Source: Opitutus sp. GAS368 (GTDB taxonomy: Bacteria; Verrucomicrobiota; Verrucomicrobiia; Opitutales; UBA953). From it: a stretch of 58,943 nucleotides of DNA. Under the pieces are notes generated by a model, which saw nothing but the letters and a program-made list of their open reading frames with translations, had not been told where the DNA came from and ran no database searches. Positions 1 to 58,943 of the stretch are shown in pieces. The DNA lies in NCBI GenBank assembly GCA_945866215.1, contig CAMBGQ010000006.1:1-58943 (forward strand), given 5' to 3'. How positions within the stretch are numbered: the stretch's first letter is position 1; each line of letters starts with the position of its first letter. Both the position numbers and the translations under genes were made by a program.

Positions 1-283
1 TCATGTTCTTAACGAAGTCGGCGTGGCCCGGGCAGTCGACGTGGGCGTAGTGACGGTTGATGGACTCGTACTCGACGTGCGCAGCGGCGATGGTCACGGT
101 CTTGGTGGCGTCACGGACGGTACCACCCTTGGTGATTTCCGCGTAGGACTTGTTCTCGGCCAGGCCACGACGGGCCTGCACGGCCACGATTGCGGCAGTG
201 GTGGTCGATTTGCCATGGTCGATGTGGCCGATAGTGCCGACATTGACGTGAGGCTTGGTGCGATTGAACTTCTCTTTGGCCAT
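1..283 (-). CDS. tuf: Elongation factor Tu, N-terminal part (runs off window)
   Basis: Only the first 94 codons are present; the gene continues past the left edge. EF-Tu is the GTPase that carries aminoacyl-tRNA to the ribosomal A site. The start [20 protein letters not shown] is typical. The P-loop is GHIDHGKST and the G3 motif is DCPGHADF. The effector (switch I) region is divergent: where most bacteria have RGITINTSHVEY this has [12 protein letters not shown], keeping the Mg-coordinating Thr but not the Arg-Gly. The gene lies 47 bp downstream of a tRNA-Thr gene on the same strand, and there is no tuf between fusA and rpsJ in the str operon later in the window, so tuf is detached from that operon here. 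The call is certain; the rest of the gene is unseen. Confidence 0.97.
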
Positions 284-330
284 GGTTTTAGTGGTGAGGA
301 GGTGGTTAGGTGTGGTGTGTGGAAAATGGG

Positions 331-406
331 TGGAGCCCCCGACTGGAATTGAACCAGCGACCTCGTCCTTACCAAGGACGCGCTCTGCCAACTGAGCTAC
401 AGGGGC
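331..406 (-). tRNA. tRNA-Thr (anticodon GGT)
   Basis: The minus strand folds into a complete 76-nt cloverleaf. The acceptor stem is GCCCCTG/CGGGGGC, the D arm is GCTC/GAGC, the anticodon stem CGTCC/GGACG carries loop TTGGTAA (anticodon GGT, reading ACC/ACT), and the T arm is GCTGG/CCAGT with loop TTCAATT. The 3' CCA is encoded in the DNA (331-333). It precedes tuf by 47 bp, an arrangement also known from thrT-tufB of enterobacteria, so the two are probably cotranscribed and the tRNA processed out of the 5' leader. Confidence 0.97.
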
Positions 407-443
407 GAACCGTCGACGTGCTGAGGACGCGAAGGGAAGGGTT

Positions 444-472
444 TGAATGACCATCGAAAACCCCTCCGTCAA
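444..472 (-). promoter_or_regulatory. Candidate sigma-70 promoter of tRNA-Thr-tuf
   Basis: Reading the minus strand, TTGACG (472-467) is followed after 17 bp by CATTCA (449-444), about 38 bp upstream of the tRNA 5' end. The -35 box is close to consensus and the -10 box is poor, so the call rests mainly on the -35 and on position. Nothing else recognisable lies between the tRNA and the stop codon at 511 except a short inverted repeat at 496-512 that lacks a T run. Confidence 0.4.
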
Positions 473-510
473 GCGGATTTTTGCAAGGGTTTTACAGCCC
501 TTCCGGAGGG

Positions 511-1284
511 CTAAGGACCTACGATCAGGCGGTATGTCCCGGGGGGAAGTTGGGCACTCCAATCGGTGTCCGTCGCCCACCTCCGAATCGCCTCATCGAG
601 GGGCTTTGAGCCTGAAAGTCTCACCGCTGCCCCCAAAGGGGTCTTTCCCAAGGAATCTACACTCAGAATAACCTCAAAAGTGGACAGGAATGGGGCATTT
701 TTAATCAATAAATCGTCCCTAACACCATTTCTGTTATTAAAATGGGGTATTTTCCCGCTTATAATGGACTTCTTGCCCCCTCCTATGAAAAATACCTCAA
801 AAAAAGCTGCTCGTTCGGCAATCCCCTGCCCTCCATACCCCGCCGTTCCAAAAGTCGTGAAGGGCGAGACCTCGGCCAGCGGAACGGCCTTGGCGGGGGT
901 GGGGGTCTCTGACCGTGGCAATTGCAAGGTGGAGTCATTGCTGGGAGATTTCGTAGGATCGAACTGTAAGACGGGGACGGACCTGGCGAAGGGCGCATCC
1001 TCCGGCTGGCCGACCTCGGTCCGGCCGAGGCCGCCAAGCGCGGAGCGGGAGGGGAAATAGACGGCGGAGGTGTCGAGCAGGATGACGCTTTCGGTGCGGG
1101 CGTCATCGGGCGACACGAGCCGGACCCCGTTGGCCAGAGGCTGGGCGGGATCTAAACCGCCGGCACCGGGCTGGAAGACGAGCAGGGTGAGCAAGAAGAT
1201 TCCCCCGCCACAGAATAGCGCAGTACGTGTCACCGGTGGAACCCGGCCACTGGCCAGGTTGCGGAACGTGGAAAGTGCACCCAT
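511..1284 (-). CDS. Hypothetical membrane-anchored protein with TonB-C-like end
   Basis: The product is 257 aa with one hydrophobic segment (about residues 23-40), then a Pro/Ser-rich middle and a C-terminal stretch (about 205-257, [15 protein letters not shown] to GTYRLIVGP). The end has the layout of a TonB C-terminal domain: a beta strand, a LDEAIRRW helix, then a final strand. The start lies 2 nt after the degP stop, so the two genes are probably translationally coupled, which suggests a cell-envelope role. The interior (about 660-790) is clearly richer in A+T than its surroundings and encodes an odd Phe/Lys/Asn-rich patch, so this part may be fast-evolving or partly degraded. The TonB resemblance is by eye; no function is assigned. 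Confidence 0.6.
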
Positions 1285-1286
1285 GC

Positions 1287-2396
1287 TCAGCGGTCCAGCG
1301 GACGCTCCGCGACCGTCAAGCGTGCCAACGAGCCTCGGCCTTCGCGGATGAAGTTGACCATCAGGACCTCGCCCGGTTTGCGGCGCGAAATCGCCAGGCG
1401 CAATTCATTCCAATTATCGAAGGGCTTACCATCTAAGGCCACGATAACGTCGCCGACCTTGAGGCCGGCCTTCGCCGCCGGCGAGCCTTCGGTGATGAGC
1501 GCGACGCGAACGGCGCCCGACTTGGCTAGATTGAGCTTGGTGGCCTCGGCGAGGGTCAGGTCTTCCCCCTGGACCCCGATGAGACCGCGGACAACCTTGC
1601 CGCCGTTGGCCAGATCCGTCGCGATGGAAACAATCAAGTTGGCCGGGATGGAGTACCCTAAGCCGATGTTGCCACCGGTACGCGACTTGATCGCGGTGTT
1701 CATGCCCAGTAACCGGCCCTCGAAATCGATGAGTGGCCCGCCGCTATTGCCCGGATTGATCGCCGCGTCCGTCTGGATGAAGTCCTCGAAGGCCATACCC
1801 ATGCCCTGCCGGCCAGAACGTCCGAGCGCGGAGACGATACCGGAGGTCACCGTTATGCCGGCGTCGAGCGGATTGCCGATGGCGAAGACGACATCGCCCA
1901 CGCGGGCTTTGTCACTGTCGGCGAACTTAGCGAACGGTAGGTTGCGTCCCTCGATCTTCAGCACGGCGATATCGCTACCGGCGTCGACCCCGAGGACCTT
2001 CGCCCGGAATTCCCGGCGGTCAGCGAGTTGCACGATGACCGTCGTCGCGACACCTTGGCGATTCTCCTGCAGCACGACATGGCGGTTGGTGATCACATAA
2101 CCTTCGGGATGGACGATTGTACCGGAACCTAAGCCGGTCGGCATGAGCGTCTCGCCAGTCTTCTCATCCTTCAGTACCGAATCAGAAGGGATACGACCAC
2201 GATAGCGCTCCAGGACCGCTGCCGGTATGACTTCCGCGGTGCGGATGCTGACGACGGAGGGCATGACACGGGCAAGCATGTCGGCGTAACTGGCTGCGGG
2301 GAGGGCACGGTTGACTGGGCGGACATCGGTGTCGAAGGAAACGCCGGCGAGGCCCATGGCCGGCCAGAGGACAAGCGCGGTGAGGTAGCGGAACAT
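1287..2396 (-). CDS. degP: DegP/HtrA-family periplasmic serine protease
   Basis: The product is 369 aa from the ATG at 2396. An upstream in-frame ATG (2465) would overlap smc and precede the signal peptide, so 2396 is preferred. The N-terminus MFRYLTALVLWPAMGLAG is a signal peptide. The trypsin-like domain shows all three catalytic residues: His106 (TNRHVV), Asp142 (GSDIAVL) and Ser218 (GNSGGPL). One PDZ domain follows at about 275-360, where many DegP proteins have two. The family degrades and refolds damaged envelope proteins. It lies 43 bp downstream of smc and directly upstream of the TonB-like gene. Confidence 0.95.
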   Translation of the reverse strand: MFRYLTALVLWPAMGLAGVSFDTDVRPVNRALPAASYADMLARVMPSVVSIRTAEVIPAAVLERYRGRIPSDSVLKDEKTGETLMPTGLGSGTIVHPEGYVITNRHVVLQENRQGVATTVIVQLADRREFRAKVLGVDAGSDIAVLKIEGRNLPFAKFADSDKARVGDVVFAIGNPLDAGITVTSGIVSALGRSGRQGMGMAFEDFIQTDAAINPGNSGGPLIDFEGRLLGMNTAIKSRTGGNIGLGYSIPANLIVSIATDLANGGKVVRGLIGVQGEDLTLAEATKLNLAKSGAVRVALITEGSPAAKAGLKVGDVIVALDGKPFDNWNELRLAISRRKPGEVLMVNFIREGRGSLARLTVAERPLDR

Positions 2397-2439
2397 GACA
2401 CCGACAGCGTAGCCGAAGCACCACCCAATGCAAGCGACC

Positions 2440-5400
2440 TCAGCGGGCCATGGGGAACCCGCCACCCGGCTGGTTCGGTTCGGCCTCGTCGCGATCCTTG
2501 TTGAAGCGCATCGAGAAAAGCCGGGTCACACCCTTTTCCTGCATGGTCGCCCCGAAGATAGCGTCGGCCGCCGAGACGGTGCGCTTATTATGGGTGATCA
2601 CCACGAACTGAGAAAAACGGGTGAATTCGCGGATGATGTCGGTGAACCGGGTGACATTGGCATCATCCAACGGGGCGTCGAGCTCGTCGAGCACGCACAA
2701 CGGCGAGGGCTTCACCATGTAGATGGCGAAGAGCAGCGCGACGGCGGTCATGGTGCGTTGGCCGCCGGAGAGCAGGGAGATTCCCCGGAGCTTGGTACCC
2801 GGGGGTTGCGCGATAATCTCGATACCGCTCTCCAGGGGGTCTTCAGCCTGGACCATCGTGAGGTCAGCGGTACCGCCTTCGAAGAGCCGCGCGAAGGTGA
2901 ACGTGAAGTTCTTGCGCACCTGTTCAAACGTATCGGTGAAGAGCTTGAGCGAGGTCTGGTTGAGTTCCTCGATCGCCTTGGTGAGTTCTTCCTTCGCCTT
3001 CCAGAGGTCGTCGCTCTGCTTAGTGAGGAAGTCGTGGCGGTCCCGCAGGGAGGAATACTCCTCGACGGCGACGAGGTTCACGGAGCCCATGCCAGCCATG
3101 CGTTCACGTAGTTCGGCGATCTCACGGACGAGAGGCGGCCAATCGGCGGACTCCATTGAGGCGAGGTCTTCGGCCGTGGGTTCACCGCGACGGGCGACGG
3201 CCGGGGGAGCTGGGCGGGAGCCTTCCTCCTCCGTCTCCTCAAGGTCGTCGAAGCTCGAGATCCCTTCGGGCTCGCCGTCAGAAAGCCAGAGCTGCAGGCG
3301 CCAGTCGACTTGGGCGACATCGAGTTGATGGTCGGTCTGGACCTTTTCGACGAGGAAGCCGCACTGCGAGGTCTGCTCGACGAGCGACACTTCCAAGCCC
3401 TTGAGCCGGCCATCGGCATCGCGCAGCCGGTCGCGTTCCCCGACGAGCAGGCGGTCTTCGGAATCCACGGCAGCATCGGTCACCTGCAGGGAGCCGCGGC
3501 GTTCATCGAGGCGGCCATGGGCCAACTCGATCTCGCCGGCCAGCCGCGCGGAGGTCTCCCGGGCAGTGTCGGCCTGGGCCTTGAGTTCGCCGATAAGCTT
3601 CTCGTTCTGCTGCGCTTCGTTGCGTCGCGAACTCAGGCGGGCGACGGCCTCGGCGCGACGGGATTCGAGGTCGGCGAGCTCGCGGCCGACGAGCTCGAGG
3701 CGTTGACGTTGTTCGGCGTGGGCGAGGCGGGCTTCACCAAGGGCGTTACGGCGCAGGTCGGCTTCGGCACGAGCGGCTTCGAGCTGGCCTTCCCCGGTGA
3801 CGATGGACGTGCGCAGCTCGGCCACCTGCCCGTCCTTGGCCAGGAGCGTCACTTGCGCGCGATCACGCCTCTGCAGGGCTTCTGACTTGGAATTTTCGGT
3901 TTCAGCGAGCAGGCGTTCCTCGCGGGCGATGCGTTCGTCCGCGGCGGTCAGCGCCAAGCGAGCCGCCCGCTCATCGGCCTGGGCGACGGAAAGTTCCTGG
4001 GCAGCGAACTGCGTGGCATCACGGGCCGCGGAGACGTCGAGCTCATTGGCGTCCATTGCGGACTGCAGGCCGAGGGCCTTTTCGTTCAGGGTCGTCAGCT
4101 GGTCGTTCTCAGACTCGAGGCTAGCGCGGACGGAACGAATCTCGCTCTCGCGCGAGAACACGCCTGACCCGGCGGTGGCGGTGGCGAGGCGGGGCTTGCC
4201 GGCGTAGACAAGGCCGCGCCGGTCGACAAGGTCGCCATCCGTGGTCGCGACGAGAAAGAATTCGAAGCCCGGATTAGCGCGCCACCAGTTGATGAAATCC
4301 ACTAAGGACGGGCAGACATAGCATCCGTCGAAAAGGTTAGCGACCAGGCGCGCGTGTTCGGGCGACTTCGCCTGGACGGCGGAGGTGGCGGGCCGGAGCC
4401 AGCCGGGAGCGGCGGAACCAGAGCGGGACGCGGGCGGCGCCTCGACCTGGAAGACCGCCCTACCCAGCTGGCGCTCGCCCATCTTGGCGACGATGCCCGG
4501 CAAGAATTCGGCGGAGTCGAGCGCGACGGCTTCGGAAGCGGCCCCGAGGATATTCTCGAGCGCGGCGGCGGCGGAGAGATCGACGACCCTGACCAGGTCG
4601 GCGAGCGCCGAGGCTTTGCCGGAACGAAGCTCGGCGGAGAATTCACCGCGAAGGACCGCCTTGGCGGCCTCGGAGAAACCCTCGAGCCGGGATTGCATCT
4701 GCTCGAGCAGGCCCAGTTGGGCGGAGAGCTTGGCGACCTTGCGGTCCTGTTCGGAGATTGTCTGCTGCAACGCACGGAAATCGTTCAGGAGGTCGCGGCC
4801 TTTCTCGGTGGCTTCCTGTTCGGCGGTGCGGGCGGCCTGGAGTTCGCCATGGCGGGTCGTGACGACGCCGCCGCACTCGGCGACGCGACGTTCGAGCGCC
4901 GTCCGCTCCTGCTTGGCTTGGCTCAGAGAGGCGGAGAGATCGACATGGCGCGACTGGTAGCCGCGGAGATCCACTTCGAGATTGGTGACATCGCCGCGGG
5001 CACGGGTCATCTCGCCCTCGGCGACGAGGATATCCTGGCGGGCACGCCGCAGCAGGTTCTCCGCTTCGACGACCTGACGGGCGGCTTCATCGACCTGGGC
5101 GGTCTTCTCGCGATAGGCGGTATCGGTGGCCGTGACCGAACCGGCGGCGGTCGACTTGGCGTCGGAACTGCCGCGGAGACGCATCTCGTATTCAGAAATC
5201 GAAAATTCCGCTTCCATCGCCTCTCGGCGAACCTCGCCGAGCCGGGTGGTCAGGTCGGCGGAGCGAAGGTCAGCGGTCCGGGCATCGTTCTCGGCATTTT
5301 CGCGGGCGGTGCGGAGCTCGAAGAGGGCCTGCTGGGCGAACTGCACCTGCTCGGCGAGTTCGGTCCGCTGCGACCGACGTTGCGACAGCGCGGCTTCCCG

Positions 5401-6192
5401 GTCACGCAACGCATCGGTTAGGCCCGTGACCTCGGCGCGACAGGCGGTGGCGGCGATCTCAAGCGAGTCGACCTGGGCGCGCCGATCGCCGAACTGCTTG
5501 GCGTGCCAGGCGAGGTCGAGGTGGATGAAGCGATGGCGGAGCCGACGGAAGCGGAGAGCCTTGGCGGCTTGACGACGGAGCGAGGCGATCTGGCGACCGA
5601 CTTCACTGACAACATCGGTGATCCGCGCGAGATTGGCGTCGACGCCGCTGAGCTTGTTGAGGGCTTCGCGGCGCTGAGACTTATAACGCGTGATGCCGGC
5701 GGCTTCTTCGAAGAGGTAACGGCGCTCGGCGGGATTGGCAGAAAGGATCTGGTCGATCTGTCCCTGCACCATGAAGGAGTAGGACATGCGGCCGATGCCG
5801 GTGTCCATGAACAGGCGCTGGATATCCTTGAGGCGGGAAGGCTTGCCGTTGATAAAATAATCGCTGGCGCCGTCGCGGCTGAGGCGGCGCATGATCGCGA
5901 CCTCGGCGAACGCCGTGCCCAGCTCCTTCTCGCAATCGGCGAAGATCAGCTCCACTTCGCACAAAGGGAGAGGCCGGCGGCGGTCGGTGCCCGCGAAGAT
6001 GACGTCTTGCATCGCCGTGGCGCGTAGGGATTTCGCGGACTGTTCGCCCAGGACCCAGCGGATGGCGTCGACGATGTTGGATTTGCCGCAACCGTTGGGT
6101 CCGACGACGGCCGTAACCCCTGGGCGGAGCTCGATACGGGTGCGGTCAGCGAAGCTTTTGAATCCGTTGGCGACGATTTCCTTGAGGTACAT
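2440..6192 (-). CDS. smc: Chromosome segregation ATPase SMC
   Basis: The product is 1250 aa, slightly longer than the usual bacterial SMC (about 1190). SMC dimers form the ring of the condensin complex with ScpA and ScpB. The N-terminal ATPase half carries Walker A GPNGCGKSNIVDA (about residues 31-43). Two long Arg/Glu/Ala-rich coiled-coil arms flank a hinge near residues 500-660. The C-terminal half carries the ABC signature LLSGGQRTM and Walker B LCVLDELDAPLDD (about 1140-1178). The start MYLKEIVANGFKSFAD is the family's canonical N-terminus. It is divergent from rpsU, with 154 bp between them, and degP follows at 43 bp. No scpA or scpB is present here. Confidence 0.97.
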   Translation of the reverse strand: MYLKEIVANGFKSFADRTRIELRPGVTAVVGPNGCGKSNIVDAIRWVLGEQSAKSLRATAMQDVIFAGTDRRRPLPLCEVELIFADCEKELGTAFAEVAIMRRLSRDGASDYFINGKPSRLKDIQRLFMDTGIGRMSYSFMVQGQIDQILSANPAERRYLFEEAAGITRYKSQRREALNKLSGVDANLARITDVVSEVGRQIASLRRQAAKALRFRRLRHRFIHLDLAWHAKQFGDRRAQVDSLEIAATACRAEVTGLTDALRDREAALSQRRSQRTELAEQVQFAQQALFELRTARENAENDARTADLRSADLTTRLGEVRREAMEAEFSISEYEMRLRGSSDAKSTAAGSVTATDTAYREKTAQVDEAARQVVEAENLLRRARQDILVAEGEMTRARGDVTNLEVDLRGYQSRHVDLSASLSQAKQERTALERRVAECGGVVTTRHGELQAARTAEQEATEKGRDLLNDFRALQQTISEQDRKVAKLSAQLGLLEQMQSRLEGFSEAAKAVLRGEFSAELRSGKASALADLVRVVDLSAAAALENILGAASEAVALDSAEFLPGIVAKMGERQLGRAVFQVEAPPASRSGSAAPGWLRPATSAVQAKSPEHARLVANLFDGCYVCPSLVDFINWWRANPGFEFFLVATTDGDLVDRRGLVYAGKPRLATATAGSGVFSRESEIRSVRASLESENDQLTTLNEKALGLQSAMDANELDVSAARDATQFAAQELSVAQADERAARLALTAADERIAREERLLAETENSKSEALQRRDRAQVTLLAKDGQVAELRTSIVTGEGQLEAARAEADLRRNALGEARLAHAEQRQRLELVGRELADLESRRAEAVARLSSRRNEAQQNEKLIGELKAQADTARETSARLAGEIELAHGRLDERRGSLQVTDAAVDSEDRLLVGERDRLRDADGRLKGLEVSLVEQTSQCGFLVEKVQTDHQLDVAQVDWRLQLWLSDGEPEGISSFDDLEETEEEGSRPAPPAVARRGEPTAEDLASMESADWPPLVREIAELRERMAGMGSVNLVAVEEYSSLRDRHDFLTKQSDDLWKAKEELTKAIEELNQTSLKLFTDTFEQVRKNFTFTFARLFEGGTADLTMVQAEDPLESGIEIIAQPPGTKLRGISLLSGGQRTMTAVALLFAIYMVKPSPLCVLDELDAPLDDANVTRFTDIIREFTRFSQFVVITHNKRTVSAADAIFGATMQEKGVTRLFSMRFNKDRDEAEPNQPGGGFPMAR

Positions 6193-6346
6193 CGAGGGGT
6201 GGAAAGGGACGATTGCCCTGCCCTACCCCCGCCGCAAGCGTGTTATGCCCTCCGGAACGGCCACTTATTCACGGGTTTAACGACCCTTGGATTCGGGGTT
6301 GACGAACGCCCTCGCCCCTTGTTCTTTCGACCCTCCAACCGCTCCC

Positions 6347-6547
6347 ATGTCCGTAGAAATCAAGCTCCGCAAAGGCGAGACCGTCGACAAGGCTCTTCGC
6401 CGCCTCAAGAAGAAGATCGATCGCGAAGGCATCATCAAGGACGCCCGCGCCAAGCGAGGCTTTGAAAAGCCGGCCGTCCGCCGCCGTCGCAAGAAGAAGG
6501 TCAAGAACTTCGGCGCCTATCTGCGCAAGAAGTGGGATAACGTCTAA
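6347..6547 (+). CDS. rpsU: 30S ribosomal protein bS21
   Basis: The product is 66 aa and starts MSVEIKLRKGETVDKALRRL, the canonical bS21 N-terminus. An in-frame ATG 60 bp upstream gives an extension unlike the family and is rejected. The C-terminal half is very basic (RRRRKKKVKNFGAYLRKKW). bS21 sits near the mRNA exit and takes part in initiation on structured mRNAs. The gene stands alone, divergent from smc and convergent with the glutamine synthetase gene, and is followed at once by a strong hairpin terminator. Confidence 0.96.
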   Translation: MSVEIKLRKGETVDKALRRLKKKIDREGIIKDARAKRGFEKPAVRRRRKKKVKNFGAYLRKKWDNV

Positions 6548-6571
6548 GCGGACGTCCCCTAACCAGCACCT

Positions 6572-6598
6572 GAAGGCCCGTCATCGTGACGGGCCTTC
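6572..6598 (+). terminator. Rho-independent terminator of rpsU
   Basis: A perfect 12-bp stem (6572-6583 with 6587-6598, arms GAAGGCCCGTCA/TGACGGGCCTTC) closes a 3-nt loop 24 bp after the rpsU stop. The T tract behind it is poor (TGCTT). As a perfect palindrome it may also act in the opposite direction. Confidence 0.7.
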
Positions 6599-6626
6599 TG
6601 CTTGGAGGAGCCGCGGCATCGCCCGA

Positions 6627-6659
6627 CAAAAAGGGCCGAACCCGGAGGTTCGACCCTTG
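6627..6659 (-). terminator. Rho-independent terminator of the GS-III gene
   Basis: On the minus strand, 23 bp after the glutamine synthetase stop, AAGGGTCGAACC and GGTTCGGCCCTT (with one mismatch) form a 12-bp stem around a 5-nt loop, followed by TTTTTG. Together with 6572-6598 it insulates the two convergent genes. Confidence 0.75.
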
Positions 6660-6681
6660 TTCCCGATGAAGCCGGCGAAGC

Positions 6682-8838
<2,157 letters not shown>

Positions 8839-8878
8839 GGATGGGGAGTGAAAGTGTTTAATTAACGACAATTTCAAA

Positions 8879-8893
8879 GCACCCCGTGTGCCA
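8879..8893 (-). promoter_or_regulatory. Sigma-54 (-24/-12) promoter of the GS-III gene
   Basis: On the minus strand TGGCAC-ACGGG-GTGC matches the consensus TGGCAC-N5-TTGC with one mismatch in the -12 box. The invariant GG (8892-8891) and GC (8880-8879) have exact spacing. The expected transcription start is near 8868, giving a leader of about 30 nt before the ATG at 8838. Sigma-54 promoters need an AAA+ activator, and one is encoded at 55142. Confidence 0.75.
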
Positions 8894-8945
8894 CCCTACA
8901 ACAGGGAACCATTCACAGCCCCTATTGTGCTATTTTAGCCATCAA

Positions 8946-8961
8946 TGCCTATTATTAAGCA
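8946..8961 (-). promoter_or_regulatory. Candidate activator site 1 upstream of GS-III gene
   Basis: The minus strand reads TGCTTAATAATAGGCA, an imperfect dyad (TGCTT-N6-AGGCA). It lies 66 bp upstream of the -12 G. It matches 13 of 16 bases of the element at 55043-55058, which stands 67 bp from the -12 of the NtrC-type gene. That distance fits an enhancer site of a sigma-54 activator. Confidence 0.55.
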
Positions 8962-9521
8962 AAACTCGATTGCCTACTTCCACACATTGGTCGTCCGGGG
9001 GAAATAAGCCGTATCGGTCCTGACTTGAGGGGCAGCGGCTGGGACCTGAAATCATTGGAGATGCGCAGCCTTAATGAGAGGGGTCTGGTGCCGCGGAAGC
9101 AGTTAAGGCCAGTCTCGTGCCGGAGGTAGAACTCACCCTCCCCGGCCGAGAGGGAACGAAATCAAGGGAGGTTGGCCAGGCGGCCCCACCGAGTTCGCGT
9201 GAAAAAATCAGGCCGGCCGCCGACGAAGGAGCGGCCAAGGAGGGCTGGGGGTACGCCCGAGTTCGAGGTCACCGTCAATGGCCTTGGATTCGTGAGCCGT
9301 GCGCGTGACGGCTCGTCCTGCGCCGGCTCATCGGTAACGAAGGATGCGACCAGCGAAAGATCCAGATGAAGTAGATTCGCGGCGCCGAGCGAAGGCGCGC
9401 GGAACTCCATCGTGCCCTCAGCAATCCGCTCGATGCGTCCCTTGAGGAACGACCCATCTTACATGGTGACAGTGTCCGCCAGACACGAGGCGGCTAGCAG
9501 CAGGAGCGGCCAGAACTTCAT
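8955..9521 (-). pseudogene. Decayed DUF481-type outer-membrane protein gene
   Basis: One reading frame runs from the ATG at 9521 to a TAA at 8955 but has two internal stops: TAA at codon 21 (9461-9459) and TGA at 9164-9162. It begins with a signal peptide (MKFWPLLLLAASCLA) and ADTVTM, continues past the stop with DGSFLKGRIERIAEGTMEF and LVASFVTDEPA, and ends with FYLRHETGLN and PLSLRLRISNDFRSQP. This is the layout of verrucomicrobial DUF481 (YdiY-like) proteins: an ADTVTLKDGS-type start, a small-barrel repeat, and a beta-barrel end ETGL..LSLRLS..ND. The middle is missing or scrambled, and the remnant is about 190 codons. It accounts for almost all of the 690-bp space between the GS-III gene and hemY. 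The family call is from pattern memory. Confidence 0.6.
8971..8986 (-). promoter_or_regulatory. Candidate activator site 2 upstream of GS-III gene
   Basis: The minus strand reads TGTGTGGAAGTAGGCA, 10/16 identical to site 1 and 14/16 identical to the element overlapping the regulator's own promoter (55124-55139). Its centre is 25 bp from the centre of site 1. It lies inside the 3' end of the decayed gene, where no coding constraint explains the match. Confidence 0.4.
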
Positions 9522-9587
9522 AGGAAGTGCGACCGGCGCAAGGACGCAGGGTTGCCAAACCTGCCCTCTCGAGTTTATGATTAAATC

Positions 9588-10928
9588 ATGGCGTTCGATG
9601 CGATCATCCTGGGGGCAGGGCCAGCCGGGCTGGCCGTCGCTCATGCCATGATCCGCGCGGGCAGGAAGGTGAAGGTCATCGAATCCTCCGGGCGGGCCGG
9701 GGGCTCTATCCGAACCATCCGTGATGCGGAGTGGCTGGTCGAGACCGGTCCCAATACCTTGCAGCTCGAAAGTGCGGACGACGAAACCCTACTCGCCACC
9801 TACGGCTTGAAGGAAGTGACCCAATCGGCGGACATGCGCGCGGCCAAACGCTATATCTACGCCCGCGGCCGGCTCCATGGCCTGGGCGCCAATCCGCTCA
9901 GCCTATTAGGCTCCGGCCTGCTCAGTTGGCCGGGGAAACTGCGCCTGCTCTCCGAGATCTTTCGGGCCAAAGGCGGGTCGGTCGGTGAGACGATTGACGC
10001 CTTCGCTACCCGACGCTTCGGACCGGAGGCCGCTGCGATGCTCATGGACCCTGTCGTCTCCGGCGTCCATGCGGGCGACTCCGCCAAGCTGGTCATGGCA
10101 GACTGCTTTCCCCGCCTCCACGCCCTCGAACAGGAATACGGCTCCGTCCTTAAAGGTCTGCGCCGAGCCCCCAAGACGGACCGCAAGGTCGTCGGCTTCC
10201 CGCGCGGGATGCAGCAGATGGCTGACACGATGGCCGCGCCCCTCGGGACCGATTTGCGGCTGCACAGCGTCGTGACGCGGATCCGGCAGGGAGACGAAGG
10301 CTGGGACGTCGCCTGGCGCGAAGCCGACGGCGACGAAGAAAGCGCCAGCGCTCGGCATCTCATCGTGACCGCGCCCCATTGGCACTGGGCCACACTCCCC
10401 TTCGCCGAGACCATCACGCGCCAGCTGCGCGAATGGGAGGACGCCTCCGTGCCGCCGATGACCGTCGTCGCGCGCGGTTATGCGACCACGGATATCCCGC
10501 GGTCGCTCGACGGCTTCGGCTACCTGACGCCCAGCACCGAGAAGCGCGAGGTGCTCGGTTGCCTCTTCCCAACGTCGGTGCTCCCGGGCCGCGCCCCCGA
10601 AGGGCATGCCCTGCTCTGCTGTTTCATCGGCGGAAGCCGCCGGCCCGACCTCGCCGCTCTGCCAGACGCGGGCCTGCGCCATCTCGTCGACGCCGAACTC
10701 GCCACGACGCTCGGCATCCGGGCCGCGCCGCGGAAAGAATGGATTCAGCGTTGGGATCAGGCCATCCCGCAGTATGACGCCGGTCAAAGGCGCCGCGAGG
10801 CAGCCCTCGCCCAAACCGAGGCCGCGCACCCGGGACTCCGTTTCCACGGCGCTTTCCGTGGCGGTATCTCTCTGATGCACGTCATCCGCTCCGGCGACGC
10901 CTTGGGACGGAAGCTCGCGAAGGGTTAA
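9588..10928 (+). CDS. hemY: Protoporphyrinogen/coproporphyrinogen oxidase, HemY type
   Basis: The product is 446 aa. The N-terminus has the FAD dinucleotide fold (GAGPAGLAVAHA, then ESSGRAGGSIRT) and the family motif WLVETGPNTLQ. DPVVSGVHAGD matches the conserved D-P-F-x-x-G-V-x-A-G-D of HemY. The C-terminus ends ISLMHVIRSGDALGRKL, the flavin-binding end of the amine-oxidase superfamily. It oxidises (copro)porphyrinogen in heme synthesis, and heme A and heme O synthases are encoded at 43898-45819, though no other hem gene is near. Its stop overlaps that of the convergent MFS gene (TTAA at 10925-10928). Confidence 0.93.
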   Translation: MAFDAIILGAGPAGLAVAHAMIRAGRKVKVIESSGRAGGSIRTIRDAEWLVETGPNTLQLESADDETLLATYGLKEVTQSADMRAAKRYIYARGRLHGLGANPLSLLGSGLLSWPGKLRLLSEIFRAKGGSVGETIDAFATRRFGPEAAAMLMDPVVSGVHAGDSAKLVMADCFPRLHALEQEYGSVLKGLRRAPKTDRKVVGFPRGMQQMADTMAAPLGTDLRLHSVVTRIRQGDEGWDVAWREADGDEESASARHLIVTAPHWHWATLPFAETITRQLREWEDASVPPMTVVARGYATTDIPRSLDGFGYLTPSTEKREVLGCLFPTSVLPGRAPEGHALLCCFIGGSRRPDLAALPDAGLRHLVDAELATTLGIRAAPRKEWIQRWDQAIPQYDAGQRRREAALAQTEAAHPGLRFHGAFRGGISLMHVIRSGDALGRKLAKG

Positions 10929-12271
10929 GCCTTCAGGCGTTCGAACTCTGGCTCCGGCAGCCCGCGGACAATCCAGATGGCCGGCAACATCAGCAGCGCC
11001 CCGCCGATATAGACCCAGAAGTGCGAACCGAAGTGGAAATAAAGCAACGCCGCCGTGACCGGGCCGATGACGCGCGCCAGCGACCCGGCGGAGCGCAGGA
11101 TGCCGAGATTACGCCCCTGCTCGGAGTCGCCAGAATAGAGCGAGACGAGCGCCGACACACTCGGGAGGATCAGGCCGGTCGCAAAGGAGATTAGGCCGAG
11201 ACCAAGATAGAAAGTCGTCTCGGCACCATCGCCGTCGGCGGCGCGCCCAGCCGGGATCAAGGCGACGACGAAGAAGGCGACGGAGGCAAGTAGCATCCCC
11301 AGCATGATGACCTTACGCTGGCCCAAGCGCTTCACCAGCTGGCGGGCGAGGCCTTGGGCGAAGATCATGCAGGCTCCATTGAAAAGGAAGAGCCACGCAT
11401 TGTCGCGCGGGCTGTAGACGAACAGCGCGAAGGTCAGGAACACGATGGTATTCTCCATACCAGTGAAGGCGACCTGGTAGACCAGATTCGCGAACGATGT
11501 GCGACGCACGGCAGAAGAACGGACCGTGGCGAGGTCGAAGACCGAGGGCCGCTTGGCATCGGCGGCGGCGCGGCGGTCGGCGGCGAGCGTCTCTGGGAAG
11601 AACTTGAGGACGAGCAGGAAGTTCAGCAGGGCCATCGCCGCCGCAATGGCAGCCGGGACGGAAAACGGGTTCAGCCCGAAAGAACCGGCGGTCGGGAAGT
11701 GGTCGAACTGGACGACCGAGGCGAGACCACCGATGACGGGTCCGAAGACGAAACCCAAGCCGATGGCGATGCCGACCACGGCCATCCCCTTCGTGCGGTC
11801 CTTCTCATCGGTGATATCCGCAGCCGCGGCACTGGCGACCGCGATGTTGCCCGCCATCATGCCGGAGACGAGGCGCGTGACGACCACGACCCAGAACTGA
11901 GCGGCGAAGATCCAGAGCAGGTAGGAAAGGGCGTTGCCGGCCAAGGTGATGGTCAAGATACGACGGCGTCCCAGCCGGTCCGACAAAGCCCCCCAGATAG
12001 GAGAGAAGATGAACTGCAGCAACGAGTAGAGCGTGCTGAGGAGTCCCCCGAAGAGCACCGTCTTCTTGAAGACCGTATCGCCACCCATCCATTCGGCCGC
12101 CGAATTCAGGGAGCCAATCAGCGTGCCAGCCGCGCCTTCCGTCCGAATATAATGATCCAGCAGATGCGGAAACAGCGGGATGATGATACTAAAGCCCACG
12201 ATATCCATGAACACCGTCAGGAAGATGAGCCCGAGGGTGCGACGCTGGGTGGAGGCGACTGGGACGGACAT
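10925..12271 (-). CDS. MFS transporter, TetA-like drug/solute antiporter
   Basis: The product is 448 aa from the ATG at 12271 (MSVPVASTQRRTLGLIFLTV). A longer frame from 12463 adds a Ser/Arg-rich stretch with no membrane character and is rejected. There are about 12 hydrophobic helices. The first, IVGFSIIIPLFPHLL, and the loop GALSDRLGRRRIL (motif A) are typical of the DHA1/TetA branch. A loop rich in Ala and Asp (about 250-265) separates the two six-helix halves. The substrate is unknown. It is convergent with hemY, sharing the stop palindrome, and divergent from the DUF362-like gene with 82 bp between starts. Confidence 0.9.
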   Translation of the reverse strand: MSVPVASTQRRTLGLIFLTVFMDIVGFSIIIPLFPHLLDHYIRTEGAAGTLIGSLNSAAEWMGGDTVFKKTVLFGGLLSTLYSLLQFIFSPIWGALSDRLGRRRILTITLAGNALSYLLWIFAAQFWVVVVTRLVSGMMAGNIAVASAAAADITDEKDRTKGMAVVGIAIGLGFVFGPVIGGLASVVQFDHFPTAGSFGLNPFSVPAAIAAAMALLNFLLVLKFFPETLAADRRAAADAKRPSVFDLATVRSSAVRRTSFANLVYQVAFTGMENTIVFLTFALFVYSPRDNAWLFLFNGACMIFAQGLARQLVKRLGQRKVIMLGMLLASVAFFVVALIPAGRAADGDGAETTFYLGLGLISFATGLILPSVSALVSLYSGDSEQGRNLGILRSAGSLARVIGPVTAALLYFHFGSHFWVYIGGALLMLPAIWIVRGLPEPEFERLKA

Positions 12272-12353
12272 AGGCCTCAAGATGGGGTCAGGGTCGTCCT
12301 GCGCAAACAAAAGAGCGGCTTGCGAGTCTCCCCCGCCGGAGAATAATGAAGGG

Positions 12354-13352
12354 ATGCGAATTCTCGCTCTCCTCGGCGTGACGCTCTCCCTCGTCGGCGC
12401 CCAAGCGGGCACGGACCCCAAGCTCCTGCTTATCGAGCAGGGGCTTGGGGGATTCGCGGACAAGGACTACGCCGTCGCCGTCGAAAATACCCTCACCGAA
12501 TTCGAGAGCCGGACGGGCATCCCACTTCGGCCAGGCGACCGAGGCCGTTGCGGACTGAAGCTGACGAGCGAAAACGGCCTCGGCTTAGCCACGCCCAAGC
12601 CCTTGGTCCGGGCGGTCGCCGCCGCGCTGATACGCCGCGGTTTTGCTCCGGGAGCCATCACGCTTTGCGACGCTAAGACGGGGGGCCTGCGTCAAGCCGG
12701 GTTCCTGCCGCCCTTGTCCACGCAGGAGCCATCCTTCGAAGGTCACCCGGTCATGGCTTGGGATTCCTTCGCGAGCGTCTGGGCAAACGAACCTCAGCTT
12801 CGCTACGAAAACCAAGTCCTGCCGCAGCGCGGATCGCAGGACACCCCTTGGGGCGATGGGCGCGTAAGCGTGCTGCCCAAGACCCTGATCGCCGAGGTCG
12901 ACTTCTGGATCAGCCTGCCCGTGCTCAGCGACAGTAAGTCGCTCGGCGTGCACGGCGCGATGGCCGCGGCTTCCCTCGGCAACATGGTGAACGCCGAACG
13001 CTTCCTCGAAAATCCCTTCAACGCCACCAAGGCCGCGGTCGAAGTCTGCGCAATCCCCTCACTTGCGAAGCGCCACGTGCTCATCATCCTATCACTGGAG
13101 CGCTATCAGGTGCTCGGCGGTCCGAGCTTCGACGCGAACTGGTGCCGCTCGGAGAAGACCCTGCTGAGCAGCGCCAACCCGGTGATCATCGATTACATCG
13201 GGCTCCAGAAGATCAACGCCGGCCGGGCCGCGGGAGGTATCGAGACGATCTACCCCGAACCACCCATCTTCTCCGCCGCTAACGCCGGCGAGATCCGCCT
13301 GGGCACCTGTCGTCCGGCCGACATCACGCTGGTCCGTGTGCCGGCGCCCTAA
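12354..13352 (+). CDS. Secreted DUF362-like protein
   Basis: The product is 332 aa from the ATG at 12354, chosen because it opens directly into a signal peptide (MRILALLGVTLSLVGAQAG). LRPGDRGRCGLKLTSE followed by PLVRAVAAALIRRGFAPGAI and then CDAK resembles the DUF362 core (PGD.V.LK.N, PxLVEAL...L...G). DUF362 proteins have no firmly established reaction; some carry Fe-S domains, but this one lacks a ferredoxin-type cysteine cluster. No operon partner is present: the MFS gene is divergent and the YndJ-like gene is convergent with a 4-bp overlap (13349-13352). Confidence 0.75.
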   Translation: MRILALLGVTLSLVGAQAGTDPKLLLIEQGLGGFADKDYAVAVENTLTEFESRTGIPLRPGDRGRCGLKLTSENGLGLATPKPLVRAVAAALIRRGFAPGAITLCDAKTGGLRQAGFLPPLSTQEPSFEGHPVMAWDSFASVWANEPQLRYENQVLPQRGSQDTPWGDGRVSVLPKTLIAEVDFWISLPVLSDSKSLGVHGAMAAASLGNMVNAERFLENPFNATKAAVEVCAIPSLAKRHVLIILSLERYQVLGGPSFDANWCRSEKTLLSSANPVIIDYIGLQKINAGRAAGGIETIYPEPPIFSAANAGEIRLGTCRPADITLVRVPAP

Positions 13353-14692
13353 GAGGCGAGCCGACGTAAGTTGTCCGCGCCGGCGCGGAACGCGGCCAGC
13401 TGGAAGCGTCGATAGACCGGCAGGCCGCACCAGACGAACCAACGGCTGGGCCGGACATGGTAAGAGACGGTGAGGACGAGCTCTTCGCCTTCGCGCTTCA
13501 CCTCGGCCCGCCAGATGCCCCGTCCATAATGTCTGCGCGTGGTGACATAACCCAGGGTGACGCTTTCGGCGCCGGCCTCCACGACATCGACCTCGACGAT
13601 CGCGGGTAGCATCAGGGGCGCGAGTCCAGGCAGGTTCGGCACGAACAAGCCCAGTCCCAAGCGGTCGCCGACCCGCACCGCGCGGCCTTCGTCCTCGAAC
13701 TGGGTCCGACGGACCATAACGCGCTCGGGGTAGAAACGATAACCCAGCAAGGCGGCCTTCACCCGCACGAAAGCTTCCGGCGACCAAGGGCCGACCACGA
13801 CGCGATGCGTGTCAGCGAAGACCGCTGTCGCGCGGTCGCCGCCCTCGACGGGTGTGAGCAGGTCCGGCGCAGGCGCGGCCGCGTCGTCGAAGGCTGGCGC
13901 CTGGGCCGCAAGCAGCAGCGCCCCGAGCAAGTTTAGCGAACCGTGCACCGACGCCATCTGTGGGATGGTGAGATAGCTCCAGCCGAAGGCGTGCGCGGCG
14001 GTGTAGCCGACCCCGAGCAGGAAGCCGGGGACAAGGCAGGCATAGGGCCACGGCCCGCGCTTTAACGGCATGAAAGCCGCCCAGAGCAGGAAACCGGCGG
14101 CGAAGACCACGGCGGCGGCGACTTCGACCGGCCCCGGCTGCAGGGGGTTACTCCGCAAAGCAAAGCATAGTGCCGTAGCCGGCGCCCCGACCACATAAAG
14201 CCAGATACCCAGGTCGCGCCCACGGGAGCGGGCGAGCGGGCGTTCACTGGCCGCCATCGCCAGCGGCAAGACACCGAAGGTGATGGCGAAGTGCACGGTG
14301 GTCAGCGTCGCGAGGGGGTCGGGAAACCCCGCGAACGTGCGATCGTAACGCGACCATACCCAAGCGGCGGCCGCGACCAACGGACCCGTCGCGGCGAGCA
14401 TCTCGAGAAGACGCCGCGGCGCTGGCGTGAGATCATCGGCCAGGAAGCGCCGCAGGCCATGCGCGCAAAGCCACACGGCGAAGACCAGCGCGGGGGCGGC
14501 GGCTACGGCCGGCACGAGTCCTGGGCCGGCGGTGACGACGTCCGCCACCGCCCAGAGCAAGAACGCCGGCCAAGCCAAACGCTGAAGCCAGCGGGGGAAC
14601 CCGCGGTCCAGATGCTGCGCCCACGCCAGGGCTGGCCAGAAACAGAACGCCGCGATGAGGCTGAACCAATCGACGGCGGCAAGGAACTCCAT
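13349..14692 (-). CDS. YndJ-like membrane protein fused to DUF1990 domain
   Basis: The product is 447 aa from the ATG at 14692 (MEFLAAVDWFSLIAAFCFWP); a start 21 bp upstream is possible. About the first 280 residues hold roughly nine hydrophobic helices resembling Bacillus YndJ. The C-terminal 160 residues are soluble and resemble DUF1990 (FADTHRVVVGPW, AALLGYRFYPERVMVR, VGDRLGLGLFVPN, GYVTTRRHYGRGIWRAEV, VSYHVRPSRWFV). The function of both parts is unknown; DUF1990 folds like lipid-binding or polyketide cyclase-like proteins. It is convergent with the DUF362-like gene, with a possible terminator 19 bp or more before its start. Confidence 0.7.
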   Translation of the reverse strand: MEFLAAVDWFSLIAAFCFWPALAWAQHLDRGFPRWLQRLAWPAFLLWAVADVVTAGPGLVPAVAAAPALVFAVWLCAHGLRRFLADDLTPAPRRLLEMLAATGPLVAAAAWVWSRYDRTFAGFPDPLATLTTVHFAITFGVLPLAMAASERPLARSRGRDLGIWLYVVGAPATALCFALRSNPLQPGPVEVAAAVVFAAGFLLWAAFMPLKRGPWPYACLVPGFLLGVGYTAAHAFGWSYLTIPQMASVHGSLNLLGALLLAAQAPAFDDAAAPAPDLLTPVEGGDRATAVFADTHRVVVGPWSPEAFVRVKAALLGYRFYPERVMVRRTQFEDEGRAVRVGDRLGLGLFVPNLPGLAPLMLPAIVEVDVVEAGAESVTLGYVTTRRHYGRGIWRAEVKREGEELVLTVSYHVRPSRWFVWCGLPVYRRFQLAAFRAGADNLRRLAS

Positions 14693-14710
14693 GCCATAGG
14701 TTTGGCGGCA

Positions 14711-14744
14711 CAAAAAACCCCGTCAAGGGCGGTCCACTACCGCC
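14711..14744 (-). terminator. Probable terminator after mdh
   Basis: On the minus strand GGCGGT-agtgg-ACCGCC (14744-14728) forms a 6-bp stem 20 bp after the mdh stop; 10 nt later comes a run of six T (14717-14712). The gap between stem and T run is longer than ideal, so confidence is modest. Confidence 0.4.
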
Positions 14745-14764
14745 GATGCCTCATAGGGTCGGCT

Positions 14765-15766
14765 TCAGAGCTTCAAACCAAGGGCTTCGGAAGCCGTGGC
14801 GCGCTCCTCGACCAGTTCCTTCTCCGTGATGGCGATTTTTTCCTTGGAGAAAGCGTCCAGCACCAAGCCCTGCACGATTTCCCAGGAGCCGTCGGCCTTG
14901 GTGCGGAGCGGGTAGCCGAACATGATACCCGGCGTGATACCATAATCACCTTTGGACAGGACGGCCACGGAGTGCCAGTCGCCGGCCGGGGTCGGAAAGT
15001 GCAGACTGCGCAGGGTGTCGAGCGCGGCGTTGGCGGCGGAGGCGGCCGAAGAGGCGCCACGGGCCTTGATGACGGCAGCGCCGCGTTTCTGGACGTCGGA
15101 GACAAAGGTCTCCTTGAGCCAGGCGTGGTCGGTGATGACCTGGGTGGCCGGCTGGCCGCTGATGGTGGCGTGGGTGAAGTCAGGATACTGCGTCGAGGAG
15201 TGATTACCCCAGATGGCGACGTTCTTGACGACGGAGTTGTGCGCGCCAGCCTTGCCCGCGAGCTGCGACTTGGCGCGGTTCTCGTCGAGGCGGGTCATCG
15301 CGAAGAAATTCTCAGCGGGCAGGCTGCCGGCAGAACGCAAGGCGATGAGTGCGTTGGTATTGCAGGGATTACCGACGACGAGGACCTTGACGGACTTCTT
15401 GGCGTTGCGCGCGATGGCTTCGCCCTGACCGATGAAGATCTTGCCGTTGATGCCGAGGAGATCCTTGCGCTCCATACCATCCTTGCGGGGCACGGCGCCG
15501 ATGAGCAGGCACCAGTCCGCATCCTTGAAGCCTTCATTGAGGTCGCCGGTGGCGACGACGTCGGTGAGCAGAGGGAAGGCGCAGTCCTGAAGTTCCATCA
15601 CGACGCCGGCGAGGGCGTTGAGGCCCGGGCCGACTTCGATGAGGTTCAAGGCGACCGGCTGGTCGGCACCAAACACGGCGCCAGAGGCCAGGCGGAAGAT
15701 GGCGGCGTAACCGATGTTGCCGGCGGCGCCGGTGACCGCGACGCGAATGGGGGACTTGGAAGCCAT
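14765..15766 (-). CDS. mdh: Malate dehydrogenase
   Basis: The product is 333 aa, the usual length of the cytosolic-type MDH group. It interconverts malate and oxaloacetate with NAD(H) in the TCA cycle. Visible are the NAD-binding [17 protein letters not shown], the mobile loop [15 protein letters not shown] with the substrate arginines, [13 protein letters not shown], the [14 protein letters not shown] segment (catalytic Asp, substrate Arg) and the catalytic His in [13 protein letters not shown]. It is monocistronic by spacing, with a 48-bp gap to the upstream exonuclease gene. Confidence 0.97.
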
Positions 15767-15814
15767 AGAGGAACGCCTATCTAGTTAGCCCCGCCCCTCG
15801 GTGTGAAGCGGAAA

Positions 15815-16513
15815 CTATAGCCCGAGCTCGCCTTGCATCAGGTCATCCGCCGCCGGTCCGGACAGGCTGTCACGAACTAATTGCGACAACGGTGCGGCGG
15901 ACCTGCCCTCTTGGCCGCAAAGCGCCCGGAGCACTAGGGCGGCAGCCAAGGCGTCATAAAGGGCGCAGTGGTAGCGGCGCCGGCTGGGCGGACAATGGTC
16001 GGCCGCCAGCTGGTCCAGACGGGGGCCGAGGCGGAGCGCCGCCACCAAGGCCGCCAGCCGATAGTCGCCCAAGGACGGCATCCAGAGACGGGCGAGACGG
16101 CAGGTATCAATCCAAGGGCCCCATTCGGCGACGGAGGCTTCCTCGCCGACGAACGAAGGCACGGCGGAAGGACGAGGCCAGGTACCACGCAAGAGACCGG
16201 ATTCGACGGAGGCGTTGTGGGCCGCCAGCAGGCCCGTCCGCCGCAGGCCGACCCAGCGCTCCCATTCGGACTCAAAAGGCACACGGCCTTTGAGTTCCTT
16301 CGCACCCAGGCCATGGCACTGGGTGTCGAGCGCGGGGATGGGCCCGCGAGAGGCGTGCAGGCTCGTGGCGGTGGAGACGATCTCGCCGCCGAGCAAGGTG
16401 GCGACGCCGAACTCGATGACGCCGGTGCGGGCGCTGCCTTCGAAATCCACGACGTGGATCGGGATCGAGGACCAGGTGAAAGCGACCGGGCTCATGCGTT
16501 CAGCGCCATTCAT
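15815..16513 (-). CDS. DnaQ-like 3'-5' exonuclease (DEDDh)
   Basis: The product is 232 aa from the ATG at 16513, overlapping the hrpB stop by 14 bp; a second ATG at 16495 is equally plausible. ExoI is VVDFEGSA (Asp and Glu) and ExoIII is HCALYDALA, the HxAxxDA signature of DEDDh enzymes. ExoII is AHNASVESGLL, with Glu where the family has Asp, so catalytic strength is uncertain. It may be a DNA or RNA exonuclease; the substrate cannot be told. It is the last gene of the dnaX - yfcE-like - hrpB run, which suggests a nucleic-acid maintenance operon. Confidence 0.8.
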   Translation of the reverse strand: MNGAERMSPVAFTWSSIPIHVVDFEGSARTGVIEFGVATLLGGEIVSTATSLHASRGPIPALDTQCHGLGAKELKGRVPFESEWERWVGLRRTGLLAAHNASVESGLLRGTWPRPSAVPSFVGEEASVAEWGPWIDTCRLARLWMPSLGDYRLAALVAALRLGPRLDQLAADHCPPSRRRYHCALYDALAAALVLRALCGQEGRSAAPLSQLVRDSLSGPAADDLMQGELGL

Positions 16514-19031
16514 GCTTGGGATAGCGCCCCCGCAGTTCCTTCTTCACGCCTTCATAGGAGCCTTTCCAAAAAGCGTCGAGGTCAGTGGTGCGTTGCTGGG
16601 TCCGGCGAGCCGGCGACTGGATGCAGACGACCATCGGTACCTTGCCGAGGCAGACGCGGAGCTTGCTGCCCGGAAAATCATAGAGCTCCTGCACGGTGGC
16701 CTCGATCTCGGCCTGGCCATCCTCCGTGTATTCGATGCGGGCGGGGTGCTTCTTCCGGGGCAGAATCATCTTCTCGGGACAATAGGACTCGAGCGCCATG
16801 GCCTGCTCGTGGGTGAGCCAGCCGCGGACGACGCCGAAGACGGGGCGGTCACGGATGTCACGGTAGGTCACCGCGCCGACACAGACCTCTTCAATCACCA
16901 GACGGCGGGCGGCTTCATCGAAGGGCGGGATGCCGAGTTCCGGACAATGTTTCGCGAGGAAATTGACGCGGCGGATCCAGGCGTCGACCGGCGCGTCCCA
17001 CTGCTCAAGTTCGAGACGACCGGCGGCGACCTCCTCCGCGAGGATACGGCTGGCGGCGTCGGAAGGGGCGTCGTCGCGTTCCTTGGCTTCGAGGACGAGG
17101 TCGCGGAAGCGCCGTTCGACGCGCGTGACGACGCGACGCTGGGTGGCATCATAACGGACATGATTGACCGTGGAGAATTCGGAGGGGAACAGCTCCTGCA
17201 GCCATGACTCCTCGACGGCGGTCGCGAGCGAGAGGTAGGTCGTCACGCCGCCGCGCGCCTGGATCTCGTCGACCTCCGCCGCGACCAAAAGCTTGGCCTT
17301 GCGGATGGAGGATTCGCGGCGCAACTCCCCGGTCCGGCCATGGACCAAGGCGCAGCGCAACGTGCCCGCATCGAGCCGGACGGCGAGCCGGTCGGAGAAA
17401 CCGAGCAACAGGCAACGGCGGACGGCCGCGGGGTCGGCGAGCTGGTCGCTGACGGGAAGTCCCTGCCCTTCGGCGAGACGGAGGAATTGCCGGGCGGCCT
17501 GATCGGCCTGGCGCGCAGCTTGTCCATGGACGCCGAAACGGTCGCAGGCATCGGCGTCGAACTTCATCTCGACGGCCCGCTGCAGGAGCGCCAGACGCGG
17601 GAAGAAGTCGGAACCATCCTCCTGCTCGACGGAGTCGCGGGCGTTTTCGGTGCGATCATCGACCTTGCGGAATAAGATATCGCGACCTTGGGCGAGGCCC
17701 GCGATACGGCAGACCTCGTGGACGCAGTCGAGTTCGCCCGCTGCGAGCAGCATGCGCGCATAACGGGGATGGGCGGGGAAGACCGACATCCGGCGGCCGA
17801 TGGACGTCAGCTTGCCCTGCGCATCGACGGCACCGAGATCCGCAAGGACGGCCAGCGCCCGTTGCAACGCCTTTTCGTCCGGCTGTTCATACCAAGGGAA
17901 GGTGGCGGCCTCACCCCAGCCTGAAGCCAGCAGGAGGAGGATTGTCTCGGAAAGATCGACCCGCCTGATCTCAGGGACTTCGCGGAGGGGGCGGGCCTCA
18001 TGGTCGGTCTGGGACCACAGGCGAATGCAGCGGCCCGGACCAGTTCGTCCAGCGCGCCCGGCGCGCTGCTCGGCGGAGGCCTGCGAGACGGGTTCGATGA
18101 GTAAGGTGTCGATGCCGCGGTGCGGGTCGAAGCGGGCGATACGGGCGAGGCCGGCATCGACCACGGCGCGGACGCCGGGGATCGTCAGGGAAGTCTCGGC
18201 CACGTTGGTCGCAACGATCACCTTGCGGCCGGGGCTGGGCTTGACCGCGCGGTCCTGCTCTTCGGGCGGGAGCTCGCCGTAGAGCGGCAGGACATCGATG
18301 CCGCCAGACTCGGGTAGATTCCGAACCGCGCCGATGGTCCGCATGATCTCATACGAACCCGGCATGAAGACCAGAATGTCGCCTTCATTCTCCTCCCGGA
18401 GGACGCGCCGCACCTGTTCCGCCGCGGCGTCCCAGACGGGCCGGGTCGAATTACGCGGCAGGTGCGTATACTCGATCTGGACGGGATAAGCGCGCCCATC
18501 GGCGGCCAAGGTCTCGGCCGAGCCGAGCCATTTCGCCACGCCTTCGGTGTCGAGCGTCGCCGACATCGCTATGATGAGCAGATCGGGCCGGTGCGTCTCC
18601 TGCAGCCGTCGAGCGAGCGCCAGGGCGACATCGGAGTGGAGATTGCGCTCGTGGAATTCGTCGAACACCACCGCGCCGATACCCTTAAGTCCAGGGTCGG
18701 AAGCCATCTGCCGAAGCAGCAACGCCTCGGTCACGAACTTGATCCGCGTCTGGGCGGACTCCACCCTTTCGAAACGGATCTGGTAGCCCACCTCGCCACC
18801 GAGCCGCACCCCACGCTCCTGGGCGATGCGCGCGGCGAGTAGGCGGGCCGCGATGCGGCGAGGCTGCAACACGATGATCTGCCCTTGGACGAGGTTCAGA
18901 TCCAGGAGCATCTGCGGGATGCGCGTCGACTTGCCCGAACCCGTAGGCGCACGGAGCACCAGCCTTCGCACGCGCCCGCAGGCGGCGATGAGCCCGTCTT
19001 GCAGCGTATCGATGGGCAGGGGTTGCTTCAT
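16500..19031 (-). CDS. hrpB: ATP-dependent RNA helicase HrpB
   Basis: The product is 843 aa, about the HrpB length. DEAH-box helicase motifs are in order: Walker A APTGSGKSTRIPQ (about 27-39), QPRRIAAR (Ia), FDEFHERN (motif II, a DEFH variant typical of HrpB), SAT (III), NVAETSLTIPGV and QRAGRAGRTGPG (VI). The C-terminal third carries the HrpB-specific region, including VLPRKKHPARIEY-type sequence and PRRTQ-like motifs near the end. Its cellular role is poorly defined in bacteria. Its ATG overlaps the stop of the phosphodiesterase gene (ATGA, 19028-19031), so they are translationally coupled. Confidence 0.95.
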   Translation of the reverse strand: MKQPLPIDTLQDGLIAACGRVRRLVLRAPTGSGKSTRIPQMLLDLNLVQGQIIVLQPRRIAARLLAARIAQERGVRLGGEVGYQIRFERVESAQTRIKFVTEALLLRQMASDPGLKGIGAVVFDEFHERNLHSDVALALARRLQETHRPDLLIIAMSATLDTEGVAKWLGSAETLAADGRAYPVQIEYTHLPRNSTRPVWDAAAEQVRRVLREENEGDILVFMPGSYEIMRTIGAVRNLPESGGIDVLPLYGELPPEEQDRAVKPSPGRKVIVATNVAETSLTIPGVRAVVDAGLARIARFDPHRGIDTLLIEPVSQASAEQRAGRAGRTGPGRCIRLWSQTDHEARPLREVPEIRRVDLSETILLLLASGWGEAATFPWYEQPDEKALQRALAVLADLGAVDAQGKLTSIGRRMSVFPAHPRYARMLLAAGELDCVHEVCRIAGLAQGRDILFRKVDDRTENARDSVEQEDGSDFFPRLALLQRAVEMKFDADACDRFGVHGQAARQADQAARQFLRLAEGQGLPVSDQLADPAAVRRCLLLGFSDRLAVRLDAGTLRCALVHGRTGELRRESSIRKAKLLVAAEVDEIQARGGVTTYLSLATAVEESWLQELFPSEFSTVNHVRYDATQRRVVTRVERRFRDLVLEAKERDDAPSDAASRILAEEVAAGRLELEQWDAPVDAWIRRVNFLAKHCPELGIPPFDEAARRLVIEEVCVGAVTYRDIRDRPVFGVVRGWLTHEQAMALESYCPEKMILPRKKHPARIEYTEDGQAEIEATVQELYDFPGSKLRVCLGKVPMVVCIQSPARRTQQRTTDLDAFWKGSYEGVKKELRGRYPKHEWR

Positions 19032-19486
19032 GGCACGTCCAGGGGGATGAGGCGAGCGGTCGCCCGACCCTGCCGCACCGTGATCCGCGCGACCGTCACG
19101 GGAAGGTTGAAGCGCCGCGGCCCGGCGCTGCCGGGATTGAGACGCAACACGCCCCCCTCCTGCACGACCTTGGGAACGTGCGTATGCCCGGTGATCACGA
19201 TGTCGGGACGAAAGCCCACTTCGTCGACCGGCAGGTGTCCGTGATGGACCAGAATCCGCAAGCCCGCGACGACGTGCAGGCAGGTCAGCGGGAGCGTCTC
19301 ATCGTCATCGCAATTGCCGGCGACCGCATGGCACGGGGCCAGCTCGGCGAGCTGCGGGACGATCGACGCGCCGCAGATATCGCCGCAATGGAAGATTAGG
19401 TCGCAGCCCTCCAGGGCGATGATGGCCTCGGCGCGCAACCGGCCGTGCGTGTCGGAGATGACGCCGATTTCGGTCGACGGCTCCAC
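19028..19486 (-). CDS. YfcE/MJ0936-family metallophosphodiesterase
   Basis: The product is 152 aa, one calcineurin-like domain. The metal ligands are all visible: GVISDTHGR (DxH), FHCGDI (GD), AGNCDD (GNCD), VHHGH and TGHTHVP, followed by NPGSAGPRR, the family's typical C-terminal strand. Relatives hydrolyse phosphodiesters such as cyclic nucleotides in vitro; the natural substrate is unknown. It starts 2 nt after dnaX and overlaps hrpB by 4 bp. Confidence 0.92.
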   Translation of the reverse strand: MEPSTEIGVISDTHGRLRAEAIIALEGCDLIFHCGDICGASIVPQLAELAPCHAVAGNCDDDETLPLTCLHVVAGLRILVHHGHLPVDEVGFRPDIVITGHTHVPKVVQEGGVLRLNPGSAGPRRFNLPVTVARITVRQGRATARLIPLDVP

Positions 19487-19488
19487 GT

Positions 19489-21009
19489 TCAGAGCGGGCG
19501 ACGCAGCTTGCCGACCGGGACCGGGCGCAGTGCCGTAAATTCCGCACCGATGGTGGACTTCAATTTATCCTGGAGGCCCGCAGGCAGCCCCTTGACCGCA
19601 TCCGTGAAGTCGGCGTCGCCCGGGAAGGCGGTCTTGCCGACTTCGGCCACGGACAGGCCGACCGTCGAGGATTCCGGGAAGACGATATCGGGGCGGAGGC
19701 CGGCGCGGTCCGCCGCGACCTCGGCGGCCTCGATGTCCAGGGGGGGCAGGGATTCCTCGAAGAGTCCCGAGTCTTCGATCGGGACGTCCACGACGCGCGC
19801 CGGCGCGACGGCGGCGGGCGCGGGTACAGGCGGTTCAGGCGGCGCCAATGCGACCTCCGAAATCCTTATTTTTTTTTGGCCGGGCTCCCGAGGGAGACCA
19901 GCTGCAGCAGCGGCGATATCTTTGATGAGGAGGTCTATCGATCGTGACCTGCTTTGCTCGATGGCCTTGAGCAGCGTCACCTCGAAGTTGGCCCGCGGAG
20001 ACAACCCTTGGCGGATGCCGTGCTCGCCTTCCTGCAGGCACTCGAGTAGGCGGACGAGCTGTTCGGTGGCGAGCGGGGCGCCGAGTTGGGCGGAGGAGCC
20101 GCCGGTGCGGACCGAATCAAGGGTGGCGGCGCGGACGCGAATCTGGAGATCGGCGAGCACGCGGAGAAGGTCGCGGCCTTCGGCGTGGAAGGAATCGCAG
20201 AGCGCGAGGACCTTCTTGCCGTCGCCGGTAGCGATTCCCTGGCAGAGATCGGTGACCTGTTGGACGGAAGCCAGGCCGTAGATCGAGAGCACGTCGGCCT
20301 CGGTGATCTTCTTGCCCGAAAAGGAAATGACCTGGTCGAGGATGGATTGTGAATCGCGCATACCCCCGGAGGCTAGGCGGGCGATGGCCGTGAGGGCAAA
20401 CTGGTCGGCCGTCACGCCGTCGGCCTTGACGATGCGGGCGAGCTGGGCGGCGATGACCTCCTCGGAGATTGGGTGGAACTCCAGGCGCTGGCAGCGGGAG
20501 GTGATGGTCGGCAAGATCTTCTCCGCCTCGGTCGTCGCCAGGATGAACTTCACCCAGGGCGGCGGCTCCTCGAGCGTCTTGAGCAGCGCGTTAAAGGCGT
20601 CCTTCGAGAGCTGGTGCACTTCGTCGATGATGAAGACCTTGAACGGACAATTGCTCGGGGCATACTGGCATTCGTCGCGGATGCGCTTGGCGTCATCGAT
20701 GCCGCGGTTAGAGGCGGCGTCGATCTCGACGACGTCGAGGCAGTTGCCCTGCTCAATCGCCAGGCAGACCGGGTCATCGAGGGAGAAGTCGGCTTTCGGC
20801 CCGCCGGCGCAGTTCAGGGCCTTGGCCAGGATGCGGGCGGTGGTCGTCTTGCCGGTGCCACGTGGGCCGATCAAGAGGTAGGCGTGGGCGACGCGTTGGG
20901 TCGTGAGCGCGTTGCGGAGGGTCCGGACGATGTGTTCCTGGCCGACGAGCTCATCGAAACAACGGGGACGCCAGCGGCGCGCGATGACCTGGAAGCCGGG
21001 ATCAGACAC
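19489..21009 (-). CDS. dnaX: DNA polymerase III subunit gamma/tau
   Basis: The full-length (tau) product is 506 aa. It is the ATPase of the clamp-loader complex. Walker A is GPRGTGKTTT (48-57), Walker B is FIIDEVHQLS (127-136), sensor 1 is TTEAEKILPTITSRCQR and sensor 2 lies around MRDSQSILDQ. The zinc module is degenerate: only Cys67, Cys82 and Cys90 are in the region, and the usual CxxCxxC is replaced by DDPVCLA. At codons 378-381 (CAA AAA AAA ATA) an A9 run gives a slippery heptamer; -1 frameshifting or loss of one A would end the protein at 391 or 380 residues, a gamma-like form without the roughly 115-residue Pro/Ala-rich tau tail. The next gene follows 2 nt after the stop. Confidence 0.96.
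   Translation of the reverse strand: MSDPGFQVIARRWRPRCFDELVGQEHIVRTLRNALTTQRVAHAYLLIGPRGTGKTTTARILAKALNCAGGPKADFSLDDPVCLAIEQGNCLDVVEIDAASNRGIDDAKRIRDECQYAPSNCPFKVFIIDEVHQLSKDAFNALLKTLEEPPPWVKFILATTEAEKILPTITSRCQRLEFHPISEEVIAAQLARIVKADGVTADQFALTAIARLASGGMRDSQSILDQVISFSGKKITEADVLSIYGLASVQQVTDLCQGIATGDGKKVLALCDSFHAEGRDLLRVLADLQIRVRAATLDSVRTGGSSAQLGAPLATEQLVRLLECLQEGEHGIRQGLSPRANFEVTLLKAIEQSRSRSIDLLIKDIAAAAAGLPREPGQKKIRISEVALAPPEPPVPAPAAVAPARVVDVPIEDSGLFEESLPPLDIEAAEVAADRAGLRPDIVFPESSTVGLSVAEVGKTAFPGDADFTDAVKGLPAGLQDKLKSTIGAEFTALRPVPVGKLRRPL
19869..19877 (-). promoter_or_regulatory. A9 slippery run in dnaX (likely programmed frameshift)
   Basis: Nine consecutive A on the coding strand contain A-AAA-AAA in the right phase for -1 slippage. 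A GGGAG element ending 7 nt upstream resembles the stimulatory Shine-Dalgarno of E. coli dnaX. After -1 slippage the frame reads KKNKDFGGRIGAA and stops at 19835. An A8 transcript would read CAA AAA AAA TAA and stop at once, as in the transcriptional slippage known for Thermus dnaX. Confidence 0.65.
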
Positions 21010-21061
21010 GAATAATTAAGTAAAGTCGGGCCAGCGGGGTGTCAACGGGGCAAAGCCCGGT

Positions 21062-22618
21062 TTATTCCCATTCGATGGTCGCCGGCGGCTTGGACGAGAT
21101 GTCGTAGACCACGCGGTTGATACCCTTCACCTCGTTGATAATGCGGGTCGAGGCGCGCTGCAGCACGTCATACGGCAGGCGAGCCCAGTCAGCCGTCATC
21201 GCGTCGGAAGATGTCACCGCGCGCAGGGCGCAGACGTTATCGTAGGTCCGGCCGTCGCCCATCACGCCGACGCTGCGCACCGGAAGGAAGACTGCGAACG
21301 CTTGCCAGACCTTGGCATACTGGCCGGAGGTGCGGAGTTCATTGATGAAGATATCGTCGGCCTTGCGGAGTACCTCGAGACGCTCGCGGGTGATATCGCC
21401 GCAGATGCGGACGGCGAGGCCGGGGCCCGGGAACGGGTGGCGCCAGACCATCTCGTGCGGGAGACCGAGGGCGGCGCCGAGGGCGCGGACCTCGTCCTTG
21501 AACAGTTCGCGCAGGGGCTCGAGCAGCTTTAGCTTCATGTGCTTCGGCAGACCGCCCACGTTGTGGTGGCTCTTGATCGTGGCGGCCGGGCCGCCGTTGG
21601 GCGAAAGGGATTCGATGACGTCTGGGTAGAGCGTGCCCTGGGCGAGGAAGTCGACCTTGCCCCGTTTCTTGCGCTGGACCTCGGCGATGGAGCGCTCGAA
21701 GACCTTGATGAATTCATGGCCGATGATCTTGCGCTTGCGCTCAGGATCGGTGACGCCCTTGAGTTCGCGGAGGAAGACCGCGGACGCGTCGACCACCCGG
21801 AGGTCGACCTTGAACTTGCCGCGGAACATCTTCTCGACCTGGGCGCGCTCATTGAGACGCAGGAGGCCGTTATCGACGAACACGCAGGTTAGCTGCTTGC
21901 CGATGGCGCGCTGGATGAGGGCAGCCGCGACGGACGAATCGACCCCGCCGGAAAGGCCGAGGATGACCTGGGACTTGCCGACCTTTTCGCGGATTTCGCG
22001 GACAGCCGTTTCGACGTAGTCGTCCATCTTCCAGGTCGGCTTACAACGGCAGATGCGGAAGAGAAAATTGCGGAGGATATCGATGCCGCGCTCGGAATGG
22101 GCGACCTCGGGGTGGAACTGGATGCCGTAGAAGCGCCGTTTGGAATCCTCGACGACCGCGCATTCCGAATTCTCGGTGGAAGCGACGGCCTTGAAGCCGC
22201 GGGGGAGGCGCGTGATCTTGTCGCCGTGGGAGTTCCAGACGCGCAGCGGGGACTTCAGGCCTTGGAGGAGCTGCGAGCCCCGGCGGAAGGAGAGGATGCC
22301 GTGGCCATACTCGCGGTGGGCGCTGCTGGCGACGTTGCCGCCGAGCATCTGGCCCATGAGTTGCACGCCGTAGCAGATGCCGAGGACCGGGAGACCCAGC
22401 TCGAAGACGCCCGCATGTGGATGCGGCGAGCCCTTGGCCTTCACGCTGTCGGGGCCGCCGGAGAGGATGACGCCCACGACGCCGTCGGCGCGCAGCGTCT
22501 CCGGTGTGACGCCGAACGGGTAGATGCGGGAGTGGACGTTGCATTCGCGGACGCGGCGCGCGATGACCTTGGTCAGCTGCGAGCCGAAATCGAGAATGGC
22601 GATGGACTGGGTGGCCAT
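21062..22618 (-). CDS. guaA: GMP synthase (glutamine-hydrolysing)
   Basis: The product is 518 aa from the ATG at 22618 ([14 protein letters not shown]), the canonical start; the upstream ATG at 22657 would run into the preceding gene. It converts XMP to GMP. The N-terminal class I amidotransferase shows the Cys nucleophile in [10 protein letters not shown] and the His-Glu pair in [11 protein letters not shown]. The ATP-pyrophosphatase P-loop is [13 protein letters not shown], and the dimerisation domain ends with KPPATIEWE. It lies 19 bp after the small zinc-ribbon gene. Confidence 0.97.
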
Positions 22619-22637
22619 AGGAAGAGCGTGGGGGATT

Positions 22638-22871
22638 TCAGAACTTGAGGCGAACATTGTTCCAGCCGCAGTGGGGGCAGACGGCCTCCTCGCGACGGCG
22701 AGGGCGGACGTAGGTCACGTTGCAACGGATGCAGGAGAAGGCCGAATTGAGGCGACGGTGATCCGAAAGCAGCACGTCGCGCCGGTCATACCAAGCCTGC
22801 AGGCCAAAGAGGACGACGATGGCCAGACCGGCCAGGAAAGCCAGGAAGGCGGCGAGGTCGACGGGCTGCAT
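22638..22871 (-). CDS. Small membrane protein with C-terminal zinc ribbon
   Basis: The product is 77 aa. It has one N-terminal transmembrane helix (about residues 6-27, [19 protein letters not shown]), then a basic stretch and two cysteine pairs (FSCIRCN and AVCPHCGWN) spaced like a zinc ribbon. The tail would face the cytoplasm if the positive-inside rule holds. It lies just after the ribosomal operon terminator and 19 bp before guaA, so they probably share a transcript. I do not recognise a named family. Confidence 0.75.
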
Positions 22872-22888
22872 TATGAGGCGAGGGGTTT

Positions 22889-22928
22889 AAAAGGCGAGAC
22901 GCGCCAGCCGGGGGGCGGACGCGTCTCG
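22889..22928 (-). terminator. Terminator of the ribosomal protein superoperon
   Basis: On the minus strand, 22 bp after the rplQ stop, CGAGACGCG (22928-22920) pairs perfectly with CGCGTCTCG (22903-22895) around a 16-nt loop. CC and TTTT (22892-22889) follow. It separates rplQ from the zinc-ribbon/guaA unit. Confidence 0.65.
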
Positions 22929-22950
22929 GGTTCGGGCCTGGGCGTTTAGC

Positions 22951-23421
22951 TTAGGCCTGAGCAGGAGCGGCGGCCGCTTCCTTCTTGGCCTTGGGCTTGC
23001 GCTCCGTCTTGGCCTTCGGGCTCATCGCCGGGGACTTGTCGTCCTTGGCCACAAGCTCGATGAGGGCGGTCTCGGCCGCGTCGCCCTTACGGGCGCCGAG
23101 CTTATAGATACGAGTGTAACCGCCGGTGCGGGCGAGAAACTGCTGCACGCGCTCCTTGAACAGGAGCTGGGCGGCGTCCTCATTGCGCAGCTTGGCAAGC
23201 GCGAGGCGGTAGTAGTGGAGCTTCACCGACTTATCGGCGGACTGTTCGGCCTTCTTGGCGTAGGTGATCAGCTGTTCGGCGAAAGGACGCAGGGCCTTGG
23301 CGCGGGAAAGCGTCGTGGTGATGCGGGCGTAAGTGAACAGGGCGGACGCGAGGTTGGCGACGAGGGAGCGGCGGTGGGCCGTCTTGACGCCGAGGACGTG
23401 ATTGTGGGTGCGGTGACGCAT
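22951..23421 (-). CDS. rplQ: 50S ribosomal protein bL17
   Basis: The product is 156 aa. The core MRHRTHNHVLGVKTAHRRSL and the LISY-like LITYAKKAEQ are typical of bL17. The C-terminal third adds a Lys/Ala/Pro-rich tail (KTERKPKAKKEAAAAPAQA), longer than in E. coli (127 aa). bL17 lies near the peptide exit tunnel. Last gene of the superoperon, 21 bp after rpoA, as in most bacteria. Confidence 0.97.
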   Translation of the reverse strand: MRHRTHNHVLGVKTAHRRSLVANLASALFTYARITTTLSRAKALRPFAEQLITYAKKAEQSADKSVKLHYYRLALAKLRNEDAAQLLFKERVQQFLARTGGYTRIYKLGARKGDAAETALIELVAKDDKSPAMSPKAKTERKPKAKKEAAAAPAQA

Positions 23422-23442
23422 GGGCTTCGGTTCCGGTCCGGG

Positions 23443-24459
23443 TTAGGCGTTAACGCCCTTGTCGAGGAGACCCTCGTTGATTTTCTGCCCGAGGGACAGG
23501 CCCAGCTGTTCGAGCCTGGCCTTGATCTCGTTGAGGGACTTCTTGCCGAAGTTACGATACTTGAGCATCTCCTGCTCGCTCTTCATCGCCAGCTCGCCGA
23601 CGGTGTTGATGTTGGCGTTGTTGAGGCAGTTGGCGGCGCGAACGGAGAGTTCGATTTCGTTCACGGACATATTGAGCAGCTTGCGGAGACGGTTGGTCTC
23701 TTCGCTGATCTCCTTGTGACCCGTCTCGAACTCGACGGAGTCGTTGGAGACGGTGTCGAACACTTCGAGGTGGTGGCGCAGGATGGCGGAAGACTCCTTG
23801 AGGGCTTCGTCCGGGGTGATGCGACCATCGGTCGAGATTTCGAGGACGAGCTTGTCGTAGTCGGTCTTGTCGCCGGAGCGGGTCGACTCTACGGAATACT
23901 TCACCAGGGTGACGGGGGAGAAGAGCGAGTCGACGGGGATGGAACCGATGGCTTGGTCGACCTTCTTGTTCTCCTCGGCGGATGCCCAGCTGCGGCCTAC
24001 GGTGACCTCGAGCTCGGCGAAGAAACGACGCTTGCGGTCAAGGGTGCAGATGACCTGGTCGGGGTTGACGAGGGTGACGGTGGCGCCCTTGGTCTCAAAC
24101 TTGATGTCCGAGGCCTTCACGGGACCGGTCTTGTTGACCTCGATGGAGCCCTTGAAGGATTCGCGTTTGTTGGCCTCGGTGCGGATGCGCACCTTCTTGA
24201 GGTTGAGCACGATTTCGGTGACGTCTTCGACGACGCCCTCGATCGGCTGGAATTCATGCTGCACGCCCTCGATCGTCACGGCGGAGATCGCGGCGCCTTC
24301 GATGGAGCTGAGCAGGATGCGGCGGAGGGAGTTGCCGACGGTATGGCCGAAGCCAGTCTCGAAGGGCTCGGCGAAATACTTCGCGTAGGTGGGGGTGGCC
24401 GAGGACTCCTCCTTCTTGAGGGTCTTGGGGCGCTGGAATTGTCCGAGTCGTTTGGTCAT
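23443..24459 (-). CDS. rpoA: RNA polymerase subunit alpha
   Basis: The product is 338 aa. The N-terminal dimerisation domain includes FAEPFETGFGHTVGNSLRRI and the insert-domain segment that follows. The alpha-CTD carries IELSVRAANCLNNANI (the Arg that contacts UP elements, equivalent to R265) and FGKKSLNEIKARL, which contact DNA and activators. It lies between rpsD and rplQ, the usual alpha-operon order. Confidence 0.98.
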   Translation of the reverse strand: MTKRLGQFQRPKTLKKEESSATPTYAKYFAEPFETGFGHTVGNSLRRILLSSIEGAAISAVTIEGVQHEFQPIEGVVEDVTEIVLNLKKVRIRTEANKRESFKGSIEVNKTGPVKASDIKFETKGATVTLVNPDQVICTLDRKRRFFAELEVTVGRSWASAEENKKVDQAIGSIPVDSLFSPVTLVKYSVESTRSGDKTDYDKLVLEISTDGRITPDEALKESSAILRHHLEVFDTVSNDSVEFETGHKEISEETNRLRKLLNMSVNEIELSVRAANCLNNANINTVGELAMKSEQEMLKYRNFGKKSLNEIKARLEQLGLSLGQKINEGLLDKGVNA

Positions 24460-24494
24460 GTCAGTAGGTCCTTGGGGGTTGGGTCTGGTCCGGA

Positions 24495-25103
24495 TTAGCG
24501 GCTGTAGAATTCGACGATGAGCTGGATGTTCACGTCGGAAGGAAGTTCTTCCTTGGCGGGTTCACGGACGATCTGTCCGTTGAGCTGCTCGGGAAGGACG
24601 ACCAGCCAGGCGGGAGCGGAACGGCCTTGGCCCTCTTCGACGGCGCGCGTGGCGAGCTGCTTGGAGGAGGTGCGGTCGCGGACTTCGATTTTTTCGCCGG
24701 GCGTGGTGGCGTAGCTGGCGACGTCGACCTTGCGGCCGTTGATGCGGATATGGCCGTGACCGACGAGCTGGCGGGCGGCGGAGCGGGAATTGGCGAAGCC
24801 GAGGCGATACACCACGTTGTCGAGGCGGGTCTCCAGGATGCGCAGGAAATTGTCGCCGGCGACGCCGCCCATGCGCTTGGCGCGTTCGAAGGAAAGGCGG
24901 AACTGCTTCTCGGTGAGACCGTACATCATGCGGAGCTTCTGCTTCTCGTTGAGGCCGACACCGTATTCGGAAACCTTGCGGCGGGTCGTCTTGCCATGGA
25001 TGCCCGGAGGATACGGACGACGCTCCTCACCCTTGGAGGTGGGGAAGATGTTCTGGCCGAAGCGACGGTTAAGCTTCGTGGTAGGACCGGTGTAACGAGA
25101 CAT
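24495..25103 (-). CDS. rpsD: 30S ribosomal protein uS4
   Basis: The product is 202 aa starting MSRYTGPTTKLNRRFGQNIF. The S4 RNA-binding domain is at about 93-155 (TRLDNVVYRLGFANSRSAARQ, HGHIRINGRKVDVAS). The N-terminus lacks the zinc-binding Cys set of some S4 proteins (C- type). uS4 is a primary 16S binder and in E. coli the autogenous repressor of this operon. It lies 35 bp upstream of rpoA. Confidence 0.98.
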   Translation of the reverse strand: MSRYTGPTTKLNRRFGQNIFPTSKGEERRPYPPGIHGKTTRRKVSEYGVGLNEKQKLRMMYGLTEKQFRLSFERAKRMGGVAGDNFLRILETRLDNVVYRLGFANSRSAARQLVGHGHIRINGRKVDVASYATTPGEKIEVRDRTSSKQLATRAVEEGQGRSAPAWLVVLPEQLNGQIVREPAKEELPSDVNIQLIVEFYSR

Positions 25104-25189
25104 GGTGTGTTAGGATTTATTAGAGGTGGCGGAGGGAAGGACCCGCCCGGTTTGCCATAGCCGGACGGTGATGCGGAAAGCGGGGACGA

Positions 25190-25747
25190 TCAGACGCGAC
25201 GGCGCTTCGGGGGGCGGCAGCCGTTGTGCGGGATCGGGGTGGTGTCGAGAATTGAGGTGACGTTCAGTCCGAGCGCCTGGAGCGCCTTGATGGCGTTGTC
25301 GCGGCCCATGCCAGGTCCTTTGACGCGGACGGAAACATCCTTGAGGCCGTGGGCCATGGCGAGCTTGGCGGCCTCGGAACAGACGACCTGCGCGGCGTAC
25401 GCGGTGGATTTACGGGAACCGCGGAATTGGTGGCGACCGGCGCTGCCCCAGGAGATCACATTGCCGTTGGGATCGGTGATCGTGACCTTGGTGTTGTTGA
25501 AAGTGGCAAGGATGTGGCAGATGCCGGTGATGACATTCTTCGAACCCTTGGCGCGACGAACCTTCACTTCGCCAAGTTCTTCGCCGAGGAGTTCCTTGGC
25601 GGTGATTTCCTTGCGTTCGGTCGGGGCAGCGGCCGTGGCTTCCGGCGCGGCGGTGGCGGCGGCGACTTCCGGCGCGGCAGCGGCGGCTTCGGCAGCAGGG
25701 GCCTTCGGCTTCTTGGCCTTGGGGGTCTTGGGGGCTTCTTCGCTCAT
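25190..25747 (-). CDS. rpsK: 30S ribosomal protein uS11 with long N-terminal extension
   Basis: The product is 185 aa against a usual 125-130. The core is ordinary from about residue 66: [31 protein letters not shown] and [16 protein letters not shown]. Residues 1-60 are an added Lys/Pro then Ala/Pro/Thr-rich segment ([20 protein letters not shown]) ending in a short acidic helix ([12 protein letters not shown]). The frame continues without interruption and no internal ATG sits at the conventional start, so the extension is probably translated. uS11 lines the platform and mRNA exit. Confidence 0.96.
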
Positions 25748-25776
25748 CGTAAGTTGGTGTTAGGGGAAAGGTCGAC

Positions 25777-26157
25777 TTACTTAGCCGGAGCCGCGGCGAC
25801 GCCGACGGTCTTACGCTTGCCCTTACGGGTACGGGCGTTGGTGCGCGTGCGCTGGCCGCGGACCGGGAGGCCGCGGAAGTGGCGGAGGCCGCGGTAGCAC
25901 TTGATTGCCTGGAGGCGCTTGAGATTCTGCGCGATGTCGCGACGCAGGTCGCCCTCGCACTTGTAGCCCATGCGGACGATGTACTCGACGATCTTGTTCA
26001 GCTGCTCTTCGGAAAGATTCTGGGCGCGCATGGCGGGGTCGAAGCCCAGCGCATCGCAGATCTCCGTCGCCCGGCGCGGCCCAATGCCGTAGATATAGCG
26101 GAGAGAGATCTCTACTTTCTTATTATTGGGAATGTCTACGCCGAGGATTCGAGGCAT
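25777..26157 (-). CDS. rpsM: 30S ribosomal protein uS13
   Basis: The product is 126 aa from the ATG at 26157 ([19 protein letters not shown]); the frame extends further upstream but only with non-conserved residues. The helix-two-turn-helix region [19 protein letters not shown] and the basic tail [19 protein letters not shown], which reaches tRNA in the P site, are clear. It contacts bridge B1. No rpmJ or infA lies between map and rpsM; the 79-bp gap has no coding frame. Confidence 0.97.
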
Positions 26158-26236
26158 GGTGTCCGTGCTGTTTGGAAGGTGGGAAAGAGGTCGGAACTTG
26201 GAGGTTCTGGTGGGATTTGAAAGCAAAAAATGCGGT

Positions 26237-26998
26237 TTAAACCAGGGTCAGGATTTCGGCCCCGTTTTCGGTCACCAAAACGGTGTGTTCGAAGTGCGCG
26301 GAGACCTTGCCGTCGGCCGTCCGGGCGGTCCAACCGTCCGAAGCCATGACGATCTTGTGGGAGCCGAGATTCACCATGGGCTCAATGGCTAAAGCCATGC
26401 CAGGCAATAGTTTAGGTCCAGTTCCCGCCTTACCATAGTTAGGGATTTGGGGCTCTTCGTGCATCTTTCGCCCAACGCCATGGCCGACGAAGTCCCGCAC
26501 GATACCATACCCCCCGGGGGCAAGCGCCTCCTGGATGGCCGCAGAGATGTCCCCTACCCTGTTGCCTGGCTTCACGGCAGCGATGCCGGCCAGAAGGGAC
26601 TTTTCCGTATCCAGGCAGAGCTGGCGAGCCCTCGGCTCGACCGCCCCGACCAAGACAGTCCGGGCGTTATCCCCGATGAAGCCATCGCGGCGGACGACGA
26701 CATCTAGGGACACCAGGTCACCGTCGCGGATGACGCGGTCGGCCGCGCCGATACCGTGGACGATCTCGTCGTTGAGGGAGATGCAGACGTAGCCGGGATA
26801 ACTGAGGCGCCCAACCACGTACCCGTGGCAGGCGCTCTCGCAGCCGTGCCGAACCATCAGCCCGCGGGCGGCCGCGTCCAGGCCGGCGGTCGAGATGCCC
26901 GGGACGACGAGGCTCGCCAAATCGTGCAGGACCCGCGCGGCGGCGGCGCAGGCGGCGCGCATGCGACTGACGTCCTCGGCCGACTTCAAATCAATCAT
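26237..26998 (-). CDS. map: Methionine aminopeptidase, type I
   Basis: The product is 253 aa. It removes N-terminal Met from nascent proteins. The metal ligands are in order: His in DEIVHGIGA, Asp in [11 protein letters not shown] and GDNARTV, His in [12 protein letters not shown], Glu in AIEPMVNLG and Glu in HFEHTVLV. It has no SH3 or zinc N-terminal extension. It lies 11 bp after secY, the common secY-(adk)-map order, though adk is absent. Confidence 0.97.
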
Positions 26999-27009
26999 CC
27001 CGGAAAGGC

Positions 27010-28536
27010 TTAGCTGACGAACGGACCCCAGTGATTCAACGCCCAGGCGATCACGCCGAAGAGGAACAGCGTCAGGCAGGTCTTCTCGAGGGAACCGAGG
27101 GCCGAAGCTTCGGCGTCGGTGCGGAGACCGGCGGCAGGCACCGCGATGCCCCCGATGCGGCCCTTCTTCAGGAAGCCTTCGTAATTACGCTGGAGCAGGT
27201 AGGTCTCCACCTGGCGCATCGTGTCGAGCATCACGCCGACGGTGATCAATCCACCCGTACCGCCAAGGAACGAGGCGAGACGCATCGGGAAGTTGAACTG
27301 GATGATGAAGAGGTCGGGCATCAGCGCGATAATCAGCAGGAAGATCGAACCCGCCAACGTGAGGCGCGTCATCACAAAGTCCAAAAACTGGGCGGTGTGT
27401 TCGCCGGGGCGGACGCCGAGAATGTAACCGTTATTCTTCTTCAGGTCGTCGGCGATCTGGACTGGCCGGAACATAATCGAGATCCAGAAATAGCTGAAGC
27501 CAAAGATTAGGATCGCGTAGACCGTGTAATAGAAGCCGTTGTTGCGGGAGAAGAAGTCGGCCAGATCGCGGAGGAAGGACAACGTCGGGAAGTAGGTGCT
27601 CAGCGGATTGAGCAGCATGGGCGGGAAGCTCATGATAGCCCCGGCGAAGATCACCGGCATCACGCCCGCATAGTTCACCTTGAGCGGCAGGTAGTTCGTC
27701 TGCGCGCCGTACATCTTGCGACCGACCATGCGCTGCGCGTATTGGATCGGGATCTTGCGGACGGCCTGGTTGATGGCGACCATCCCTGCGGTGACGATGA
27801 CGAAGAGTAGGACCATGCCGGCCGCCTTCTCCCAGCCATTGGAATTGGCGGCGGCGGCGCCGATCTTCCCGCCGAAGGTCATGTCGACGAAGGAAGTGAG
27901 CGCGCCGGGCAGGTCGGAAAGGATACCGATGGTGATGAGTACGGAGGTACCGTTGCCGATGCCGCGCTGGGTGATCTGTTCGCCAAGCCAGAGCATGACG
28001 ATCGCACCCGAAGTGAGCAGCCCGACCCCGAGGCAGACGAAGAGCGTCTTGCTTTCCATGACCACGATTGTGCCTTCGAAGTTGCCGAGGCCGAGGGCTT
28101 GGCCGACCTGCTGCGGGTTGCAGAACGCACCGAGGAGCAACGCGGACTGGACGACGGCGATGAGAATGGTGAGGTAGCGCGAATACTGGGCGACCTTCTG
28201 GCGGCCGACTTCGCCTTCTTGCTGCAGGCGCGCAATCGTCGGAACGACCGCCGACATCAGCTGCATAATAATCGAGGCGCTGATGTACGGCATGATGCCC
28301 AGCGAGAAGATGGCTCCCTTGAGCAGCGCACCGCCCGTGAACATGTTATACATCGCGACCACCCCGCCGGCCGACTGGTCGGCCATAGAGGTGTAATAAT
28401 CCATGATGTCCTTCGGGTCGATGCCCGGCAGGGGGATATTCGCGCCGATGCGGGCGACGAAGATCAAGGCCACCGTGGCGATTAGCCGCGCCCTGAGTTC
28501 AGGGATTCTCCAACTGTTGGCGAAGGCCGAGAACAT
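27010..28536 (-). CDS. secY: Protein translocase subunit SecY
   Basis: The product is 508 aa from the ATG at 28536 (MFSAFANSWRIPELRARLIA). A GTG at 28563 that overlaps the rplO stop (GTGA) would add nine residues and cannot be excluded. There are ten transmembrane helices; hallmarks include LFVARIGANIPLPGID-type helix 1, SLGIMPYISASIIMQLM, GIGNGTSVLI and the cytoplasmic loop FSYFWISIMFRP. SecY is the channel for Sec export and membrane insertion. It lies between rplO and map. Confidence 0.97.
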   Translation of the reverse strand: MFSAFANSWRIPELRARLIATVALIFVARIGANIPLPGIDPKDIMDYYTSMADQSAGGVVAMYNMFTGGALLKGAIFSLGIMPYISASIIMQLMSAVVPTIARLQQEGEVGRQKVAQYSRYLTILIAVVQSALLLGAFCNPQQVGQALGLGNFEGTIVVMESKTLFVCLGVGLLTSGAIVMLWLGEQITQRGIGNGTSVLITIGILSDLPGALTSFVDMTFGGKIGAAAANSNGWEKAAGMVLLFVIVTAGMVAINQAVRKIPIQYAQRMVGRKMYGAQTNYLPLKVNYAGVMPVIFAGAIMSFPPMLLNPLSTYFPTLSFLRDLADFFSRNNGFYYTVYAILIFGFSYFWISIMFRPVQIADDLKKNNGYILGVRPGEHTAQFLDFVMTRLTLAGSIFLLIIALMPDLFIIQFNFPMRLASFLGGTGGLITVGVMLDTMRQVETYLLQRNYEGFLKKGRIGGIAVPAAGLRTDAEASALGSLEKTCLTLFLFGVIAWALNHWGPFVS

Positions 28537-28559
28537 CGGGGACAGGGGCGAGCCTAGGC

Positions 28560-29027
28560 TCACTCCGCGGCGACGGCCGCCTTCTTGGCTTCAATCAGAA
28601 TCGCCTTGCCGCCGGCCTTCTCAATCTTCGCTTTCGCGTCCTTGGAGAAACGGTGGGCCTTGACGGTGACGGCGCGCGTGAGCTCACCGGTGCCGAGAAT
28701 CTTGAGGAGAGGGGCGGATTTACGCAGGAGGCCGGCGGCGACGAGTTCCTCGAGGCCGAAGGTCTTGCCTTCGAGCTCCTGGAAGTCGCGCACGTTCAGC
28801 ACGGCGTAGTCGATGCGGTTCACGTTTTTAAAGCCGCGGTGAGGCAGGCGACGATAAAGGGGCATCTGGCCGCCTTCGAAGCCGGGGCGGTGGCCGCCAC
28901 CGGAGCGAGCCTTCATGCCCTTATGACCACGGCCGGAAGTCTTGCCGTGTCCGGAGCCGCGGCCGCGACCGAGGACCTTGTGGCGATGAGTGGAGCCCTT
29001 GATTTTGGGCAGTGCGTCGAGTTTCAT
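28560..29027 (-). CDS. rplO: 50S ribosomal protein uL15
   Basis: The product is 155 aa. The N-terminus has the Gly/Lys-rich loop GRGRGSGHGKTSGRGHKGMKA and then GGHRPGFEGGQMPLYRRLPH, the strongest part of the family. The C-terminal KAHRFSKDAKAKIEKAGG matches the L18e/L15 fold. rpsE lies 15 bp upstream with no rpmD (uL30) between them, where many bacteria have it. Confidence 0.97.
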   Translation of the reverse strand: MKLDALPKIKGSTHRHKVLGRGRGSGHGKTSGRGHKGMKARSGGGHRPGFEGGQMPLYRRLPHRGFKNVNRIDYAVLNVRDFQELEGKTFGLEELVAAGLLRKSAPLLKILGTGELTRAVTVKAHRFSKDAKAKIEKAGGKAILIEAKKAAVAAE

Positions 29028-29042
29028 GTCTGTGTGTTCCGC

Positions 29043-29675
29043 TTAGGCGCGGAGGGCCTTGATTTGTTCGAGGGTGCGGAGCCGGGAGAGCCCATCCAGG
29101 GTGGCCTTCACGACCGCCTGAGGATTGTTGGATCCCATGGACTTCGAGAGGACGTCCTTGTAACCGGCGACCTCCAGCACGGCGCGGACGCCGCCGCCAG
29201 CGATGAGGCCGGTACCGGGTGCGGCCGGACGAAGCATCACGACGCCGCCGTCGGCATGTCCGATGACTTCGTGCGGGATGGTGTTACCGCGGAGATTGAC
29301 GCGGACGAGGGCGCGGTGGGCGCGGTCGGTACCCTTGCGAATCGCATCGGGGACTTCCTTGGCCTTGCCGTAACCAACGCCGACGCGGCCCTTGCCATCC
29401 CCCGCCACGACGAGCGCGGCGAAGTTGAAGCGGCGGCCGCCTTTGACGACCTTGGAGCAGCGGTTGATGTGGACGACCTTGTCGTTGAATTCGGAAGCCG
29501 GGGCGTCGTTGCGATTGTCGCGACGAGGACCACGGCCAGGGCCACCAGGACCATTGCGGCGGCCGCCGGGACCACCAGGGCCTCCGGGACCACGACGATC
29601 GCCGCCAGGGCCAGAACGTCCGGGGCCACCGGGGGCAGCGGGGGCGGAGGCGGCGGGGGTGTTTTCTGCGCTCAT
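29043..29675 (-). CDS. rpsE: 30S ribosomal protein uS5 with Gly/Pro-rich extension
   Basis: The product is 210 aa against about 165 usually. The core starts near residue 62 ([20 protein letters not shown]) and includes [20 protein letters not shown] and the S5 C-domain. Residues 1-58 are collagen-like: repeats of GGPGG with Arg and Asp ([20 protein letters not shown]). The DNA shows a matching run of near-repeats at 29520-29640. uS5 helps fidelity and helicase activity at the mRNA entry; a flexible arm there would project towards incoming mRNA. Confidence 0.96.
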
Positions 29676-29679
29676 GAAA

Positions 29680-30042
29680 TTAGAAGGTCAGGCCGGCCTG
29701 GCGGGCGGCTTCGGCGAAGGACTTGACGGTACCGTGGTAACGGCGACCGGCGCGGTCGAAGACGACGGTCGTAAGACCGGCGGCCTTGGCCTTGGCCCCG
29801 AAGACAGCACCAAAGGCGGTCGCACCGGCGACGTTGGCCTTCAGCTTCTGGCCGCGGAGATCCTTGGAGGTGGTGGCGAGCGACACGAGGGTCACACCCT
29901 TGTCGTCGTCGATGGCTTGGGCATACAGATGCACATGGGTCATCTTGAGAGCCAGACGGGGACGGACGGCGGTGCCGCGCACCGTCTTGCGGATACGCCA
30001 GCGGCGCTTTTGCGTCAGGAGATTCTTCTTCTGCAGTTTCAT
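29680..30042 (-). CDS. rplR: 50S ribosomal protein uL18
   Basis: The product is 120 aa. [30 protein letters not shown] and [20 protein letters not shown] are characteristic of uL18, which binds 5S rRNA with uL5. The N-terminal basic arm [19 protein letters not shown] is intact. It lies 23 bp after rplF and 4 bp before rpsE. Confidence 0.97.
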
Positions 30043-30065
30043 GGAGAGTGGGCGGGACGGGCGGG

Positions 30066-30632
30066 TTAGGCCGTCTTCTTGCCTTCCTTGCGGCGGACGT
30101 ATTCGCCTTCAACGCGGACGCCCTTGCCCTTGTAAGGCTCGACCGGCTTGTAGAGCTTAATCGAGGAGGCGACTTGGCCGACCATGTGGCGGTCGGCGCC
30201 GGTGATCACCAGCTTGGTGCCATCGGTCACGACGACGTTGACGCCGGTCGGGATGGTATAGCGGATGGGATGGGAGTAGCCGAGGGCGAGGTCGAGGACG
30301 TTGCCCTTGAGGGCCGCCTTGAAACCGACGCCTTCGATTAGGAGAGTCTTCGAGTAACCAGTGGCCACGCCTTCGCACATGTTGCGGATGATGGCGCGGA
30401 TGGTGCCATGCAGGGCGCCGGCGGAACCGGGCTTCTGCAACTTGCCGGCGGCGTCCTTGACCTCGGTGAGGTCGGTGACGTTAACGACCTTGGCGTCGGC
30501 GACGACGCCGATTTCCTTCGGGAAGGGTTGCGAGAGTTCGCCCTTGGGTCCCTTGACGACGACGACGTTGCCCTTCACGGACACGGTCACCTTATCAGGG
30601 ATGTTGACGGGCTGTTTGCCGATGCGGCTCAT
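30066..30632 (-). CDS. rplF: 50S ribosomal protein uL6
   Basis: The product is 188 aa starting MSRIGKQPVNIPDKVTVSVK. Two L6 repeats are present, and the C-terminal signature PYKGKGVRVEGEYVRRKEGK binds the sarcin-ricin stem region. It lies between rpsH and rplR in the usual spc order. Confidence 0.98.
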   Translation of the reverse strand: MSRIGKQPVNIPDKVTVSVKGNVVVVKGPKGELSQPFPKEIGVVADAKVVNVTDLTEVKDAAGKLQKPGSAGALHGTIRAIIRNMCEGVATGYSKTLLIEGVGFKAALKGNVLDLALGYSHPIRYTIPTGVNVVVTDGTKLVITGADRHMVGQVASSIKLYKPVEPYKGKGVRVEGEYVRRKEGKKTA

Positions 30633-30661
30633 GGTGTTGCGAGTTTAAGGGGTGGGCAGGA

Positions 30662-31060
30662 TTACCAGACCTTCGCGAGGAGCTCGCCGCCGACCTTCTG
30701 GCGACGGGCCTCGGCGTCGGTCATGACGCCACGGGAAGTGGTGAGGATGGAGACGCCCATGCCCCCGATGACTTTCGGGACGGAGCTGTATCCGGCGTAG
30801 ACGCGACGACCAGGCGTCGAGATGCGCTCGATGCTGGTGATGGCGGGAACGCCCGCGACGTATTTGAGGGAGATCTCGAGGACGGGCAGGCCTTCGCGCT
30901 CGGACTTACGGACGGCGGCGATGTAGCCAGCGTCAACGAGGATCGCGGCGACGCCTTCGCGGAGGCGAGACCATTGGACGGTAATCGCCGCCTTGTTGGC
31001 CTGCGAAGCGTTGCGGATGGAGGTCAGGAAATCCCCGACGGTATCAGTGGAAGCGGACAT
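30662..31060 (-). CDS. rpsH: 30S ribosomal protein uS8
   Basis: The product is 132 aa. DTVGDFLTSIRNASQANK at the N-terminus and TTSRGVMTDAEARRQKVGGE near the C-terminus are the 16S-binding parts. In E. coli uS8 is the translational repressor of the spc operon; no obvious target stem was recognised here near rplE or rplN. Confidence 0.97.
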   Translation of the reverse strand: MSASTDTVGDFLTSIRNASQANKAAITVQWSRLREGVAAILVDAGYIAAVRKSEREGLPVLEISLKYVAGVPAITSIERISTPGRRVYAGYSSVPKVIGGMGVSILTTSRGVMTDAEARRQKVGGELLAKVW

Positions 31061-31079
31061 GATGGTTGGTTAGCGGGGA

Positions 31080-31385
31080 TTACCAGGAGGCCTTGGTGAC
31101 GCCGGGAATCTGGCCGTGGAGCGCAAGTTCGCGGAAGGTGATACGGGAAAGACCGAATTTGCGGATGAACGCCCGCGGACGGCCAGAGATGGAACAGCGG
31201 TTCTTCTGGCGGACCTTGGAAGAGCTGCGGGGGAGCTTCGCCAGCGCGCGTTGCGCGGCATAGAAGGCCTCCTCGGTGACCTTGGGGTCGGCGAGGGTCT
31301 TCTTGAGTTCGGCACGCTTGACGGCGTGCTTCTTGACGAGGCGGTCGCGCTTGAGGGCGCGCTGGATGACGGACTTCTTGGCCAT
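31080..31385 (-). CDS. rpsN: 30S ribosomal protein uS14 (zinc-free type)
   Basis: The product is 101 aa, the long C-minus form without the CxxC zinc pairs. [19 protein letters not shown], then [20 protein letters not shown] and [15 protein letters not shown] are typical. The standard rplE-rpsN-rpsH order is kept. Confidence 0.97.
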
Positions 31386-31405
31386 GCGGGTAAGGAGTGG
31401 AAGGG

Positions 31406-32002
31406 TTAGGCCTTGGCGGCGGTGGTGGCGGTGGCGGCGGCCGCATCGGCGGCGCTGGAGCGGCGGAACGGCATGCCGAGGAGGCGGAGCAGTTCGCGGC
31501 CTTCGTCATCAGTGTCGGCGGTGGTCACGATAATCACGTCCATGCCAATGTTGGCACGCTGGGAGCCATCGGCTTGGGTCTCCGGGAAGATGGTGTGGTC
31601 GCTGATACCGAGGGAGTAGTTACCACGGCCGTCGAGACGGTTCGAGGTGCCGCGGAAGTCGCGAATCATCGGGAGGGCGACCGCGGTGAGACGCAGGTAG
31701 AATTCCCACATGCGGGCGCCCCGGAGGGTGACCACGCAACCGAGGGACATGCCTTCGCGCACCTTGAAGGCGGCGACGGACTTGGAGGCCTTGGTGATGA
31801 TAGGCTTCTGGCCGGACAGCTTGGTCATCTCCTTGACGACTTCGGCGATGTGCCCCTTGTCGGCTTCGGCTTTGAAGGCGGAGTTGAGGACGATCTTCTC
31901 CAGGTTCGGGACCTGGTGGATGTTGGTGTAGCCGCGGCTCTTGCGGAGCTCGGGGACGACCTTCTCGAGGTAATACTTCTTCAGGTAAGGAACAGTGGCC
32001 AT
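31406..32002 (-). CDS. rplE: 50S ribosomal protein uL5
   Basis: The product is 198 aa. It has [50 protein letters not shown] and the C-terminal [20 protein letters not shown]. uL5 binds 5S rRNA and contacts the P-site tRNA. A short Ala/Thr tail ([12 protein letters not shown]-like) ends the protein. Confidence 0.97.
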
Positions 32003-32035
32003 TTGCGTGTTAAGTCTCGGGGGGTTTCGTCAGGT

Positions 32036-32308
32036 TTACTTCTTGGCAGCCTTGGCTGGCTGCTTGGCGCGACGGGCATCCCAGAGGGTGCCGAGCATCA
32101 CGTTGGAGCGATGGATGGGGGCTTCGCGCTCGGTGATGCCACCCTGGCCGTCTTGGGTGCGCTTCAGGTGGCGCTTGACGAGGTTCAGGCCTTCGATGGT
32201 GAGGCGTTCGTCGGCACGGTTGTAGCTGACGACCTTACCGCGCTTGCCTTTTTCGGCGCCGGCGATGACGACGACTTCGTCGCCTTTCTTGATATCGGTC
32301 TTGGACAT
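32036..32308 (-). CDS. rplX: 50S ribosomal protein uL24
   Basis: The product is 90 aa, a little shorter than the E. coli protein. The KOW motif is at the N-terminus (KKGDEVVVIAGAEKGKRGKV), followed by LTIEGLNLVKRHLKRTQDG and REAPIHRSNVML. It is an early assembly protein that binds the 5' part of 23S rRNA. It lies 5 bp after rplN. Confidence 0.97.
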   Translation of the reverse strand: MSKTDIKKGDEVVVIAGAEKGKRGKVVSYNRADERLTIEGLNLVKRHLKRTQDGQGGITEREAPIHRSNVMLGTLWDARRAKQPAKAAKK

Positions 32309-32313
32309 GGCGT

Positions 32314-32679
32314 TCAGAGTACCTCGGGGGCGAGGGAGATGATCTTCATGAAGTTCTTGCTGCGGAGTTCGCGCGCAACGGGCCCGAAGATGCGGGTGCC
32401 CTTGGGGTTACCGTTCTCGTCGAGGATGACGACGGCGTTCGTGTCGAACCGCAGGTAACTGCCATCCGCGCGGCGGATGGGGGCGACGGTGCGGACGATC
32501 ACAGCGCGGCAGACAGAGCCCTTCTTCACCTGGGCGTCAGGGGTGGAATCCTTGACGGAGCAAATGATGATGTCGCCCACGCCGGCGGTGTCGGTGAGCT
32601 GGCCGAGGCGGCGGATCATGCGGACCCTGCGGGCCCCGGTGTTGTCGGCTACTTCGAGCCGTGAAAGCATCTGAATCAT
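32314..32679 (-). CDS. rplN: 50S ribosomal protein uL14
   Basis: The product is 121 aa: [52 protein letters not shown] and [19 protein letters not shown]. It forms intersubunit bridges with 16S helix 14. The whole length matches the family closely. Confidence 0.98.
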
Positions 32680-32712
32680 TGTAAGAAAGGTCTGGAGTGG
32701 GAGGAGGGACGC

Positions 32713-32997
32713 TTAGTCTTCGATGGACTCGGCAGCGATCTTGGCGGCTTCGACGACGCGGATGACGCGCCAGCGCTTGAGCTTCGACAGGGGGCGGGTC
32801 TCCATGATCTCGACCTTGTCGCCGGGCTTGCACTCGTTCTTTTCGTCGTGGGCGTGCAAGACGGTGCGGCGCTTGACTTCCTTGCCGTAGACGGGGTGCG
32901 GTACGGTATACTGGAAGTTGACCTTGATGGATTTATCGCCCGTGCGGGAGGCGACGAGACCCAGGAGGGTCTTGCGGTTGGAGCGTTCAGCGGACAT
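32713..32997 (-). CDS. rpsQ: 30S ribosomal protein uS17
   Basis: The product is 94 aa, an OB-fold primary 16S binder. LLGLVASRTGDKSIKVNFQY, KEVKRRTVLHAHDEKNECK and GDKVEIMETRPLSKLKRWRV are diagnostic. It has a short acidic tail. It lies 24 bp after rpmC. Confidence 0.97.
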   Translation of the reverse strand: MSAERSNRKTLLGLVASRTGDKSIKVNFQYTVPHPVYGKEVKRRTVLHAHDEKNECKPGDKVEIMETRPLSKLKRWRVIRVVEAAKIAAESIED

Positions 32998-33021
32998 CGG
33001 GAAAGGGAGTGGGCGGGTGGA

Positions 33022-33252
33022 TTACTTCTTCTTCGCCGGGGTGGACTTGCCGGAAAGGACCGTCAAACAACGGGCGACGTCGCGGCGCAGGGCGCGGAAG
33101 CGGGCGGAGTTCTCGACGGCGCCGGTCGCCCTCTTGAGGCGGAGGCTGAGGAGCTCCTCGCGGGCTTCGCGGATGCGCTTATGCAGCTCGACGGGGGCCA
33201 ATGGGCGCAAGGCCGTGGCGGCGGTGGGCTTATCTTTCCGGTAGGTGGACAT
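33022..33252 (-). CDS. rpmC: 50S ribosomal protein uL29
   Basis: The product is 76 aa, two helices: LHKRIREAREELLSLRLKRA, then ENSARFRALRRDVARCLTVL. There is a short N-terminal Ala/Thr stretch before the core and a Lys-rich C-terminus. uL29 sits at the exit tunnel where SRP and trigger factor dock. Standard rplP-rpmC-rpsQ order. Confidence 0.96.
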   Translation of the reverse strand: MSTYRKDKPTAATALRPLAPVELHKRIREAREELLSLRLKRATGAVENSARFRALRRDVARCLTVLSGKSTPAKKK

Positions 33253-33293
33253 CGGTGAAAAGGGTCAGTTATGGGTGGTCGGGGCCAAGTGCA

Positions 33294-33722
33294 TCAATAC
33301 TTTTCGAGCTCTTCGCGGGCCACGAAGCGGCAACGGAGCTGGAGCTTAGTATCGGCGAGACGCATGGCCTCGCGGGCCACGGTGATCGGCACACCGGCGA
33401 CCTCGAAGAGCATGGTGCCCGGCTTGACGCAGGCGACGTAGTATTCGACGCTGCCCTTGCCAGAGCCCATGCGGACTTCGGCTGGCTTGCGGGTGACCGG
33501 AGTGTGGGGGAAGATACGCATCCACATCTTTCCCTTGCGCTTGAGCGAACGGGAGATGGCGATACGGGCGGCCTCGATTTGGTTGGCCGGGACGCGTCCG
33601 CGGGAAAGGGACTGGATGCCGAAGTCGCCGAAGGACAGCGTATTGCAGGCCGTGGCGTTACCGCGAATCTTGCCTTTGCGGTGCTTGCGCCACTTGGTGC
33701 GGGCGGGTTGGAGATTGGCCAT
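33294..33722 (-). CDS. rplP: 50S ribosomal protein uL16
   Basis: The product is 142 aa. WRKHRKGKIRGNATACNTLS, IEAARIAISRSLKRKGKMW, the loop RMGSGKGSVEYYVACVKPG and FEVAGVPITVAREAMRLA are typical. uL16 helps position A-site tRNA. The gene is 42 bp upstream of rpmC and 35 bp after rpsC. Confidence 0.97.
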   Translation of the reverse strand: MANLQPARTKWRKHRKGKIRGNATACNTLSFGDFGIQSLSRGRVPANQIEAARIAISRSLKRKGKMWMRIFPHTPVTRKPAEVRMGSGKGSVEYYVACVKPGTMLFEVAGVPITVAREAMRLADTKLQLRCRFVAREELEKY

Positions 33723-33756
33723 GTGCGTCTAGGAGGTGAAGGGTGGAAAGGAAGGC

Positions 33757-34398
<642 letters not shown>

Positions 34399-34408
34399 GG
34401 TTCGGAAA

Positions 34409-34747
34409 TTACTTGGTGGCGGAACCCAGGGACACGCGAATGTGGCTCATGGATTTGTGGATGGGGTGGGCGGAGCCACGGGCGGCTGGCATCGAACGCT
34501 TGATGACAGGACCCTGGTTGACCGTGGCGGAGACGATCACGAGATCGCTGCTGGAAAGGTTATGGTTGTTCTCGGCGTTGGCGATCGCACTGGCGAGAGT
34601 CTTGCCCAACAGGCGGGCGGATTTGCGCGGGATGAAGCGGAGCAGCTGGACGGCTTCCTCGGCGGGCAGGCCTTGGATCTGGCGCGCGACTTCGCGCACC
34701 TTCTGGGGCGACATTCGAGCGAAACGGGTGGTGGCGTGGACTTCCAT
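34409..34747 (-). CDS. rplV: 50S ribosomal protein uL22
   Basis: The product is 112 aa. ARMSPQKVREVARQIQGLPA at the start and the beta-hairpin part (PVIKRSMPAARGSAHPIHKS) that reaches into the exit tunnel are present. It lies 10 bp upstream of rpsC. Instead of following rpsS directly, it is preceded by the unrelated gene at 34765-35103. Confidence 0.97.
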   Translation of the reverse strand: MEVHATTRFARMSPQKVREVARQIQGLPAEEAVQLLRFIPRKSARLLGKTLASAIANAENNHNLSSSDLVIVSATVNQGPVIKRSMPAARGSAHPIHKSMSHIRVSLGSATK

Positions 34748-34764
34748 GGCTTTGGTAAAGGGGG

Positions 34765-35103
34765 TTAGATGCGGGGATTGGCGCGGGGCGTGACGAGGTC
34801 GCCAGCGAGGACGGCGGCGGAATCGTCGAGGGAAAGAATGAGGGCGACCGAGCGGTGCAGACCGGCTTCGGCGATGACGAGGGCGCCGAAGGCGACGCCG
34901 TCGCGGCTCACGTTGCAGACCGTGCCGGGGCGGAAGCCGCGGTCGTGTCCGCCATCCAAGACCACCAGATCCGTCGTGCGGGCGGAGACGACCGCGACGA
35001 CCGGAGCCTTACCATCCGCTTCGGCCGCACCCAACGCACGGGCTTCCGCGCCGACCGCGAAGGCGGTGACGAGAAGGACGGACGGGATGAGGCGGTGGCG
35101 CAC
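34765..35103 (-). CDS. Secreted/periplasmic small protein inside the S10 operon
   Basis: The product is 112 aa from a GTG at 35103. A signal peptide is clear (RLIPSVLLVTAFAVGAEA). The mature part, VVAVVSARTTDLVVLDGG then HDRGFRPGTVCNVSRDG and AVLAGDLVTPR, has the pattern of a small beta-barrel domain (hydrophobic strand, D.G...G..PG..V.V.R.G, then ...V..GD.V) found at the C-terminus of FlgT-like and other envelope proteins; that resemblance is by eye. It sits between rpsS (9 bp upstream) and rplV (17 bp downstream) on the same strand, where no gene is normally found, so it must be cotranscribed with ribosomal genes. Function unknown. Confidence 0.75.
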   Translation of the reverse strand: MRHRLIPSVLLVTAFAVGAEARALGAAEADGKAPVVAVVSARTTDLVVLDGGHDRGFRPGTVCNVSRDGVAFGALVIAEAGLHRSVALILSLDDSAAVLAGDLVTPRANPRI

Positions 35104-35112
35104 GGGAGTGGA

Positions 35113-35391
<279 letters not shown>

Positions 35392-35413
35392 GTTAGGAGA
35401 GGTTCAGGAGGGG

Positions 35414-36274
35414 TTAGACCTGCTTCACCTTGCGGCCGTTGCGGCGCAGGATGATCTGGTTGTTGGAGGCCTTCGCCTTGGTGCGGGTCGGGAAGCCCTT
35501 CGCGAGCTGGCCCCACGGAGACTTGAGGTGCTGGCGACCGCCGCCGCCCTTTTTCTTGCCGCCGCCACCGCCGTTCGGGTGGTCGACCGGGTTCATCGAC
35601 ATACCGCGCTGGCGAGGACGGATGCCCTTCCAGCGGCTGCGGCCGGCCTTACCGAGGCTGGCGTTGTGGTGGTCGACGTTGCCGACGATGCCCACGGTAG
35701 CGCGGCAGTCGGCGTTGAGGTAGCGCTGCTCGCCGGAAGGCATGCGCAGGATGGCGCGGCCGTCTTCGAGGCCCAGGAGTTGGGCAAAGCCACCGGCGGA
35801 ACGGGCAAGCTGCCCTCCCTTGCCGGGTTCGATCTCGATGCAGTGGATGAAGGTGGCCGGAGGAATCAGGCTCAGCGGGAGGGAAAGGCCCGGGGTAAGC
35901 TGCTCCTGGGCGGTGTTGGTGCTGACGACCTTGTCGCCGACCTTGAGGCCATCCGGAGCGAGGATGTAATTAAGGGTCTTGTCGGCGTACTCGATGAGGG
36001 CCAGGTGGGAGGTGCGGTTCGGGTCGTACTCGATGCGGAGCACGGTCGCCGGAGCGTCCAGGCGATCGCGGCGGAAATCGATGGCGCGATAGAGCTTCTT
36101 ATGGCCTCCGCCCCGGCGGCGGGAGGTGATGCGACCGTAACAGTTACGGCCCATCGCGCGATGCTTGAACTCGGTGAGAGAGCGCTCGGGGCGACCGGCG
36201 TGCAGCCCCTCGGTCTTCACGCGCACAAGGAAGCGCGTGCCGGGGGTGATGGGACGATGGGTGATGATGGGCAT
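35414..36274 (-). CDS. rplB: 50S ribosomal protein uL2
   Basis: The product is 286 aa. RNCYGRITSRRRGGGHKKLY, SGEQRYLNADCRATVGIVG and SMNPVDHPNGGGGGKKKGGG are diagnostic. The essential His of VDHP is kept (equivalent to E. coli H229), but the next part is an unusual Gly/Lys run (GGGGGKKKGGGG) where E. coli has GGGEGR. uL2 lies at the peptidyl-transferase region and subunit interface. Confidence 0.97.
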   Translation of the reverse strand: MPIITHRPITPGTRFLVRVKTEGLHAGRPERSLTEFKHRAMGRNCYGRITSRRRGGGHKKLYRAIDFRRDRLDAPATVLRIEYDPNRTSHLALIEYADKTLNYILAPDGLKVGDKVVSTNTAQEQLTPGLSLPLSLIPPATFIHCIEIEPGKGGQLARSAGGFAQLLGLEDGRAILRMPSGEQRYLNADCRATVGIVGNVDHHNASLGKAGRSRWKGIRPRQRGMSMNPVDHPNGGGGGKKKGGGGRQHLKSPWGQLAKGFPTRTKAKASNNQIILRRNGRKVKQV

Positions 36275-36293
36275 GGCTGGGGGGGCTCCGGAA

Positions 36294-36581
36294 TTAGGCC
36301 AGGGAAATGACGTCGCCCTTCTTCAGGGTGACAATGGCGCGGCGGGAATCTGACTCGGTGAAGATCGAACCACCCGAGAGGCGGCTGCGGCGCAGCTTGC
36401 CCTTACGGATGAGGATGTTGATCTTCTCGACGGTCACCTTGAAGGAGGCCTCGACGGCCTGCTTGATTTGGGCGCGGTCGGCGCCCGGCAGGACTTCGAA
36501 GACATACTTGTTGGCTTCGGCGAGGCCGGAGGCCTTTTCCGTGAGGATGGGGCGGCTGATAATTTCAGAAGCGGGCTTCAT
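36294..36581 (-). CDS. rplW: 50S ribosomal protein uL23
   Basis: The product is 95 aa. IISRPILTEKASGLAEANKY, VEASFKVTVEKINILIRKGK and the C-terminal TLKKGDVISLA are typical of the exit-tunnel protein that binds trigger factor and SRP. The exit-tunnel loop region is short (RRSRLSGGSIFTESD). Confidence 0.97.
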   Translation of the reverse strand: MKPASEIISRPILTEKASGLAEANKYVFEVLPGADRAQIKQAVEASFKVTVEKINILIRKGKLRRSRLSGGSIFTESDSRRAIVTLKKGDVISLA

Positions 36582-36593
36582 GGGAGGACGATC

Positions 36594-37220
36594 TTAGTTT
36601 TTGGCGCGCGCGAGGACCTTGTTGAGGCCGTCTTCCGAGATCAGGATGCGCGGCGTGCGTACGAGATCGAGGGCGTTGAGGTTAGAAGAGTTGGAGAAGA
36701 TTGCGCGGCTCAGGTTGCGGCTGGCGCGAACGACGTTGTCAGACCAAGTGGTGTCGACGACGAGGAGGCGCTTGCCGGCGGGGCTCACGTTGGTGAGCAC
36801 CTGGGCGAAGAGCGTGGTCTTGGGCTGGGCGACCTCGAATTTCTCGATGACCGAGATGCCGCCGTCGGCGGCGAGCTCGAAGAGCGCGCGCTGGAGGGCG
36901 ATCTTCTTGGCCTGAGCGGTGATGGTCTTAGACCAGTCGCGCGGGCGGGGGCCGAAGACGACTCCACCCTTGAACATCTGGGGGGCGCGCTTGTCGCCGT
37001 GGCGGGAACCGCCGGAACCCTTCTGCGGCAGGACCTTCTTGCCCGAACCGGCGACTTCGCCGTAGTCCTTGGTCTTGGAGGTTCCCTGACGCTTGTTGGC
37101 CTGGTAGGAGACGATGACCTGCTTGAGCAGGGCGACGCCCTTGGAACCTTCGAAGGAAGGAATATCGAATTCCTTTTCGGTGAAGGCGGAGCCGTCGGAC
37201 TTGTAAACTTTGAGCTTCAT
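36594..37220 (-). CDS. rplD: 50S ribosomal protein uL4
   Basis: The product is 208 aa. The tunnel loop KRQGTSKTKDYGEVAGSGKK and GSGGSRHGDKRAPQMFKGGV are the strongest signatures. In E. coli uL4 also represses the S10 operon by acting on the leader RNA; here a structured intergenic element lies before rplC (37894-37932), so an analogous control is possible but unproven. Confidence 0.98.
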   Translation of the reverse strand: MKLKVYKSDGSAFTEKEFDIPSFEGSKGVALLKQVIVSYQANKRQGTSKTKDYGEVAGSGKKVLPQKGSGGSRHGDKRAPQMFKGGVVFGPRPRDWSKTITAQAKKIALQRALFELAADGGISVIEKFEVAQPKTTLFAQVLTNVSPAGKRLLVVDTTWSDNVVRASRNLSRAIFSNSSNLNALDLVRTPRILISEDGLNKVLARAKN

Positions 37221-37241
37221 GGCGCTGAGATTCGAGGTGGG

Positions 37242-37883
37242 TTACTTGGCGGCGATGGCCTTCTTGGCCGGACGCACGAGGACGACCTCGCCATTGGCGC
37301 CAGGGAAGCTGCCCTTGATGAGGAGGAGGTTCTTCTCGGCGAGGACCTGAACGACGCGGAGATTCTGGACGGTACGCTGTACCTGGCCCATGTGGCCCGG
37401 CATGCGCTTGCCCTTAAAGACGTGACCCGGAGTCTGTCGCATGCCGATCGAACCGATACGGCGGTGCATCATGTGACCGTGGGAATCCGGCTGGCCATCC
37501 ATGTTGTGGCGCTTGACGACGCCCTGGAAGCCGCGGCCCTTGACGGTGCCGATAACGTCGACCATCTCGCCCGCCGTGAACTTCTCGACGGTGATGACGT
37601 CTCCAACCTTGGCCTGCGTGGCGCCGGCTTGGCGGATTTCGTGGAGATGGGTATGCGGAGCGACGCCCGCCTTGCGGAGGTGGCCGATCTCGCCAGCCGT
37701 CATGCGGCTTTCCTTCTGGGGACCGAAGGCGATCTGGACGGCATCGTAGCCATCCTTGTCGACGGTCTTGACTTGGGTGACCGGGCAAGGACCGGCTTGG
37801 ACGACCGTGACGGGGACGAGGTTGTTGTCCGCGTCGTAGACTTGGGTCATTCCGATTTTCTTACCGAGTAGCTGGTGTTTCAT
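37242..37883 (-). CDS. rplC: 50S ribosomal protein uL3
   Basis: The product is 213 aa: MKHQLLGKKIGMTQVYDADN, GTVKGRGFQGVVKRHNMDGQ, SHGHMMHRRIGSIGMRQTPG and RMPGHMGQVQRTVQNLRVV. uL3 starts 50S assembly. The gene is separated from rpsJ by 142 bp, the largest gap within the ribosomal block, and that gap contains a compact hairpin structure. Confidence 0.98.
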   Translation of the reverse strand: MKHQLLGKKIGMTQVYDADNNLVPVTVVQAGPCPVTQVKTVDKDGYDAVQIAFGPQKESRMTAGEIGHLRKAGVAPHTHLHEIRQAGATQAKVGDVITVEKFTAGEMVDVIGTVKGRGFQGVVKRHNMDGQPDSHGHMMHRRIGSIGMRQTPGHVFKGKRMPGHMGQVQRTVQNLRVVQVLAEKNLLLIKGSFPGANGEVVLVRPAKKAIAAK

Positions 37884-37893
37884 TTTCTAAGAG

Positions 37894-37932
37894 GCAGGTG
37901 GCGTTTCCGCCGTTTGGTCATTGCTGACCTGC
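37894..37932 (-). promoter_or_regulatory. Structured leader RNA before rplC
   Basis: In the RNA sense (minus strand) GCAGGT (37932-37927) can pair with ACCTGC (37899-37894). Inside are two small hairpins with GNRA-type loops: GGTCA-GCAA-TGACC (37929-37916) and GGCG-GAAA-CGCC (37911-37900). The first overlaps the outer stem, so the two folds compete. The element ends about 10 nt before the rplC ATG, where no Shine-Dalgarno is visible. It may be an autoregulatory site of the S10 genes; this is inference. Confidence 0.4.
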
Positions 37933-38025
37933 ATTAGGCTTGGGATTTCCTTACGGAATCTTGGTCCTGGGTGCGGGGCTTTGACGGCCTGCGTTGGGTT
38001 GGAGTTAAGGTGGAGGGTTGAGGAG

Positions 38026-38334
38026 TTAGACTACGATGTTGATGTCAACCCCAGAAGGCAGGTTGAGCTTTTTCAGCTCATCCACGGTCTGGGCGTTGGG
38101 CTCCATGATCTCGATTAGGCGCTTGTGGGTGCGGATCTCGAACTGGTCCATGGACTTCTTGTCCACGTGGGGCGAACGGTTGACGGTCAGGCGGGAGATG
38201 TCGGTCGGCAGCGGCACAGGGCCGGTGACGCGGGCGCCGGTGCGCTTGGCGGTGTCGACGATCTCATTGGCGGACTGGTCGACCATGCGGTAGTCGAAGC
38301 CTTTGAGCTTGATGCGGATTTTGGTGCGAGCCAT
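38026..38334 (-). CDS. rpsJ: 30S ribosomal protein uS10
   Basis: The product is 102 aa: [20 protein letters not shown], then [20 protein letters not shown] and the loop [17 protein letters not shown]. It also serves as NusE in antitermination complexes. It lies 23 bp after fusA with no tuf between them, fusing the str and S10 operons. Confidence 0.98.
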
Positions 38335-38357
38335 CGGGAAGGATTGGGGTAGGGAGA

Positions 38358-40523
38358 TTAGGTGCGGGCCGGGGCGCGGGCCGAGGTCTCGACGACCTGC
38401 TTGAGGATCTGGGCGGGGACCTGCTCGTAGTTGGCAGGCTCCATGGAGAAGGAGGCGCGACCCTTGGAGAGGGAGCGGACATCCGTGGCGTAACCAAACA
38501 TCTCCGCCAGCGGAACGCGGGCATCGATGTTACAAAGGCCCATCTTGGTTTCCATGCCCTGAATCTGACCGCGGCGGCGGTTAAGGTCGCCCATGATGTC
38601 GCCCTGGTACTCTTCCGGGGTGACGACTTCGACCTTCATGATGGGCTCGAGGAGGATCGGCTTAGCGTCCTTCATGGCTTCCTTGAAAGCGAAGATGCCG
38701 GCCATCTTGAATGCCATTTCGTTCGAGTCCACTTCGTGGAAAGAACCGAAGACGATGCGGGCCTTGAAGTTGATTACGGGGTAGCCTGCGACGGTTCCGT
38801 TGTTGGCGGCTTCACGGATGCCTTCGATGGAGGGCTTGATGAATTCCTTGGGGATGACGCCACCGACGATCTCACTGATAACTTCCTCGCTCTTTTCGCC
38901 AGGAACGCGCGTGGCAACGGGGTTGGGTTCAAGCTTGATTTCAACGTGACCATACTGACCACGACCACCCGACTGGCGGATGAACTTACCCACGCCTTCC
39001 GAGGCCAGGTTGATGGTTTCGCGGTAGGAAATCTGCGGCTTGCCGGACTTAGCCTCGACCTTGAACTCGCGCTTAAGGCGGTCGACGATGATTTCGAGGT
39101 GAAGCTCACCCATGCCCGAAATCAGGGTCTGTCCCGTTTCTGGGTTGGAGGTCACCCGGAAAGTAGGATCTTCCTGGGCGAGACGCTGCAGGCCGATGGA
39201 GAGGCGCTCTTGGTCACCCTTCGAGTTCGGCTCGATGGACATCGAGATGACGGGCTCGGCGAAGGTGGTCTTCTCCAGAATGAGGTCGTCCTCGGCGGTG
39301 AGGGTGTCGCCGGTAGCGATGTCCTTCGGGCCGATGATCGCGCAGATGTCGCCGGAGTAGGCGACGTCGATCTCTTCGCGGTCCATCGCGCGCAAAAGCA
39401 CGATACGCGAGATGCGCTCGTTCTTGCGGGTGCGGGGATTATAAAGAGCCTCGCCCTTCTTGAGCTGGCCGCGGTACACGCGGTAGAAGACGAGCTGCCC
39501 GACGTGGGGGTCGGACCAAAGTTTGAAGCACAGACCGGTGACCTTGGCCTTGTCGTCTGGACCGATGGTGATTTCCGTGTCGCCGTCGTCGGTGAAAGCC
39601 TTCTGCCCGCGCATGTCGATCGGGGACGGCAGGAAGTCGACGACGCAGTCGAGGAGCATCTGCACACCCTTGTTCTTGAAGGCGGAACCGGGGATGACGC
39701 CGATGAAGTTGAGCGAGAGGGTGGCTTTACGGATACCCGTGCGCATTTCTTCGACGGTCACTTCGTGGCCGTCGAGGTATTTGGAAGCGAGGGTATCATC
39801 GAAGTCCGCGAGGCCTTCGATAAGCTTGGTGCGCCAGAGCTTGGCTTCTTCCTTCTGGTTCTCGGGAATTTCGATTACGTCAAACTTCATCCCCTTCGGG
39901 TCGGTCTCGTCGTAAAGGTAGGCGGTGTTCTTGATCAGGTCGATCATGCCCTTGAATTCTTCGCCTTGGCCGATCGGAATGAAGAGGGGGTGGGCGTTGC
40001 CCTTAAGCTTCTCGCGGATGTCGTCGACGGCCCCGAAGTAATCGGCGCCAGTGCGGTCCATCTTATTGACGAAGGCAACGCGCGGGACGCCGTACTTATT
40101 CATCTGGCGCCAGACGGTCTCGGACTGGGGCTGCACGCCGGCGACGGCGCAGAAGACGGCGACGGCGCCATCCAGGACGCGGAGCGAGCGCTCGACCTCG
40201 GCCGTGAAGTCCACGTGGCCCGGGGTGTCGATGATGTTGATGCGGTGATCGATGTTCGCGAAATGGCCTTCCTTGGTCTTCCAGCCAGCCGAGATGGCGG
40301 CCGCGGTGATCGTGATGCCACGCTCGCGCTCCTGCTCCATCCAGTCGGTGGTGGCGGTGCCGTCATGCACCTCGCCCATCTTGTGCACCACGCCGGTGTA
40401 GAAGAGGATACGCTCCGTCGTGGTCGTCTTGCCGGCGTCGATGTGCGCGGCGATCCCGATATTGCGCGTGTGCTCCAGAGGATACGCACGGGCAGCGGAG
40501 TTAAATTCGGATAGTTTGGCCAT
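38358..40523 (-). CDS. fusA: Elongation factor G
   Basis: The product is 721 aa. G1 is [16 protein letters not shown]2 [15 protein letters not shown]3 [16 protein letters not shown] and G4 [10 protein letters not shown]. Domains II to V follow, including [20 protein letters not shown] and [19 protein letters not shown]. It translocates tRNA and mRNA on the ribosome. Length and motifs are those of the canonical EF-G, not EF-G2. It lies 39 bp after rpsG. Confidence 0.98.
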
Positions 40524-40562
40524 GGACGGAACCGTTGAGTGGGTAGCGAAATTACCGGCGGA

Positions 40563-41036
40563 TTACCACTTGAGGTGGGCGAAGGCCTTGTTGGCCTGGG
40601 CCATCTTGTGCGTCTCTTCGCGCTTCTTCACCACGTTGCCGGTGTTGTTGTAAGCGTCGACGATCTCGGCAGCGAGGGCGTCGGACATCGTGGTGCCCTT
40701 GCGGCCGGCAGCGGCGGCGGCGACCCAGCGCAGGGCGATGCTGTTCTGACGTTCGGCGGAAACTTCGACCGGGACTTGGTAGGTGGCGCCACCGACGCGA
40801 CGGCTCTTTACTTCGAGCTTCGGACGGCAGTTTTCGAGCGCGCCGAGCATCAACTCGACGGGATTGCCCTTCATCAACTTTTCGCTGACCTTCTCGATTG
40901 CACCGTAGACGATGCCTTGGGCGATGGATTTCTTGCCCGACTTCATCACGACGTTGATGAGCTGGCTGATGAGGACGGAGCCGTAGCGGGCATCCGGAAG
41001 ATGGGCGCGCTTGGCTGCTTTGCGACGACGAGACAT
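40563..41036 (-). CDS. rpsG: 30S ribosomal protein uS7
   Basis: The product is 157 aa: MSRRRKAAKRAHLPDARYGS, VMKSGKKSIAQGIVYGAIE, NCRPKLEVKSRRVGGATYQV and EETHKMAQANKAFAHLKW. uS7 nucleates the 30S head and, in E. coli, represses the str operon. It lies 27 bp after rpsL. Confidence 0.98.
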   Translation of the reverse strand: MSRRRKAAKRAHLPDARYGSVLISQLINVVMKSGKKSIAQGIVYGAIEKVSEKLMKGNPVELMLGALENCRPKLEVKSRRVGGATYQVPVEVSAERQNSIALRWVAAAAAGRKGTTMSDALAAEIVDAYNNTGNVVKKREETHKMAQANKAFAHLKW

Positions 41037-41063
41037 GGGCTGGGTAAGTTGGGTGCGAAAAGA

Positions 41064-41447
41064 TTAGGCCTTCTTTTCCTTCGGACGCTTGACGCCGTAC
41101 TTGGAACGGGAGCGACGACGCTTCTCGACGCCCGAGCAGTCGAGGGGACCGCGGACGATGTGGTAGCGCACCCCGGGCAAATCCTTCACGCGGCCGCCGC
41201 GGACGAGGACGACGGAGTGCTCCTGGAGCTTATGGCCTTCGTCCGGGATGTAGGAAATGACTTCCTGGCCGTTCGTAAGGCGCACCTTGGCGACCTTGCG
41301 CTGGGCGGAATTGGGCTTCTTCGGCGTGCGGATCATGACCTGCACGCAGACGCCGCGGCGGAAGGGCGAGTTATTCAAGGCAGGCGACTTCGACTTGGCC
41401 TTGGGTTGGACACGCGGTTTACGGACGAGTTGGTTGATGGTAGGCAT
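41064..41447 (-). CDS. rpsL: 30S ribosomal protein uS12
   Basis: The product is 127 aa from the ATG at 41447 ([20 protein letters not shown]), preceded by GAGG at good spacing; an upstream in-frame ATG at 41483 is rejected. The accuracy-centre lysines are unmutated: TPKKPNSA (K43 equivalent) and [12 protein letters not shown] (K88 equivalent), so streptomycin resistance through rpsL is not indicated. First gene of the superoperon. Confidence 0.98.
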
Positions 41448-41478
41448 GGACCTCGGTAAATAGGGAAAAGAGGGTTTG

Positions 41479-41506
41479 GGCATAGGGGTCGAGCACCCTC
41501 ATGCAA
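41479..41506 (-). promoter_or_regulatory. Candidate promoter of the rpsL-led superoperon
   Basis: The minus strand has TTGCAT (41506-41501), a 16-bp spacer and TATGCC (41484-41479), placing a start near 41472, about 25 nt before the rpsL ATG. An A+T-rich stretch just upstream (41519-41541) could act as an UP element. Boxes are imperfect but the position is right. Confidence 0.4.
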
Positions 41507-41618
41507 GCGGAAAGTGCTCGGATTTTAAGGTTTCTTTACTCCCCGCTCGGGTCCGACCCGCCTTCGTCTTTTTTTGCGGGACAAATCTGATGCCCGTGCC
41601 ATTACTCCAACCCCGCTC

Positions 41619-43391
41619 ATGTCGCCCGCCCGCCTGACTCTCGCCCTCCTTCTTGGGATGGCTTCGCTCACGGGCTTGGCTCAGACCTCCCCGGCCGCCC
41701 CACCCGCCCCCCTGCCCGCCAGCAAGGCGTCTGAAGAAGACGCTGAAGTCATCGTTTTAGCAGGCCTTCCCCAGTTGAAGGATAAAGAGGCCATCCTCAG
41801 CTACGCCCGCCAGACCTACATCAAAGCCGAACTGATCAAGGACAAGGCGCTGCTTGAAATCATCCGGCTTTCCCTGGCCAAAATTGAAGATCAGCCCGAA
41901 AAATCAGCCCAAATCCGTCAAACACACCTAAACCAGCTCGCCGATTATTTCACCAAACAGGCGATGGCCGCCCAAGAGGCCGGCCAAATGGAAGACGCCC
42001 TCCACCTCGCCCAAGTCGCGATTCGGTGCAACCCAGGCAATGCTAAGGCTAAGTTGTTCTACGCCAACTTTTTACATAATGTCGCTGGGCGTACCGATGA
42101 CGGGATCCAGACCCTCAAACATGGCTTGGAATACCTCCCCGTCGACGACCCCCTGACCAAGGACTATCTCGAACGCTATTTTCAGCTGCTCCAAGCCCGG
42201 GAACGCGATCAGGAGGTCATCGACGAGAGCCTGAAACTGATGCAGGCCAGCCCCAACATGCCGGCCTACATGCGGGACTCGCTCTCGATGGCGGCGGCGA
42301 CGTCGATGTATTGGACGGGGCGATACCCCGACGCGGTCAATATGATCAACTCCCGCGTCCTGGATGCGCAGCCCAGTGGCTTGCTCCTCAAGGCCCGCGC
42401 GCTTTTCGAAGGCGGCAAGACCCAAGAGTCGCTCCGCCTACTCGAACAAAAGACCTCCAGCTTCAAAGGCGCCAGCCGCGATGCGGTGCTCTCCCAGCTC
42501 GCCCGCTTCCACATCCTGCTGGGTCAACACAAGATGGCGCTGGCGGTCACGCAGGAACGCATCGCGGCCGACGAGAAGGCGCCCTTTCCCCAGATCCAGA
42601 AACTACAGCTCCAAGACCGTCTCGGCCTGAAAGATGATTTTGATAAGCAGTTGCGGCTGATCTTCGCGAACTACGCCGGCAACTCCGCCCCAATGATCGC
42701 GCTCGCCAACTTCGCCGCCGAAAAAGGTTATGCCGAAATCACCGGCGCCCTCGCCAACTCCGCCGTGCAGCAAGGCCTCGAACGCGCGACCTTCGCCGCG
42801 CTCCACCTGGAGGCCATCCTCAACGGACCCGACCCCGGCTTGCTCATCGTGCAACACCAGCAGATCCTCGCGGCGGATAGGACCTTTTTCAAATCCAACG
42901 AGATCATCGTGCAGGCGCTCGTCGGCATCGCGTACCACGCACGCCCGAAATCCGACGCGGTGATCACCAAGCGGGACCGCGACATCGGGGACCGCTATCT
43001 TGCGGAGTTCCTCAAATCCAAGGACCTCGGCCCCGAAGCCTATCGCTCCGTCGGCCGTCATCTTCGCACGGTCCGCGCCGGCGAGGCCGCGGTGCGCGTG
43101 CTCGAAACCGGCGTCAACCTCTTCCCGCGCTACGCGCAGCTGCGCTCCGAATATATCTCCGCCCGCATCCTCGCCGGCCAGACCGAAAGCTACGGCACGC
43201 GCAAATCCGTCGCCGACGAGCTTGAGCTGCTCCTCACCCTGCGCCGGCCGTCGCCGGCCATCTGGCAGGAGGCGGTCGCGTGGCTGCGTTCCGAAGCGAA
43301 TTTGCCGCCCGAACGCCGGCGCCGGCTCGAGGCCATGATGTCCCCACTGATCCGCAGCAACCTCGACCCCGACGCGCTCGCCGGACGCTGA
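41619..43391 (+). CDS. Secreted TPR-like repeat protein
   Basis: The product is 590 aa from the ATG at 41619 (MSPARLTLALLLGMASLTGLA), chosen because it begins a signal peptide; a Pro/Ala-rich linker follows. The rest is almost entirely alpha-helical with TPR-type repeats, e.g. AMAAQEAGQMEDALHLAQVA near residue 120, GRTDDGIQTLKHGLEYLP and AAATSMYWTGRYPDAVNMI. It probably acts as an envelope scaffold; the specific role is unknown. It is divergent from rpsL, with 171 bp between them, and 7 bp upstream of sufE. Confidence 0.8.
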   Translation: MSPARLTLALLLGMASLTGLAQTSPAAPPAPLPASKASEEDAEVIVLAGLPQLKDKEAILSYARQTYIKAELIKDKALLEIIRLSLAKIEDQPEKSAQIRQTHLNQLADYFTKQAMAAQEAGQMEDALHLAQVAIRCNPGNAKAKLFYANFLHNVAGRTDDGIQTLKHGLEYLPVDDPLTKDYLERYFQLLQARERDQEVIDESLKLMQASPNMPAYMRDSLSMAAATSMYWTGRYPDAVNMINSRVLDAQPSGLLLKARALFEGGKTQESLRLLEQKTSSFKGASRDAVLSQLARFHILLGQHKMALAVTQERIAADEKAPFPQIQKLQLQDRLGLKDDFDKQLRLIFANYAGNSAPMIALANFAAEKGYAEITGALANSAVQQGLERATFAALHLEAILNGPDPGLLIVQHQQILAADRTFFKSNEIIVQALVGIAYHARPKSDAVITKRDRDIGDRYLAEFLKSKDLGPEAYRSVGRHLRTVRAGEAAVRVLETGVNLFPRYAQLRSEYISARILAGQTESYGTRKSVADELELLLTLRRPSPAIWQEAVAWLRSEANLPPERRRRLEAMMSPLIRSNLDPDALAGR

Positions 43392-43398
43392 CCGACCG

Positions 43399-43815
43399 AT
43401 GACGCTGACCCGCCGACGCGAAGAACTGATCGCCGAGCTCGAACCTTTTGCGGACCATCACGAGCGCTTTCAGTACGTCATCGATCGCGCCAAGTCCGCC
43501 CCCACCCTGCCGGCCGAGCTACGGCTCGACGCCTTCCTTATCGAAGGCTGCACCTCCAACCTCTGGCTGGTGCCCTCCCTCGAAGATGGCATCTGTCGTT
43601 TTCGCTGCGACGCCGATTCGCTCATCACGAAAGGCGTCGCGAGCCTGGTCTGCGCCTTCTATGACGGAGCCCCAGCGAAGGAAGTCGCCGCCACGGATGC
43701 GGATTTCCTTTCCGCGGTCGGCATCACGCAGCACCTTTCGCCCAACCGCCGCAACGGGCTCGCGAGCCTCGTCGGACGAATCCGCGCCTTCGGCCGGGCC
43801 GCCGCCTCTGTCTGA
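43399..43815 (+). CDS. sufE: Fe-S cluster assembly sulfur acceptor SufE
   Basis: The product is 138 aa. SufE takes persulfide sulfur from SufS. The acceptor cysteine is Cys51 in FLIEGCTSNLWL, matching the family EGCxSxxW. ADSLITKGVASLVCAFYDG and GITQHLSPNRRNGLASLVGR follow as in E. coli SufE. No sufS or sufBCD is within the window. The start is 7 bp after the TPR gene stop, so cotranscription is likely. Confidence 0.95.
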   Translation: MTLTRRREELIAELEPFADHHERFQYVIDRAKSAPTLPAELRLDAFLIEGCTSNLWLVPSLEDGICRFRCDADSLITKGVASLVCAFYDGAPAKEVAATDADFLSAVGITQHLSPNRRNGLASLVGRIRAFGRAAASV

Positions 43816-43848
43816 TAGGGCCTATCGCCGCGGCTAAAGAACGCCGAT

Positions 43849-43893
43849 ATGAGCGCTTGGGATTTGCACCTCGGCCGATGTCGCTTGAAATGA
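43849..43893 (+). CDS. Possible 14-residue leader ORF before heme A synthase gene
   Basis: ATG at 43849 opens MSAWDLHLGRCRLK and stops 4 nt before the ctaA start. It contains a His and a Cys. It could be a leader peptide coupled to ctaA or simply chance; there is no conserved family, and short ORFs of this size are common. The remaining sequence between sufE and ctaA holds only a short palindrome near 43813-43826. Confidence 0.15.
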   Translation: MSAWDLHLGRCRLK

Positions 43894-43897
43894 AAGC

Positions 43898-44839
43898 ATG
43901 AGTCAGCCGGCCTCCACCCTGCCCGACCGTTATCTTTTCGGCTTGTGCCTGCTGGCGCTCGCCTGGTCCGTGCTGGTCCTCCAAGCCGGCGGTTTCACCA
44001 CGAGCATCCGCGCCGGTATGGCGTTCCTGGACTGGCCACTCTCCAACGGCTCAATCAACCCGCCGGGCTGGCTGACGGATATCGATAAGTTCGCCGAACA
44101 TTCCCATCGGCTCGCCGCCACCGGCCTCGGCCTTTTCGCCATCGTGATCGCGGTGGCCCATCGGCTTCGCGAGACCCGTCGCGCCATCCGCCTCGCGGCG
44201 TATGCGCTCCTTGGGCTGGTGGTGTTCCAAGGGCTGCTCGGCGGCCTGCGGGTGCTCCTCGACAACCTCAACATCGGCGGCGAAGGGAACTTCAAGGCGA
44301 CGGCCTTCGGCGTCGGCCACGCGGTCAACGCCCAGCTCACGCTCGCCTTGCTCGCCTTCATCGCCCTCACGCACAGCGCCTCCTGGCATCAGGCCCGCCG
44401 GTCGGCTCCGCCGGCGCTCTTCCGGACGGGTGCCTTCGCCGCCGCCGTCACGCTCGCGGTCATCGTGGCCGGAGCCGTGATGCGCCAAGGGCAGTTTACC
44501 CTTTGGGTCGCCTCCTCGAGCGAAGCCCTGTTCATTCCCTCGATCGGCACAGGAACCGCTTGGTGGGTCAATCTCTTGCACCGCGGCGGGGCGATTTTGG
44601 CCGGTATCTCCGTGTGCTATTTCGCTCTGCAGCTGGCTCGCCACGGCTTTCCCCTCCTCCGCTGGGCCACCTTGGTCGCGCTCGTCTTCCTCCAAGTCCT
44701 GCTCGGCATCCTCAGCCTCCAGCTCTACGACAATCCGCACGTCCGGACGGTGCACCTCATCATCGGCGCGGTCCTTTTCTCCTCCCTCTGCGCGGCGGTA
44801 ATGCTGGCCCGGCGTAGCGCTGAGCCGGCCGTAGCCTGA
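43898..44839 (+). CDS. ctaA: Heme A synthase (COX15/CtaA)
   Basis: The product is 313 aa with eight predicted transmembrane helices. It oxidises heme O to heme A for cytochrome oxidase. The heme-ligand histidines sit in FAEHSHRLAATG, GVGHAVNAQLTLAL, LLHRGGAILAG and VHLIIGAVLFS. FTTSIRAGMAFLDWPLSNGS corresponds to the family's T(R/S)(L/S)TGAGMSxxDWP motif. It is followed by ctaB 53 bp later; oxidase subunits are not in the window. Confidence 0.93.
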   Translation: MSQPASTLPDRYLFGLCLLALAWSVLVLQAGGFTTSIRAGMAFLDWPLSNGSINPPGWLTDIDKFAEHSHRLAATGLGLFAIVIAVAHRLRETRRAIRLAAYALLGLVVFQGLLGGLRVLLDNLNIGGEGNFKATAFGVGHAVNAQLTLALLAFIALTHSASWHQARRSAPPALFRTGAFAAAVTLAVIVAGAVMRQGQFTLWVASSSEALFIPSIGTGTAWWVNLLHRGGAILAGISVCYFALQLARHGFPLLRWATLVALVFLQVLLGILSLQLYDNPHVRTVHLIIGAVLFSSLCAAVMLARRSAEPAVA

Positions 44840-44892
44840 GTCCCGGCGACTGATTTACCTTTAACCTTCAGCGCAAAACCGCCACGAAAGCC

Positions 44893-45819
44893 ATGATGAG
44901 CGAACGTGCCGGATCCGTGCCCGCGGCATACTGGGAGCTGACCAAGCCCCGGCTATCGTTCCTTTCCGTCCTCACGGCGCTGGCCGGCTACTTCTGCAGC
45001 GGGCCCGCGCAGGACACGGACTCACGGGTACTCATCTCCTTGGCCCTCGGCACGGCGCTCGCCGCCGGCGGTTGCGGCGCGATCAACATGTGGTGGGAGA
45101 GCGACGCCGATGCGAAAATGGAACGCACCCGTCATCGCCCTATTCCCGCCGGTATCATCCGCCCCGGCGCGGCCCTGCTCTTCGGCTTGCTGCTACTCGC
45201 GCTCGGGGTCACCACGGTCTGGGTCGGCGCAAATCCACTCGCAGGCGCCCTCACGGCCGCCACCGCCGGCTCCTATCTGCTATTGTATACGCCGCTCAAG
45301 ACGCTCACGTCCTGGTGCACGCTCGTCGGCTCCCTCCCGGGCGCAATCCCGCCGATCATCGGCACCGCGGCAAAGCTCGGCCAAAGCGGCGTGCCGGAGA
45401 TCGACCGCATGGGTTGGCTACTCTTCGCACTCCTTTTCTGCTGGCAGATCCCGCACTTCATGGCCTTGGCCTTCCTCTGGCGCGAAGACTACGCCCGCGG
45501 CGGCTTCAAGGTCGCCACGGTCGGTGATCCGTCCGGCCGCTCCGCCTCCGTCTGGGCAATGGGGTTCATGCTGCCGATGATCTTCGTGGTTGGCGAGATC
45601 GTGCGCACGTTCTTCGATCCCGCCTGCACGGCCTCCCTGAGCGGCTGGGCCAGCCCCTTCCTCTGGATCTCCTTCGGCGCGGGCGCCTGGTTCTTTAAAC
45701 TGACGCTCGAGTTTGCCCTGCCGCTCCGGCGCGCGGCCGTCGCCAAACCCCTCTTCCTCGCCTCGATCCTGTACCTGCCCGTCGTCCTGTTGACTCTGAC
45801 GCTGAACCGGATTTTCTAA
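44893..45819 (+). CDS. ctaB: Protoheme IX farnesyltransferase (heme O synthase)
   Basis: The product is 308 aa (two ATGs in tandem; 44896 is equally possible). It is a UbiA-superfamily protein with about nine helices that adds farnesyl to heme B. Visible are ELTKPRLSFLSVLTALAGYF, the prenyl-diphosphate site NMWWESDADAKMERTRHRPI and the second Asp-rich loop around WREDYARGGFKV. It supplies heme O to CtaA. Confidence 0.96.
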   Translation: MMSERAGSVPAAYWELTKPRLSFLSVLTALAGYFCSGPAQDTDSRVLISLALGTALAAGGCGAINMWWESDADAKMERTRHRPIPAGIIRPGAALLFGLLLLALGVTTVWVGANPLAGALTAATAGSYLLLYTPLKTLTSWCTLVGSLPGAIPPIIGTAAKLGQSGVPEIDRMGWLLFALLFCWQIPHFMALAFLWREDYARGGFKVATVGDPSGRSASVWAMGFMLPMIFVVGEIVRTFFDPACTASLSGWASPFLWISFGAGAWFFKLTLEFALPLRRAAVAKPLFLASILYLPVVLLTLTLNRIF

Positions 45820-45823
45820 GGGC

Positions 45824-46405
45824 GTGGATGTGCGCGCCGACAAGGAACGCCTACGGACGGCACTCAAGGCCCGCCGCCTGGCCCTGACGCCCCGCGAGCT
45901 GCAGGTCGCCGGCGACGCCGCCGCCCGCTTCGTCACGCAGCTGCCGGAATGGAAGCAGGCGAAGACGGTCTGCCTCTACGCTTCCTTCGGCGGTGAGCTG
46001 CCGACCGACGCCCTGATGATGCTCGCTCTGCTCGAGGGCAAGCGTCTCCTCCTGCCGCGGGTGACGAACAAGACCACGCTGACGCTACACGAGGTCACGG
46101 ACCTCGCCGCGCTCTGGCCGTCGCGCCTCGGCATCCGCGAGCCGAAGTCCGCCGCCCCGGCCGCCTCGCTGGCCGACGCCGGCTTGGTGCTCGTGCCCGG
46201 CCTCGGCTTCGACGGCGCCGGCCGCCGCCTCGGCTTCGGCGGCGGGTTCTATGACCGCCTCCTGGCCAAACCGCCCCGCAAGACTTTCCTGCTCGGCCAC
46301 GCCCACGCCTTCCAACTCGTCCCGCGCCTGCCGGAGGAACCCCACGACATCAAGGTCAAGGCGGTGGTCTCCCCGCAGGGCGTGATTCGCTGCCGAGTGC
46401 GTTAG
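45824..46405 (+). CDS. 5-formyltetrahydrofolate cyclo-ligase
   Basis: The product is 193 aa from a GTG at 45824, 4 nt after the ctaB stop; no ATG exists in frame at that position. It converts 5-formyl-THF to methenyl-THF with ATP. KERLRTALKARRLAL at the start, CLYASFGGELPTDAL, and the C-terminal LVPGLGFDGAGRRLGFGGGF-YDRLL signature are diagnostic. Confidence 0.94.
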   Translation: MDVRADKERLRTALKARRLALTPRELQVAGDAAARFVTQLPEWKQAKTVCLYASFGGELPTDALMMLALLEGKRLLLPRVTNKTTLTLHEVTDLAALWPSRLGIREPKSAAPAASLADAGLVLVPGLGFDGAGRRLGFGGGFYDRLLAKPPRKTFLLGHAHAFQLVPRLPEEPHDIKVKAVVSPQGVIRCRVR

Positions 46406-46448
46406 CAGGTTTGCCAAGCCGGGCGATTCGTGTCCGATGGAGGGTCCG

Positions 46449-48557
46449 ATGTCCGCTCCCCGACCAGACGCCATCCGCCTCCGCGGCGTCCGCCAGAACA
46501 ACCTGAAGGGCTTCGATGTCGATATCCCCGTAGGGAAGCTGGTCGTGGTGACGGGACTCAGCGGCGCCGGTAAATCCTCACTGGTCTTCGATACCTTACA
46601 CGCCGAAGGCCAACGCCGCTACGTCGAGACGTTCAGCCCCTACGTCCGCCAGTTCCTCGAGCTGCTGCCCTCGCCAGCCCTCGACTCCGCGGAAAATGTC
46701 CGCCCTTCCGTCGCCATTAAGCAAGGCAACGCCGTCCGCACGTCGCGCTCCACAGTCGGCACGATGACCGAACTCTGCGATTGGTTCAAAGTCTGGTTCG
46801 CCCATCGAGCAGACCTCATCGACCCAGCCAGCGGCCACATCATCGTCCCCCGAGGCCCCGACGCAGCCTGGCAGGATTCGCTCGCTCGCTTCCCGGGACA
46901 GGCGATTTCGCTGGTGTTCGCGGTCGCGAAACCCGCGACGCTCGCCTGGAAAACCATCGCGGAGGAATTTGCGAAGGCGGGCTTCAGCCGCGCTTTCGCC
47001 GGCGGTACGCGCCTCCAGCTGACGGAAGACGCGATCCCGGACAGCACGCCCGAACTCCTCATCATCCAGGACCGCGTGACGATTGCCGCCGACCAGGCCT
47101 CGCGGTTCCATGAGGCCGCCCTCGCGGCCTTCCGCCTCGGCGGCGCCCGCCTCCGCCTGCTCGACGACCAAGGCCGCGAGCTCTCCCGTTACAGCGAAGC
47201 ACTCGAATCACCGGTCGACGGACGGAAATTCCGCGCGGCTTCGCCGGCGCTCTTCTCCTTCAACTCGCCCGTCGGCGCCTGCCCGGACTGCCGCGGCTTC
47301 GGCCGCGTCATCGGCCTCGACTGGCACAAGATCATCCCGAACCCGGCGCTGACGCTCGCCGAAGGCGCGGTCGCACCCTTCCAGGGGGCGGTCTATGGCG
47401 AATCGCAGAAGGACCTCGTGCGCGCCTGCCGCAAGGCGGGCATCCCGCTCGACGTGCCGTGGAAGAAACTCTCGGCGGCGCATCGTAAATTCCTTGAACA
47501 CGGCGAGCCCGGCTACGTGCCCGGCGAATACGACTCGATGTGGTATGGCATCCGCGGCTTTTTCCGTTGGCTCGAAGGGACGACCTATAAGATGCACGTG
47601 CGTGTCTTCCTCTCGCGCTGGCGCGCTTACGAGCCCTGTCCGCAATGCCACGGTCGGCGCTTCCGCGAGGAGTCGCTCTTCTGGCGCTGGCGGGGCAAAT
47701 CCCTCCCCGAGCTCTACGCCTCGCCGGTCACGGAACTCCGCGCGCTGCTCGCGCCGCTGGCGCCCAAGGACTCGCGCCACCCGGCCGACCACGCGCTTGA
47801 AGCCATCCTCGCGCGCCTCGGCTATCTCGAGGCGGTTGGGCTCGGCTACCTCGCCCTCGACCGGCTGTCCCGTACGCTCTCGGGCGGCGAGGTGCAGCGC
47901 GTCAACCTGACCTCATGCCTCGGCGCCTGCCTGGCGGACACGGTCTTCGTCCTCGACGAACCGAGCGTGGGTATGCACGCCCGTGATCTTTCGCGCATGG
48001 TGGGCATCCTGCGCGGCCTCGTCGACCAAGGTAACACGGTGGTGGTGGTCGAACACGACGAGTCCGTGATGCGTGCCGCCGACTGGCTCATCGAGATTGG
48101 CCCGCGCCCCGGCGCCGAGGGCGGACACCTCCTCTACCAAGGCGCCCCGAAGGGCATCCTCAAGATCAAGGATTCTGCGACGGGGAACTGGCTCTCCGGT
48201 CGCCGCGTCTCTGAACCCCGCTCCCCGCGGCCGATCGGCGATACGACGCCGCGCCTCCGTGTCAGCGGCGCAACGGTGAACAATCTACGCGATTTCTCCT
48301 GCTCGATCCCACTCGGCCGCCTGGTCGGCCTCTGCGGCGTCTCGGGCTCGGGCAAATCAACGCTGCTCCATCAAGTGATCGGCCGCCGCGATCCGGAATC
48401 AGGCGATGAAGCCAAGGAGTTGAAATGGGTGAAGTTCGATAAGGAGCCGGCCGAGGTCGCGCTTGTCGACCAGTCGCCCGCCACGCGCACGCCGCGCTCC
48501 AACCCCGCCCTCTATGTCGGCGCCTGGGACGCGATTCGCACGTTGCTCGGCAACTAA
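46449..48557 (+). CDS. uvrA: Tandem UvrA-like excinuclease ATPase, N-terminal piece (cut by TAA)
   Basis: The product is 702 aa from the ATG at 46449, preceded by GGAGG at 5-nt spacing (an ATG at 46437 lacks one). UvrA is the damage sensor of nucleotide excision repair. Present are Walker A GLSGAGKSSLVF (36-47), the zinc pairs ACPDCRGFG and PCPQCHGRRF, signature RTLSGGEVQRV (about 477), Walker B VFVLDEPSVGMH and a second Walker A GVSGSGKSTLLH (about 630). The frame ends ATRTPRSNPALYVGAWDAI..LLGN-TAA. Codons after the stop continue the protein exactly in frame (AEAKAAGLTPSHFSFN), so this is a broken, not a natural, end. Confidence 0.9.
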   Translation: MSAPRPDAIRLRGVRQNNLKGFDVDIPVGKLVVVTGLSGAGKSSLVFDTLHAEGQRRYVETFSPYVRQFLELLPSPALDSAENVRPSVAIKQGNAVRTSRSTVGTMTELCDWFKVWFAHRADLIDPASGHIIVPRGPDAAWQDSLARFPGQAISLVFAVAKPATLAWKTIAEEFAKAGFSRAFAGGTRLQLTEDAIPDSTPELLIIQDRVTIAADQASRFHEAALAAFRLGGARLRLLDDQGRELSRYSEALESPVDGRKFRAASPALFSFNSPVGACPDCRGFGRVIGLDWHKIIPNPALTLAEGAVAPFQGAVYGESQKDLVRACRKAGIPLDVPWKKLSAAHRKFLEHGEPGYVPGEYDSMWYGIRGFFRWLEGTTYKMHVRVFLSRWRAYEPCPQCHGRRFREESLFWRWRGKSLPELYASPVTELRALLAPLAPKDSRHPADHALEAILARLGYLEAVGLGYLALDRLSRTLSGGEVQRVNLTSCLGACLADTVFVLDEPSVGMHARDLSRMVGILRGLVDQGNTVVVVEHDESVMRAADWLIEIGPRPGAEGGHLLYQGAPKGILKIKDSATGNWLSGRRVSEPRSPRPIGDTTPRLRVSGATVNNLRDFSCSIPLGRLVGLCGVSGSGKSTLLHQVIGRRDPESGDEAKELKWVKFDKEPAEVALVDQSPATRTPRSNPALYVGAWDAIRTLLGN
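48555..48557 (+). other. Premature in-frame TAA inside tandem uvrA
   Basis: Codon 703. E. coli UvrA reads LFAGVPESRARG at this point; here LLGN-stop-AEAKAAG. One base change (for example CAA to TAA) explains it. There is no in-frame ATG, GTG or TTG between the stop and 48660, and the intervening codons include the first zinc cysteine pair of this unit (RCERCGGAG). Confidence 0.9.
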
Positions 48558-48659
48558 GCCGAAGCGAAGGCGGCGGGCCTCACGCCCTCGCACTTCTCCT
48601 TTAACGCCGGCGAAGGCCGCTGTGAACGCTGCGGCGGCGCCGGCTGGGAGACCGTCGAA

Positions 48660-51600
48660 ATGCAGTTCGTCTCCGACGTCGCCCTTCCCTGCCCGTCCTG
48701 TAACGGTAAGCGCTTCCGCGACGAGGTGCTGAGCTTTCACTACGACGGCAAGTCCGTCGGCGATCTGCTGGCAATGTCGGTCACCGAGGCGCGTAAGTTC
48801 CTCGGCGAACGCACGCCGGCCTCCGCCCAGCTCGCCTGCCTCGAAGAAGTCGGCCTCGGCTACCTCTCGATGGGTCAGCCGCTCACCACTCTTTCTGGCG
48901 GCGAAGCCCAACGCCTCAAGCTGGTCCGCTACCTTTCCAAGATTGATACGCGCAAACCTGGCGCCCTCCTGCTCCTCGACGAACCGACGACCGGCCTGCA
49001 TCGCGAAGACGTCGCGCGCCTGATCGGATTGCTCCACCGCCTCACGGAAGCCGGCCACTCGCTCATCGTCGTGGAACACCACCTCGACGTGCTGAAGTCC
49101 TGCGACTGGATTCTGGAAATGGGCCCCGAAGCCGGCCCCGCTGGCGGCCACCTCGTCGCCGAAGGCACGCCCGCCGAAGTCGCCCAAGCCGGCACGGTCA
49201 CGGGTCGCTTCCTCGCTCAAGGTGACGATGCCTTCGCCTCTGCGTCGACCACGGCGAGCAAACCACGTCCGACCTCCATCTCACTGCGTGGCGCCCGCGA
49301 ACACAATCTCAAGGACGTCTCGCTGGAAATTCCACACGGCTCGCTCACGGTGATGACCGGCGTCTCGGGCTCGGGTAAATCTTCCTTGGCGTTCGATATT
49401 CTTTTCGCTGAAGGCCAGCGCCGCTTCCTCGAATGCGTCTCGGCCTATGCCCGCCAGTTCGTCGAACAGCTGCCGAAGCCTGACATCGATTCGCTGACAG
49501 GCCTCCCGCCCACTGTCGCCATCGAACAACGCGTGACCCGCGGTTCCGCGAAGTCGACCGTCGCGACGGTCACCGAAGTCGCCCAGTACCTCCGCGTGCT
49601 CTTCGCCCGGGCCGGCGTGCTCCATAGCCCGACGACTGGCGAACCGCTTGAGGAGATGACCGAAGATGCGGTCGTCCGACTCGTCGCCAAGAAGGCGAAG
49701 TCACTGAAGAAGGGCTCGCTCCTCATTGCGGCCCCGCTCGTCCGCTCCCGCAAGGGCCATCATCGCCCGCTGGCCGAATGGGCCGAGACGAAGGGCCTGC
49801 GCCTCCTGCGTTGCGACGGCGCGATGCTCAAGGTCGAGGGCTTCGAAGGTCTCGACCGCTACTCCGAACACGACGTCGACGCGGTCTTCGGCGAGATCCG
49901 GGCCGACGGCTTGATTAGCCTACCCGATGAGACCGAAGAATCCGGCGAGAAAGCCCTTCGCACCCTCGTCCGCCAAGTGCTAGCAGCGGGCAAGAACGCT
50001 TGCGTCCTCCTCGCCCCCGACGGCCATCAGGTCGCCTACCTCTCGACGGCGCGGAGCGATCCCGCCACGGGTGAGTCATTCCCCGAGGTCGATCCGAAGC
50101 ATCTTTCCTGGAACTCCCCCCGCGGCTGGTGCCCGGACTGCCGCGGCCACGGCCTCGAAGTCACAACCTTCTCCTCCGACGAAGAGGAATCCATCAACGA
50201 GAACGCGATTGCAGATCGCGTCGGTGAAGCCGCCTGCCCGACCTGCCACGGCGAACGCCTCGGCCCTATCGGCCGCTCGGTGAAGCTCGCTGGCCCGAAG
50301 GGTCGTTCGTTGTCGCTACCCGGATTGCTCCGCCTACAACCCGACGAGTCCCTCGCCTTCCTTTCCGGCCTCAAGCTCGAGGCCCGCGAGAAAGCCATCG
50401 TCGGCGCCCTGCTGCCCGAGATTGCCGCCCGCCTCCGCTTCTTAGATTCCGTCGGTCTCGGCTACCTCGCACTCGACCGCGGCGCTGACACGCTCTCGGG
50501 CGGCGAAGCGCAGCGCATCCGCCTCGCGGCTCAGCTGGGCTCGACGCTTTCTGGCGCGCTGTACGTACTCGACGAACCGAGCATCGGCCTCCACCCGCGA
50601 GACAATGATCGCCTCATCGGCTCGCTCAAAGATCTCCGCAACCGCGGCAACACGGTCTTGGTCGTCGAACACGACGAAGACACCATGCGTGCCGCTGACC
50701 TGGTGATTGACATGGGCCCGGGCGCCGGCGTCCATGGCGGCACAATCGTCGCGCAAGGCACGGCGGCCGCACTCGAGAAACGGGCCGACTCCGTCACGGG
50801 GCGTTTCCTGAAGGAAGCCATCCCGCATCCGCTCCGCGGTAGCCGCCGGCCCATCGCCGGCAAGGGCGCGCCCGCCGAGTGGATTCGCCTGAAGAACGCT
50901 TCGCTCCGCAACCTCAAGGGCTTCGACGTCCAGATTCCCGTCGGTCGCCTCACCCTCGTCTGCGGCGTATCCGGCGCCGGCAAGTCGACGCTCGTCACCG
51001 ATCTCCTCGCGCCCGCAATCCGCGCGGCCCTCGCGAAAAAGAAGGACGGCCTGACGGGCAAGGAAGCGCTCGCCGCAGTCTCGCACCAAGGCAAGCCAGC
51101 CTTCGCCACGCTCTCAGGTCTTAAAGGGTTCCGCCAGCTGGTGGTCGTCGACCAAGAGCCGATCGGCAAGACGCCACGCTCGACGCCGGCGACCTATATT
51201 GGCGCCTGGGATCTCATCCGCGAGAGGCTCTCTTCGCTGCCCGAGGCGGCGATCCGCGGCCATGGCACGGGCTTCTTCTCCTTCAATACTTCCGGCGGTC
51301 GCTGCGAAGCCTGCTCCGGCGCCGGCCGCATCAAACTCGAAATGAGCTTCCTGCCCGACACCTATGTGCCGTGCGAGGAATGCGCGGGTACCCGTTACGG
51401 CGCCGCCGCCAAGGCCATCCGCTGGAACGGTAAGTCCGCCGCCGACTTGCTCGCGATGACGTTCGAGGAAGCCGCGACGTTCCTTTCCTTCGACGCCAAG
51501 CTGGGCGACCTCTGCGGGCTGATGGTGAAGACGGGCCTGGGCTACCTCACGCTCGGCCAGAGCAGCCCGACGCTCTCGGGCGGCGAAGCTCAGCGTCTCA

Positions 51601-52004
51601 AACTCGTCAGCGAGCTCGCCCAAGGGCTGCCGACTTTCCGCGAACGCTCGCGCGGCGAGATCCGCCCCAACCTCTACATCCTCGAAGAGCCGACCATCGG
51701 TCTGCACCAGTCAGATTGCCGACGCCTGATCGAACTGCTCCACGCGCTCGTCGACCAAGGCCACACAGTCGTCGTCATCGAACATCACCCTGACGTAATC
51801 GCTGAAGCCGACTGGGTCCTCGAAATCGGCCCCGAAGGCGGGAACGCGGGCGGAGAACTCGTCCACGCCGGCGACCCGGAATCCCTCGCCAAGCTCAAGA
51901 AATCACCCACCGCTCCCTCACTGCGCATGACGCTCGAGCGGGGACTGGCCAAGAAGGGTCCGGGGGACAAAGACGCACGGCGGTTCCCTTTGACCCCGGC
52001 CTGA
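48660..52004 (+). CDS. uvrA: Tandem UvrA-like excinuclease ATPase, C-terminal piece
   Basis: The product is 1114 aa if translation restarts at the ATG at 48660; sequence homologous to UvrA begins in frame at 48558. It holds the end of UvrA unit 1 (PCPSCNGKRF, signature TTLSGGEAQRL at about 77, LDEPTTGLH) and a complete second UvrA: Walker A GVSGSGKSSLAFD (about 234), PDCRGHG and CPTCHGERLG, signature DTLSGGEAQRI (about 611), Walker A GVSGAGKSTLVTD (about 769), zinc module RCEACSGAG..PCEECAGTRY, and signature PTLSGGEAQRL (about 971). With the first piece this makes four ABC domains, about 1850 aa, a tandem double UvrA. The second half could still be a functional UvrA if made. Confidence 0.88.
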   Translation: MQFVSDVALPCPSCNGKRFRDEVLSFHYDGKSVGDLLAMSVTEARKFLGERTPASAQLACLEEVGLGYLSMGQPLTTLSGGEAQRLKLVRYLSKIDTRKPGALLLLDEPTTGLHREDVARLIGLLHRLTEAGHSLIVVEHHLDVLKSCDWILEMGPEAGPAGGHLVAEGTPAEVAQAGTVTGRFLAQGDDAFASASTTASKPRPTSISLRGAREHNLKDVSLEIPHGSLTVMTGVSGSGKSSLAFDILFAEGQRRFLECVSAYARQFVEQLPKPDIDSLTGLPPTVAIEQRVTRGSAKSTVATVTEVAQYLRVLFARAGVLHSPTTGEPLEEMTEDAVVRLVAKKAKSLKKGSLLIAAPLVRSRKGHHRPLAEWAETKGLRLLRCDGAMLKVEGFEGLDRYSEHDVDAVFGEIRADGLISLPDETEESGEKALRTLVRQVLAAGKNACVLLAPDGHQVAYLSTARSDPATGESFPEVDPKHLSWNSPRGWCPDCRGHGLEVTTFSSDEEESINENAIADRVGEAACPTCHGERLGPIGRSVKLAGPKGRSLSLPGLLRLQPDESLAFLSGLKLEAREKAIVGALLPEIAARLRFLDSVGLGYLALDRGADTLSGGEAQRIRLAAQLGSTLSGALYVLDEPSIGLHPRDNDRLIGSLKDLRNRGNTVLVVEHDEDTMRAADLVIDMGPGAGVHGGTIVAQGTAAALEKRADSVTGRFLKEAIPHPLRGSRRPIAGKGAPAEWIRLKNASLRNLKGFDVQIPVGRLTLVCGVSGAGKSTLVTDLLAPAIRAALAKKKDGLTGKEALAAVSHQGKPAFATLSGLKGFRQLVVVDQEPIGKTPRSTPATYIGAWDLIRERLSSLPEAAIRGHGTGFFSFNTSGGRCEACSGAGRIKLEMSFLPDTYVPCEECAGTRYGAAAKAIRWNGKSAADLLAMTFEEAATFLSFDAKLGDLCGLMVKTGLGYLTLGQSSPTLSGGEAQRLKLVSELAQGLPTFRERSRGEIRPNLYILEEPTIGLHQSDCRRLIELLHALVDQGHTVVVIEHHPDVIAEADWVLEIGPEGGNAGGELVHAGDPESLAKLKKSPTAPSLRMTLERGLAKKGPGDKDARRFPLTPA

Positions 52005-52031
52005 CCGACGTTATGCCATAAGCCCCGCCCG

Positions 52032-52787
52032 ATGTCCCCTCGTCCCATCCTCCTCGGCGTTAACATCGACCACTCCGCGACATTGCGCCAAGCCCGCTAC
52101 CGCAGCGCGCACTTGTCGCCGCATGCGGAACCCGATGTCGTAGCCTTCACGCGTGAAGCCCTCGCTGGCGGTGCCGATGGCATCACGCTCCACCTGCGCG
52201 AAGATCGCCGCCACATCCAGGACGCCGACGTCCATTCCATCGCGGCGATTTCCGGCATTCGCCTCAACCTTGAGATGGCCTGCACCTCCGCGATGACGGC
52301 CTTTGCGCTGCAGCTGAAGCCAGCCGCGGTCTGCCTCGTGCCTGAATCCCGCGAAGAGGTCACCACCGAAGGCGGGCTCGACGTCACCGGCCAACTCGCC
52401 CGCGTCCGCGAGACCACCCAAGCGCTTAAGGCCGCTGGGATTGAGGTCTCGCTCTTCATCGGACCCGACGTCCCGCAGATCGAAGCTGCGGTCGCCGTCG
52501 GCGCTCCCGTCATCGAACTCCACACGGGCGCCTTCGCCAACGCGTGGAAATCGCTGCCTGCCGATTCCGAGTTAGAACGTCTCCGCGTCGCCTGTGAGCA
52601 GGCCCACCGTCTCGGGCTCATCGTCAACGCCGGCCACGGTATCAACTACGACAACATCCGCGCGATCCTGACGCTGCCGCACCTTAACGAGCTGAACATC
52701 GGCCACTCGATCGTCGCCCGCGCGCTCTTCACGGGAATCCGTAGCGCCGTCGCGGAGATGAAGGCGCACCTGACTAAAAAAGCATGA
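52032..52787 (+). CDS. pdxJ: Pyridoxine 5'-phosphate synthase
   Basis: The product is 251 aa. It condenses 1-deoxyxylulose 5-phosphate with 3-amino-2-oxopropyl phosphate in vitamin B6 synthesis. LLGVNIDHSATLRQARY, GGADGITLHLREDRRHIQD, NLEMACTSAM, LVPESREEVTTEGGLDV and GHGINYDNI are hallmark motifs. acpS overlaps its stop by 4 bp (ATGA), the common pdxJ-acpS pair. Confidence 0.97.
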   Translation: MSPRPILLGVNIDHSATLRQARYRSAHLSPHAEPDVVAFTREALAGGADGITLHLREDRRHIQDADVHSIAAISGIRLNLEMACTSAMTAFALQLKPAAVCLVPESREEVTTEGGLDVTGQLARVRETTQALKAAGIEVSLFIGPDVPQIEAAVAVGAPVIELHTGAFANAWKSLPADSELERLRVACEQAHRLGLIVNAGHGINYDNIRAILTLPHLNELNIGHSIVARALFTGIRSAVAEMKAHLTKKA

Positions 52788-53179
52788 ACCTCGAAGGCGG
52801 CAACGTACTCGGCGTCGGCGTGGACCTCACGGAGGTCGATCGCATCCGCTCCGCGCACCTGAAGCATGGCGCCGCTTTCCTCGACAAGGTCTTCACGCCG
52901 GCGGAGCAGCGGCTCTGCCTCGCGAAGCCCGACCCGTATCCTTCGCTCGCCGCCCGCTTCGCCGCCAAGGAAGCCGCCAGCAAGGCCTTCGGCACCGGTC
53001 TCGGCGCGGAACTCCTGTTGACGAGCGTCGGCGTGCTCAACGGGCCGGAAGGCGAACCTGCCGTCGAACTCGACGATAAGGCCCGCGCACTGCTCGCCGC
53101 GCGCGGAGCTTCGCGCCTGCTGATCTCGCTCACGCACACCGACAAGATGGCGCAGGCCTTCGCGGTGCTGGTCCGCTGA
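52784..53179 (+). CDS. acpS: Holo-[acyl-carrier-protein] synthase
   Basis: The product is 131 aa. It transfers 4'-phosphopantetheine from CoA to ACP. GVGVDLTEVDRIRS holds the Mg-binding Asp and SLAARFAAKEAASKAFGTG the conserved Glu and Lys; LISLTHTDKMAQAFAVL is the SxSH-like C-terminal strand. Overlaps pdxJ by 4 bp. Confidence 0.96.
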   Translation: MNLEGGNVLGVGVDLTEVDRIRSAHLKHGAAFLDKVFTPAEQRLCLAKPDPYPSLAARFAAKEAASKAFGTGLGAELLLTSVGVLNGPEGEPAVELDDKARALLAARGASRLLISLTHTDKMAQAFAVLVR

Positions 53180-53204
53180 CCAGCGGCGGAGGCAGGGAGA
53201 AACC

Positions 53205-53231
53205 CCGGGGCGCCCGCTGGGCGTTCCCCGG
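53205..53231 (+). terminator. Hairpin after acpS (weak terminator)
   Basis: CCGGGG-c-GCCC-gct-GGGC-gtt-CCCCGG forms a strong G+C-rich stem 26 bp after acpS. There is no T run, so termination is uncertain; it fills most of the 88-bp gap before dprA. Confidence 0.3.
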
Positions 53232-53267
53232 TGTTGCGGAGTCGAGCCGCCCACGCTGGCTGGCGGG

Positions 53268-54353
53268 ATGCTGCCGATCCCGACCGACCCGCTTGCGCAA
53301 CGCGTCCTGCTCAACGGCCTCAAAGGCGTCGGCCCGGTCACGGTGCGGCGGCTGCGTGAGGCCTTCGGCGGTGATCTCTCGGTCGCCCTCGGGGCGCCGG
53401 CCGACCAACTCGCGCAGGTGCCTGGCATCAGCCGGCCCGTCGCCGCAGCGATTGCCGCCCGCGCATTCGACTGGGCGGCCGAGATGGGGCGCGCCCGCGA
53501 CCTTGGCTTCCGGCTCCTGAGCGAAACCGATGAGAGCTGGCCGACCGCGCTGACTCGGCTCTGGGATCCGCCCTTGGTCCTCTATGCGGAAGGCGAGAAT
53601 GTGCCGGCGGAACGCGCGGTCGGCCTCATCGGCTCTCGCCATTGCACGACCTATGGCGCCTCGCTCGCCCGTAGCTTCGCCCGCGACCTGGCACAGGCAG
53701 GCTGGTGGATCGTCAGCGGCCTGGCGCGTGGCATTGACACCGCGGCACACGAGGGCGCGCTCGACGCCGCCGGTCGCACTGCCGCAGTCGTCGGTCATGG
53801 CCTCGACCTGACCTTCCCGCCGGAAGCCGTCCGCCTCCGCGCACGCATGAAGGCCGACGGCTGCGTGCTCTCCGAATTCCCCCTCGGCCGCCCCGCCGAC
53901 CGGCAAACCTTCCCGCAACGCAACCGCATCGTAGCCGGCCTGGTCCGCGTGCTGGTAGTCGTCGAGACCGATGTCGATGGCGGGAGCATGATCACCGCGC
54001 GCTTCGCGGGCGACCTCGGCAAGACGCTCTGCGCCGTGCCCGGCCGCGCCGACAGTCCCGCGAGCCGCGGGTGCCATGCGCTTATCCGCGACGGCGCGAC
54101 GCTGGTCGCCAGCGTGGACGACATCCTCACCGAGTTGGGCGAAAGCCGGGGCGCGCCCGCGCTGGCGCTGATCACGGATCCGCCCGAATTCGCGCGCTGG
54201 CTGCCGCACTTCGCCGGCGGCGCCGCGCAGGACGCCGAGAGCCTGTCCCTCTTGGCGGATTGCGGTGTGGCCGAAGCAGCGGTCAGCCTGACGATGATGG
54301 AAATCCGTGGCGTGCTGACGCGCCGACCCGATGGGCGCCACGAACGCGCGTGA
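53268..54353 (+). CDS. dprA: DNA processing protein DprA (Smf)
   Basis: The product is 361 aa. DprA loads RecA on incoming single-stranded DNA in natural transformation. A helix-hairpin-helix-like N-terminus (LLNGLKGVGPVTVRRLREAF) precedes the Rossmann domain: IGSRHCTTYGASLARSFARD, SGLARGIDTAAHEGAL, SEFPLG and FPQRNRIVAGL are the signatures. A short C-terminal winged-helix-like domain ends the protein (VAEAAVSLTMMEIRGVLTRR). Its stop is 1 nt from the stop of the convergent SanA-like gene. Confidence 0.96.
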   Translation: MLPIPTDPLAQRVLLNGLKGVGPVTVRRLREAFGGDLSVALGAPADQLAQVPGISRPVAAAIAARAFDWAAEMGRARDLGFRLLSETDESWPTALTRLWDPPLVLYAEGENVPAERAVGLIGSRHCTTYGASLARSFARDLAQAGWWIVSGLARGIDTAAHEGALDAAGRTAAVVGHGLDLTFPPEAVRLRARMKADGCVLSEFPLGRPADRQTFPQRNRIVAGLVRVLVVVETDVDGGSMITARFAGDLGKTLCAVPGRADSPASRGCHALIRDGATLVASVDDILTELGESRGAPALALITDPPEFARWLPHFAGGAAQDAESLSLLADCGVAEAAVSLTMMEIRGVLTRRPDGRHERA

Positions 54354-54354
54354 C

Positions 54355-54987
54355 TCAGCGGTGCGGTACGTTGCCTTCGTTCGCCGGCACCGGCGCGGTG
54401 AGCGGATTACCCCGGGCGAGATCGAGCACGGCCTTGGGCTTGGCGAAACAATCCCGGACCGAGCCCATGAAGGGTCGCCAGCCGTCGCCGAACGCCGCCG
54501 GGTAGGCCGAGGCGCGCAGGGACGCATGGTCGGCCAACCAAAGTGCACGCACGCAGTGCCAGCCTTGCGAGACGAAGACGACGTGGTCGTCCGGATAATA
54601 GGCCTTCGCGCGCCACACGGAATCGAGCGTCCGCCAGCCGTAAGGGTCCTCGACGATTGGGCAGGTCACGCCGGCCGCGCGGAGCTGCGCGGCCATCACG
54701 CGCGCATGGTCGGCGGTGCCGGAGGTCACGACGAGCTTTACCCGCCCCGAGCGCGCCAGCTCCGCGGCGGCGATGATCCGCGGAAGGTATGTGCCAGTGG
54801 GCTCCGTGGTGCCGGTGAAAAACTCATCTGTCCCCAAGACGACCATCACCGAGCCAGCGGGGATATCCGCCGGCAACTTAGCCAGACGACCCAAGCCCGC
54901 CGTCCAGACCCAGGCGTTGGAGCCGAGAAAGAAGAACGCCAGTAGGGCGAAAAACGCCCCCACCCCGCGCTTGAGCCATCGAGACAT
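54355..54987 (-). CDS. SanA/ElyC-type DUF218 membrane protein
   Basis: The product is 210 aa from the ATG at 54987 (MSRWLKRGVGAFFALLAFFF). Longer frames reach 55059 but cross the regulatory region of the next gene. One N-terminal transmembrane helix is followed by a DUF218 domain: VMVVLGTDEFFTGT, LPRIIAAAELARSGRVKLVV, SGTADHARVMAAQL, YGWRTLDSVWRAKAY and SQGWHCVRALWLADH. The last two match E. coli SanA (YAGFRTLDS, QRFHCERALFIA), which affects envelope barrier function. It diverges from the NtrC-type gene. Confidence 0.85.
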   Translation of the reverse strand: MSRWLKRGVGAFFALLAFFFLGSNAWVWTAGLGRLAKLPADIPAGSVMVVLGTDEFFTGTTEPTGTYLPRIIAAAELARSGRVKLVVTSGTADHARVMAAQLRAAGVTCPIVEDPYGWRTLDSVWRAKAYYPDDHVVFVSQGWHCVRALWLADHASLRASAYPAAFGDGWRPFMGSVRDCFAKPKAVLDLARGNPLTAPVPANEGNVPHR

Positions 54988-55042
54988 GAAAATGACAATC
55001 ACACCCAAAATCGTCATGGCAAGGGGCTCCGTGGGGCTTATT

Positions 55043-55058
55043 TGCTTAAAATTAGACA
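55043..55058 (+). promoter_or_regulatory. Candidate activator site A upstream of the NtrC-type gene
   Basis: TGCTTAAAATTAGACA differs at 3 of 16 positions from the site upstream of the GS-III gene (8961-8946) and stands 67 bp from the -12 G, against 66 bp there. The matching distance and sequence suggest the same protein binds both. Confidence 0.55.
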
Positions 55059-55074
55059 CTCTTTAATTGCCTAA

Positions 55075-55090
55075 AGCTTCTATTGAGGCA
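55075..55090 (+). promoter_or_regulatory. Candidate activator site B
   Basis: AGCTTCTATTGAGGCA keeps the two half-sites GCTT and AGGCA with the same 6-bp spacing. It starts exactly 32 bp (about three helical turns) after site A, so the two would lie on the same face of the helix. Confidence 0.4.
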
Positions 55091-55111
55091 TTTTAAGGGG
55101 GAGGCCACGGC

Positions 55112-55126
55112 TGGCACGGATTCTGC
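55112..55126 (+). promoter_or_regulatory. Sigma-54 promoter of the NtrC-type regulator gene
   Basis: TGGCAC-GGATT-CTGC matches TGGCAC-N5-TTGC with one mismatch, and the preceding CT extends the -24 match. The start point is expected near 55137, only about 5 nt before the ATG at 55142, so the mRNA would be almost leaderless unless the start is elsewhere. Confidence 0.75.
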
Positions 55127-55139
55127 CTACTTTTACACA
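55124..55139 (-). promoter_or_regulatory. Candidate autorepression site C over the -12 element
   Basis: The minus strand reads TGTGTAAAAGTAGGCA: 14/16 identical to the site at 8986-8971, and 12/16 to both the GS-III site 1 and site A. It overlaps the -12 GC and the expected start point, so a protein bound here should block the promoter. Confidence 0.45.
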
Positions 55140-55141
55140 TT

Positions 55142-56629
<1,488 letters not shown>

Positions 56630-56672
56630 CCTTTGCCTCGGGCTGGGAATGGGTTTGGTTAGGGGCTTCCCC

Positions 56673-57323
56673 ATGAGCACCCCCTCACCCCTCCGCACCA
56701 CCCTGCTGGCCACGGCTGCGCTCTTCCTGAGCCCGTTCGCCGCGTTCGCTGGCGAAAAGATCCAAATGTTTGACGGTAAGTCCCTCGCCGGCTGGAAGGC
56801 TTCCCAGAACTCTCCTGAGGGCACGTACAAGGTTGAGGATGGCGTCCTCCAAATCCGCGGCGGCCAAGGCCACCTCTTCTACGTCGGCGCCGACGGTAAA
56901 GCCACCTTCACGAACTTCGACCTCAAGGCGAAGGTGAAGACCTACGCGACCGCTAACTCGGGCCTCTACTTCCACACGGCCTACGAGGACAAGGGCTGGC
57001 CCTCCCAAGGCTACGAGTGCCAGGTCAACGCGAGCCACAAGGACAACAAGCGCACGGGGGGTCTCTACGCCATTCGCGACGTCCTGAACACGCCGGCCGC
57101 ACCCGACGACGTGTGGTACGATTACCACATCCGCGTCGAGGGAAAGCGCATCCAGATCTGGATCAACGGCAAGCAGACCGTCGACTTCACCGAGCCAGAA
57201 GGTTGGATCCCGCCCAAGAACATGCCCGGCCGCAAGCTCGGCTCCGGCACCTTCGCCATCCAGGCCCATGACCCAGGCTGCAAGGTCGACTATAAGGACC
57301 TCGTCGTCGAGCGCCTGCCCTGA
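56673..57323 (+). CDS. Secreted DUF1080 (3-keto-disaccharide hydrolase-like) protein
   Basis: The product is 216 aa from the ATG at 56673; the upstream ATG at 56649 is not needed for the signal peptide (LRTTLLATAALFLSPFAAFA). The mature part is one DUF1080 domain, a concanavalin-like beta sandwich: MFDGKSLAGWKAS, YKVEDGVLQIRGGQGHLFYV, NSGLYFHT, GYECQVNAS, YDYHIRVEGKRIQIWINGKQ and PPGRKLGSG-like GRKLGSGTFAIQAHDPG. Some relatives hydrolyse 3-keto-glucosides; such domains are very numerous in Verrucomicrobiota and Planctomycetota. A strong terminator follows. Confidence 0.9.
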   Translation: MSTPSPLRTTLLATAALFLSPFAAFAGEKIQMFDGKSLAGWKASQNSPEGTYKVEDGVLQIRGGQGHLFYVGADGKATFTNFDLKAKVKTYATANSGLYFHTAYEDKGWPSQGYECQVNASHKDNKRTGGLYAIRDVLNTPAAPDDVWYDYHIRVEGKRIQIWINGKQTVDFTEPEGWIPPKNMPGRKLGSGTFAIQAHDPGCKVDYKDLVVERLP

Positions 57324-57339
57324 GCGGCCAGACGAAGGC

Positions 57340-57371
57340 AAAAAGGGCGGACCCACTGGTCCGCCTTTTTT
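57340..57371 (+). terminator. Bidirectional Rho-independent terminator
   Basis: AAAAAGGGCGGACC-cact-GGTCCGCCTTTTTT: an 8-bp G+C stem (57346-57353 with 57358-57365) with A and T runs outside it on both sides. It serves both the DUF1080 gene (stop 17 bp before) and the convergent gene at 57383. Confidence 0.9.
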
Positions 57372-57382
57372 GTGCCTTCGCC

Positions 57383-58255
57383 TCAGGCGAGCGCGCGCTC
57401 GAGCTCGGCAATCAGCCGCGCGCGGAGGGGCTCGGCCAACGCCGACAGGCGCCGCTGCTCCGCCTCGTATTCTCCGCGGCCTTCCGCGGTCTCGATTGCG
57501 ATGGGCTTCAGGCCGATCGCCGAGAAATCATAGGGGCTCGCCCGCATGTCCACCGTCCGCGCGATGTGCGCGAGCTCGAAGGCGTCCGCCGCCAGCTCGG
57601 CCGAGACCCACGGCTGCGCCTTCATCGCCCATTTAAAGAGGTCCATCGTCACGTGCACGCAGCCGGGCTGTTCGTTCTCGACGCGCGTTTCGAGCGTAGG
57701 CGCCAGCTTATTGAGCGGCCGGGCGCCCGGCGTGAAGAAGCGGAAGGCGTCGTGGTGCGTGCACCGCACGGGCATCGAACGCACGACGGCGTCGGTGCCC
57801 TCCGCGCCAAGCCGCAGCGGCCACGCGCCATGGCGCCGCTGTTCCGCCTGGCCGTAGACCATCGCCCATTCGTGCAGCCCAAAGCAGCCATGGAACGCCG
57901 CGCGCGTCGCGACCGCCCGGCAGAGCTTCAGGCTGAAGGCGAGCCGACCAGCCTGGGCCGCGTCCGGCAACGCCACCCGCACGAGACCATCCGCGCCCCG
58001 GCGGAAGCGCCGATCATCGACAAGCTCCTCGGCTTCCGCCAAGGCCACCCCGGCGCCTGGCGTCCAGCGTCGGACGGCCGCGAAACGGAAGGGATAATAG
58101 GTGAAGAGGAAATCTTCGACGGGATCGCGCTCGCCCCTCTGCGCCCGCGCCCGGCGAGCCTCGACGAGCCGATCCGCCCGGGCCTCATGCGCCGCGCGGC
58201 GAACCCGCCAGACCGCGGAGCCGAGCACGTCCTGAATGGCAGGCGCGACGCTCAA
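57383..58255 (-). CDS. Conserved uncharacterised protein
   Basis: The product is 290 aa from a TTG at 58255 whose next base makes the upstream gene's TGA (TTGA), so translation is coupled. Conserved-looking blocks are DPVEDFLFTYYPFR, RRWTPGAGVAL, HGCFGLHEWAMVYG, WPLRLGAEGTDAVV, CTHHDAFRFFTPGARPLNKL, QPGCVHVTMDLFKWAMK and DMRASPYDFSAIGLKPI. I recall similar proteins in Actinobacteria labelled 3-methyladenine DNA glycosylase, but I see no glycosylase motif and do not adopt that name. The many His, Cys and Asp in the central blocks could form a metal or active site. It is cotranscribed with the gamma-carbonic anhydrase gene. Confidence 0.75.
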   Translation of the reverse strand: MSVAPAIQDVLGSAVWRVRRAAHEARADRLVEARRARAQRGERDPVEDFLFTYYPFRFAAVRRWTPGAGVALAEAEELVDDRRFRRGADGLVRVALPDAAQAGRLAFSLKLCRAVATRAAFHGCFGLHEWAMVYGQAEQRRHGAWPLRLGAEGTDAVVRSMPVRCTHHDAFRFFTPGARPLNKLAPTLETRVENEQPGCVHVTMDLFKWAMKAQPWVSAELAADAFELAHIARTVDMRASPYDFSAIGLKPIAIETAEGRGEYEAEQRRLSALAEPLRARLIAELERALA

Positions 58256-58827
58256 TCGAAACGACGGTGGTGGGCGGCGACCTGAATATACTTTTCGGCC
58301 CAGCCCGGCAGGGTCGCCAGTTCGGCGTCCGTCAACGGGCGAATGACCTTGGCGGGCGAGCCCATGACGAGCGAGCCAGGCGGCACGTGCGTGTCTTTGG
58401 TGACGAGCGCATTGGCGCCGACAATGGAACGCGCGCCAATCACGGAGCCGTCAAGCACGGTGGCGTGCATGCCGATGAGGCATTCGTCGCCAATCACGCA
58501 CGCGTGCAGGATCGCCAGATGACCGACGGTGACCCGGGCACCGATCTTGGCCGGCAGTCCGTCGGCGACATGCACCACGGCGCCATCCTGGATGTTGCTA
58601 CCCTCGCCGACCTCGATGATGGCGATGTCGCCCCGCAGCACAGCGCACGGCCAGACACTGGCCTTGGGCCCGATGGTCACATTGCCCACGACGACGGCTT
58701 TGGAGTGCACAAAGGCCGTGGCGTGGATTCTCGGTCCTTTAGAAAGGTTCCGCGTTAGTTCCTTGGACAGCAGCTCGTCGGCATCCAGCGGATCCTCGGC
58801 CTGGCCGCTTTGGTAGAAAGGATTCAT
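58252..58827 (-). CDS. Gamma-carbonic anhydrase family protein
   Basis: The product is 191 aa from the ATG at 58827 (MNPFYQSGQAEDPLDADELL). A left-handed beta-helix of hexapeptide repeats is clear (VVVGNVTIGPKASVWPCAVL, VIGDECLIGMHATVLDGSVI). The three zinc histidines of the family are present in AVVHVADG and VTVGHLAILHACV. Related proteins include CaiE, PaaY and YrdA; activity varies. The tail TLPGWAEKYIQVAAHHRRF is a helix closing the trimer. The last 116 bp of the window upstream show no further gene. Confidence 0.93.
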   Translation of the reverse strand: MNPFYQSGQAEDPLDADELLSKELTRNLSKGPRIHATAFVHSKAVVVGNVTIGPKASVWPCAVLRGDIAIIEVGEGSNIQDGAVVHVADGLPAKIGARVTVGHLAILHACVIGDECLIGMHATVLDGSVIGARSIVGANALVTKDTHVPPGSLVMGSPAKVIRPLTDAELATLPGWAEKYIQVAAHHRRFD

Positions 58828-58943
58828 AGGGGGAGAAATAAGCACTCGCCCCCGGCAGGGAAGGCCGAATCAGCCAGAGTGCCGATATTGAACAGCTTTC
58901 TGACCCAAAATCCTTCTTCTATCCCCCTCCTGCCCCCGCCCCC

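Follow-up and report, generated by a model that had tools for sequence, protein, structure and literature searches.

Among described systems, the closest to the one reported here is that of enterobacterial NtrC (NR-I), likewise a response regulator-AAA+-Fis-HTH protein that acts at sigma-54 promoters, controls its own gene and has glutamine synthetase, PII and the ammonium transporter as targets. The NtrC consensus is TGCACCAnnnTGGTGCA (PMC8743547). The glnAp2 promoter of E. coli possesses weaker extra sites, the governor sites, which have been suggested to keep output in check when NtrC-P is high (PMC3870243). In Caulobacter, NtrC acts as a repressor of its own operon and as an activator of glnBA, glnK and the gene of a putative ammonium transporter (PMC10274813). 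Sigma-54 promoters in NtrC-family regulator genes, with some nitrogen enrichment in Opitutia, are reported as well (PMC12316311), so that a gene of this kind under sigma-54 control is no novelty in itself. The matches listed in our literature searches contain no description of the operator presented below, which does not prove its absence.

The window, i.e. the whole stretch of DNA analysed (58,943 nucleotides, 64.5% G+C), is contig 6 of a 1.9 Mb assembly of 97 contigs with 85.5% completeness. The nearest named relatives of its regulator belong to uncultured Opitutae MAGs (91% and 88% identity) and to Opitutae bacterium BS10 (85%); judging solely from the record names of these relatives, the source organism is probably a freshwater-type member of the Opitutae. 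Two genes of the window are of concern here:
55142 to 56629, plus strand: NtrC-type response regulator gene (Pfam PF00072, PF00158 and PF02954 above cut-off).
6682 to 8838, minus strand: glutamine synthetase type III (GS-III) gene (Pfam GSIII_N, Gln-synt_C and Gln-synt_C-ter), with a match in 37/37 genus genomes searched.

With a receiver, a sigma-54-interacting AAA+ domain and a Fis-type HTH, the regulator has the architecture of an NtrC-type enhancer-binding response regulator, and its translation contains GAFTGA, the sigma-54 contact motif. Of 113 NCBIfam families listed for this protein, TIGR01818 (ntrC) scores best, with 483.1 bits, which is below the equivalog cut-off of 558.6 bits. The neighbouring genes encode a DUF218 and a 3-keto-disaccharide hydrolase domain, with no kinase gene (ntrB) among them according to Pfam. 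Lack of an adjacent ntrB, the lower score and GS-III in place of GS-I distinguish the system from that of enterobacterial NtrC: the regulator probably works like NtrC but may fall outside NtrC sensu stricto, as defined by the TIGR01818 cut-off, an adjacent ntrB and a 17-bp operator. Whereas Caulobacter ntrC is located in an operon with its partner ntrB (PMC10274813), the present gene is an orphan with its own sigma-54 promoter and with upstream and start-overlapping sites. The kinase search of the own genome yields four HisKA places, two of which adjoin a response-regulator frame. Beside the other two (L289 and L290) there is no response-regulator frame of at least 220 aa, and these two histidine kinase frames are candidate partners of the orphan regulator.

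The operator is a 16-bp palindrome, approximately TGYYTA-N4-TARRCA and in full TG[CT][CT]TA-WWWW-TA[AG][AG]CA. It differs from the 17-bp NtrC site (TGCACC-N5-GGTGCA) in length and in its AT-rich inner half. The original prediction saw no resemblance to the classical NtrC site, which is too strong a statement: both palindromes are bounded by TGC...GCA, with 10 bases between them here and 11 in NtrC, i.e. with the outer parts kept and one base pair closer. Among solved structures the HTH of the regulator is closest to that of Fis (E 2.3e-07, recognition helix identical in 8/11 residues). Fis is without receiver and AAA+ domains and has a 15-bp core, the spacing of which is one base longer than in the present operator.

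The DNA preceding the GS-III and regulator genes in further genus genomes was aligned before a symmetric matrix was trained on 44 GS-III sites, with the genome of the window left out, and 58,928 window positions were scored. The seed consensus of the matrix had been picked after both promoter sets had been viewed, so that the scan is not fully blind. Counts of promoters above the 99% and 95% shuffle levels, given below, derive from an earlier matrix of 52 training sites, from which 8 coding-end sites were removed for the window scan and for the analyses of start-overlapping copies, GS-III site spacing and related families. The features of the regulator promoter, with their scores and ranks among the scored positions, are:
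55043 to 55058, plus strand: distal (enhancer) operator TGCTTAAAATTAGACA, predicted, 53 bp upstream of the -24 element; 24.3 bits, rank 1.
55112 to 55126, plus strand: sigma-54 -24/-12 promoter TGGCACGGATTCTGC, read from the sequence and kept in the aligned genus promoters.
55124 to 55139, minus strand: operator copy over the -12 element and the predicted start, about -14 to +2, with the AUG at about +5; 16.4 bits, rank 3.
55075 to 55090, plus strand: extra copy of the original prediction, judged to be no site; 1.8 bits, rank 10.

The GS-III promoter contains the following features:
8879 to 8893, minus strand: -24/-12 promoter TGGCACACGGGGTGC, read from the sequence and present in all 27 aligned GS-III promoters.
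8946 to 8961, minus strand: predicted enhancer site A TGCTTAATAATAGGCA, with a conserved distance of 52 bp to the -24 element downstream; 22.6 bits, rank 2.
8926 to 8941, minus strand: predicted enhancer site B TGGCTAAAATAGCACA, 20 bp from site A; 9.0 bits, rank 5.
8855 to 8870, minus strand: possible start-overlapping site TGTCGTTAATTAAACA, about -3 to +13; 11.4 bits, rank 4.
8971 to 8986, minus strand: second GS-III copy of the original prediction TGTGTGGAAGTAGGCA, in relatives mostly the last codons and stop of an upstream frame, possibly also a half-site; 5.5 bits, rank 6.

The best six of the 58,928 positions thus all lie inside the regulator or the GS-III promoter. Three positions of the window reach at least 15 bits, against a mean of 0.025 in 200 Markov-1 simulated windows; the top simulated score (19.3 bits) is exceeded by 55043 and 8946, not by 55124. 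Homology to the training set favours the GS-III matches, a gain that the two regulator matches do not have. The claim that one operator family joins the regulator and GS-III genes is borne out, since a matrix built from the GS-III sites of other genomes places 55043, 8946 and 55124 in ranks 1-3. Direct reading reproduces the predicted identities of 13/16 between 55043-55058 and 8961-8946 and of 14/16 between 55139-55124 (TGTGTAAAAGTAGGCA) and 8986-8971, and the predicted distances to the -12 element, 67 and 66 bp, are correct. The three top-ranking members of the five-site set proposed originally are retained; 55075 is at chance level and 8971 is mainly coding in relatives. The sites at 8926-8941 and 8855-8870, the latter over the GS-III start, had both been overlooked.

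The site exceeds the 99% shuffle level in 31/31 genus regulator promoters scored, in 26 of them exactly 53 bp upstream of the -24 element. These 31 promoters derive from 37 genus genomes (29 of 30 loci listed, one being short of upstream DNA, plus two added); the remaining regulator loci are contig-end fragments. In the 26 regulator promoters with this 53-bp distance, mean pairwise identity is lowest upstream (0.41) and in the spacer (0.50), higher in the site (0.80) and the -24/-12 promoter (0.87), and reaches 0.95 in the overlapping copy; 4 of the 16 site columns are inflated by the choice of these promoters for TG...CA at the site. Chance similarity of AT-rich sequence in a GC-rich genome is already contradicted by this difference between the site and its surroundings and by the excess of positions of at least 15 bits, and is barely conceivable as an explanation of the family. 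It does account for 55075-55090 (AGCTTCTATTGAGGCA), which scores at chance level, violates the originally proposed consensus at base 1 and, by eye, is not kept in relatives, and it draws some support from the first own-genome counts given below.

In the GS-III promoters (27 of 30 loci listed, the other three beginning within the gene) the two best sites precede the -24 element by 52 and 32 bp, with starts 19-20 bp apart in 26/27; the weakest second site has 4.1 bits. A downstream 16-mer of more than 5 bits is present in 18/27, in 13 of them at a common offset, the copy starting 6-17 nt after TGC. The position of 8971-8986 reads TAT-GYN-xxx-AAR-stop in 23/27 aligned promoters, i.e. the last codons of an upstream frame, and is rejected as a simple operator. 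In the window, one frame translated from an upstream stretch, different from the Y-V-W-K frame, contains two stops, and the coding reading is confined to the relatives. The three bases after this stop are GCA in 17/23 and NCA in 21/23, so that a half-site may still be selected there.

In the genus, the palindrome also precedes sigma-54 promoters of amtB1, amtB2 and glnB (PII) and, in three genomes, that of a circularly permuted (CP) ATP-grasp gene. The amtB1 site is above the 99% shuffle level in 24/30 promoters (30 loci listed) and above the 95% level in 27/30, and by eye the two operator copies are spaced much as in GS-III promoters. All 30 amtB2 intergenic regions possess a -24/-12 promoter, and in each of them TG-N12-CA precedes the -24 element by 63-64 bp, in 28/30 as TGC-N10-GCA. 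For glnB, present in 35/41 genus genomes, the sample consists of 28 promoters from the 35 genomes with a match: the site is above the 99% level in 22/28 and above the 95% level in 27/28, and is located 31 bp upstream of the -24 element in 28/28, where it shares bases with the 3' end of the frame before it. No glnB is found in the 85.5% complete assembly of the window, and this target is seen in relatives. Loss of PII from the organism was set aside, since most genus genomes carry the gene and assembly gaps are likelier.

The own genome was searched with two consensus sequences (up to 3 mismatches, reversed control). The first yields 7 matches at 6 places against 5 in the control, so that only location is informative, with 4/6 places in target promoters; the second yields 10 matches at 6 places against 2, with 5/6 places in target promoters. 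These searches revealed an ammonium transporter gene (PF00909) on contig 2, where the sites TGCGTAAAAAATGGCA and TGCTTAACATTAAGCA precede TGGCACACTTTTTGC. Downstream of this gene lies a second amt gene with its own -24/-12 promoter and a weaker site. Genus-wide consensus searches with up to 2 mismatches yield 97 matches versus 20 in controls and 142 versus 35. Of 182 distinct places in 41 genus genomes, 105 are located in GS-III, regulator, amtB1 or glnB promoters, two GS-III places (G057, G058) having been added by reading the loci; the number of unassigned places (77) is a maximum, as G057-G060 were outside the regulator and GS-III gene searches used for assignment. Glutamine synthetase, ammonium transporter and PII genes are thus all found at sigma-54 promoters preceded by the palindrome, PII in relatives only. 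The comparison lends good support to the small nitrogen regulon first proposed, which would extend to amtB1, amtB2 and glnB.

Several further blocks were observed in the course of these searches. Between the sites and the -24 element, amtB1 promoters (e.g. L179) share another conserved block, around GGCAAGCGAG, which may be a site of another protein. The 16-mer recurs between phosphomethylpyrimidine-kinase and TPP-enzyme genes in seven genomes (L210, G000:C24:4099-4114; L333; L335-L339), where it forms part of an inverted repeat, GGGGTAGG...CCTACCCC, and has no sigma-54 promoter nearby; recurrent copies of this kind were set aside. In three genomes (L332, L343, L344) the palindrome TGCTTAAATTTAGGCA or TGCCTAAATTTAGGCA occurs between 2-oxoglutarate dehydrogenase E1-like and E2-like genes, likewise without a sigma-54 promoter.

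The recognition helix of the regulator (11 residues) is identical in 29/29 genus proteins, i.e. that of the window and 28 orthologues, and occurs in 0/14 orthologues from other Opitutales or order-level families. In these related families the operator is found at 0/12 regulator genes and reaches the threshold at 1/11 amtB genes (G054), where a -24/-12 promoter is present as well. This pattern suggests that helix and operator changed jointly, but the single outside case, G054, hints at an older origin of the operator. The palindrome could instead belong to another DNA-binding protein, an enhancer-binding protein (EBP) or a repressor, with the regulator gene among its targets; the own genome has 7 NtrC-family matches, including a paralogue at C4:20457 with 39-43% identity. 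This is improbable given the site in the regulator's own promoter in all 31 genus promoters scored, the different helix of the paralogue (GISRRTLHRKL), and the coincidence of a fixed helix with the operator within the genus, both of which differ outside. The site in its own promoter and the fixed helix make the 55142 protein the best candidate binder.

A start-overlapping copy, scored over 16 bases from the -12 TGC with null shuffles of the 13 bases after TGC, exceeds the 95% null in 31/31 regulator, 25/30 amtB1, 0/28 glnB and 1/27 GS-III promoters. In amtB1 it has TGC-N10-GCA in 28/30 and CA in 30/30, with bases otherwise unlike those of the regulator copy, the 3' half of which reads TCA, ACA or CCA and GCA in 0/31. 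The AUG is located at about +2 to +5 at both genes. With +1 assumed 12 nt after the C of the -12 element, all 31 regulator promoters and 29/30 of amtB1 would have leaders of 1-4 nt, which suggests near-leaderless sigma-54 messages. Verrucomicrobia bacterium IMCC26134 is named among organisms with few Shine-Dalgarno contacts (PMC10783764), which fits such short leaders.

Similar layouts occur elsewhere. At three CP-ATP-grasp genes (L090:1516, L342, L308; one identified by Pfam, the other two being its BLAST relatives) a TGGCAG-N6-TGC promoter carries TGC-N10-GCA over the -12 element with the AUG directly after it, and L308 has an upstream site in addition. An 88-aa frame that Pfam does not match (L081 and L083, about 1196-1516, minus strand) likewise has a sigma-54 promoter with a start-overlapping palindrome and the AUG directly after it.

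Being placed on the -12 element and the predicted start, 55124-55139 more likely limits than activates transcription, and the copies suggest self-limiting repression at the regulator and amtB1. They are positioned unlike the governor sites of glnAp2, which lie between enhancer and promoter (PMC3870243), here covering -12 and +1. As glnB and amtB2 are without such a copy, capping would not be regulon-wide. The block at 55124-55139 could alternatively be a promoter-melting, start-site or translation sequence that resembles the operator, a reading whose chances we place somewhat below even: the block coincides with -12, +1 and AUG, all of them constrained, and its 3' half in the regulator never ends in the GCA of the operator. 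An operator copy is favoured by amtB1, which keeps TGC...GCA or at least CA with different bases, by the absence of the block from glnB promoters, and by recurrence of the layout at the three CP-ATP-grasp promoters and two of the small frame.

Taken as a whole, the data make it probable that the palindrome is the operator of the 55142 regulator, which would activate GS-III, amtB1, amtB2, glnB and its own gene, with the start copies capping the regulator and amtB1. Under nitrogen shortage the regulator would be phosphorylated, presumably by an unlinked kinase; phosphorylated dimers would bind tandem operator copies 30-100 bp upstream of the -24/-12 promoters and then assemble, and the assembled regulator would drive sigma-54 polymerase at the five targets. 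Once abundant, it would occupy the copy at -14 to +2 and block re-initiation at its own gene and amtB1, so that both would first be turned on and later limited. This explanation is weakened by the own-genome count near control for one consensus, by the lack of glnB in this assembly, by recurrent sites that have no sigma-54 promoter and by the presence of other EBPs.

The new feature, present at the regulator and amtB1, is the operator copy that overlies the -12 element together with the start point and is closely followed by the AUG. We give somewhat less than even odds to the reading that one Opitutae genus alone possesses a rewired, self-capping nitrogen switch, in which helix and 16-bp operator have changed together, the operator serves as enhancer and, at the regulator's own gene and amtB1, as brake, and messages begin 1-4 nt before the AUG. 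An uncultured freshwater lineage gains a testable nitrogen regulon and an operator to search with, as well as a natural case of a regulator and its operator changing together. The start-overlapping copy would represent a simple self-limit for a sigma-54 activator, and near-leaderless sigma-54 messages would bear on translation start in these bacteria.
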